Positions 1 through 36,311 of a stretch of DNA of 36,311 nt are shown one piece after another. The notes beneath the pieces were generated by a model that had not been told where the DNA came from, ran no database searches, and saw only the letters and a program-made list of their open reading frames with translations. The translations under genes and the position numbers were made by a program. Position 1 is the stretch's first letter, and the number at the start of each line of letters is the position of its first letter. This stretch comes from Silvibacterium sp. (GTDB lineage: Bacteria > Acidobacteriota > Terriglobia > Terriglobales > Acidobacteriaceae). The stretch lies in the NCBI GenBank assembly GCA_030037215.1, contig JASHRS010000065.1, positions 1-36,311 on the forward strand. Reading direction: 5' to 3'.

Positions 1-30
1 GAGCCGATGAAGGTGCTGAGGACCGAGTGA
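1..30 (+). CDS. possible 3' end of an upstream gene (partial)
   Basis: Frame 1 is open from the window edge and gives nine residues (EPMKVLRTE) before a TGA at 28-30. A dispersed repeat copy starts on the next base. In this region repeat copies commonly follow directly on stop codons of plus-strand genes (after trpG and after the gene ending at 5430), so this may be the tail of a real gene. Nine codons cannot prove coding, and nothing can be said of function. Confidence 0.25.
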   Translation, partial: EPMKVLRTE

Positions 31-89
31 GGACTCGCCGTCCAGGCACAGGCGCCTTCGGTGCCACTCTAGCGCTGGCTTTTTCGGCC
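31..89 (+). repeat. dispersed repeat R1, copy 1
   Basis: The copy begins GGACTCGCCGTCCAGGCACA and continues with a GGCGCCTTCGGTGCC hairpin-like core. It aligns without gaps to 9923-9981, with about 44 of 59 bases identical by eye. The first part is also nearly identical to 12337-12368 inside mutS2. It is a short intergenic interspersed repeat with no coding content of its own. Confidence 0.75.
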
Positions 90-125
90 CTTCCCTTTGG
101 TCAGGATTGGCGATATACAGCAGCG

Positions 126-824
126 TCAGTTGACGGGTTTTGTGTCTGGAGTGCCGTCTGACCAATGCGAAACCGGAACCATGAAAATTGTGAATCGGTC
201 TTCTTTGTCTTCGGCTGCAACCAGAGGGGAGCCTTCAAGGTTCGCGCCCCAGAGATCTGCGTTCACCAAGGGAGTAAAAAACATCAGGTGGGGGTGCCAG
301 TGTCCGTTGGTGCTGTCCAGATAACCCTGCTTGGACATCATGTAGCACATGGCTCCGGGTTCGATGGGCGGAATGGTTTTCCGGTCGAGCGCGGTCTGGA
401 GGTCCTTTAACATCTCGGTTTTCGATTTTCCTTCAAGAATCAGTTTTGTTTTCAGGATCGTAGTGGGAAGGTAGGACCGGGCTGCCGCGGCGTTCACGCA
501 GAAAGGGCCTCGGATTTCAGGGTTCCAGAAATCGTGGTCGTCGATCGCTTTCGTCCATGAGCGCTCGACGAAGCAGGTGAAGCCATTGCTACCTTTGACC
601 GCAGTGTTATATCCGTGAGGACCGAGGACGAGGATTTCTGCATGGTCCGAGATGGATGCAGGTGCGGCGCTGCGCGCCAGAGCGATTTCGGTGTTTTGAT
701 CCGCTATGAGGTACTGATCAAGGGGGGCCATGTTTGGGTATGGTGTCTGGTCGGTTTGGGCGCTCGCGACTGCGGCAAAGAGAACGAAGGGCAGAAAAAC
801 GACGCCAATTAGCTTTTGCTGCAT
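126..824 (-). CDS. secreted protein of unknown function
   Basis: A 232-residue protein with a clear Sec signal peptide: positive start MQQK, a hydrophobic stretch to about residue 19, then an ASAQ cleavage site. It is therefore predicted to be exported to the periplasm or beyond. The mature part has several cysteines (for example in GFTCFVER, GPFCVN and GAMCYM) and a conserved-looking segment NGHWHPHLMFF around residue 175. I do not recognise a named domain or a catalytic motif. The ATG at 824 is preceded on the minus strand by GGGGAGAA at normal distance, which supports this start. It is divergent from trpE, about 110 bases apart. Function unknown; it looks like a lineage-specific hypothetical. 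Confidence 0.8.
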   Translation of the reverse strand: MQQKLIGVVFLPFVLFAAVASAQTDQTPYPNMAPLDQYLIADQNTEIALARSAAPASISDHAEILVLGPHGYNTAVKGSNGFTCFVERSWTKAIDDHDFWNPEIRGPFCVNAAAARSYLPTTILKTKLILEGKSKTEMLKDLQTALDRKTIPPIEPGAMCYMMSKQGYLDSTNGHWHPHLMFFTPLVNADLWGANLEGSPLVAAEDKEDRFTIFMVPVSHWSDGTPDTKPVN

Positions 825-935
825 CAGATTCTCCCCTTAAGAGGATGAGACGTCTGTTGCATGAGACTGCCCATTTGCGATTTGGGAAGCGGCGGTGATT
901 CGCTTTGGAGCAGGATTTACCATGAGGGATACCTT

Positions 936-2468
936 ATGCGATCTGAAACGACTTCTATTCCTGGGCGCGCGGAGTTTCTGAAGCTGGCGCGCGAGCACAC
1001 CCTGGTTCCGGTTTACCGGAGGCTGACGGCGGATGTCGAAACACCGGTAACGGCGTTTCTGCGGCTGGCGGCAGATGAGCCGGAGTGCTTCATTCTGGAG
1101 TCGGTCGAAGGCGGCGAGAACGTGGGCCGGTACACGTTTATCGGCATTGAGCCGTACAAGAGGATCGTCTCGCACGGGACCCAGATTGAGATTCGTGAAC
1201 GTGGGAAGACAAAGCGCGTCGAGGGGAATATTTTTTCGCTTTGGAAAGAGGCTCTGGAAGGGCACAAGCCTGCACGGGTGAGCGGACTGCCTCCCTTTAC
1301 GGCCGGCGCTGTGGGATTTTTTGCGTATGACGTGGTGCGGCAGATTGAAAAGCTGCCGGAGCAGACGGTGGATGACCTTGGGCTGCCGGATGCGTGCCTG
1401 ATGTTCTTTGACGAAGTGCTGGCTTTCGATCATGTGAAGAAAGAGATTCTGCTGATGGTGACGGCGGATGTTCGCAGGCAGAAGCCGCAGGCGGCGTATG
1501 AGGATGCGGTGAAGCGGCTCAAGCGGCTGGAGCGGAAACTGGCGCGTCCGCTGCCGAAGGTGAAGCACAAAAAGACCGCAGGCAAGTTGAAGATCGAGCC
1601 GCAGATGAAGAAAAGGGATTTTCTGACGGCGGTGGAGCGGTCGAAAGAATACATTGCGGCGGGCGATATCTTTCAGGTGGTGGTGTCGCAGCGGTTCGAT
1701 GTGAAGCCGGAGGTCGATCCGTTTGAGGTGTACCGGGCGCTGCGGATCGTGAACCCGTCGCCGTATTTGTATTTTTTGCGGTTCGGGCTGGAGAAGGCCG
1801 CGGACATACATATTGTGGGATCGTCTCCGGAATTATTAGTGAGAGTGCAGGGGCGGAAGGTGGAGTACAGACCGATTGCGGGGACGCTGCCGCGAGGCGC
1901 AAACGAGGAAGAAGACCTGGCGCTGGAAGAGCGGCTGCTACACGATGAGAAAGAGCGCGCGGAGCATGTGATGCTGGTGGACCTGGGACGCAACGATGTG
2001 GGGAGGGTGAGCGAGTACGGGTCGGTAAGAGTGAAAGACCTGATGTTTATCGAGCGATACTCGCACGTGATGCACCTGGTGAGCACGATTGAGGGAAAAC
2101 TACGCGAGGGACTGACGGCTGTGGACGCTTTCAAGGCGTGCTTTCCGGCGGGGACGCTAAGCGGCGCGCCGAAGATTCGCGCGATGGAGATTATTGAGGA
2201 ACTGGAGCCGACGCGGAGGGGGATTTACGGCGGTAGCGTGCTGTATGCAGATTTTTCGGGGAATCTGACGTCGTGCATCGGGATTCGCACGCTGCTGATG
2301 CGCGGGAAACAGGGGCATATCCAGGCAGGTGCAGGGATTGTTGCGGATTCGGTTCCGGAGAGCGAGTACGAGGAGAGCGTGAACAAGGCGAGGGCGGTGG
2401 TAAGGGCGATTGAACTTGCCGTTCAGGCGACTCCTTCGGGTGGCCGCTCCCGTTGGTCGCGGAACTAG
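936..2468 (+). CDS. trpE: anthranilate synthase component I
   Basis: Converts chorismate to anthranilate, using ammonia supplied by TrpG; first committed step of tryptophan synthesis, cytoplasmic. The N-terminal part has an LLES-like motif (FILES, about residue 52) followed by GRYTFIG, the usual tryptophan feedback site of TrpE, which argues against PabB. The C-terminal chorismate-binding domain shows RPIAGTLPRG, VDLGRNDVGRV, GTLSGAPKIRAMEI and GIYGGSVLY. I chose the ATG at 936 because GAGGGA lies 6 bases upstream and MRSETTSIPGRAEFLKLA is the usual family start. An in-frame ATG at 861 would add 25 unlikely residues. The last ~16 residues (VQATPSGGRSRWSRN) are encoded by a dispersed repeat. 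The partner trpG lies 1.3 kb downstream instead of adjacent. Confidence 0.96.
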   Translation: MRSETTSIPGRAEFLKLAREHTLVPVYRRLTADVETPVTAFLRLAADEPECFILESVEGGENVGRYTFIGIEPYKRIVSHGTQIEIRERGKTKRVEGNIFSLWKEALEGHKPARVSGLPPFTAGAVGFFAYDVVRQIEKLPEQTVDDLGLPDACLMFFDEVLAFDHVKKEILLMVTADVRRQKPQAAYEDAVKRLKRLERKLARPLPKVKHKKTAGKLKIEPQMKKRDFLTAVERSKEYIAAGDIFQVVVSQRFDVKPEVDPFEVYRALRIVNPSPYLYFLRFGLEKAADIHIVGSSPELLVRVQGRKVEYRPIAGTLPRGANEEEDLALEERLLHDEKERAEHVMLVDLGRNDVGRVSEYGSVRVKDLMFIERYSHVMHLVSTIEGKLREGLTAVDAFKACFPAGTLSGAPKIRAMEIIEELEPTRRGIYGGSVLYADFSGNLTSCIGIRTLLMRGKQGHIQAGAGIVADSVPESEYEESVNKARAVVRAIELAVQATPSGGRSRWSRN

Positions 2469-2470
2469 CC
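2416..2470 (+). repeat. dispersed repeat R1, copy overlapping the trpE 3' end
   Basis: CTTGCCGTTCAGGCGACTCC starts the copy, and it ends with CGCTCCCGTTGGTCGCG (2445-2461). That 17-base string is identical to 4399-4415 after trpG. The copy is translated as the C-terminal tail of TrpE and supplies its TAG stop. Confidence 0.75.
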
Positions 2471-2516
2471 GTCAGAGCACACGACATTCGCGATTTTGGA
2501 TTGAGGAATTTAAGTC

Positions 2517-2966
2517 TTGATTCGTATTGAACGAGCCGGGATGGATCGCGTGGACGAGGCTTATGCCATTGTCCAGGAGTACTACGAGGCCGTCGACGTG
2601 GTAGTGCGTGAAGATGCGGACAAATTTGCGCACGAATATTTTGGCAATGGTGCGGGTGTGTGGCTGGCGCGAGACGGCGAAGCAGTTGTTGGCTGCATCG
2701 CGTTGCGTGAACTGGAAGGTTTTGAGCAGAGTGGAGAAGTGAAGCGGCTGTATGTGAAGCCGGAATGTCGCGGGCGAAAGATTGCGGAGCAGCTACTGGA
2801 AGCACTGGAAGAATACGCACGCGGGTTTGGATATCGGACGCTGTATCTGGACTCGAAGGATGATCTCATAGATGCGATTCGCTTCTATCAAAAGCATGGT
2901 TATGAGGCGTGCGGGCGGTATAACGAGAATCCGCAGGCGACGGTGTTTATGAGGAAGGAGCTGTGA
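2517..2966 (+). CDS. GNAT family N-acetyltransferase
   Basis: A 149-residue protein of the GCN5-related acetyltransferase fold, which transfers the acetyl group of acetyl-CoA to an amine. The acetyl-CoA binding core is VKRLYVKPECRGRKIAEQLL (about residues 78-97). The usual R-x-x-G-x-G/A loop reads RGRKIA, so the fourth position is Lys rather than Gly. The closing strand and helix, AIRFYQKHGYEACGRY, is typical. The start is TTG at 2517 with GAGGA 9 bases upstream; it lies 48 bases after the trpE stop, so co-transcription is likely. The substrate cannot be told from sequence. Confidence 0.88.
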   Translation: MIRIERAGMDRVDEAYAIVQEYYEAVDVVVREDADKFAHEYFGNGAGVWLARDGEAVVGCIALRELEGFEQSGEVKRLYVKPECRGRKIAEQLLEALEEYARGFGYRTLYLDSKDDLIDAIRFYQKHGYEACGRYNENPQATVFMRKEL

Positions 2967-2994
2967 GCGGGAGTGAAGTCCCGTACTTTCGTGC

Positions 2995-3738
2995 ATGAAA
3001 ATGGCGCTGTATGGACGGGCGGCTTTTGGGGCGGCGGCGGTGCTCTTCGGCGTCATCGCATTGATGTGGCACGACGCCGACACCTGGCAGAACGTGCACC
3101 ATATCTGGAGCCTGCCTTTTGGCGCCATCATCGGCGGCTGTCTGATGGCCGCTCAAATCGCGGGCGGGATTGGAATACAGCACCCGCGGACGGTGCGCCT
3201 CGCTTCGGTTGTGCTTGGCATCGTCTATTTGTGCTTCGCGCTGGCTTGCATTCCCGACATCATTGCCGCAGCGAACATTTATGAGAAATATGGCGGGAGC
3301 TTCTTCCTGTTCCTTTCCTTATTCTGGGGTGCGATCGCGCTGTACGCTGCAACGGAGGCGAATGCAGCGAGGGCGGCAGTGTTCGGCCGACTGGCGCGCC
3401 TTGGGCTCGGCGTGTGCGCCATTTCCTTCATGCTGGGTCAGGCACTCCTTCTTCGTGATACGGCAAGCGCGGTTCCGAAGTGGATTCCACCGGGGCAGAT
3501 GTTCTGGGCAGTTCTCACGACGGCAGGATTTGGGCTTGCGGCCATCGCCATTCTTGTCAACCGCCATGCGCGGCTTGCGATGCGCATGATGGTCCTCATG
3601 GTGGGCCTCTTTGGCCTGCTGGTATGGGTGCCCCTACTAATTGCTCACCCGGAGGCACATTTCAACTGGTCCGAATGCGCCGAGACCCTTCTGGTCACGG
3701 GGGCTGCCTGGATGGTGGCCGATTTGAAGTCTTTCTGA
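2995..3738 (+). CDS. DoxX-like polytopic membrane protein
   Basis: A 247-residue very hydrophobic protein with about seven to eight predicted membrane helices (roughly 8-25, 40-58, 68-88, 100-117, 129-150, 167-186, 193-212, 228-243). The second half, with MFWAVLTTAGFGLAAIAIL, LFGLLVWVPLLIAHP and a closing GAAWMVAD, resembles DoxX-type membrane proteins common in Acidobacteria. That assignment is from memory of the family, not a search. The first ATG (2995) has only a weak ribosome site; the ATG two codons on is an alternative. It sits 28 bases after the acetyltransferase gene and before trpG, probably in one transcript. Function unknown. Confidence 0.8.
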   Translation: MKMALYGRAAFGAAAVLFGVIALMWHDADTWQNVHHIWSLPFGAIIGGCLMAAQIAGGIGIQHPRTVRLASVVLGIVYLCFALACIPDIIAAANIYEKYGGSFFLFLSLFWGAIALYAATEANAARAAVFGRLARLGLGVCAISFMLGQALLLRDTASAVPKWIPPGQMFWAVLTTAGFGLAAIAILVNRHARLAMRMMVLMVGLFGLLVWVPLLIAHPEAHFNWSECAETLLVTGAAWMVADLKSF

Positions 3739-3802
3739 AAGAAATTTGAAAGGCTTTATGTGGGCCACCTTTTTACAGTCCGATTTACACTGAAGGCAGC
3801 GT

Positions 3803-4366
3803 ATGGTTTTTGTTTTAGACAATTACGACTCGTTTACCTACAACCTTGTGCAGTACATGGGCGAGCTCGGCGCGGAGATGGTGATCCGGCGCAACGACGA
3901 GCTGACGGTTGATGAGGTTGAGGCGCTCGGGCCGGAGCGGATTGTGCTATCGCCTGGACCGTGCACGCCGCAAGAAGCTGGGATTTCGATTGAACTAGTC
4001 CGGCGGATGGCGGGAAAGGTTCCGATATTGGGTGTGTGTCTGGGGCATCAGGCGATCGGAGCGGCGTTTGGCGGGGATGTGGTGCGGGCTCCGAAACTGA
4101 TGCATGGCAAGACAAGCGAAGTGGAGCACGACGGGAAGACGGTGTTTACCGGGGTTGCCAGCCCGATGACGTGCACGCGCTACCACTCGCTGATTGTGAG
4201 CGAGAAGAATTTGCCGGAGGAACTGGAGATTTCGGCGCGGACGGCGGACGGAACAATTATGGGATTGCGGCACAAGAAATATCAGGTTGAGGGCGTGCAG
4301 TTTCATCCTGAGAGCGTGCTGACGGCAGACGGCAAGCGGTTGATTCAGAATTTCCTGGAGCTGTGA
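3803..4366 (+). CDS. trpG: anthranilate synthase component II (glutamine amidotransferase)
   Basis: Hydrolyses glutamine and passes ammonia to TrpE. The 187-residue length is that of a stand-alone class-I amidotransferase subunit. The start [20 protein letters not shown] is diagnostic for TrpG/PabA. The catalytic triad is visible: Cys79 in [10 protein letters not shown], and His168 and Glu170 in VQFHPES. The oxyanion motif SPGPCTP is at about 50. TrpG and PabA cannot be separated by sequence alone. The nearby trpE with an LLES-type site makes TrpG the better name, though the subunit may also serve PabB. It is separated from trpE by two unrelated genes; a repeat copy follows directly after the stop. 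Confidence 0.94.
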
Positions 4367-4367
4367 C

Positions 4368-4420
4368 TGGCCGTCACGAGCGCACTGCTTCGCGTGGGCG
4401 CTCCCGTTGGTCGCGCGGCG
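4368..4420 (+). repeat. dispersed repeat R1, copy after trpG
   Basis: Begins two bases after the trpG stop with GGCCGTCACGAGCGC and includes TGCTTCGCGTGGGCGCTCCC. The 17 bases at 4399-4415 match 2445-2461 at the end of trpE exactly and in the same orientation. Confidence 0.72.
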
Positions 4421-4497
4421 TCATCCTGGATAGTTGGGAGATAATGCAGGCTCATCCTTGTTCCGGATGACAGCGTGATTTTGTATATACAGACTTT

Positions 4498-5430
4498 ATG
4501 AGACATTCGGCGATATGGATTTTGAGCTTTATTGTGGCTGGGGCAGTGGTCGCTTCAGCGCAAGAGGCTCCGATTGCATATGTGCCGACGGATGGGGTGA
4601 CGGTGTCGGGCTCGCTGTCGGTGGAGAACGGCAAGGCAAGCATAGGGAACAACGGAACGATTACGGCGGGTGACTCGACGGCAGAGGTCAAGCTGGCACG
4701 CGGTGGTGAACTGAAGGTTTGCACGTCGACGAAAGTGAGTTTGTCGCGAGACACGAGCATTCCGGCTGCGGATGCCGGACTGATGATCGCGCTTGATCGC
4801 GGGGCGCTGGAGGCAAGTTATACGCCTGGCAATTATTCGGATGTGCTGCTGACGCCCGATCTGCGGATTTTGATTTCCGGGCCGGGAACGGCGGACCTGA
4901 AGATTCGCGTGAACGATAAGGGCGATACCTGCCTGGATAATCATGGAGCGAATGCGCCATATGTGACGGTGACGAGCCAGTTCGAAGGCGGAGTGTACCG
5001 GGTGCAAGCAAACCAACGGGTGATGTTCGAGGGCGGCAGCCTGGAGAAGGTAGTGGATAACGAGCCGGAGCCGTGCGGGTGTCCAGTCCCAACGCCTCCA
5101 GTAGAAGTGGCGAGCACGGCAGCACCTGCAACAACGAAGGCTGAAGCTGCGAATCCGTTTCCGCTGGCGCAGAGCGAGGGGTTGGCAAAGGCTCCGGCTG
5201 CTCCCGTGACGCCAGAGACACCTGTAGGTACGACGCATGCTGAGGTTGAGGCGCCGATTACTTATGATGCGAAGGCCACACCGAATCCGCAGACTCCGGA
5301 TGCGGCGGGGAAGCCGCCTGTGAATGCTTCAACGAGTGCTGCAGCGCCTGTGATACCTGCGAAGAAGAAACAGGGCGGATTCTTTCACGCGATCGGGCAC
5401 TTCTTTGCGAAGGCGTTTGGCGGGGACTAG
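4498..5430 (+). CDS. secreted protein with FecR-like beta domain
   Basis: A 310-residue protein with a signal peptide ending at about residue 21 (VVASAQE). Residues 30-190 form a beta-rich segment (GDSTAEVKLARGGELKVC, GALEASYTPGNYSDVLL, FEGGVYRVQANQRVMFEGG) that resembles FecR-type domains seen in many secreted proteins. Residues 195-285 are Pro/Ala/Thr-rich and low in complexity, with CGCP at the junction. The end is basic then hydrophobic (KKKQGGFFHAIGHFFAKAFGG), like a surface- or membrane-contacting tail. It has no catalytic motif. It lies between trpG and efp and is flanked on both sides by R1 repeat copies. A structural envelope role is a guess. Confidence 0.82.
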   Translation: MRHSAIWILSFIVAGAVVASAQEAPIAYVPTDGVTVSGSLSVENGKASIGNNGTITAGDSTAEVKLARGGELKVCTSTKVSLSRDTSIPAADAGLMIALDRGALEASYTPGNYSDVLLTPDLRILISGPGTADLKIRVNDKGDTCLDNHGANAPYVTVTSQFEGGVYRVQANQRVMFEGGSLEKVVDNEPEPCGCPVPTPPVEVASTAAPATTKAEAANPFPLAQSEGLAKAPAAPVTPETPVGTTHAEVEAPITYDAKATPNPQTPDAAGKPPVNASTSAAAPVIPAKKKQGGFFHAIGHFFAKAFGGD

Positions 5431-5496
5431 CCCCTTCGACTTCGCTCAGGGCGAGCTGTCCAGGCGACGGCTTCGCATGGCCCTCCCATTGGTTGG
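5431..5496 (+). repeat. dispersed repeat R1, copy before efp
   Basis: Starts on the base after the TAG of the gene ending at 5430: CCCCTTCGACTTCGCTCAGG, then GCGAGCTGTCCAGGCGACGG and CTTCGCATGGCC. The TTCGCTCAGGGC...CTGTCCAG(G/A)CGAC core is shared with 10564-10602. The tail CCCATTGGTTGG corresponds to CCCGTTGGTCGC of the trpE and trpG copies. Confidence 0.75.
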
Positions 5497-5520
5497 GAAT
5501 CTTAAAGTTTGAGATAAAAT
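5493..5520 (+). promoter_or_regulatory. candidate promoter of efp
   Basis: TTGGGA (5493-5498) and TAAAAT (5515-5520) are separated by 16 bases, about 97 bases before the efp start. The -35 part overlaps the end of the R1 repeat, so the repeat may contribute promoter bases. Found by eye only. Confidence 0.38.
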
Positions 5521-5616
5521 TGAAGGCGGAGCGTTTCTTCACAGCCCGCATGGGCGATTGAGGCATTTTCCCGAAATGCCGCGAAATTCTCAAGACATCA
5601 GTAAGGAGTTTTACTT

Positions 5617-6177
5617 ATGGCGATTCCCGCCACACAGATGCGTCCGGGCATGATTATCAAGCACAACGGCGAGCTACATGCCGTGTTTTCGGTGGAACAC
5701 AGGACGCCCGGCAACCTACGCGCGTTTATCCAGGCCAAGCTGCGGAATCTGCGCACGGGCGCAATGTTTGAGCACCGTTTTCGCTCGCCCGATCCGATTG
5801 ACCGGGTGGTGGTTGATGAGATTCCGATGGAGTTTCTCTACAATGACGGCGATGATTATTACTTCATGAACACGGAGAACTACGAGCAGACGCACCTGAA
5901 GCGGGACACGCTAGGCGATGCGGTGGAGTATCTGACGGCGAACCTGCAGATCACGGTGTCGTTCTTCGATGGCGTGGCGGTGGGCATTGAACTTCCGCAG
6001 ACCGTGGAGCTGACGGTTGTGGAGACCGAGCCGGGGCTGAAGTCGGCGACGGCGTCTTCGGTGACGAAGCCTGCGACGCTGGAGACGGGGCTGGTTGTGC
6101 AGGTGCCTCCGTTTATTAATGAGGGCGAGAAGATTCGCGTGGATACGGCTGAGGGGGCGTATCTTTCGCGTGCATAG
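5617..6177 (+). CDS. efp: translation elongation factor P
   Basis: Binds between the P and E sites of stalled ribosomes and helps peptide bonds form at consecutive prolines. The length of 186 residues is the family norm. It has the N-terminal KOW-like domain (ATQMRPGMIIKHNGELHAV), the middle OB domain, and the C-terminal OB signature (VTKPATLETGLVVQVPPFI, GEKIRVDT). AAGGAG at 5603-5608 fixes the ATG. The loop that reaches the tRNA reads RTPGNLRAF. The residue aligned with the modified Lys34 of E. coli is Asn33, so neither EpmA-type lysylation nor EarP-type rhamnosylation is possible at that residue. A terminator follows directly. Confidence 0.97.
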   Translation: MAIPATQMRPGMIIKHNGELHAVFSVEHRTPGNLRAFIQAKLRNLRTGAMFEHRFRSPDPIDRVVVDEIPMEFLYNDGDDYYFMNTENYEQTHLKRDTLGDAVEYLTANLQITVSFFDGVAVGIELPQTVELTVVETEPGLKSATASSVTKPATLETGLVVQVPPFINEGEKIRVDTAEGAYLSRA

Positions 6178-6197
6178 CTTGTATTGAGATAGTCGGA

Positions 6198-6229
6198 CGG
6201 CGCGGCGATGGCTGCGCCGGTTTTTTATT
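6198..6229 (+). terminator. rho-independent terminator after efp
   Basis: CGGCGC (6198-6203) pairs with GCGCCG (6214-6219), followed at once by six T (6221-6226). It begins 20 bases after the efp stop. Confidence 0.82.
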
Positions 6230-6311
6230 TGCGCTGTAATAGGTCAGTGTGTTGCGGTGCTTGCGCGGTGTCGGCGTATCTGAAAGACTGACTGCGCGTC
6301 GGTTGAATTTT

Positions 6312-6593
6312 ATGGTTCGTCATTATTTGATTAAGGGGCGTGTGCAAGGCGTGGGCTTTCGCTGGTATGTACACCGGGAGGCGGGCGCTCTTGGTTTGCA
6401 TGGCTGGGTTCGTAATACCGAGGATGGGCACGTCGAGGTCGTTGCGTCGGGCGAGGCCGAGGACCTGGAGCTGCTGCGGGAGGCGTTACAGCGAGGATCG
6501 CGCGGAAGCCGCGTGGACGCGATTGTGGAGCATGAGCTGGCGGACAGCGAAGCCGAGTGGCTTGGGCCTTTCCAGATTGAAGGCGCATGGTGA
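6312..6593 (+). CDS. acyP: acylphosphatase
   Basis: Hydrolyses the carboxyl-phosphate bond of acyl phosphates; small cytoplasmic enzyme. At 93 residues it is the usual length. The signature GRVQGVGFRWYVHREA carries the catalytic Arg (R17), and GWVRNTEDGHVEV carries the catalytic Asn (N35). The start at 6312 (MVRHYLIKGRVQ) matches the family; longer in-frame starts upstream would add unrelated residues. It follows the efp terminator and precedes apt by 71 bases. Confidence 0.94.
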   Translation: MVRHYLIKGRVQGVGFRWYVHREAGALGLHGWVRNTEDGHVEVVASGEAEDLELLREALQRGSRGSRVDAIVEHELADSEAEWLGPFQIEGAW

Positions 6594-6664
6594 AGCGCTA
6601 GCCAATGCGGTTGGTTTTCAGATTCATAATGCCGAGCATTAAAGAATTAAAGGAGCGGTGAATT

Positions 6665-7210
6665 TTGGTTACTCATCAACCCATCAATTGCGAGCCTTTG
6701 AAGGAACTGGTGCGCACGGTTCCGGATTTCCCCAAGCCGGGGATTTTGTTTTATGACATCACGACTCTACTGAAGGACAAGAAGGGATTTGCAGAGCTGA
6801 TCGATGCGCTGGCGGCGCACTATATCGGGAAAGAAGTTGATCTGGTGCTGGGCATTGAGGCGCGCGGATTTATTTTTGGCCCAGCGCTGGCATACCGGCT
6901 GAATGCGGGATTCGTTCCGGTGCGGAAGCCGAAGAAGCTTCCGGCGAAGACAGCGCGCGTGACATATGATCTGGAATACGGGACGGATTCACTAGAGATT
7001 CATCTGGACGCGATTGAAGCGGGACAGAATGTAGTTCTGGTGGATGATTTGCTGGCTACAGGCGGGACGATGGAAGCAACGGTGAAGCTGGTGCAGCAGC
7101 TCGGCGGGCATATTGCCGGACTGGCATTTGCTGTGGAGCTGGATTTTCTCAAAGGGCGCGAGCGGTTTCCCGATTTTGATGTGTTCAGCCTGCTGCACTA
7201 TAGCGAATAG
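6665..7210 (+). CDS. apt: adenine phosphoribosyltransferase
   Basis: Makes AMP from adenine and PRPP in purine salvage. At 181 residues it fits the family. The PRPP loop is [14 protein letters not shown] (about residues 121-134). Other family blocks are [17 protein letters not shown] near the start, [18 protein letters not shown] and RKPKKLPA. The start is TTG at 6665, chosen because AAGGAG at 6650-6655 lies 9 bases upstream and no ATG is suitably placed. The stop is followed by a run of AGCTAA-type repeat and then a terminator. Confidence 0.96.
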
Positions 7211-7271
7211 CTGAGAGGCGGGTAGCTAAAGTCCGGGTAGCAAAGAACCGGGTAGCTAAAAAGTGGTCGGC
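7211..7271. repeat. AGCTAA-type degenerate tandem repeat (R2), copy after apt
   Basis: Contains GGGTAGCTAAAGTCCGGGTA (7220-7239) followed by further GGGTAGC(T/A)AA units. The AGCTAA(A/G)GTCCGGGTAGC string recurs right after the mutS2 stop (13846 onward). No coding content. Confidence 0.7.
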
Positions 7272-7300
7272 AAAGAGGCGCAGGTATGCGTCTCTTTTGC
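7272..7300 (+). terminator. rho-independent terminator after apt
   Basis: AAAGAGGCGCA (7272-7282) pairs with TGCGTCTCTTT (7287-7297) through one G-U pair, with loop GGTA and a T-rich tail (TTTTGCTTT). Confidence 0.75.
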
Positions 7301-7340
7301 TTTGAGCTGCATTCCCCGCGCCACTCAAAGACATGATGCC

Positions 7341-7637
7341 CTATCTTTGCGTTCTATGTCCGAGTGAGGCGACCGCTTCCAGCTCGGAAATCTGCAGATG
7401 CTCCTGCGGCTTGAGATAGCCTTTGCGTCGAAGCCAGTCATCCATGGAGGTGCGTAGTTTCTCGATTGGGACGCGGTAGCCGGCTTCGAGGAGGCCGTCG
7501 GCGACAGGGAGCGTGTCGTCGAAGATAGCATCGTTGGTGAAATTGCGCATTGCGAAGCTGTCGATCCATTTCAGCGGGCAGGGGTCGGCGTGACCTTCGG
7601 CGTCGATGCGTTCGATGTGGAGTTTGCGGACAAACAT
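7341..7637 (-). CDS. hypothetical protein, 98 residues
   Basis: A small soluble protein of mixed composition with no signal peptide or membrane segment. Segments such as WIDSFAMRNFTNDAIFDDTL and MDDWLRRKGYLKPQEHL look like a real folded protein. The reading frame fills the space between two AGCTAA-type repeat blocks. I see no known domain. No clear ribosome site precedes the ATG at 7637, so the start and the gene itself are less certain than its neighbours. It lies on the same strand as pckA and downstream of it, across a repeat block. Confidence 0.55.
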   Translation of the reverse strand: MFVRKLHIERIDAEGHADPCPLKWIDSFAMRNFTNDAIFDDTLPVADGLLEAGYRVPIEKLRTSMDDWLRRKGYLKPQEHLQISELEAVASLGHRTQR

Positions 7638-7640
7638 AGA

Positions 7641-7738
7641 AAAGCAGCTAAGAAGCAGGTAGCTGGTGAAGCGGGCAGCTAAAGTCCGGTTGGCTAAAGC
7701 CGGGAGCGGAATTCAATTGATCAGCCAGCTAACAGAGT
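7641..7738. repeat. AGCTAA-type degenerate repeat (R2), copy after pckA
   Basis: A run of AGCTAAGAAGC, AGGTAGCTGGTGAAGCGGGC, AGCTAAAGTCCGGTTGGCTA and CAGCCAGCTAACAG. GGTGAAGCGGGCAGCTAA (7666-7683) recurs with one change at about 9404-9421 on the other side of pckA, so pckA is bracketed by related repeats in direct orientation. Confidence 0.7.
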
Positions 7739-7745
7739 AAAACAA

Positions 7746-9332
7746 TCACCCCTTGCGGTGTAGACCGGCGGCGCGGATGTTTTCCGGAACATCGAACCTA
7801 CGGAAGTTTTCCTCGAATTTTGCAGCGAGGATGCGAGCCTGCGCGTCATAGGCGGCTTTGTCGGCCCAAGCGTTGCGCGGGTTCAGGATTTCGCTGGGTA
7901 CGCCGGGGCATGAGATGGGGATGCTGAGGCCGAAGGCGCTTTCAGTGATGTATTCGACCTGTGCGAGCGAGCCATCGAGAGCGGCGTTGACCAGAGCGCG
8001 GGTGTGCGGGAGGCTCATGCGGCGCCCCACGCCGAAGGCTCCGCCAGTCCAGCCGGTGTTGACGAGCCAGCACTGCGCGTTGTGTTCGCGGAGACGATGG
8101 CCGAGCATTTCGGCGTATACCTTGGGTGCAAGCGGGATGAAGGGCGAGGCGAAGCAGGTGGAGAACTCGGGAACGGGCTCGCTGCCGAGTCCGGCTTCGG
8201 TACCTGCGAGCTTGGCGGTGTATCCCGACAGGAAGTGATACATAGCCTGATCGGGCGTGAGTTTCGCGATGGGCGGCAGAACTCCGAAGGCATCGGCAGC
8301 GAGGAAAAGCACGTTGCGAGGATGGCCGCCCATGCCGGGGATGACGGCGTGGGCGATGAACTCGATGGGATAGGCAGCGCGTGTATTTTCAGTGTAGCGG
8401 ATGTCAGAGTAGTCGGGGTTGCCGGTCTTTTCATCGATGACCACGTTCTCAAGTACAGACCCGAAGCGTATGGCGTGATAGATCTGAGGCTCTTTTTCCT
8501 CGGAGAGATCGACGCACTTGGCGTAGCATCCGCCCTCGAAGTTAAAAACGCCGGCGGGGCTCCAACCGTGCTCGTCGTCGCCGATGAGGCGGCGCAGTGG
8601 GTCGGCGGAGAGCGTGGTCTTGCCGGTTCCGGAGAGACCGAAAAAGAGAGCAGAGTCGCCAGCGTTGCCTATATTGGCGGAGCAGTGCATGGGGAAGACA
8701 TCGCGCGGCGGGAGCAGGTAGTTCATGACACCGAAGATGGACTTTTTCATTTCTCCGGCATATTTGGTGCCGCCGATGAGGATGATTTTGCGAGTGAAGT
8801 CGGTAAGTATGAAGGTTTCTGAGCGGGTGCCATCGCGCTCGGGGATGGCTTCAAATTCGGGTGCTGCTATGACGGTGAATTCGGCGGCGTGCGAAGCAAG
8901 CTGATCAGGTGCTGGACGCACGAAGAGTTGTTTGACGAAGAGCGCGTGCCATGCGTACTCGCAGACGATGGTGATAGGGAGTTGGTATGCAGGGTCGGCT
9001 CCGGCGCAGAGGTCCATGATGTAGAGGTCGCGTTCGGACATGTGACGCATGACGCGGTCAAGAAGGGCCTGGAGCTTATCCGGCGGAAATGGCTGGTTGA
9101 CTTTGCCCCAATTGACGGTAGTTTTTGTGAGATCGTCTTCGACGATGAATTTGTCGCGGGGAGAACGACCGGTGCGCGCGCCAGTGAGCGCAACGAGTGC
9201 GCCATTCGATGCAAGACTAGCTTCGCCGCGCGCGAGCGCAGCCTCGACCAGTTGCGGTGTAGAGAGGTTGCGGTGAACGTGTGGCCCCTCCATCAGGCTT
9301 CGGGCGCCGTGGGCGACACTGGCTGCTCCCAT
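7746..9332 (-). CDS. pckA: phosphoenolpyruvate carboxykinase (ATP)
   Basis: Interconverts oxaloacetate and PEP with ATP; key step of gluconeogenesis, cytoplasmic. The length of 528 residues is normal. It has the kinase-1a P-loop GLSGTGKTTLSADP (about residue 230), then LIGDDEHGWSPAGVFNFEGG with the metal and ATP site acids, and the N-terminal TGARTGRSPRDKFIVED. Also present are IHRIGGTKYAGEMKKS-like substrate residues (read here as LIGGTKYAGEMKKSIF) and NTGWTGGAFGVGRRM. The ATG at 9332 has AAGGAG on the minus strand at 9344-9349. It is monocistronic or leads a short operon with the gene at 7341. Confidence 0.97.
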   Translation of the reverse strand: MGAASVAHGARSLMEGPHVHRNLSTPQLVEAALARGEASLASNGALVALTGARTGRSPRDKFIVEDDLTKTTVNWGKVNQPFPPDKLQALLDRVMRHMSERDLYIMDLCAGADPAYQLPITIVCEYAWHALFVKQLFVRPAPDQLASHAAEFTVIAAPEFEAIPERDGTRSETFILTDFTRKIILIGGTKYAGEMKKSIFGVMNYLLPPRDVFPMHCSANIGNAGDSALFFGLSGTGKTTLSADPLRRLIGDDEHGWSPAGVFNFEGGCYAKCVDLSEEKEPQIYHAIRFGSVLENVVIDEKTGNPDYSDIRYTENTRAAYPIEFIAHAVIPGMGGHPRNVLFLAADAFGVLPPIAKLTPDQAMYHFLSGYTAKLAGTEAGLGSEPVPEFSTCFASPFIPLAPKVYAEMLGHRLREHNAQCWLVNTGWTGGAFGVGRRMSLPHTRALVNAALDGSLAQVEYITESAFGLSIPISCPGVPSEILNPRNAWADKAAYDAQARILAAKFEENFRRFDVPENIRAAGLHRKG

Positions 9333-9381
9333 GGGTTTTTCGGCTCCTTACTAACAGCAAACCGAGTATTGTCCCATTGGA

Positions 9382-9433
9382 ACCAGCAAGTCAGCAAGTC
9401 AGCGGTGAAGCGGCCAGCTAAGAAGCGGTCAGC
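9382..9433. repeat. AGCTAA-type degenerate repeat (R2), copy upstream of pckA
   Basis: AACCAGCAAGTCAGCAAGTC followed by AGCGGTGAAGCGGCCAGCTA and AGAAGCGGTCAGC. It shares GGTGAAGCGG(C/G)CAGCTAA with the copy at 7641-7738. Confidence 0.62.
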
Positions 9434-9477
9434 ACGCCTGCGGCGCGGGCAAGGCAGCGGGTTAGCACCGCGCTCCT

Positions 9478-9885
9478 TTAGGGGTTGGGTTGGGCGTCGG
9501 CGGCGAGTTCCAAATCCGGGATAAGAGGCGGAAGTTTGCTGGTGTGTCCTGCTTCATGGAGGACGGCGTCGAGGTGTTCGAGGACTTCGTCGACGGTCAT
9601 TGTGTACATTTCGCGGCCATTATCATAGCCGGATTCGATGGCCTGCTTGAGGTAGCGCCCGGCAATCTGCGCGGCGAGCGCGTCAGTGATGGCGTGGCCT
9701 GTGCGTTTCTTCTGCTCGACCCAGGCCATGCAGGGCATGGCGATCCATACAGGGCGCCCATTGACATCAAAGCGGATGTCGACGGCGTCGGCGTGGCGGG
9801 TGGAGATGGCGACTATATTTGCTGTCCAGCGGCAATGGAGGGAATCGCCAGTCCAGCGATCGGTTGCATGGAAGTCTTCGTACAT
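9478..9885 (-). CDS. hypothetical protein, 135 residues
   Basis: A soluble protein with no signal peptide. The first half looks beta-rich (WTANIVAISTRHADAVDIRF, then NGRPVWIAMP) and the second half helical (ITDALAAQIAGRYLKQAIES, VDEVLEHLDAVLHEAG). In the central part (AWVEQKKRTGHAITDALAAQ) the residues look globular, but I do not recognise a named family. It lies upstream of pckA on the same strand, separated by 145 bases holding a repeat. Function unknown. Confidence 0.7.
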   Translation of the reverse strand: MYEDFHATDRWTGDSLHCRWTANIVAISTRHADAVDIRFDVNGRPVWIAMPCMAWVEQKKRTGHAITDALAAQIAGRYLKQAIESGYDNGREMYTMTVDEVLEHLDAVLHEAGHTSKLPPLIPDLELAADAQPNP

Positions 9886-9922
9886 AGCTGCTTTCTAGCC
9901 TAACAGGTGCTGGCCGCATGGG

Positions 9923-9981
9923 GGACTTGCCGTCCAGACACATGCGCCTTTGGCGCGATACCCGTGCTGATTTTTGTGGCC
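9923..9981 (+). repeat. dispersed repeat R1, copy before the dksA-like gene
   Basis: GGACTTGCCGTCCAGACACA, then TGCGCCTTTGGCGCG and GTGCTGATTTTTGTGGCC. It has the same 59-base length as the copy at 31-89. Unlike most copies it does not follow a plus-strand stop codon; it lies in the divergent gap between 9885 and 10130. Confidence 0.72.
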
Positions 9982-10129
9982 ATGCTGTTGGCGGGCTGTG
10001 ATTTGATGGTGCTTGAAAAAAGAGCGGATTGTGGAAAAAAGAAAGCGAATCGGGCCAAACCTGCGTCCAATTTCTATCGTCAAAGTGTGCTGATGCACGA
10101 GATGTTCATAAATCTGAGGAGTTGTTGCG

Positions 10130-10510
10130 GTGTCTATAAACGCTCAATCTAAACGGCGCTATACTGAGCGTCTTCTCCAGCAGAAAAGGTCGCTGGAACA
10201 TTCCACCCTTAACGCAGTTGAGCAAGGGCGCGAGGCAATTGCCGAAGATGCCCAGGACGCGGCTGACCAGGCGGTGTTTTCCTACCAGAAGGAATTTTTG
10301 TTTACGCGAGGCACGCATGACCACGGGCAACTGGCGCTGGTGAAAGGCGCGCTGCAACGCCTGAAAGAAGGCGGTTTTGGCGAATGCGCGGTGTGCGGGA
10401 CACAAATTGGAGCGAAACGGCTGGAAGCTCTGCCGTGGACTCCCTACTGCATTGACTGCCAGGAGAAGATCGAACGCGGCGAAATAGAGGATCCGGGCAG
10501 AGCGGCGTAA
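10130..10510 (+). CDS. DksA/TraR family zinc-finger protein
   Basis: Members bind in the RNA polymerase secondary channel and alter initiation, often with ppGpp. This one has 126 residues, shorter than E. coli DksA. An N-terminal helical part carries DAADQA (about residues 42-47), which fits the D-x-x-D-x-A tip motif of active DksA coiled coils. The C-terminal zinc finger has four cysteines, C-x2-C-x17-C-x2-C, in CAVCGTQ and YCIDCQ. The GTG start at 10130 has GAGGAG at 10116-10121. The fold and tip motif are visible; actual ppGpp synergy is inference. Confidence 0.9.
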   Translation: MSINAQSKRRYTERLLQQKRSLEHSTLNAVEQGREAIAEDAQDAADQAVFSYQKEFLFTRGTHDHGQLALVKGALQRLKEGGFGECAVCGTQIGAKRLEALPWTPYCIDCQEKIERGEIEDPGRAA

Positions 10511-10563
10511 AGACTTGTTCTTTCGCTTCCCACCCACGGACGAAGATCTGTCCGCGGAATCCC

Positions 10564-10602
10564 GGTTCGCTCAGGGCAGGCTGTCCAGACGACTGCGTGT
10601 CG
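10564..10602 (+). repeat. dispersed repeat R1, copy after the dksA-like gene
   Basis: GTTCGCTCAGGGCAGGCTGT followed by CCAGACGACTGCGTGTCGC. It matches the TTCGCTCAGGGC and CTGTCCAGRCGAC blocks of the copy at 5431-5496. Just before it, CGGAC...GTCCG (10537-10554) can form a small hairpin. Confidence 0.65.
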
Positions 10603-10688
10603 CCAATACATATTCGGCGCTGTCCTGACACAATCTTTGCGGTGCTTCCGCTGGCCGAGCAGGTGGTTGAAGGAAAGCCAGAGCGTTC

Positions 10689-11207
10689 TTATGGCGGGGC
10701 CATCTGTTCGTATTCCTGACCGGAGGGACCGGGCAACAGCACCCAGAGGGTGTAGATGGCGAGCACAGTCCCGGTTATGGGCTTGAGGATGGTCAGAAAG
10801 GCGGCGACGATGGCAAGGATTCGCGCCCAGGACAGGCGGTTGACCAGCGCGATTCCGGTAACTACGGAGAGGATTGTGCGGCCGATGAGCACAATGGTGA
10901 TGATGGGCACGAGCCAGTGCATCCCGCCGAAGGGACCAAACTCGCCCCAAGGGCCGTGGTTCCAGTGGCCGAAGTAGTTGCCGAGAAAGCCCCCAAAGAT
11001 GGACAAAGCAATGAGCCAGCCGAAGAGGGTCCAGACTCCATATGCGATCCATAGGATGGAGAGTGCCTGGATGTGGCGGTGAACGCGCGTGTAGAACCAG
11101 GGTGTAGGCGCGCCTGGAGCAGCCGCAGGAGGGACGACGGGGCGTCCACAGTTGGGGCAGAATTGCTGCCCTGGTGGAATGAGCTGTCCGCATCCGCCGC
11201 AATACAT
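10689..11207 (-). CDS. zinc-ribbon membrane protein
   Basis: A 172-residue protein. It starts with a short zinc ribbon (MYCGGCGQLIPPGQQFCPNC), CxxC-x12-CxxC, then a Pro/Ala linker, and three to four membrane helices (about 50-72, 95-115, 120-140, 143-158). Zinc-ribbon plus membrane architecture is common and uncharacterised. I prefer the ATG at 11207: GAAGGAGG on the minus strand (11213-11220) is 5 bases upstream, whereas the ATG at 11222 overlaps that ribosome site. It is divergent from mutS2. Function unknown; cysteines may bind zinc on the cytoplasmic side. Confidence 0.8.
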   Translation of the reverse strand: MYCGGCGQLIPPGQQFCPNCGRPVVPPAAAPGAPTPWFYTRVHRHIQALSILWIAYGVWTLFGWLIALSIFGGFLGNYFGHWNHGPWGEFGPFGGMHWLVPIITIVLIGRTILSVVTGIALVNRLSWARILAIVAAFLTILKPITGTVLAIYTLWVLLPGPSGQEYEQMAPP

Positions 11208-11298
11208 ATGAGCCTCCTTCATTAGCCATTAGCCAACTGTGAATAGATACGCAGGGCAATGAACCGTTGTTCCCGAGTGAACGATTAGGATTGAGTTT

Positions 11299-13845
11299 GT
11301 GGCATTCACTCGATCCATTCCACAACGTGTGAGCGATTGTAGCGGGTCTGCGCTCGAATGGGACCATCTTCTTGAATTGCTGGCCGGATATGCACAGTCG
11401 GCAGCGGGCAAGGCGTGTATCAGGGAGTTTGGGCCGTCGAGGGAGCAGGAGTGGATTGAACGAGAGCACTCGAAGGTAGACGAGACACGGCTGCTGATGA
11501 ACAGAGGCGGAAGCCTACCGGGGCTGGCGGCGCTGTTTGATCCTTCAGAATTGCTGGCGAAGGCACGGATCGAGGGTGCGGCGCTGGACGCGGAAGAAAT
11601 TCGCTCGGTTGCAATGCTAGCGGACGTGATTGCGACATGGGCGGGCGTGTTACAGGAACCCGCAGGTGATCTGGCGGAAAAGTTGCCGCGTTTACGGGAG
11701 CTATTCGGCGAAGTGCTGCCGCTGAAGCCGCTGGCGGATTCGATACGCGGAAAATTTCTTCCGGACGGAACTCTGGAGGACGATGCGTCTCCCGAGCTGA
11801 GGCGGATACGGCGCGAGATGGAGCAGCAGCATCGCGCGATTGAGAACAGCCTGCGGGCGGCGCTACGGCGGTACTCAGAGGGAGGGTCGGCGCAGGATGA
11901 GCTGATTACGATTCGCGGCGAGCGGTTCGTGATTCCGGTGAAAGCGGAATGGAAGCGGCGCGTGCATGGCGTGGTGCATGGCGCGAGTTCAAGCGGACAG
12001 ACAGTGTATGTAGAGCCGCTGGAGACGATTGAGCTGAACAACGAACTGGTACGGCTGTTAGAAGACGAGCAGGCTGAGATTCATCGAATTTTTCGGACGA
12101 TGACGCGACAGATTGCGCAGCATGCGGGCGTGATTCTGAAGGGCGCCGAAGCGCTGTGCGAAGTGGACACTCTTTTGGCGCGGGCGCGGTTTGCGGTGGA
12201 GTTCATATGTGTGAGGCCTAAGTTTGGCGATGATTCTACCTTTCCCACCCTTGCGCAAAGTGCGCGCAAGGATGGGGCACCCATATTCGTTCCTGAATTG
12301 AGATTGAAAAAGGCGCGACATCCGTTGCTGGAACGCGGACTCGCCGTCCAGGCACACGCGCTTCGCGCACAAGGCGAGGCGCGCCAGGTTGTCCCTATCA
12401 GCCTGACGCTCACGGATGAAGTGCGGCAACTGGTGATCAGCGGGCCAAACACGGGCGGGAAGTCGGTAACGCTGAAGACGGTGGGCTTGCTGGCGATGAT
12501 GGCACAGAGCGGGATTCCGGTGCCTGCGGCGGAAGCGGTGCTGCCAGTGTTCGATGCGTTTCTGGCGGATATTGGGGACGCGCAGTCGATTGAGCAGAAT
12601 CTGTCGACATTTTCGGCACATGTAATGAATGTGAACCGTATTGCGAAGCGTGCGGATGCGGCATCACTGGTTCTGTTGGATGAGCTGGGGTCGGCGACGG
12701 ACCCGGATGAGGGGTCGGCACTGGCGGTAGCGATTGCGGAGCACTTTTTGCGGGTACGGGCGTGGGTGGTTCTGTCAACGCATCTGACTGCGCTGAAGGT
12801 TTATGCGGAGAATACGCCGGGAGTGGTGAATGCAGCGGTGGGATTCGACGAAGAGACGCTTGCTCCGACGTATGAACTGCGGCAGGGCGTTCCGGGGGCA
12901 TCGGCAGGGATCAATGTAGCGGCGCGGCTGGGATTGAATACAAAGATCGTCGAGCGGGCGCGAGCTAGGATGGGATCGCAGACCGAGGAGATTGGGAAGT
13001 TTCTGTCGCGACTGCATGAGCAGTTGCAGGAGCTGGCTGTGGAACGGGAACGTGTGCAGAAGCTAGAAGCTGAACTGAGGCACGAGCGGCAGCGGCTGGA
13101 TGCGGAAGGCATGAAGGAGCAGCGCGCGAAGGTACAGGAGATGGAGCAGAAGCTGACGTCGCTGCTGAAGGATTTCGAGTATCAGATGCGCGAGGCGGTG
13201 AAGGCGATCGATGACCGCGCGGCGCAGCAGAAACTGTCGAAGGATGCGGAGCGAAGAATCTCACGGCTGCGACGGGGGTTTGCGGAGAGCTTTAACGACG
13301 CTGTGGTGGCGCACCATACGGGCGCGGACCAGGGAGACACGAACGCGCAGCCGCATGTTGTGCGGAATGTAGGCGTAGGCGATACGGTGCGGCTGAAGAC
13401 GCTTGGGAAAGACGCTGTGGTGCAGCGGCAGATCGATGACAAGACGTTTGAGGTTTCGGTTGGATTGATGAAGATGCGCGTGGGGCGCGATGAGATTGCT
13501 GCTGTAGTTAAGACGGGAGCGGCGGTGAGTGCAGCGAGCCCGTTGCAGGCGGCGCGGGCGCAGAAAGGGATTTCTGTGACAGCAGCGGAACCGGATGAGA
13601 ACCTCAATTGGGAGATCAATGTGATCGGGCGCACGGCGGACGAGGCGCGAGATGAGGTGGAGAAATTTCTGGACAGGGCGTTTCTGGCGGGATTGCCGCG
13701 GGTGCGGATTATTCATGGGACGGGGATGGGGGTACTGCGGCGGACTCTAAGAGCATATCTGGAGAAGCATCCGCAGGTCGCCAGCGTGACGGAGCCAGGG
13801 CAGAATGAAGGCGGTGCGGGAGCGACAGTGGTAGAGCTGAGATAG
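11299..13845 (+). CDS. mutS2: MutS2 family ATPase / Smr-domain protein
   Basis: MutS2 proteins act on branched DNA or collided ribosomes rather than in mismatch repair. Domain order: helical MutS-like lever (1-300), ATPase with Walker A GPNTGGKSVTLKT (about 382) and Walker B LVLLDELGSATDPDEG (about 457), a long coiled coil (about 570-660), a KOW-like part (about 690-730) and a C-terminal Smr domain (773-848) with HGTG. The usual LDLRG at the Smr start reads INVIG, so the LDxR nuclease residues are missing. At 848 residues it exceeds the usual ~780-800. Two extra segments at about residues 310-332 and 346-362 are encoded by palindromic or dispersed repeat DNA. GTG start with AGGA upstream. Confidence 0.95.
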   Translation: MAFTRSIPQRVSDCSGSALEWDHLLELLAGYAQSAAGKACIREFGPSREQEWIEREHSKVDETRLLMNRGGSLPGLAALFDPSELLAKARIEGAALDAEEIRSVAMLADVIATWAGVLQEPAGDLAEKLPRLRELFGEVLPLKPLADSIRGKFLPDGTLEDDASPELRRIRREMEQQHRAIENSLRAALRRYSEGGSAQDELITIRGERFVIPVKAEWKRRVHGVVHGASSSGQTVYVEPLETIELNNELVRLLEDEQAEIHRIFRTMTRQIAQHAGVILKGAEALCEVDTLLARARFAVEFICVRPKFGDDSTFPTLAQSARKDGAPIFVPELRLKKARHPLLERGLAVQAHALRAQGEARQVVPISLTLTDEVRQLVISGPNTGGKSVTLKTVGLLAMMAQSGIPVPAAEAVLPVFDAFLADIGDAQSIEQNLSTFSAHVMNVNRIAKRADAASLVLLDELGSATDPDEGSALAVAIAEHFLRVRAWVVLSTHLTALKVYAENTPGVVNAAVGFDEETLAPTYELRQGVPGASAGINVAARLGLNTKIVERARARMGSQTEEIGKFLSRLHEQLQELAVERERVQKLEAELRHERQRLDAEGMKEQRAKVQEMEQKLTSLLKDFEYQMREAVKAIDDRAAQQKLSKDAERRISRLRRGFAESFNDAVVAHHTGADQGDTNAQPHVVRNVGVGDTVRLKTLGKDAVVQRQIDDKTFEVSVGLMKMRVGRDEIAAVVKTGAAVSAASPLQAARAQKGISVTAAEPDENLNWEINVIGRTADEARDEVEKFLDRAFLAGLPRVRIIHGTGMGVLRRTLRAYLEKHPQVASVTEPGQNEGGAGATVVELR
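12244..12276. repeat. palindrome inside mutS2
   Basis: CCCACCCTTGCGC (12244-12256) pairs with GCGCAAGGATGGG (12264-12276) at 12 of 13 positions, with loop AAAGTGC. It lies exactly in a segment of MutS2 (residues ~310-332) that I do not find in the family. It looks like a short intergenic palindromic element captured in frame. No second copy was seen in the window. Confidence 0.6.
12337..12368 (+). repeat. dispersed repeat R1, copy inside mutS2
   Basis: GGACTCGCCGTCCAGGCACA at 12337-12356 is identical to 31-50; it is followed by CGCGCTTCGCGC. It encodes LAVQAHALRA in MutS2, the same frame in which the trpE copy encodes LAVQATPS. Confidence 0.75.
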
Positions 13846-13932
13846 CTAAGGTCCGGGTAGCTAAAAAGCTGGTAGCGGAAAGCCAGCCATCAGGGATTAG
13901 AACGTTAGCCAACAGCCAGTAGCCAATAGCAA
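13843..13932. repeat. AGCTAA/AGCCA-type repeat (R2), copy after mutS2
   Basis: Begins at the mutS2 stop codon itself: TAGCTAAGGTCCGGGTAGCT, then AAAAAGCTGGTAGCGGAAAG, and later TTAGCCAACAGCCAGTAGCC. It shares AGCTAARGTCCGGGTAGC with 7211-7271. A short ATTAGCCATTAGCCA also lies at 11221-11235. Confidence 0.68.
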
Positions 13933-14188
13933 GCCCTTTCCCGATCATTACCCTTTTTGAAGTACTGGATTTCGCGTTCGTACTTTTGCTTTTTCGAGCG
14001 TATCGAAAATGCTGAGGCTGCATGGCTTCAGGTGCGGGATTCTTTCTATGGAATAGAGGCGGTATTTTTCCCGATTTTAATTTTCGGATCGTCGAATAGA
14101 TGCCATAGCTGGTTCAAGCGCTGTCTGCGATGAACTACAGCAATTCGAGAGACGTATGGTTCAAGGTAGTATGGTGACCTAGATTGTC
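13933..14188. other. gap between mutS2 and the phosphatase gene
   Basis: With the repeat before it, the gene-free stretch is 343 bases. This part is more AT-rich than its surroundings. I see no convincing reading frame, hairpin or RNA gene in it. It presumably holds the promoter for the gene at 14189, but I could not pick a clear -35/-10 pair. Confidence 0.5.
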
Positions 14189-16789
14189 ATGATGCGAGAT
14201 CCTCATCCAAATCTGCTGCGCGCGCTGCTGGGAGTGTTTCTCCTGGCCAGCGTGTCGTTCTGGATTTCGGGCGTGATGGACACCTGGGAGATGGAGCGCC
14301 ATGCGGACCGGCATGTGCAGAATCCGTTGGATTACAACGACGATACCTGTGTTGTGAACGCCGTGAAGCCGGAGGCAAAACAGGCTGGGATTGTTCCGGG
14401 TGTGAGGATCACGGGGCTAAATGGCGCGCCTTATACGGGCGATGCGCAGATGGCCGAGATTCTGTATACGGCGCAACCGGGCGACACGATGGATGTTGAG
14501 TTTACCCGCCCGAATGGGAGCCAGGGTGCGGCCACGATCACGCTGGCACAGCATGCGAAGTTGTACGCAGGGATTGCAGACTGGATCGCTCTGTTGCGCG
14601 ACGGGGTCATCGTGGCATTGCTGCCGCTGGTATGCCTGCTGATCGGGTACTGGGTAGTGCTGGCCAAACCGACAGACAGAAATGCGTGGCTGTTGCTTAT
14701 CCTGCTGACCTTCCCGAGTGTGCTGTGGATCAACCAGGGCATTGCGACAGGGACAGGGCTGTTGTTGCGGCTGTTCTGGTACAACACGCTGCAACTGCTG
14801 GCGTCTCCGGCACTGCTGTTATTCGGGATTTATTTTCCTGAGCGGTCGCGGATTGACCAGAAGGCCCCATGGATCAAGTGGGTAGTGCTGGCGCCTTACC
14901 CGGTGTTTGCCGGAATTTTGTATCCATACCTTTACAAGGAGTATTTTGCAGGGCCGGCGGGGCTGAAGTGGGTGGCGACAATCACGGATGCGGGCAGGGT
15001 TCTGAATGTGTTGAACCTGGCGTGTGTGATTCTGTACCTGCTTTTTACGCTGGACAAGCTGCGTTCAGCTTCCACAGCGGATGCGCGGCGCAGGCTGCGG
15101 GTGCTGACAACGGGAACTGGGCTGGGCGTAGGCGCGTTGCTGCTGGTGTTTGTACTACTGCCGCATTTTGGGCTGCGTTTTAACACGGTGAAGGGTTTCT
15201 GGGCCATGCTGGCAGGCGGAGTGGTCTTTATGATCGCCCCTTTGACGCTGGCATACGTGGTGCTGGTACAGCGCGCAATGGATGTGCGCATGATTGTGCG
15301 CGCTGGCACACGGTATGTAATGGCGAAGGCGTTTTTGATAGCGCTGCAGGCAGGGCTGGTGGCGGCCGTGATGTGGTGGCTGCTGTTCCCGGCGCTCGAA
15401 AGAAAGCAGCCCGGGGCGACTGGCCTGGCGGCGGTGGTTGCTATTCTTGCGCTGGTGATGGCGCTGCGGCTAGGCGTGCAGCAACAGATACAGTCGTGGC
15501 TGGACAGGAAGTTTTTCCGCGAGGCATACAACGCTGAAGTTGTGCTTAACGAGCTGGCAGACGAGGTGCGGCAGTTTACGGAGACGGCTCCGCTGCTGGA
15601 AACCGTAGCACGGAGAGTGGCAGAGACTCTGCATGTGGACCAGATTGCGGTGATGCTGCGGAGGGGCGAGACCTTTCTTCTGCAGCAGGCGATCGGGATG
15701 TCGATGGATGGGACACTTGCACTGCCTGCGCAAGCTTCATCTGTAAGATTTCTCGTTGCGACGAATGAGCCGGCGCGGTTATACAGGGATGATCCGGACG
15801 CATGGTATTTGATGGCGGGCTTGGGCGAGCGGCAGGTTCTAGACAAGGTGAATGCCGAGCTGCTGCTGCCGCTGAGGGGACGCCACCGGTTGATGGGCGT
15901 GATGGCACTGGGGCCAAAGCGATCGGAGGCGGCATATACTCCGGCGGACCTGCAGATGCTGCAGACTCTGGCAACGCAGACGGGGCTGGCGATTGAGGTT
16001 GCGGAACTGGCCCACTCGCTGGCGGCGGAGGCAGCACAGAGGGAGAGGGTGAACCGCGAGATCGAGATTGCGCGCGAGGTGCAGGAGCGGTTGTTTCCGC
16101 AAGAGATGCCGGAGATTCCGGGCGCAACAATTGCGGGACATTGCAGACCAGCTCTGGGCGTCGGCGGTGACTACTATGACGTGTTCATGCTGGAAGACGA
16201 ACGCGTAGGGCTGGCGATTGGCGATGTGAGCGGTAAGGGCATCGCTGCGGCGCTACTGATGGCAAGTCTGCGGGCGAGCCTGCGAGGCGTGTCGCTGGAT
16301 AATCCGCAGGACTTTGCGAAGCTGATGAATAAAGTGAATCGGCTGGTGTATGAGGCGTCGGCATCGAACCGGTACGCAACGTTCTTTTTTGCGGCGTACG
16401 ATCCGAAGACACGGCGGCTGGACTGCGTGAACGCGGGGCACAATCCGCCGGTAGTGCTGCGGCGGGACAAGAATGGAATAACGGAGGTCTTGCGGCTGGA
16501 AGCGGGCGGGCCAGTCGTAGGCCTGCTGCCCGATGTGCCATATTCGGAGCAAAGCGTGATGCTAATGCCGGGCGATCTGCTGGTACTGTTTACAGACGGC
16601 ATAAGCGAGGCGATGACGAAGGATGACGAGGAGTGGGGTGAGGAGCGAATGATTGTGTCGGTGCAGAAGTGCTGTCACAAAACGGCAAATGAGGCGCTGA
16701 AAGACATTTTCCGGGATGCTGATGTATTTACGGCCGGGGCTCCGCAGCACGATGATATGACGCTATTGGTGTTGAAGCTGGAGGAATGA
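14189..16789 (+). CDS. PDZ/membrane/GAF/PP2C (SpoIIE-type) serine phosphatase
   Basis: An 866-residue sensor phosphatase. An N-terminal membrane helix (9-29) is followed by a PDZ-like domain outside the membrane (55-125; VKPEAKQAGIVPGVRITGLN). Next come about eight membrane helices (134-430), a GAF-type sensor (about 450-610), a helical linker (REIEIAREVQERLFPQE) and a PP2C/SpoIIE domain (645-866). The PP2C metal-site motifs GGDYYDVF (659), IGDVSGKGIAAALLMA (677) and VLFTDGISEA (799) are intact, so it should be active. Such proteins dephosphorylate anti-anti-sigma factors of the STAS type; no such partner is visible nearby. It overlaps the next gene by 4 bases, so the two are co-translated. 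Confidence 0.93.
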   Translation: MMRDPHPNLLRALLGVFLLASVSFWISGVMDTWEMERHADRHVQNPLDYNDDTCVVNAVKPEAKQAGIVPGVRITGLNGAPYTGDAQMAEILYTAQPGDTMDVEFTRPNGSQGAATITLAQHAKLYAGIADWIALLRDGVIVALLPLVCLLIGYWVVLAKPTDRNAWLLLILLTFPSVLWINQGIATGTGLLLRLFWYNTLQLLASPALLLFGIYFPERSRIDQKAPWIKWVVLAPYPVFAGILYPYLYKEYFAGPAGLKWVATITDAGRVLNVLNLACVILYLLFTLDKLRSASTADARRRLRVLTTGTGLGVGALLLVFVLLPHFGLRFNTVKGFWAMLAGGVVFMIAPLTLAYVVLVQRAMDVRMIVRAGTRYVMAKAFLIALQAGLVAAVMWWLLFPALERKQPGATGLAAVVAILALVMALRLGVQQQIQSWLDRKFFREAYNAEVVLNELADEVRQFTETAPLLETVARRVAETLHVDQIAVMLRRGETFLLQQAIGMSMDGTLALPAQASSVRFLVATNEPARLYRDDPDAWYLMAGLGERQVLDKVNAELLLPLRGRHRLMGVMALGPKRSEAAYTPADLQMLQTLATQTGLAIEVAELAHSLAAEAAQRERVNREIEIAREVQERLFPQEMPEIPGATIAGHCRPALGVGGDYYDVFMLEDERVGLAIGDVSGKGIAAALLMASLRASLRGVSLDNPQDFAKLMNKVNRLVYEASASNRYATFFFAAYDPKTRRLDCVNAGHNPPVVLRRDKNGITEVLRLEAGGPVVGLLPDVPYSEQSVMLMPGDLLVLFTDGISEAMTKDDEEWGEERMIVSVQKCCHKTANEALKDIFRDADVFTAGAPQHDDMTLLVLKLEE

Positions 16790-17274
16790 GAGTGCGGAAG
16801 CTGGCGGTATGGGTATTGAGTTTTACTTTGTTGTGGCCTGGAATCGCTGCATGTTCACAAGAGCCGGTGATTCAGAAGGTTCCACCGAGACCGGCCAACA
16901 CGCTGGTGATGTTGCCGGATGGCTCGACGGTACATGTAGAGCTGGCGAAGACGAATGCGGAACGCGAGTTCGGGCTAATGGAGCGTAGTTCGCTGCCGCA
17001 GGGACGCGGGATGCTGTTTATACATGATGAACCGGGGAACTATTCTTACTGGATGTATGACTGCAAAATAGGATTGGACATCATCTGGATGGATGCGAAC
17101 CACAGGATTGTAGAGATGTCCCCTGACACTCCACCTTGCCGAGGGAAGGCAGCCAGTTGCCCCAGTTACGGCGGGCATGAGACTTCGCTCTATGTGCTGG
17201 AGCTGCCGGTGGGGTCGATCAGGATGCACCATATGGCGGTGGGACAGATGGTGAACTTCAACGTAGGCGGATAG
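16786..17274 (+). CDS. DUF192 family lipoprotein
   Basis: A 162-residue protein with a lipoprotein signal: basic start MRVRK, hydrophobic core, and a lipobox ending IAAC at Cys23. It is predicted to be anchored in an envelope membrane. Residues 40-160 are the DUF192 (COG1430) fold: EREFGLMERSSLPQGRGMLF, SYWMYDCKIGLDIIWMD and HRIVEMS. The usual Lys-Asn after WM is Tyr-Asp here. The biochemical role of DUF192 is not established. The ATGA overlap with the phosphatase gene points to an operon and perhaps a shared envelope function. Confidence 0.9.
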   Translation: MRVRKLAVWVLSFTLLWPGIAACSQEPVIQKVPPRPANTLVMLPDGSTVHVELAKTNAEREFGLMERSSLPQGRGMLFIHDEPGNYSYWMYDCKIGLDIIWMDANHRIVEMSPDTPPCRGKAASCPSYGGHETSLYVLELPVGSIRMHHMAVGQMVNFNVGG

Positions 17275-17292
17275 GGCAAGGCGAGAGAAACC

Positions 17293-17706
17293 ATGCCAGA
17301 TATAGCAACGGGTAGCCGAAAAAAACTGTTGAGCCAAATCGTATTTTCAGTTGGAATTTTATTGGGGATTGTTCCGCTGATTTCCCTCCCCATGATGCTG
17401 CTTATAGCCGGTGGCCGCCAGCCGGCAGATATGGCTTTGGCGGGACTGTTCAACGGCATGACGATCCTTCCTGCGAGTGCAATGGCGTTCTGGAAGAGGA
17501 AACTGGCTTCCTGGTGGCTGATTGCCGACGCTTTCGTGGTTGCAACGGTGGGTTTGGACCATTTGTCGAATCCAGCGACACATGGTTCCGCACTGATTAT
17601 GTCTGTTCTGGTGCCGGGGTTGCTGGGCGCCTTTGGCCTTTATTCGGAAAAGAGTGGCTGGCCTATGCTGCTGGATCCGAACGGGAAGCTGGCCAAGATA
17701 CTCTAG
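17293..17706 (+). CDS. small polytopic membrane protein
   Basis: A 137-residue protein with about four hydrophobic segments (roughly 15-38, 47-64, 72-88, 99-117). It has a basic N-terminus and ends in a short soluble tail. I do not recognise the family. It is 18 bases downstream of the DUF192 gene and 64 before mfd in the same direction. The ATG has only a weak GAGAGA-type ribosome site. Confidence 0.72.
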   Translation: MPDIATGSRKKLLSQIVFSVGILLGIVPLISLPMMLLIAGGRQPADMALAGLFNGMTILPASAMAFWKRKLASWWLIADAFVVATVGLDHLSNPATHGSALIMSVLVPGLLGAFGLYSEKSGWPMLLDPNGKLAKIL

Positions 17707-17770
17707 CCTCGAGTGGCGGCAAATCCATCTGTGGGAACTTTATCTGCGGCGAGCATTAAACTAAAACTGC

Positions 17771-20700
17771 ATGATTCTTCCCTTTGTCCGCGAATTGTTT
17801 GCGGATTTGGAGCATTCCCCTTCTTTTGAACAGGCACGGAGGCATCTGGCACTCGCGCGCGGGCGCAGGCGTGTCTCCGGGCTGACATCGACGGCGCGGG
17901 CACTGTATCTGCCGCTGTTTGCGCGGGCGGCGAGTGTTCCGGTGGTTGTGGTGGTGGCGGACAACAAAGCCGCGGATGCGCTGCAGGTGGCGCTGCGGAC
18001 AGGCTGCGAACTGACGGGGTCAATTGCTCCGAATCGAGTACTGAAGCTGCCGGCGCACGATGTACTCCCGTTTGAAAATATGTCGCCGCATGCGGAGATC
18101 CAAGAGGCGCGGGCGACGACGCTGTGGAAGATGGCGTCGGGCGGGGCGTCCATTGTGATTGCTCCGGTGGAAGCAGCAGCAATGAAGCTGTTTCCAGCGT
18201 CGTTTTATGGCGGGCTGGCACAGGTGCTGCGGCGCGGCGAAGAAGTGGATGTCGAGACGCTGCTGGCGCACCTGGCGAGCGTGGGTTACTCGCCGATGGA
18301 TATGGTCGAGATGCCGGGGCAGTACACGCGCAGGGGCGGGATTCTGGATGTGTATTCGCCGGAGGCGGACCGACCGGTGCGGTTCGAGTTCTTCGGCGAT
18401 GAGATTGAAACAATCAGGAAGTTCGATCCGGAGACGCAGCGGTCTTCGACACCATTGGATGAGGCGCTGTTGCTGCCGCTGACGGAGATTCCGGTGACGG
18501 AGCGGCTGCTGGCAGCGGTGCATACGCGGCTAACGGGTGCGCGCATAAGCGCAGGCGATGACGCGGAGCTGGTTGCAGAAGCGGTTGCCGCAGGCGGCGT
18601 AACGGTGTTTCCGGGATGGGAGTTTTTTGCGGGTGTGGCGGGGGCGACGGTGTCATTGCTGGACCTGATGCCGCGCTCCGCGCTGTTTGTGGACGAGCCG
18701 GCGATGGTGAAGAACCAGATCGACCGCTGGTGGAATAAGGTTGAGCAACGGCATGAACGGGCGAGCATCGGGTCGCTGATCCGACCGGAGGATATTTATT
18801 TGCGGCCGGAGATTCTGGAGGCGCAGTTGGGGTCGCATCCTGGATTGGATATCGACCAACTGGGCGCGGTGGACGTTCTGGAAGATGACACGACGCTGGG
18901 CGAGATTGCATTCAATACACGGCCGACGCTGCGATTCCATGGGTCGATTCCGGCTTTTGTGGAGCAGGTGCGGACGCTTATGGGGCAGGAGATCCGGATG
19001 GTACTAGCGGCTCCGAACCAGGGCGAGGTGGAGCGGCTGGCAAACCTGCTGCGCGAGTATGAGCTGCCATATCGGCTAGGCAGCCGCGTGCAGCATGCGG
19101 GCAGCGAGAACGTCTACGACGAGTCGAGCTACCTGGCGGGGAACGTGCGGACGCCGATTCTTGTCAGGAGTACTTTGGCGAACGGCGTGAGCCTGTCGGA
19201 TACGAACCTTGTAATTTTTGGTGCGAACGATTTCTCGGATGACGTGGATGTGATGGCGCGGCCTCTTCCAAAAAAGTCGAAGACGGCGGCGTTTATTTCG
19301 GATTTCCGTGACCTGACGGTAGGTGACTACGTGGTGCACGTGGAGCACGGCATTGCGCAGTATGCGGGGCTGAAGGAGATCGAGCAGGACGGGACAACGC
19401 TCGAATTCATGGTTCTGGAGTTTGCGGAGCAGGCGCGGTTGTATGTTCCGCTGACGCGGCTGGATTTGATCCAGAAGTATCGCTCGACTGAGTCTGGGCC
19501 TGCTCCGGTGCTGAACAGGCTGGGATCGCAGCAGTGGGCGAAGACGAAGGCCAAAGTCCGCAAGGCCATGCAGGACATGGCCGATGAACTGCTGAAGCTG
19601 TATGCGCAGCGTAAGGCGGCTCGCGGGCACTCGTTTACCGGCGACAACGAGTTCCAGCGCGAGTTCGAAGACGCGTTCGATTACAACGAAACGGACGATC
19701 AGATGTCTGCAATCAACGACATCAAGCGCGACATGGAATCGGAAACGCCGATGGACCGGCTGCTGTGCGGCGATGTGGGTTACGGCAAAACAGAAGTGGC
19801 GATGCGTGCAGCGTTCAAGGCGGTGCAGGATGGCAAGCAAGTTGCGGTGCTGACGCCGACTACGGTGCTGAGCTTCCAGCACTTCGAGACATTCAAGAAG
19901 CGGTTCAAGATGTTCCCGATTAATGTTGAGCTGATCTCGCGGTTTCGCACGCCAAAGGAGCAGAAGCAGATTGTAGAGGGAATCGAGGCGGGCAAGGTCG
20001 ATGTTGTTATTGGGACGCATCGGCTGCTCTCGAAAGATGTGAAGTTCCACGACCTGGGATTACTGGTTGTGGACGAGGAGCAGCGGTTCGGCGTGCGGCA
20101 CAAAGAGCGATTGAAGCAGATGAGGAAAGAAATCGATGTGTTGGCCATGAGTGCGACACCGATTCCGCGGACACTCCACATGTCGATGGTGGGGTTGCGA
20201 GACATGAGCGTAATCGAGACTCCTCCGAAGGACCGCATGGCGATTCAGACGGTGGTAGCGAAGTTTGATGAGAAGCTGATCCGGTCGGCGATTGAGGTGG
20301 AACTGGAGCGCGGCGGGCAGATTTATTTTGTGCACAACCGCGTGGAAACGATTTACGAAATTGCGGCGAAGCTGCAAGAACTGGTCCCCGCGGCACGGAT
20401 CACGGTCGGCCACGGGCAGATGAGCGAGGGCGAACTGGAAAAAGTAATGTTGTCGTTCATGCATCACGAGCACGATGTTCTGGTGGCGACGACGATCATT
20501 GAGAACGGGCTGGATATTCCGTTGGCGAACACAATCATCATCAATCGCGCAGACCGGCACGGACTGTCGGAGCTATATCAGCTGCGTGGGCGCGTGGGGC
20601 GGTCGAATCGCAGAGCGTATGCCTATCTGTTGATTCCGCCGGAGCAGGAGTTAACGGCAATTGCGCGAGCACGGCTGGCGGCATTGAAGGAGTTTTCAGA

Positions 20701-21328
20701 CCTGGGCGCGGGGTTCAAGATTGCTGCGCTTGACCTAGAACTGCGCGGCGCAGGGAATATGCTGGGCGGCGAGCAGAGCGGGCACATCGAAGCCGTGGGG
20801 TTTGAGATGTACACGACGATGCTTGAAGAGGCGGTCGGCAAACTGAAGGGCGAGGAACGCGTGGAGCACACGACGACGCAGCTGAGTCTGGGGATTGGAC
20901 TGCGCATCGACGAGAGCTATATAGCGGAAGAAAACCAACGGCTGCGGATGTACAAGAAGATCGCGGGTGTACAAAGCGAGAGCGAAGTTGCCGATGTACG
21001 CGCCGAACTGGAGGACCGGTACGGACCTGTGCCGGACAGTGTGCGGTATCTGCTGGATGCAGCGCTGCTGCGAATCGAGTGCGAGCGCGTAGGTGTAGCG
21101 CAGGTGGACCGCAAGCGCGACCAGTTGCACATCAAGTTTACTGAGAATGCGGGGATTGATCCGGGGCGGCTGATGAAGCTGGTGGCAAAGAATGCGAAAC
21201 GCGGTGCACAATTCACACCGCAGGGGCTCCTGCGGTATCCTCTAGCGTCGTCAAAGCCTGATGATGTGCTTGCGGAGGTTCGTGCACTGCTGGACCAACT
21301 GGCGCTGCGGGAAGCTGTTGTCCAATAA
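17771..21328 (+). CDS. mfd: transcription-repair coupling factor
   Basis: Removes RNA polymerase stalled at DNA lesions and recruits UvrA. At 1185 residues it is full length. Order: UvrB-like N-terminal module (to about 350, with the conserved DVLPFENMSPH), the RNA-polymerase-interacting CarD-like domain (about 510-575; TVGDYVVHVEHGIAQYAGL), and RecG-like helicase motor. The motor has Walker A LLCGDVGYGKTEVAMRAA (about 662), the DEEQRFGVRHKE box (about 768) and motif VI QLRGRVGRSNRRAYAY. The TRCF C-terminal domain (about 1030-1150) follows. All motor motifs are intact. The start ATG at 17771 gives MILPFVRELFADLE, an expected Mfd beginning. It lies in a same-strand run with the genes on both sides. 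Confidence 0.97.
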   Translation: MILPFVRELFADLEHSPSFEQARRHLALARGRRRVSGLTSTARALYLPLFARAASVPVVVVVADNKAADALQVALRTGCELTGSIAPNRVLKLPAHDVLPFENMSPHAEIQEARATTLWKMASGGASIVIAPVEAAAMKLFPASFYGGLAQVLRRGEEVDVETLLAHLASVGYSPMDMVEMPGQYTRRGGILDVYSPEADRPVRFEFFGDEIETIRKFDPETQRSSTPLDEALLLPLTEIPVTERLLAAVHTRLTGARISAGDDAELVAEAVAAGGVTVFPGWEFFAGVAGATVSLLDLMPRSALFVDEPAMVKNQIDRWWNKVEQRHERASIGSLIRPEDIYLRPEILEAQLGSHPGLDIDQLGAVDVLEDDTTLGEIAFNTRPTLRFHGSIPAFVEQVRTLMGQEIRMVLAAPNQGEVERLANLLREYELPYRLGSRVQHAGSENVYDESSYLAGNVRTPILVRSTLANGVSLSDTNLVIFGANDFSDDVDVMARPLPKKSKTAAFISDFRDLTVGDYVVHVEHGIAQYAGLKEIEQDGTTLEFMVLEFAEQARLYVPLTRLDLIQKYRSTESGPAPVLNRLGSQQWAKTKAKVRKAMQDMADELLKLYAQRKAARGHSFTGDNEFQREFEDAFDYNETDDQMSAINDIKRDMESETPMDRLLCGDVGYGKTEVAMRAAFKAVQDGKQVAVLTPTTVLSFQHFETFKKRFKMFPINVELISRFRTPKEQKQIVEGIEAGKVDVVIGTHRLLSKDVKFHDLGLLVVDEEQRFGVRHKERLKQMRKEIDVLAMSATPIPRTLHMSMVGLRDMSVIETPPKDRMAIQTVVAKFDEKLIRSAIEVELERGGQIYFVHNRVETIYEIAAKLQELVPAARITVGHGQMSEGELEKVMLSFMHHEHDVLVATTIIENGLDIPLANTIIINRADRHGLSELYQLRGRVGRSNRRAYAYLLIPPEQELTAIARARLAALKEFSDLGAGFKIAALDLELRGAGNMLGGEQSGHIEAVGFEMYTTMLEEAVGKLKGEERVEHTTTQLSLGIGLRIDESYIAEENQRLRMYKKIAGVQSESEVADVRAELEDRYGPVPDSVRYLLDAALLRIECERVGVAQVDRKRDQLHIKFTENAGIDPGRLMKLVAKNAKRGAQFTPQGLLRYPLASSKPDDVLAEVRALLDQLALREAVVQ

Positions 21329-21352
21329 AAATTGCACTGAAAGCGAGGCTGA

Positions 21353-23104
21353 ATGAAAGAGCGGGTTTTTGCTGCTGTGCTGATGTGTGGAGGGTTGATG
21401 GCTGCTCAAGCGAATGCTCAGACACCGGGCGATCAATTCCGGCAGCTTGCGGATGCGTATTTTTCGCAGGTGGTGTTCAAGTTTGGGCCGACGAGCGGAA
21501 CGCTGGTTGGATTTCACCAATACGATTCGCAGCTTGAGGATTACAGCCGCGCGGGTGTGGATCGCGAAGTGGCAGCACTGAAAGAGTTCGAGACAAAGTT
21601 CGATGCGGTCGACGGTTCGAAGCTGGATTTGAGCACCGAAGGCGATCTGGAAATGGTGCGCAACAATATTCGCGGGAACCTGCTGGAACTGGAAGTCATT
21701 CGCGGATGGGAGAAAAATCCTGACAATTATTCAAGCGGGATTGCAGCGAGCGCCTTTTCGCTGATGGAGAGAAAGTTTGCGCCTTCTGATGACCGGCTGC
21801 GATCGCTGATTGCCCGCGAGAAGCTGATGCCCGCAGTGCTGATGGAGGCGCGGAAAAATCTGAAGAACCCTCCGCAGATTTTTACCCGGATTGCGCTGGA
21901 ACAGTTGCCGGACATAATTAGTTTTTTTGAAAACGACGTGCCTTCAGCGTTTGCCGATGCGAAAGACCCAGCGACGATTGCCGAGTTCCACAAGACAAAT
22001 GCTGCGGTGGTTGCAGCATTGCGAGACTACGAGCAGTGGGTGAAGACGGACCTGCTGCCGAGGTCGCATGGGGATTTCAGGCTGGGCGCGGAGACGTATT
22101 CGAAAAAGCTGGAATACGACGAGATGGTAACAATTCCGCTACCAAAGCTGCTGGAGATTGCATACGCAGACTTGCATAAAAACCAGGCAGAGTTTGCGCG
22201 GATTGCAAAAGAGGTTGATCCGACAAAGACGCCGAAGCAGGTGTTGGCGGAGCTGGCGGCGGACCATCCTGCACCGGACAAACTGCTCCAGACTTTCCAT
22301 GACCGGTTCAACAGCGAGATCGCATTTATACGGTCGCATCACATCATCACGATTCCGTCCGATGTGCAGCCAGTGCTAGAAGAAACACCTCCATTTATGC
22401 GAGCTACGACACAGGCTTCGATGGATTCGCCGGGGCCGTACGAGGCGCGTTCGACGACAGCGTATTTCAACGTGACGCTTCCAGAGAAAGACTGGACGCC
22501 GGAGCATGTGAAGGATTACATGGCGGCATTCAATGTAGGGACGGTGATCAGCACGTCTGTGCATGAGGCGTATCCGGGGCATTACGTGCAGTTTTTATGG
22601 GTGAATCATGGCGATCTGAGCAAGGTACGCAAGCTGATTACGTCGAATACAAATGTTGAGGGATGGGCGCATTACTGCGAGCAGATGATGCTGGATGAAG
22701 GATACGGACAGCCGGGCGCAGGAGCGAAGGATGCACGTGAGGCGAATTTGATTCGACTGGGACAACTGCAGGATGCGTTGCTTCGCGATGCTAGGTTCGT
22801 GGTGGGCATCAAACTGCATACTGGGCAGATGACTCTGGACGAGGCGCGAGCTTTCTTCGTGAATGAGGGCTATCAATCGCAGTCTATTGCAGACGTTGAG
22901 ACAAAGCGCGGGACAGAAGATCCGACCTATTTGTATTACACGCTGGGCAAGCTGGAAATCATGAAGTTGCGCGCCGATGTTGAGAAGAAAGAAGGCGCTA
23001 GCTTTTCGTTACAGAAGTTTCATGATGATTTTATGAGGCAGGGAGGCGCCCCGATCAAGATAGTACGGCGAGCGATGCTGGGGGACAACTCGCCGGTTTT
23101 ATAA
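21353..23104 (+). CDS. DUF885 family secreted protein (putative metallopeptidase)
   Basis: A 583-residue protein with a signal peptide (cleavage near ANAQ at 21-24), so exported. DUF885 proteins have a zincin-like HExxH-related motif, here HEAYPGHYVQFLW (about residue 404). Downstream are EGWAHYCEQMMLDEGYG (about 435) with a conserved Glu, and YYTLGKLEIMKLR near the end. The family is generally regarded as peptidase-like, but substrates are unknown. The length is normal. It starts 24 bases after mfd and ends 44 before galU, with the same direction throughout. Confidence 0.92.
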   Translation: MKERVFAAVLMCGGLMAAQANAQTPGDQFRQLADAYFSQVVFKFGPTSGTLVGFHQYDSQLEDYSRAGVDREVAALKEFETKFDAVDGSKLDLSTEGDLEMVRNNIRGNLLELEVIRGWEKNPDNYSSGIAASAFSLMERKFAPSDDRLRSLIAREKLMPAVLMEARKNLKNPPQIFTRIALEQLPDIISFFENDVPSAFADAKDPATIAEFHKTNAAVVAALRDYEQWVKTDLLPRSHGDFRLGAETYSKKLEYDEMVTIPLPKLLEIAYADLHKNQAEFARIAKEVDPTKTPKQVLAELAADHPAPDKLLQTFHDRFNSEIAFIRSHHIITIPSDVQPVLEETPPFMRATTQASMDSPGPYEARSTTAYFNVTLPEKDWTPEHVKDYMAAFNVGTVISTSVHEAYPGHYVQFLWVNHGDLSKVRKLITSNTNVEGWAHYCEQMMLDEGYGQPGAGAKDAREANLIRLGQLQDALLRDARFVVGIKLHTGQMTLDEARAFFVNEGYQSQSIADVETKRGTEDPTYLYYTLGKLEIMKLRADVEKKEGASFSLQKFHDDFMRQGGAPIKIVRRAMLGDNSPVL

Positions 23105-23148
23105 CTTGCATCTATTAGTTACAGACACTTTTCTTTTAAGGATTTCTG

Positions 23149-24021
23149 ATGAAGAAAGTTCGTAAGGTGATTTTCCCCGCAGCGGGGTTTGGGACTCGTT
23201 TTTTGCCCGCGACCAAGGTGATTCCCAAAGAGATGCTGGCGGTGGTCGATAAGCCAATTATCCAGTATGGGGTGGAAGAGGCGCTGGCCGCGGGTTGCGA
23301 TCAATTGATTGTGATTACGGCGCATGGGAAGTCAGCGATTGAAGACCACTTCGATATAAGCCATGAATTAGAGACGGCGCTGGAGAAGCGGGGTAAGACG
23401 GAGTTGCTAGAGCTTTCGCGCAGCATCTCGAATATGGTGCAGATTTCGTATGTGCGACAGAAAGAGGCCAAAGGGTTGGGCCATGCCGTGCTGATGGCCA
23501 AGGACCTCGTTGATGATGAGCCGTTCGCGGTGATTCTGCCAGATGACGTGATTGACGCCCCGGTTCCGTGCCTGAAGCAGATGATCGACGTGTTCGAGCA
23601 GGTGCAGAGCTCGATTCTGGCGACGCAAGAGGTGGAGGGTCCGGCGATTTCGTCCTATGGTGTGCTAGACGGCGACCCTCTGGTTTCGAATCCGCGGATT
23701 ATTGCAGTGCGGGGGATGGTGGAGAAGCCGAAGCTGGAGGATGCTCCATCAAAGAACGCAATCATTGGGCGTTATATATTGACGCCGAAGATTTTTGAGC
23801 TTCTTGAGAACCTCACTCCCGGCGCAGGCGGCGAGTTGCAATTGACCGATGGCATCAAAGGATTGCTGAAGACTGAGAAGGTCTATGGGTATAGCTTCGA
23901 GGGAACGCGGTATGACGCAGGCGACAAGTTGGGAATGCTGATGGCGACTGTGGATTTTGCGCTAAAGCGAAAAGACCTGGGGCCGCCTTTCCGAGAGTAT
24001 TTGAAGGGTTTGAAGCTGTAA
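23149..24021 (+). CDS. galU: UTP-glucose-1-phosphate uridylyltransferase
   Basis: Makes UDP-glucose from UTP and glucose 1-phosphate for envelope polysaccharide synthesis. At 290 residues it is normal. The nucleotide loop FPAAGFGTRFLPATKVIPKE (about residues 9-28) is diagnostic. VDKPIIQYGVEEALAAG, FAVILPDDVIDAP and GEGTRYDAGDKLG-like sugar-site residues (read here as FEGTRYDAGDKLGML) are also present. AAGGA at 23138-23142 supports the ATG. It is the last gene of the plus-strand run; a perfect hairpin follows. Confidence 0.96.
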   Translation: MKKVRKVIFPAAGFGTRFLPATKVIPKEMLAVVDKPIIQYGVEEALAAGCDQLIVITAHGKSAIEDHFDISHELETALEKRGKTELLELSRSISNMVQISYVRQKEAKGLGHAVLMAKDLVDDEPFAVILPDDVIDAPVPCLKQMIDVFEQVQSSILATQEVEGPAISSYGVLDGDPLVSNPRIIAVRGMVEKPKLEDAPSKNAIIGRYILTPKIFELLENLTPGAGGELQLTDGIKGLLKTEKVYGYSFEGTRYDAGDKLGMLMATVDFALKRKDLGPPFREYLKGLKL

Positions 24022-24029
24022 TGACAAAT

Positions 24030-24055
24030 CCCACGTCTGAAAGTCCAGACGTGGG
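24030..24055. terminator. hairpin between convergent galU and redoxin genes
   Basis: CCCACGTCTG (24030-24039) pairs perfectly with CAGACGTGGG (24046-24055), loop AAAGTC. It begins 8 bases after the galU stop and lies 14 bases from the opposing gene's end, so it could stop transcription from both sides. There is no proper T run on either side, so termination is probable but not certain. Confidence 0.55.
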
Positions 24056-24069
24056 GCGCTCTCGTATTT

Positions 24070-24624
24070 CTACTTCCACTTGATATTGCAGCCGAGGCTG
24101 GGGCGCTGGTTGGGGTTTACTGGCTTTCCAGCAATTACCGAGTCCAAAGCGGCGCGAAGGTCTTCTCCGGTGACAGGGATTCCGCTGCCTGGGCGACTGG
24201 AATCGAACTGCCCACGGTAAACGAGCCTGAGGACGCCATCGAAGAGGAAGAAATCGGGCGTGCAGGTAGCGTCATAGGCGCGGGCGACTTCCTGCGTTTC
24301 GTCGTAAAGATATGGAAAGGTGAAGCCGATTTGTTTCGCTTGTTCCGCGAGGTTGTCAGGCGCATCTTCGGAATAATTCACCGCATCGTTGCTACTGATC
24401 GCGACGATGCCTATGCCCTGACCCGCATAGTCGCGGCCCAGCCGCGCGAGTGATTTTTCAACGTGCTTTACGTAAGGGCAGTGACGGCAGATGAACATAA
24501 CGAGCAGTCCCCTGGGTCCACGGGTGTTCTGAAGATTCATCTCGCGCTGTGTAACGACATCCTTGAGGGCAAAAGCGGGGGCTGTCGTTCCGAGCGGAAG
24601 CATTGAGGATTCAGTGCGAGCCAT
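24070..24624 (-). CDS. thioredoxin-fold redoxin (AhpC/TSA type)
   Basis: A 184-residue cytoplasmic protein without a signal peptide. It has the redoxin start LGTTAPAFALKDV, then a redox motif CRHC (Cys46, Cys49) in FICRHCPYVKHVEKSLARL. YDATCTPDFFLFD carries the conserved cis-proline after a third cysteine. Proteins of this type reduce peroxides or disulfides; the exact substrate is not readable. AGGAGA precedes the ATG at 24624. It starts 15 bases after the ruvB stop, so ruvB and this gene form one transcript. Confidence 0.9.
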   Translation of the reverse strand: MARTESSMLPLGTTAPAFALKDVVTQREMNLQNTRGPRGLLVMFICRHCPYVKHVEKSLARLGRDYAGQGIGIVAISSNDAVNYSEDAPDNLAEQAKQIGFTFPYLYDETQEVARAYDATCTPDFFLFDGVLRLVYRGQFDSSRPGSGIPVTGEDLRAALDSVIAGKPVNPNQRPSLGCNIKWK

Positions 24625-24639
24625 GAGAATCTCCTGCGG

Positions 24640-25686
24640 TTAAAAGAGCGGCGTTTGTTTGCGTGGCAGCGGTAATCCGAAGTGCTCGTAGGCGAGACGG
24701 GTTGCCACACGGCCCCGCGGAGTGCGGTCAAGGAAGCCGCGCTGAATCAGAAACGGTTCATAAACCTCTTCCAGCGCGTCCTCTTCCTCGGCGAGCGTGG
24801 CGGCGAGGGTGTTGAGGCCAACAGGGCCTCCGTCATATTTTTCGATGATGGTGAGGAGCAGGCGGCGGTCGAGTTCATCGAAACCGTGCGCGTCGACCTC
24901 GAGCATCCTAAGGGCGTATTGCGCAGTTTCGCGATCAATGACGCCGGAGCCGCGTACCTGGGCATAGTCGCGGACGCGGCGCAGGAGGCGGTTGGCGATA
25001 CGTGGTGTTCCGCGTGAGCGCATGGCGATTTCGGTGGCGCCTTCGGAATCTATGGGAACGTTAAGGACTTCTGCGGAGCGCTCGACGACGGTTCTGAGAT
25101 CGTCATCAGAGTAGAACTCCAGGCGCAAAAGGATTCCAAAGCGTGAGCGAAGTGGCGAGGACAACAAGCCGGGGCGCGTGGTAGCTGCAACGAAAGTAAA
25201 TGGTTTGATGTCCATGACATGAGTGCGTGCGGCAGGGCCCTGGCCGATGATGATATCGAGCTTATAGTCTTCGAGCGCTGTGTAGAGCTTTTCCTCGAGG
25301 ACGGGCTGGAGCCGGTGAATCTCGTCAAAAAAGAGCACTTGACGCTCGCGGACATTGGTGAGGATGGCGGTCAGATCGCCTTGAATTTGCAGCGCTGGGC
25401 CAGCCGTTTGCTGAAAACCCACATCCAACTCATTTGCGATGATGCTGGCAAGCGTGGTCTTACCTAATCCGGGAGGGCCGGAAAGGAGGACATGATCAAG
25501 AGCTTCCCCGCGTGTGCGCGCGGCTTCGAGAGCAATGGCCAATTGCTCTTTAACCTTCTTCTGGCCAATAAATTCATTGAGGCGGCGCGGGCGCAGTTTG
25601 AGCTCGAAGGAGCTTTCGTCTTCGGCGCGTGCGGCTGAAACGAGGCGGTCTGGGTCCGATATTGGGTTTTGCTTTGGTGACGGCAT
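24640..25686 (-). CDS. ruvB: Holliday junction branch migration helicase subunit RuvB
   Basis: Hexameric AAA+ motor that drives branch migration with RuvA. The 348 residues are the normal length. It opens with the RuvB family start [19 protein letters not shown]. Walker [19 protein letters not shown] is at about residue 68 and Walker [11 protein letters not shown] at about 118. [19 protein letters not shown] carries the sensor and arginine finger. The C-terminal winged helix ends [13 protein letters not shown]. No ruvA or ruvC lies beside it. It leads a two-gene transcript with the redoxin gene and is divergent from the gene at 25850. Confidence 0.97.
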
Positions 25687-25849
25687 TTAGTTGGTGTGTA
25701 CAAGGGGAGTCTACCGGGTAAAGGAGCGCAGGAAAAGAGATGCCGGCTCCGAGTGGATTTTTCGTGTCAAGGGTTCCTTCTGGTAATCTTGGTTGCACTT
25801 CTGCTTCGCTGCTGTGCTTCTGCCCTGATTCCAAGGAGGAGCTAATTGC

Positions 25850-27691
25850 GTGTGGTTGCATAGAAGCCGCCTTTCCTACCTTTTCTGCGGAGCAGGAATT
25901 TTTCTATTTCCGTTTTCCAGCAATGCACAATCCAGCAATACTGTTCCGGTGAACGCAGAGAGCACTCCGGAGATTGTGAAGGAGCTGCCAGCTTTTTTCC
26001 CAGGCGCAAAGACGGATGAGGGCTACCAGTCGCAGGTCCTCCCGGAGTTTTCGCTTTCAGAGCAGATGCGCGGGGCTTCAGGAGCCGGGTTCTTGCAGAA
26101 GCCTGAAGAGCAAGATCATGCCGAGGGCGCCGGTGTTTCCGACAGTGACGTCAGCACCTCAGATGCAACCAGCTTACTCGCCGACGCGCCAGGATACACC
26201 TCCACACATCCGGCAACTAGTGGCTCCGTACGGCAAGAGCCACCGGGTTATGTGACTTTGCCGAACTGCCCTTACGACAAAACCCATGCCAAAGAATGCA
26301 GGATGCATTGGCGCCAGATGTTCATTTCATCCGCTCTGTATCTGGCATTCCAGAATGCCGGCAACCTGTACACAGGCTATTGGTACCGTTACGAAACGAT
26401 GACCGGCAAGTGGTGGGACCGCTATATCGCTTCCGTTGATGGTTGGTTATGGGATAAATGGAGCGATAACAACGGTGTTCTCGACGACTACGTCGGCCAT
26501 CCGATGATGGGCGCGATCACCAATGATATCTGGAGGCAAAACGATCCCAAAGCGATGTCGATCGAGCAGGGGAACAACTGGCTTTACTACCGCGGCCTGC
26601 TACGCGCTACAGCCTATTCAACCATTTTCAGTTTCGAGTGGAAGCTAGGGCCAATCGGCGAAGCATCGATCGGCCACAACGGCGACCACTACTATCATGA
26701 TCAAGGCATTGTCACCAATGAAACGGGATGGGTAGATCTGGTTACGACTCCAATTGGCGGCACCTTGTGGACGATGGCCGAAGACGCACTCGACAGGCAC
26801 CTGGTCCGACGCATCGAAGAAAAGCCGAGAAATCCGTTCACGCTACTGGGCATCTCCTTTCTAACTCCTGCGCAGGGCGCAGCGAATATTCTGCGCTTCC
26901 GGCCGCCGTGGTACCGCGATTCGCGCACGGTCAAGGCTGCCAGCTTCTGGGGCGATCCGCCTCCGCCGTATGACCGGGAATCGATTGAAATTGCAGATGC
27001 AGAAGCCTCAGGACGGCTCGAAGCAACTCGGCTCAATCGCGCTGAAGAAGAGCTGGCAGAGGCACCGTCGCCCGAGGCCGTCAATCCGGTTATACGTCCG
27101 GTTACGCGTCCAGGCCAGCCGGAAACCCCTCAATGGCCGTATTACGGTGGCGTGCATGAGTTCGGTGCGTGGTGGGGGCTTTCGCTGATGAGCGGGCATG
27201 TGTGGGGTTCGGCAGGTGACGTGAAATACATGCCCATCGACGTGCGCTATTCCTATGAATTCACCAGGCACGATCACTGGACCATGCGCTATTCGCCCGA
27301 AGTCACCGCGCTCGCTATGCTCGACGAGCCTATCGCTGACCCGACCAATAATCCGATGGAGGAACGCAAACGCACTTACGGCAGCGGCCTAAGTCCTGTA
27401 GGCTTCCAGTCTGACTTTTTCCCTTCGCACCGTGTGCAGCCTTTTTTCAGCACCAACGGAGGCTTTATCTATTTCATGGACAAGGTTCTCTCGCCCCAGG
27501 GATCGCAGTTCATGTACACCGTCGACTTCGGAACCGGCATCAACATCTTCCGCACACAGCGTCAGGCTGTCACCATCGGCTATCGCTACCAGCATCTCTC
27601 CAACGCCGACATCAGCCATCACAATCCGGGGACAGACGCCAACACCTTCTACGTTTCTGTTTCACGCTTCCGCACGAAGGGGTATCGATAA
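25850..27691 (+). CDS. outer-membrane protein: DUF3943-like domain plus PagL-like end
   Basis: A 613-residue protein with a signal peptide (to about residue 27, SSNAQS). Residues 40-135 are a low-complexity acidic linker. About 150-360 resembles DUF3943-type envelope proteins: VGHPMMGAITNDIWRQND, IGEASIGHNG and WVDLVTTPIGGTLWTMAED. The C-terminal ~150 residues resemble lipid A 3-O-deacylase PagL, an outer-membrane barrel; GYRYQHLSNADISHHNPG (about 576-593) has the H-x-S-N catalytic pattern. The GTG start at 25850 is fixed by AAGGAGGAG 8 bases upstream. Deacylation of lipid A is an inference from the motif; the N-terminal domain has no assigned role. Confidence 0.8.
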   Translation: MWLHRSRLSYLFCGAGIFLFPFSSNAQSSNTVPVNAESTPEIVKELPAFFPGAKTDEGYQSQVLPEFSLSEQMRGASGAGFLQKPEEQDHAEGAGVSDSDVSTSDATSLLADAPGYTSTHPATSGSVRQEPPGYVTLPNCPYDKTHAKECRMHWRQMFISSALYLAFQNAGNLYTGYWYRYETMTGKWWDRYIASVDGWLWDKWSDNNGVLDDYVGHPMMGAITNDIWRQNDPKAMSIEQGNNWLYYRGLLRATAYSTIFSFEWKLGPIGEASIGHNGDHYYHDQGIVTNETGWVDLVTTPIGGTLWTMAEDALDRHLVRRIEEKPRNPFTLLGISFLTPAQGAANILRFRPPWYRDSRTVKAASFWGDPPPPYDRESIEIADAEASGRLEATRLNRAEEELAEAPSPEAVNPVIRPVTRPGQPETPQWPYYGGVHEFGAWWGLSLMSGHVWGSAGDVKYMPIDVRYSYEFTRHDHWTMRYSPEVTALAMLDEPIADPTNNPMEERKRTYGSGLSPVGFQSDFFPSHRVQPFFSTNGGFIYFMDKVLSPQGSQFMYTVDFGTGINIFRTQRQAVTIGYRYQHLSNADISHHNPGTDANTFYVSVSRFRTKGYR

Positions 27692-27745
27692 AGCGACAGT
27701 GGCGCCGTGGCGGCTGTTCCTGCTGTGTCGTTGCCGCTCAGAGCA

Positions 27746-28915
27746 TTAGTGGGTGAGCAGCGGCAGTCCTGCGATGCATAGTGCAGCCTGGGCGAGGAGT
27801 AGCGCGCCAGTGATCCAGAGGAACGCGCGGTGATAACGCGTTTCGAGGAGGTCGGCGAAGACTCCTCCGATGAAACAGAGCAAAAAAGGCAGAGCCCAAA
27901 GACGCGGCTGGCCGGGGACTCCAGTGGTGACGAGGACAAGGAGAATGGCAGCAACGATGAGCGGGGCGGTGTTGCCGAAGTAGCGTGAGCGACGCGTACC
28001 GATGTAGAACACGAGTGCAGCTATGGCTGCGATAGTGATTCCCGCATTGGTGAGCGAGGAGAACATGATGTGAGCCGGCTGAAGCGAGAAGCTTAGTTTG
28101 GCAGCCTGGCTGCGGAAGACGTAACTGAAGGCGTCTGGTTGAAAGGCATAGGAGGCGAAGAGGATGAACATCGCGCCGAGCACCCAGACGATGAGCAGTG
28201 TGGGAAGGTACGAGCGCTTGCTTTCGGCCACATAGGCAATGAATCCGATGATGAAGCCCAGTGCGAGGATAAAGGCCGCGACGTGCGCGGCGGCGAGGAC
28301 TCCCAGGACGATGGTGAGGAGGACGATACGCGGACGCCATTTTTTTCGCGGGCCTTGCAAGGCATGCGCGACTCCGATGGCGGCGTAGACAGCGGAAAAA
28401 AAGCCGAGGGCCGCCCATATTTCGTTATTTGGAGTGGTGGCTGCGGCGAGAATGGGGGGCGCGAAGCAGTAAAGCGCAAGAGCAATGTATCCACCATTGT
28501 TGCCGTAGAGGCGGCGGGTTACCCACCAGAGACAGGCTCCGAGAGCAATCGCAGCAAAGGTAAAGGGCAGGCGAAGGAAGAAATTGATGAAGTGGAGTTC
28601 ATGGCGCATTTCCCAGGTAGACGCTGTTGAGGGCTGCCCGGCGAGGATGCGCTGAATGGTAAGCGGAAGGCCAGCGGCACGATAGGCGAGAGTTCCGTCG
28701 TGGATATTGCCACAGGTTGTGAAATATCCAGCGAGCGGTGAGGGTTTCTCCCACATTTCGCGGCCACAACGGGCGTAGGCATAGTCAGTATCGGAAAGTG
28801 AGTCGTGGTGGATGACCCAGAGGCACTGCACGAGGAGAATGGCGAGCAGGGCTGCGGCGATTTTTTGCGGACGATTGAAGCGGAATTTGCGCAGACTATA
28901 GACGGAATGGGGCAT
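27746..28915 (-). CDS. polytopic membrane protein, glycosyltransferase-39-like layout
   Basis: About 389 residues with some nine to eleven membrane helices. An early loop is acidic and cysteine-bearing (SDTDYAYARCGREMWEKPSP). The pattern of one helix, a large first loop with Asp residues, then many helices resembles GT-C type mannosyl- or arabinosyltransferases, but I see no firm catalytic signature. I start it at the ATG at 28915 (MPHSVYSLRKFRFNRPQKI), where a basic segment precedes the first helix. An in-frame GTG at 29011 would add 32 residues with no ribosome site. It is convergent with the PagL-like gene and divergent from gyrA. Confidence 0.72.
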   Translation of the reverse strand: MPHSVYSLRKFRFNRPQKIAAALLAILLVQCLWVIHHDSLSDTDYAYARCGREMWEKPSPLAGYFTTCGNIHDGTLAYRAAGLPLTIQRILAGQPSTASTWEMRHELHFINFFLRLPFTFAAIALGACLWWVTRRLYGNNGGYIALALYCFAPPILAAATTPNNEIWAALGFFSAVYAAIGVAHALQGPRKKWRPRIVLLTIVLGVLAAAHVAAFILALGFIIGFIAYVAESKRSYLPTLLIVWVLGAMFILFASYAFQPDAFSYVFRSQAAKLSFSLQPAHIMFSSLTNAGITIAAIAALVFYIGTRRSRYFGNTAPLIVAAILLVLVTTGVPGQPRLWALPFLLCFIGGVFADLLETRYHRAFLWITGALLLAQAALCIAGLPLLTH

Positions 28916-29137
28916 CAGCAAGTAGGTGTCGGGTTGAAGGTCCCATGTAAGTGTAACCGGGGTTGGTTTCCATGAGGATGGAAGAAGAGATTTGAGGCAG
29001 AATTGGAACACGAAAGTGGAAGGAGATTTTGAGTGGCAAGGTACTTTTGGGGTTGAATTTGGATACTTACCCAGAGTGGAAAAGAGGCTTGATTTCCGGG
29101 CTCCCGCAAACCGCTGATTCCATGCACGTAAGCTCCA

Positions 29138-29166
29138 TTGCTGTGTGCTAAATCTTCCAGTATCAT
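29138..29166 (+). promoter_or_regulatory. gyrA: candidate gyrA promoter
   Basis: TTGCTG (29138-29143) and TATCAT (29161-29166) are separated by exactly 17 bases, 68 bases before the gyrA start codon. Close to the sigma-70 consensus; found by eye. Confidence 0.55.
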
Positions 29167-29234
29167 AGAGATAAGGTCAACTAGGGCCGCCAGAAGGCTG
29201 TCCCCCAATCCACAGTTTTACCCCGTATTTTTTT

Positions 29235-31901
29235 ATGGCAGACGAACAGAATCCCCAGCTTCCTCTTGGCAACGGTAACAGCGGAGATACTCCCGGCGGT
29301 TCAGGACCGGGGGCAGCAAACCTTGTCCCGATCAACATTGAAGACGAGATGCGGCGGTCGTATCTCGATTATTCAATGTCGGTGATTATCGGACGCGCGC
29401 TGCCGGACGTGCGCGATGGCTTTAAGCCGGTCCATCGGCGCATTCTCTACTCGATGCACGAGATGGGGCTACAGCACAACAAGAAATATACGAAGTGCGC
29501 GAAGGTCGTGGGTCAGGCGATGGGCGTGTACCATCCTCACGGCGACTCGGCGATCTACGACACGCTGGTGCGACTGGCGCAGCCGTTCAGCCTGCGCTAT
29601 CCGATGGTTGATGGGCAGGGGAACTTCGGATCGGTGGACGGCGATCCTCCGGCAGCGATGCGTTATACCGAGTGCCGGATGACGCGCATCGCGGGCGAGA
29701 TGCTGAACGACATCGAGATGGAGACGGTGGATTTTACGCCGAACTACGACGAGTCGACGTTTGAGCCCACTGTGCTGCCGACGCGGATTCCGAACCTGAT
29801 TGTGAACGGGTCGAACGGAATTGCGGTGGGAATGGCGACGAATATTCCTCCACATAATTTGACCGAAGTGATTAACGCCGCAATTGAGATGGTGAACAAT
29901 CCGCAGGCGGGGCTGGCTGAAGTGTTGAAGCATGTGCAGGGGCCTGATTTCCCGACGGGCGGGTTTATTTATGGGCGCGCTGGGATTGCGAATGCTTACA
30001 AGACGGGCCGCGGGCGCTTTTTGATGCGTGCGAAGTGCGCGATTGAAAACCTGACGCAGGGGCGGCAGTCGATTATCGTCAGCGAGATTCCTTACCAGGT
30101 GAACAAGAACACACTGATCAAGCGCATTGCGGAGCTGGTGAACGACAAAACCATCGACGATATCGGCGACGTGCGCGATGAGAGCGACCGCGACGGCATG
30201 CGGATTGTGATCGAGCTGAAACGCGGTGCAGAGGCGCAGATTGTGCTGAACCAGCTCTACAAGCACACGCAGATGCAGGAAAGTTTCTCGATGATTTTTC
30301 TGGCTGTGGTGAACGGCCAGCCGAAGGAGCTTTCGCTGCCAGCGGCGATCCGGCACTTTATCGATCATCGCGTGGATGTGGTGCGGCGGCGGACGGCGTT
30401 CCTGCTGAGGAAGGCGCGTGAGCGGGAGCATATCCTGCTCGGCTACCAGATTGCGCTGGACCATCTGGACAATGTGATCAAGATTATTCGCGGGTCTTCG
30501 TCGAGAGTGGACGCGAGGGAGAACCTGTTCCAGTTCTTCTCGGGCAAGACGATTACGGTTCGTGGGTCTGAGCTGAAGGGTGTGAAGCTGGATCCGGCGA
30601 AGTACGCAGTGGATATGGCTACGGTGCAGACGGCGACGCTGATTCTAAGCTATCGGCAGATTGACGCGATTCTAGAACTGCAGCTGTATCGCCTGACGCA
30701 GCTTTCAATTGATGAGCTGTTGAAGGAGCTGGCTGAGGTTCGCGAAAAGATTGCCGAGTACGAGTCGATTCTGGGTTCGGAGAAGAAGCTGCGCGCGGTG
30801 ATTGTGAAGGAACTGGAGCAGGTCCGGAAAGATTACGGCGATGTGCGGCGGACTGAGATTCTGGACGAGACGGCTGAATTGCAACTTGAGGACCTGATTG
30901 CCGATGAGCAGGTTGCGGTGACGGTGTCGCACTCGGGATATCTGAAGCGGACTCCGATTTCTACCTATCGGCAGCAGCGGCGCGGCGGTACGGGGCGTTT
31001 GGGGATGAAGACGCGCGAGGAGGATTTTGTCTCGCAGCTGATTATCGATTCGACCCATGCCTATTTGCTGTGCTTTACGAATTCGGGCCGCGTGTACTGG
31101 CTGAAGGTGTATGAGATTCCGGATGTGGGAGCGGCAGGCAAGGGTAAGTCGATTGCCAGCCTCCTAAATTTGCAGCCGGGTGAGACGGTCAGAACGATTC
31201 TTCCGGTGCGGAATCTAGAAGAAGAGGGCAGGTTTATCTTCTTTGCGACACGCAAGGGTACGGTGAAAAAGACTCCGCTGAAGGACTTCTCGAATGTAAT
31301 GTCGAGGGGGATCATCGCGATTGGAATTGACGACGACGATGAACTGATTGGCGTGAGGATTACTGACGGGACGCAGGTTGTGTTTTTGGCCACGCATAAT
31401 GGCATGGCGATCCGCTTTGACGAAAATGATGTGCGTTCGATGGGGCGACCGGCATACGGCGTGCGAGGCATTGACTTGGCCAGGAATGATTATGTGGTTG
31501 GGATTGCAGTAACGCCGAAGGAGAGACGCAGGAATGGCGATGGCGCGCAATGCGATTGCTTGATCCTCTCAGTAACGGAGCAAGGTTATGGCAAGCGCAC
31601 GGATGTGGATGAATATCGTTTGCAGTCGCGCGGCGGCAAGGGTGTGATCAATGTGAAGACGACGACGCGCAATGGGAAAGTATCGTCAATTCAGCTTGTC
31701 GACGAATCGTCGGAGTTGATGGTCATCAGCCAGTACGGGAAGATCATCCGAATTGATACGAAGACGGTTCGCGCGGCGGGAAGATCGACGCAGGGAGTGA
31801 AATTACTCAACCTTGAGCCCGAAGACAAGGTTGCGGCGGCAGTGGTGATTCCTCCTGAGGAAGTTAAAGCCGAACCGGAGAATGGAACGCTGTTGCAGTA
31901 A
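29235..31901 (+). CDS. gyrA: DNA gyrase subunit A
   Basis: Breaks and rejoins DNA in the gyrase A2B2 complex, introducing negative supercoils. At 888 residues it is full length, with an extra Gly/Pro/Asn-rich lead of about 30 residues. The active-site tyrosine is Tyr144 in [10 protein letters not shown]. The quinolone region [18 protein letters not shown] has Ser105 and Asp109, the drug-sensitive type. The C-terminal beta-pinwheel carries a GyrA box reading QRRGGTG, with Thr where Lys or Arg is usual. There is no recognisable ribosome site before the ATG, which follows a run of T. A strong terminator lies just downstream; gyrB is not in the window. Confidence 0.96.
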
Positions 31902-31920
31902 CGTAGTAAGAATGACACCT

Positions 31921-31961
31921 AAAGTAAAGGAGGCAGCAAATGCTGCCTCCTTTTACTTTTT
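31921..31961 (+). terminator. rho-independent terminator after gyrA
   Basis: An 18-base left arm (31921-31938, ending GGAGGCAGCA) pairs with 31941-31959 (starting TGCTGCCTCC), with one bulged base and loop AA, followed by five T (31957-31961). The hairpin arms are long and GC-rich at the tip. It also separates gyrA from the opposing repressor gene. Confidence 0.93.
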
Positions 31962-31971
31962 GGGTATCCCT

Positions 31972-32676
31972 TCAGAGCGCGGCGATTGTGATGCAGACAC
32001 GCCCTATGATGCAGGCGGATGGTGAATCCTCCGTGCCGGGCCTGAGTAATTCGACCGGATGATCAAGCGAATGCGGCCGAAGGATAAGGCGGTTGGCCTC
32101 ATAACTGACATAGCGGAAGACCAACGTGTCTGCGAAGTTGACTGCGTAAACATTCGGGCGCGGCGGCAAGACCGGCGCGAGCGAGTTGTAATGCCTGTCC
32201 AGAACAACGATCGAGTTTGCGCTAAGAACCGGGTCCATAGGCCGCGCCTGCAGCGGATTGACGCGCACAGCAAGAAAGCGCTGCCAATCGCGCCGTGCAA
32301 GCGTGCGGCGGGGGCGGAGTTGCTCGAGCGTTCCGGCGGGTAGATGAACGATCTCGAGGATAGAACGAGGGTGCACGATGGGAGAATGCAACGCGGTTAC
32401 ATGCGAAACGAGGGGCACCATGTAGGTATCTCCTGTGGTGATTTCAACTTCGGTGCGATGACTTCCCGGCAGGAGATCTTCGATGCTAAGCAACTGCGCG
32501 GTGAGGATACGATCGAGCGCGGAGAGGCTGAGCCTACGCTTACGACGGATGAAATTGGAAAGATGTGAGGCCTGAAGGCCTGTCTGCCGGGCAAGAATCG
32601 TACCGGTGAGCTGTCCGCGGTCGATGCGGTGAGTTATCTCAAGGCGGAGCCGCTCGTGGAGTTGGGAAAAGTTCAT
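31972..32676 (-). CDS. XRE-type repressor with degenerate S24/LexA-like domain
   Basis: A 234-residue DNA-binding protein. Residues 12-62 are a helix-turn-helix of the XRE kind (TGTILARQTGLQASHLSNFI, then RRKRRLSLSALDRIL). The C-terminal half resembles the S24 peptidase/CI-repressor fold: PMDPVLSANSIVVLDRHY, NVYAVNFADTLVFRYVSY, LILRPHS and CIIGRV. In true S24 proteins the Ser of the S-M-x-P motif and a Lys before the R-x-x-x segment act together. Here these positions read Pro and Phe/Arg, so self-cleavage looks impossible. It is divergent from the small operon at 33153 and may control it. Confidence 0.8.
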   Translation of the reverse strand: MNFSQLHERLRLEITHRIDRGQLTGTILARQTGLQASHLSNFIRRKRRLSLSALDRILTAQLLSIEDLLPGSHRTEVEITTGDTYMVPLVSHVTALHSPIVHPRSILEIVHLPAGTLEQLRPRRTLARRDWQRFLAVRVNPLQARPMDPVLSANSIVVLDRHYNSLAPVLPPRPNVYAVNFADTLVFRYVSYEANRLILRPHSLDHPVELLRPGTEDSPSACIIGRVCITIAAL

Positions 32677-33152
32677 CTGTGGAATTTTGTCTTTAAGCTA
32701 TTTGCCTTTATTTAAGAAGTTTGCTGATTGCAAAGCAGCCGAGCCGCATTTACCAGCTTTTAGGGTGTAACTAAAGAGTAGACACAAAGGCAGAAATGGC
32801 GCAGCGCCGCAAGCCTGATTGACGGACATAAGTTGCAACTATAGAGTCGGTAACACTTTCGCCAACGAGCTGAATAGTATTTCACCAGTGCCGAGCTGCT
32901 GGAGGCATCACTGCGAGACCCGCGGTTGGTCAACTATGTTGCGCTTTATGGGCGGCCTGAAACCAATAATACGATCTCTGCAATGGCGACAGGAGTTATG
33001 CCTTGTGATCTGCGAGTACGTCCGAAGATACGCCAATGTGGAAGGATATGTTGCCGGAGCAATCCAGAGCGCGGACATAGCATGCCTTTCACTTTTCCCG
33101 CGGAAGTATGTCTGGGCTAAGCCGCGGCGGTTCACATATGCCTTGGAGATAT
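32677..33152. other. 476-base divergent gap with coding remnants
   Basis: No single convincing gene. The part next to the repressor is AT-rich and holds TTGC-N5-GCAA (32721-32733), a weak operator candidate. TTGACG (32819) and TATAGA (32840) sit 15 bases apart as a poor promoter candidate. From about 32886 to 33100 two different plus frames carry protein-like stretches: LLEASLRDPRLVNYVALYGR in one, and EYVRRYANVEGYVAGAIQSA (from about 33013) in another. This suggests a gene broken by frameshifts. Confidence 0.45.
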
Positions 33153-33350
33153 ATGGTCTATTCGCGCGTTTATCTGAAAATTTGCGAAGGGTGCGGCGGG
33201 CTTTGGTTTCGCACCATAGGTGAAAGGAATGTTTACTGTGCCTCATGTGAGAACCGGTTGAGGAGCTTCTACAAACCAACGAGGCGCAGACCAGGGAGGC
33301 CCCGCAAACATATAACAAGTACTGCAAATACTAAGGGAGGCGCACGATGA
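33153..33350 (+). CDS. 65-residue zinc-ribbon protein with AT-hook-like tail
   Basis: A mini-protein. CEGC (Cys11, Cys14) and CASC (Cys29, Cys32) make a C-x2-C-x14-C-x2-C zinc ribbon. The following TRRRPGRPRK (43-52) contains the GRP core flanked by basic residues that defines AT-hook DNA-binding motifs. I chose the ATG at 33153 with GGAG just upstream; an in-frame ATG at 33138 is possible. Its stop overlaps the next start (ATGA), so the two are translationally coupled. DNA binding is inferred from the motifs. The family seems familiar from acidobacterial genomes beside sigma-like genes, but I cannot verify that here. Confidence 0.72.
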   Translation: MVYSRVYLKICEGCGGLWFRTIGERNVYCASCENRLRSFYKPTRRRPGRPRKHITSTANTKGGAR

Positions 33351-33802
33351 GCGCCGCCCTGATATTGCCTTACGTATGGGCCACGGTGAAAGATCGGGGC
33401 CCGGAGCGACAGCGAAACGGTGAGCGTCCCAGGGAGGAACTGGCCTTTTTCCGGAAACGCACGGAGGGGCTGTTACGGCGCTATCTACGCGCTTCGCTTT
33501 CCGTGGGCCGCGTGCCATCGGTATCAGAAAACCTCACGTTGCGAGGGCGCGTATCCAGCTATCGCATCAAGAATTTTGAAGACGTCGTGATCTTCGCGAT
33601 TGACGTGGAAAAGTGTATGAAGGCGCTCGATCCACAGGCTCTTCACCTAGTCGTGAAGGTGGCATTACAAGAGTACATGCTGCTGGAAGTTGCTGAGCAA
33701 CTTCGCCAAGATGTACGCACGATTACCCGCCACTATGGTGAAGCACTGGACCAGCTAACAGTGGAATTTCTCAAGAAAAAACTTCTTATTCGGGAGGGTT
33801 AA
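33347..33802 (+). CDS. small sigma-region-4-like transcription regulator
   Basis: A 151-residue protein. Residues 93-147 (LDPQALHLVVKVALQEYMLL, then EVAEQLRQDVRTITRHYGEA) form a helix-turn-helix like region 4 of sigma factors, seen also in phage late regulators of the ArpU/RinA kind. The N-terminal part is basic and helical (FFRKRTEGLLRRYLRASLSV) followed by SYRIKNFEDVVIFAIDVEKC. It has no region 2, so it cannot be a full sigma factor. GGGAGG at 33335-33340 gives a strong ribosome site. It overlaps the zinc-ribbon gene by 4 bases. The target may be the large gene downstream; that is inference from position. Confidence 0.82.
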   Translation: MSAALILPYVWATVKDRGPERQRNGERPREELAFFRKRTEGLLRRYLRASLSVGRVPSVSENLTLRGRVSSYRIKNFEDVVIFAIDVEKCMKALDPQALHLVVKVALQEYMLLEVAEQLRQDVRTITRHYGEALDQLTVEFLKKKLLIREG

Positions 33803-33932
33803 ATTTTCCTGTCAAGAGGGGCAAATGTCGAAAACCTAGACAAATTATTGAAAGCCGGGTGGTTATAAATTTACAGAGTGATGCATTTAATTATTGCCTA
33901 ACTTGATATTCTGAACTTAAGAGAGAAGAAAT

Positions 33933-33972
33933 AAAGGGAGACGCCGTTTGCAGGCGTTTCCCTTTTGTTTTG
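33933..33972 (+). terminator. terminator hairpin upstream of the large secreted-protein gene
   Basis: AAAGGGAGACGCC (33933-33945) pairs with GGCGTTTCCCTTT (33953-33965), one G-U pair, loop GTTTGCA, followed by TTTTGTTTT. It lies 130 bases after the regulator stop and only 47 before the next start codon, so it could end the small operon or act as an attenuator in the leader of the next gene. Confidence 0.85.
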
Positions 33973-34019
33973 GCAGGAAAGAGTCAGGAGTTTAAAGCTG
34001 GATGAGGCGGATACCCGAT

Positions 34020-36311
34020 ATGAGGCGATTGGTTGCAGCATTAGGCACCGGATGGGCGCTGTTATTGTCAATGATCCCAGTTTGTGCAATCGCACAGGTT
34101 GCCACGACAACTGTGCAGGGCACGGTGTACCTCGCCGATGGAAGCCTTGCGAGCGGAACGCTGTTAGTGAGCTGGCCGGCATTTTCGACAGTAGCAGACC
34201 AGGCGGTTGCCGCCGGCAGCATTTCTACTGTGATTGGGTCGAATGGCTCAGTCAGCTTGAATCTGGCTCCGAATGAGGGGGCATATCCCGCTGGCACCTA
34301 CTATACGGCCGTCTACCATCTGAGCGACGGGACAGTGAGCCGAGAATATTGGGTGGTTCCTGCGACGACGAGCACAACGATTGGCGCAGTTCGTGCGCAA
34401 CTGGCGCCGGCTACCGTTGCCGTGCAGCCGGTTTCCAAGTCGTACGTCGATGATTCGATTGCTGCGATTACCGGCAACTATGTTCCACTTGCCGGCGGAA
34501 CGATGACAGGACCTCTCCAATTGAGCAGTGATCCTGTTTCGACGAATCAGGCTGCGACGAAGCACTATGCGGATGGCCTAGCAGCGGAGGAGCTCCCATT
34601 GGCAGGGGGGAGCCTGAGCGGCACTCTAAATGCTCCTAATGTGGTGGCCAAGCTGCCGAAGGTCGATGTGCGGGATCCAGATTTCGGCGCCGGGTGCGCA
34701 AATGCAGCAGATCCCACCGGACAGCAGGACTCGACCTGCGCGATTGAAGCAGCCATTGCCTGGACACAGGCGAATCCACAAGGTTCGATGAACGCCAGTG
34801 TCTATCTTCCTGCAGGAACCTATAAGATAAGCGCGGCTCTCTATGTTCCCTGCTACCTGCATTTTGTCGGAGACGGCGAAATGTCAACGATCGTTGAGCA
34901 GACGAATAATAGCGCGAATGTCGTTACTGTTTATAGCGGTGGCGGACCATTCCATCAGCCGAATCTGTGGACCTGCAACGGGTCGATCGAAAACATGACA
35001 TTGCATGCTCCGGCTGGTCATCTTTACACGGCAACCCTGCTCGAGCTCCAGAACGCTGTCGGGTACAACGTGTCCAACATCCGCGGGAGCAACAGCGGCG
35101 GCCGCGGGTTGGCTACTGTGGGGCAGACGGAGCGGTTGAAAATATTCAACACGGAATGGGATACGGTTCGCTGGCCTATTGTGATTACCGGCAATGAAGT
35201 AAAAGCATATGCCACGCAGATTGAATCACCGGGAGCGGATGCTTCGGGCTATTGTTATGACAACAATTGTCCCGGCGGTATTTACCCCGGTTATTCGTGG
35301 AGCAAGCCGCAAGTTCTAGTTTCCGCAAGCGGGAACGGGACAACAGCAACCTATATAGTGCAGGGAGGGAACGATAGCAACAGCAGCAATGGCATTTCGC
35401 CTCTTGTCGCGGGACATTACTTTACAGTTGCCGGAATTCCCGATGTCACCGCCCTCAACGGTGTCTATCAGATTGCATCTGTTGCGAACAATAGCCCGCA
35501 AAGCGGCGAATACACGGTAACAGCCAACAGCACTGCGAATGGAACCGGGACCGTTACAGGAGCGACATATAAACCGACACTGCTGCCCAGTAACCAGATA
35601 GGCGCGATTTATTTTGTCGGAAATGAGGACAATTTCTATAGCGGTTCCATCAAGGCAACATGGCACGAGCCATGTTTTGAAGCGGCTGCAGGCGTAATGT
35701 CCGGTATCATCGATGGCTTCTACTGCGAGGGCTATCCCATTAATGGGATGCCGATTCTTAATGCTGATGTTCTGATCGGTGGGCTACAGCCGTGGACGTC
35801 GACTACAGGGACGATCTCCAATTCAGAAGTATCTGTAGCCAGCACAGCAGACTTTCCCTATTACATCAACAACCCTGGAGACGTGGCCAATTTCGGAGTG
35901 GGATTTCAGTATTGGATTGAACCGCAGGACTTTTTGAAAGGAAGTACCGCGCCATCAGCCTATGTGGCCGGAGTTGAGCAGGGTCAATACGAGCTTATTT
36001 CGGGATGGTTTGCAGGAGATGGAAATTTTCATATCACCTCACGCAATGGGAATGGCTCAACTGCTCCTTCAAACACCAACTGGCCAGCAGGTTCCATTCT
36101 TGCTGAACCACCGGCAGGTTCGGGTTATGGCACAGTTCGCATAAGCAGCATGCACATGAATTCCATCGAAGGTGCGGGCCCGAACTGGGCGGCCTATTGC
36201 GTCGATTCAAATCAGTACATCTGTTCCGAAGCTGTGGTGGGGAGCATTCCTAATGGGTACACGACCTATTCAACAGCAAACGGGAATGGAGGAGCACCAG
36301 GTGCGGATTTC
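34020..36311 (+). CDS. large secreted protein with tail-fibre repeats and pectate-lyase-like fold (partial)
   Basis: Open to the window edge: 764 residues seen, no stop. A signal peptide ends at about residue 25 (VCAIAQ). Residues 28-125 are a beta-sandwich-like domain (TVQGTVYLADGSLASGTLLV). Residues 140-205 carry two phage tail-fibre motifs: YVPLAGGTMTGPLQLSSDPV with ATKHYAD, then LPLAGGSLSGTL. From about 215 the pattern VDVRDPDFGAG...AIEAAIAW...VYLPAGTYKIS is the start of a pectate-lyase-3 type right-handed beta-helix, as in tail spikes. The remainder is Asn/Ser/Gly-rich beta sequence. Codon choice is less GC-rich than in the housekeeping genes. GAGG 12 bases upstream is a weak ribosome site. 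Likely a surface or secreted glycan-binding protein; the ligand is unknown. Confidence 0.85.
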   Translation, partial: MRRLVAALGTGWALLLSMIPVCAIAQVATTTVQGTVYLADGSLASGTLLVSWPAFSTVADQAVAAGSISTVIGSNGSVSLNLAPNEGAYPAGTYYTAVYHLSDGTVSREYWVVPATTSTTIGAVRAQLAPATVAVQPVSKSYVDDSIAAITGNYVPLAGGTMTGPLQLSSDPVSTNQAATKHYADGLAAEELPLAGGSLSGTLNAPNVVAKLPKVDVRDPDFGAGCANAADPTGQQDSTCAIEAAIAWTQANPQGSMNASVYLPAGTYKISAALYVPCYLHFVGDGEMSTIVEQTNNSANVVTVYSGGGPFHQPNLWTCNGSIENMTLHAPAGHLYTATLLELQNAVGYNVSNIRGSNSGGRGLATVGQTERLKIFNTEWDTVRWPIVITGNEVKAYATQIESPGADASGYCYDNNCPGGIYPGYSWSKPQVLVSASGNGTTATYIVQGGNDSNSSNGISPLVAGHYFTVAGIPDVTALNGVYQIASVANNSPQSGEYTVTANSTANGTGTVTGATYKPTLLPSNQIGAIYFVGNEDNFYSGSIKATWHEPCFEAAAGVMSGIIDGFYCEGYPINGMPILNADVLIGGLQPWTSTTGTISNSEVSVASTADFPYYINNPGDVANFGVGFQYWIEPQDFLKGSTAPSAYVAGVEQGQYELISGWFAGDGNFHITSRNGNGSTAPSNTNWPAGSILAEPPAGSGYGTVRISSMHMNSIEGAGPNWAAYCVDSNQYICSEAVVGSIPNGYTTYSTANGNGGAPGADF

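Follow-up and report, generated by a model that had tools for sequence, protein, structure and literature searches.

A candidate GTA-like particle locus behind a phage-type switch in Acidobacteriaceae

The right end of the window (the whole analysed stretch of 36,311 nucleotides) carries a phage-type repressor gene, a small operon and the beginning of a large secreted fibre gene, which raises the question of what this switch controls. The original prediction was that a domesticated phage switch may now control a secreted surface protein. The switch is indeed of a domesticated phage type, but it fronts a whole particle-forming cluster and not a surface protein only. We read the module, with a probability of about 0.7, as the regulatory front part, with the spike gene, of a gene-transfer-agent (GTA)-like viriform, i.e., a tailed-phage particle cluster of ~18-20 kb that was domesticated early and independently in Acidobacteriaceae and was then inherited vertically. 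Most members of the family inherited the locus like a core gene, probably for packaging and passing on their own DNA. The features of the window are listed in Table 1.

Table 1. Genes and putative cis elements at the right end of the window.
Feature	Position	Strand	Remarks
XRE/CI-like repressor	31972..32676	-	HTH_26 and degenerate S24 domain; SM to PM, catalytic Lys to Arg
Degenerate copy of operator half-site TTTTCTTTGAGCTA	32685..32700	+	Just upstream of repressor gene; putative operator
Sigma-70-like promoter TTGACG-17-TAGAGT	32819..32847	+	Reads toward zinc-ribbon/sigma-like pair; consensus match
Zinc-ribbon/AT-hook small protein	33108..33350	+	Start uncertain; agrees better with conservation at 33138 or 33150
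Sigma-region-4-like putative late activator	33347..33802	+	Overlaps the stop of the preceding gene
TGTCAAGAGGGG element	33810..33821	+	Conserved at or just beyond the 3' end of the sigma-like gene
Extended -10 element TGATATTCT of putative late promoter	33904..33912	+	
Intrinsic (leader) terminator	33933..33965	+	Begins ~20 nt past the -10 element and directly precedes the fibre gene
Secreted spike/fibre protein	34002..36311	+	Pectate-lyase fold, PF12708, E 3.6e-11; cut by contig end

The C-terminal part of the repressor is Peptidase_S24-like at the family level (2.9e-10, 3 of 16 members). In the alignment the window repressor has PM in place of the catalytic SM, and Arg in place of the Lys, so the suspected loss of the cleavage residues was correct, and the Ser-Lys dyad of self-cleaving CI/LexA-type repressors is lacking; among 21 aligned repressors, both residues are retained only in genome G022. 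Repressor homologues are single-copy and present in 106 of 150 family genomes. The gene is divergent from the coupled zinc-ribbon and sigma-region-4-like pair, as had been proposed, all three lying at the expected places. The zinc-ribbon protein (CxxC-CxxC, with an AT-hook-like RRPGRPRK tail) matches Pfam Zn_ribbon weakly, yet it is kept in relatives, and its stop codon overlaps the start of the sigma-like gene. Sigma70_r4_2 is matched by 11 of the 14 family members of the sigma-like protein, the window copy alone giving a weak match. Homologues of the sigma-like gene occur in 110 of 150 family genomes, and its presence goes with that of the putative capsid gene described below (Fisher p 1.6e-19, lineage not corrected for). 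The repressor, activator and fibre genes, whose linkage had been proposed as a check, are co-located in the closest relatives. In four genomes (G111, G071, G096, and G075) the regulators and the structural genes are unlinked, at separate loci.

In relatives, the TTTTCTTTGAGCTA half-site forms a full inverted repeat with a spacer of 20-24 nt, and in five of them the repressor-gene site is its sole genome-wide occurrence at 0-2 mismatches. The palindrome is significant only in G113, G138, G073, and G082, and not in the genome of the window (G000). The promoter count in the window alone shows no excess over shuffles; TTGAC/TATA elements resembling the promoter of the activator pair are seen in relatives. 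In 12 genomes each cluster region has a single extended -10 element followed at short distance by a terminator, in every case directly 3' of the sigma-like gene, and the reverse strand has none. No such late-promoter element was found in the structural-cluster regions of the four split-locus genomes. The terminator anticipated between the activator pair and the fibre gene is present and is conserved in relatives.

The fibre protein was likewise recognised as a large protein with a pectate-lyase-type fold; its Sec-type signal peptide and tail-fibre-like repeats (SKSYVDDSI and ATKHYADGL) were identified by reading only. The gene is incomplete, as contig C129, from which the window comes, ends at 36,311 b. 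The earlier remark that no capsid or terminase is visible holds for the window, but merely reflects this contig edge inside the fibre gene, both genes being found downstream in relatives. There, the fibre gene is followed on its 3' side by terminase (TerL), a HipA/DUF3037 pair, portal, putative protease, putative capsid, head-tail adaptor, tail tube, and tip genes, in an order conserved among the genomes mapped and over a span of 14-26 kb (mostly ~19 kb). In G000 the portal-to-tip genes are located on another contig (C65), with all frames open. TerL was not found in this genome, its gene most likely falling between C129 and C65 in sequence missing from the assembly, and the HipA/DUF3037 pair was not recovered there, probably also owing to a contig gap.

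The cluster of the relatives gives domain matches for TerL (PF17289), portal (PF04860, 8e-59), HipA_2, and DUF3037. TerL, portal and adaptor match PHROGs, the portal has its best PDB match in the RcGTA portal (E 3e-6), and the adaptor matches the phage adaptor gp8. The model of cluster protein C5 shows a tail-tube fold (Foldseek E 5e-9, VIA Z 12.3), while cluster protein C1 has no PDB match by profile. The putative capsid has neither a profile nor a PDB match, shows no detectable kinship to PDB or PHROG capsids, and gave an AlphaFold model with no usable fold (pLDDT 36), so that this assignment is putative and follows from synteny, i.e., from where the gene lies, how large it is and how well it is conserved. 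Genes for a tape measure, a small terminase or an endolysin were not recognised in the cluster. Neither were the integrase/excision or replication genes of an autonomous temperate prophage recognised among the conserved cluster genes of the mapped relatives (small unassigned ORFs might hide one).

GTAs are defined by tailed-phage-derived proteins that form tailed-phage-like particles containing mostly random host DNA, by full endogenisation, often at multiple loci, with a locus too large for its own particles, and by mostly vertical inheritance and co-diversification with the host, the packaged DNA reaching other cells (PMC9662315). The derivation from tailed phages is visible here, from the genes alone, in the TerL, portal and adaptor profiles and the tail-tube fold, and for the capsid in synteny only. 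The locus is fully endogenised: it is chromosomal, many genera have it at the purE site, and in the four genomes named above it is split into separate loci. It adjoins purE/purK/odhB/lipB/lpd, at the same site across genera, and its GC content is near that of the flanks. Mostly vertical inheritance with co-diversification is seen in the trees and in the losses. The tree of structural genes has 15 of 20 splits in common with the gyrA+recA tree and recovers all six multi-member genera; it fits the host tree better than gyrA fits recA (11 of 20 splits), while a label-shuffle control shares ~0.2 splits. Of 150 family genomes, 98 carry the putative capsid gene as a single copy, with 70-91% identity to the query, and about one third of the sampled family genomes are without it; the gene is as conserved as gyrA (mean pairwise identity of 0.78 vs 0.74). 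Where the purE site is without the locus, deletion scars are found that differ between genomes, and dN/dS values of 0.02-0.44 indicate purifying selection on the cluster. As with gene content and the cis elements, conservation, vertical inheritance, site, losses and selection are here read from sequence. The capsid was found in no genome outside Acidobacteriaceae (396 sampled), nor elsewhere in the Acidobacteriota sample, and capsid, repressor and activator have no match in 50,697 INPHARED phage records.

That the locus is an ordinary temperate or cryptic prophage, common in the family by chance, is suggested by the packaging, head and tail genes directly 3' of the fibre, by the 13 capsid-bearing contigs that IMG/VR classes as viral, most with the same cluster, and by the existence of acidobacterial prophages (PMC5900883). 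Such downstream genes were to mark an ordinary prophage in the original prediction, and they are present in relatives; yet the locus is not one, because it is inherited vertically and as a single copy, occupies the same housekeeping site across many genera, and lacks any recognised gene for an integrase or for replication. We consider this reading very improbable and reject it on tree congruence, site, deletion scars and strong purifying selection, to which the gyrA-like conservation of the capsid and its absence, with that of the regulators, from phage records can be added. A switch that controls the secreted surface protein only is more improbable still: within the window the fibre alone follows the switch, and a terminator separates the two, but TerL and the head and tail genes follow the fibre in relatives, and the portal-to-tip genes of G000 itself are intact.

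A domesticated particle could also serve the host without transfer of host DNA, either as a bacteriocin-like, anti-competitor device or by delivering the spike or a HipA-type toxin, as the secreted spike and the embedded HipA/DUF3037 pair would suggest. Tailocin-like devices do not require terminase, portal or capsid, and against this reading, which we regard as unlikely, all three are kept here under purifying selection.

For the GTA-like viriform we infer the following course of events. The non-cleavable XRE repressor would bind the palindrome beside its own gene and hold down the divergent zinc-ribbon/sigma-like operon until some signal different from RecA cleavage releases it. The sigma-like protein and its zinc-ribbon partner would then act at the extended -10 promoter just 3' of the sigma-like gene, promoting initiation and/or the passage of RNA polymerase through the leader terminator, the sigma-like protein possibly as an antiterminator. 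The output would comprise the spike, TerL, HipA/DUF3037, portal, protease, capsid, adaptor, tail tube, tip, and two small membrane-type proteins. The particles would package host DNA and be released via lysis, and the Sec-exported pectate-lyase-fold spike may cut or bind surface polysaccharide and thereby aid delivery.

The layout, with no sequence homology claimed, resembles the GTA control circuit of Caulobacter crescentus, in which RogA, a LexA/CI-like repressor without cleavage residues, represses the two-gene activator operon GafY/GafZ; the activators act at a promoter and switch on a vertically inherited particle cluster, with GafZ antitermination bypassing the cluster terminators (PMC9632790, PMC11150451). 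An uncleavable LexA/CI-like repressor, a two-gene activator and a particle cluster are common to both. In Acidobacteriaceae, unlike Caulobacter, the repressor gene lies next to the activator pair and the particle cluster and is transcribed divergently from them, a zinc ribbon and a sigma-region-4-like protein make up the activator pair, and the terminator is located ~20 nt past the -10 element. With RcGTA and the Rhodogtaviriformidae the locus shares the TerL-portal-capsid-adaptor-tail order, vertical inheritance, host co-diversification, and, for part of the hosts, a split into separate loci (PMC9662315). A tailspike is common to both as well, TspA of RcGTA being co-produced with particles (PMC13420450). 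The locus differs from RcGTA in its capsid without detectable kin among PDB/PHROG capsids, the lack of a recognised tape measure, the HipA/DUF3037 pair between TerL and portal, the signal peptide of the spike, and the host phylum, Acidobacteriota. We give even odds to the fuller proposal of an independently evolved GTA lineage, the first in Acidobacteriota, that converged on the RogA/GafYZ logic, with HipA/DUF3037 as an anti-phage-type toxin-antitoxin pair built into the terminase-portal gap and a spike that is exported via Sec and prepares the cell surface for DNA delivery.

Proven GTAs have been described from a few groups, namely alphaproteobacteria, Brachyspira, Desulfovibrio, and Methanococcus (PMC9662315, PMC11841831), and our literature search found none described for Acidobacteriota. 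If the reading is right, a family-wide particle locus with gyrA-like conservation would add a new phylum to the GTAs and a gene-exchange route in abundant soil bacteria, and why selection keeps such particles would become testable in an unrelated second lineage. Two features lend themselves to direct tests, namely the embedded toxin-antitoxin pair of the defence type and the convergence on a two-gene activator under a CI-like repressor that cannot be cleaved.

Phage genes of subdivision 1 Acidobacteria were reported earlier as clusters 140 and 153, described as prophages and not as an inherited viriform (PMC5900883). Identity with these clusters is unsupported in the one interval compared, the cluster-153 interval of G060 (probably T. 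saanensis), which contains none of the locus genes; the locus of this genome is at 67-98 kb. The adjacent HipA and DUF3037 proteins of the relatives match PADLOC PDC-M66A/B, as in the toxin-antitoxin defence pair PDC-M66 / DS-6 HipAD (PMC12548924, PMC13092281), except that they lie here inside a particle cluster. In G039 and G044, the site has kept only this pair.

The control module described in the original prediction is real, with the XRE repressor, zinc-ribbon protein, sigma-region-4-like protein, terminator and fibre all located in the window, but its context is hidden by the contig edge: the assembly is incomplete (89% complete, 314 contigs), and the window spans contig C129 (36,311 b) from end to end. 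Peptidase_S24 is matched by 3 of 16 members of the repressor family (best E 2.9e-10). In an alignment of 21 homologues, the window repressor carries PM for SM and Arg for the catalytic Lys, which bears out the predicted loss of the cleavage residues; both are retained in the repressor of the relative G022. Of the 14 sigma-like homologues, 11 match Sigma70_r4_2. The fibre contains a Pect-lyase_RHGA_epim domain (E 3.6e-11), and inspection of the fibre in 18 family genomes showed an N-terminal signal peptide in each. This peptide (e.g. in the window and relatives) appears to be of the Sec type, despite the phage-type structural cluster, and is unusual on a tail fibre. The genome G064 has two tandem fibre paralogues (loci L094/L077), both with the conserved N-terminal part.

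Features at the right end of the window and deletion scars at the purE site of genomes without a full capsid gene
Genome	Feature	Position	Strand	Remark
Window	gyrA	29235-31901		
Window	XRE repressor	31972-32676	minus	HTH_26 match
Window	Small zinc-ribbon protein		plus	stop overlaps start of sigma-like gene
Window	Sigma-region-4-like protein	33347-33802	plus	151 aa
Window	Strong terminator	33933-33965		between sigma-like and fibre genes
Window	Fibre	34002-36311	plus	runs off contig end
Window	Fibre N-terminus	34002-34100		signal peptide by inspection
G055	Scar			truncated repressor abuts truncated C20
G050	Scar			truncated repressor adjoins purE
G040	Scar			zinc-ribbon, sigma-like, truncated C20
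G049	Scar			truncated sigma-like gene joined to C20-C26
G037	Scar			C20 fragment and C26
G066	Scar			truncated repressor abuts last 48 capsid residues
G039	Scar (L256)	7938-9723		HipA/DUF3037 only, between left flank (Gfo) and purE
G044	Scar (L259)	7642-9467		HipA/DUF3037 only, between left flank (Gfo) and purE

Repressor and sigma-like homologues occur in 106 and 110 of 150 genomes of the order, respectively, nearly always in single copy, and the four control and fibre genes stay together in the genomes closest to that of the window. Past the fibre, the order in relatives is TerL, a HipA-like kinase, a DUF3037 protein, portal, C10 (judged protease-like from its sequence), C16, the putative capsid, head-tail adaptor, C12, C11, the tail tube C5, C1 (a tip/hub candidate of 770 aa), and the small C20 and C26, followed by purE and purK and, farther out, odhB, lipB and lpd. 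One genus (G016, G052, G091) has the capsid block ahead of fibre-TerL. G111, G071, G096 and G075 retain both parts, with their regulators at another place or outside the stretch analysed. The portal-to-C20 genes of the window's own genome sit on another contig, C65, with every frame open; its TerL was searched for in the assembly and not found, and was most likely lost in an assembly gap. No tape-measure, small terminase or endolysin gene was recognised in the clusters of all mapped relatives, where the tail tube and tip are present; they could be encoded at another place, or the tail could be very short.

The portal matches PF04860 (E 8e-59) and TerL matches PF17289, and PHROG matches were obtained for terminase, portal and head-tail adaptor. 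In the PDB, the portal matches no sequences other than RcGTA portal chains and the portal of one other phage, and the adaptor profile matches an adaptor gp8. C5, as modelled by AlphaFold (pLDDT 69), adopts a tail-tube fold, with a Foldseek E of 5e-9 and a VIA Z of 12.3 (rmsd 3.7 over 157 residues). For the putative capsid, profile and PDB searches gave no match and there was no usable AlphaFold model; the assignment is based on position, size and conservation.

Structural and packaging genes directly downstream, as found in relatives, were named in the original prediction as the sign of an ordinary prophage, which is nevertheless not our reading. The module most probably forms the control end of a GTA-like viriform passed down through the Acidobacteriaceae; that the locus is a domesticated particle locus is well supported, and we infer, as a further step, that it may transfer DNA. 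In 98 of 150 family genomes the putative capsid gene is present as one copy (in one of them, G066, as a fragment). Among 396 sampled genomes of the phylum, its 35 matches all fall in the family f1, and it was not found in any of those sampled outside the family. No match to capsid, repressor or activator was found among 50,697 phage records, and the closest TerL from a phage has 34% identity. Over 253 pairs, the mean pairwise identity is 0.78 for the putative capsid, 0.74 for gyrA and 0.83 for recA. A tree built from eight structural proteins agrees with gyrA+recA in 15 of 20 splits (11 of 20 for gyrA vs recA, about 0.2 splits for label shuffles) and recovers all six genera with more than one member; the trees are single FastTree runs on 23-24 genomes, with some deeper nodes in conflict. 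The capsid alone gives little signal (8/20 splits). In the G052/G091 pair, the synonymous divergence of the capsid gene is 0.76, vs 1.1-2.2 in neighbouring genes, suggesting codon bias or recombination there.

The scars differ in their end points, which means that an ancestral locus common to these genomes was lost several times independently, rather than gained. In G039 and G044 the HipA/DUF3037 pair is the sole remnant, as though it were hard to delete or served a function of its own. All genes tested have dN/dS of 0.02-0.44 (median 0.11 for the putative capsid), and the G+C content of the cluster is near that of its flanks. The presence of the sigma-like gene is associated with that of the capsid (Fisher p 1.6e-19, uncorrected for relatedness). 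Twelve genomes of the genera g7 and g8 (G024, G032, G046, G047, G079, G088 and others) have both and no repressor match, so either control must be different there or the repressor has diverged.

Upstream of the repressor gene, perfect inverted repeats with arms of 14 and 12 bp, TTTTCTTTGAGC(TA), spaced by 20-23 nt, are found in G113 and G138 (0/200 shuffles), and near-perfect ones at the same place in G073 and G082; the window has a degenerate half only. With up to two mismatches, the half-site occurs genome-wide only here in G113, G138, G026, G073 and G082. The stretch just past the sigma-like gene carries a TGTCAAG(A/G)GG element and an extended -10, TGnTATTCT, in many cases preceded by TTGGC at a distance of 21 nt; the terminator begins about 20-25 nt after this -10. 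The combined -10 and terminator pattern has exactly one match in each of twelve genomes, always past the sigma-like gene, and none on the reverse strands of all searched regions. Phage late antiterminators work by read-through. Control of this kind is suggested here by a promoter with a terminator immediately behind it, directly ahead of the first late gene. GafZ in Caulobacter exerts read-through control, a parallel to this leader (PMC11150451).

The control logic is the same as in Caulobacter, where RogA, a LexA-like repressor missing key cleavage residues, keeps down gafYZ, and the GTA is activated by the two gafYZ products (PMC9632790); the proteins differ. Judged by sequence, three of the six GTA criteria (PMC9662315) apply here. 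The HipA/DUF3037 pair matches PADLOC PDC-M66, for which defence against phage has been shown in other work, the kinase being a toxin that the DUF3037 protein neutralises (PMC12548924; named DS-6/HipAD in PMC13092281). As an immune-like system controls release of the Caulobacter GTA (PMC13236601), the pair could have a role in release, locus stability or superinfection defence. The fibre has a possible functional parallel in the RcGTA tailspike TspA, which attaches loosely and breaks down biofilm (PMC13420450). In the viral sequence IMGVR_UViG_3300047175_000078 (locus L155, 1-11715), unrelated, phage-like genes, including those for 596-aa and 801-aa proteins, directly adjoin the C16-capsid pair; either a phage has inserted into the cluster or the assembly is chimeric.
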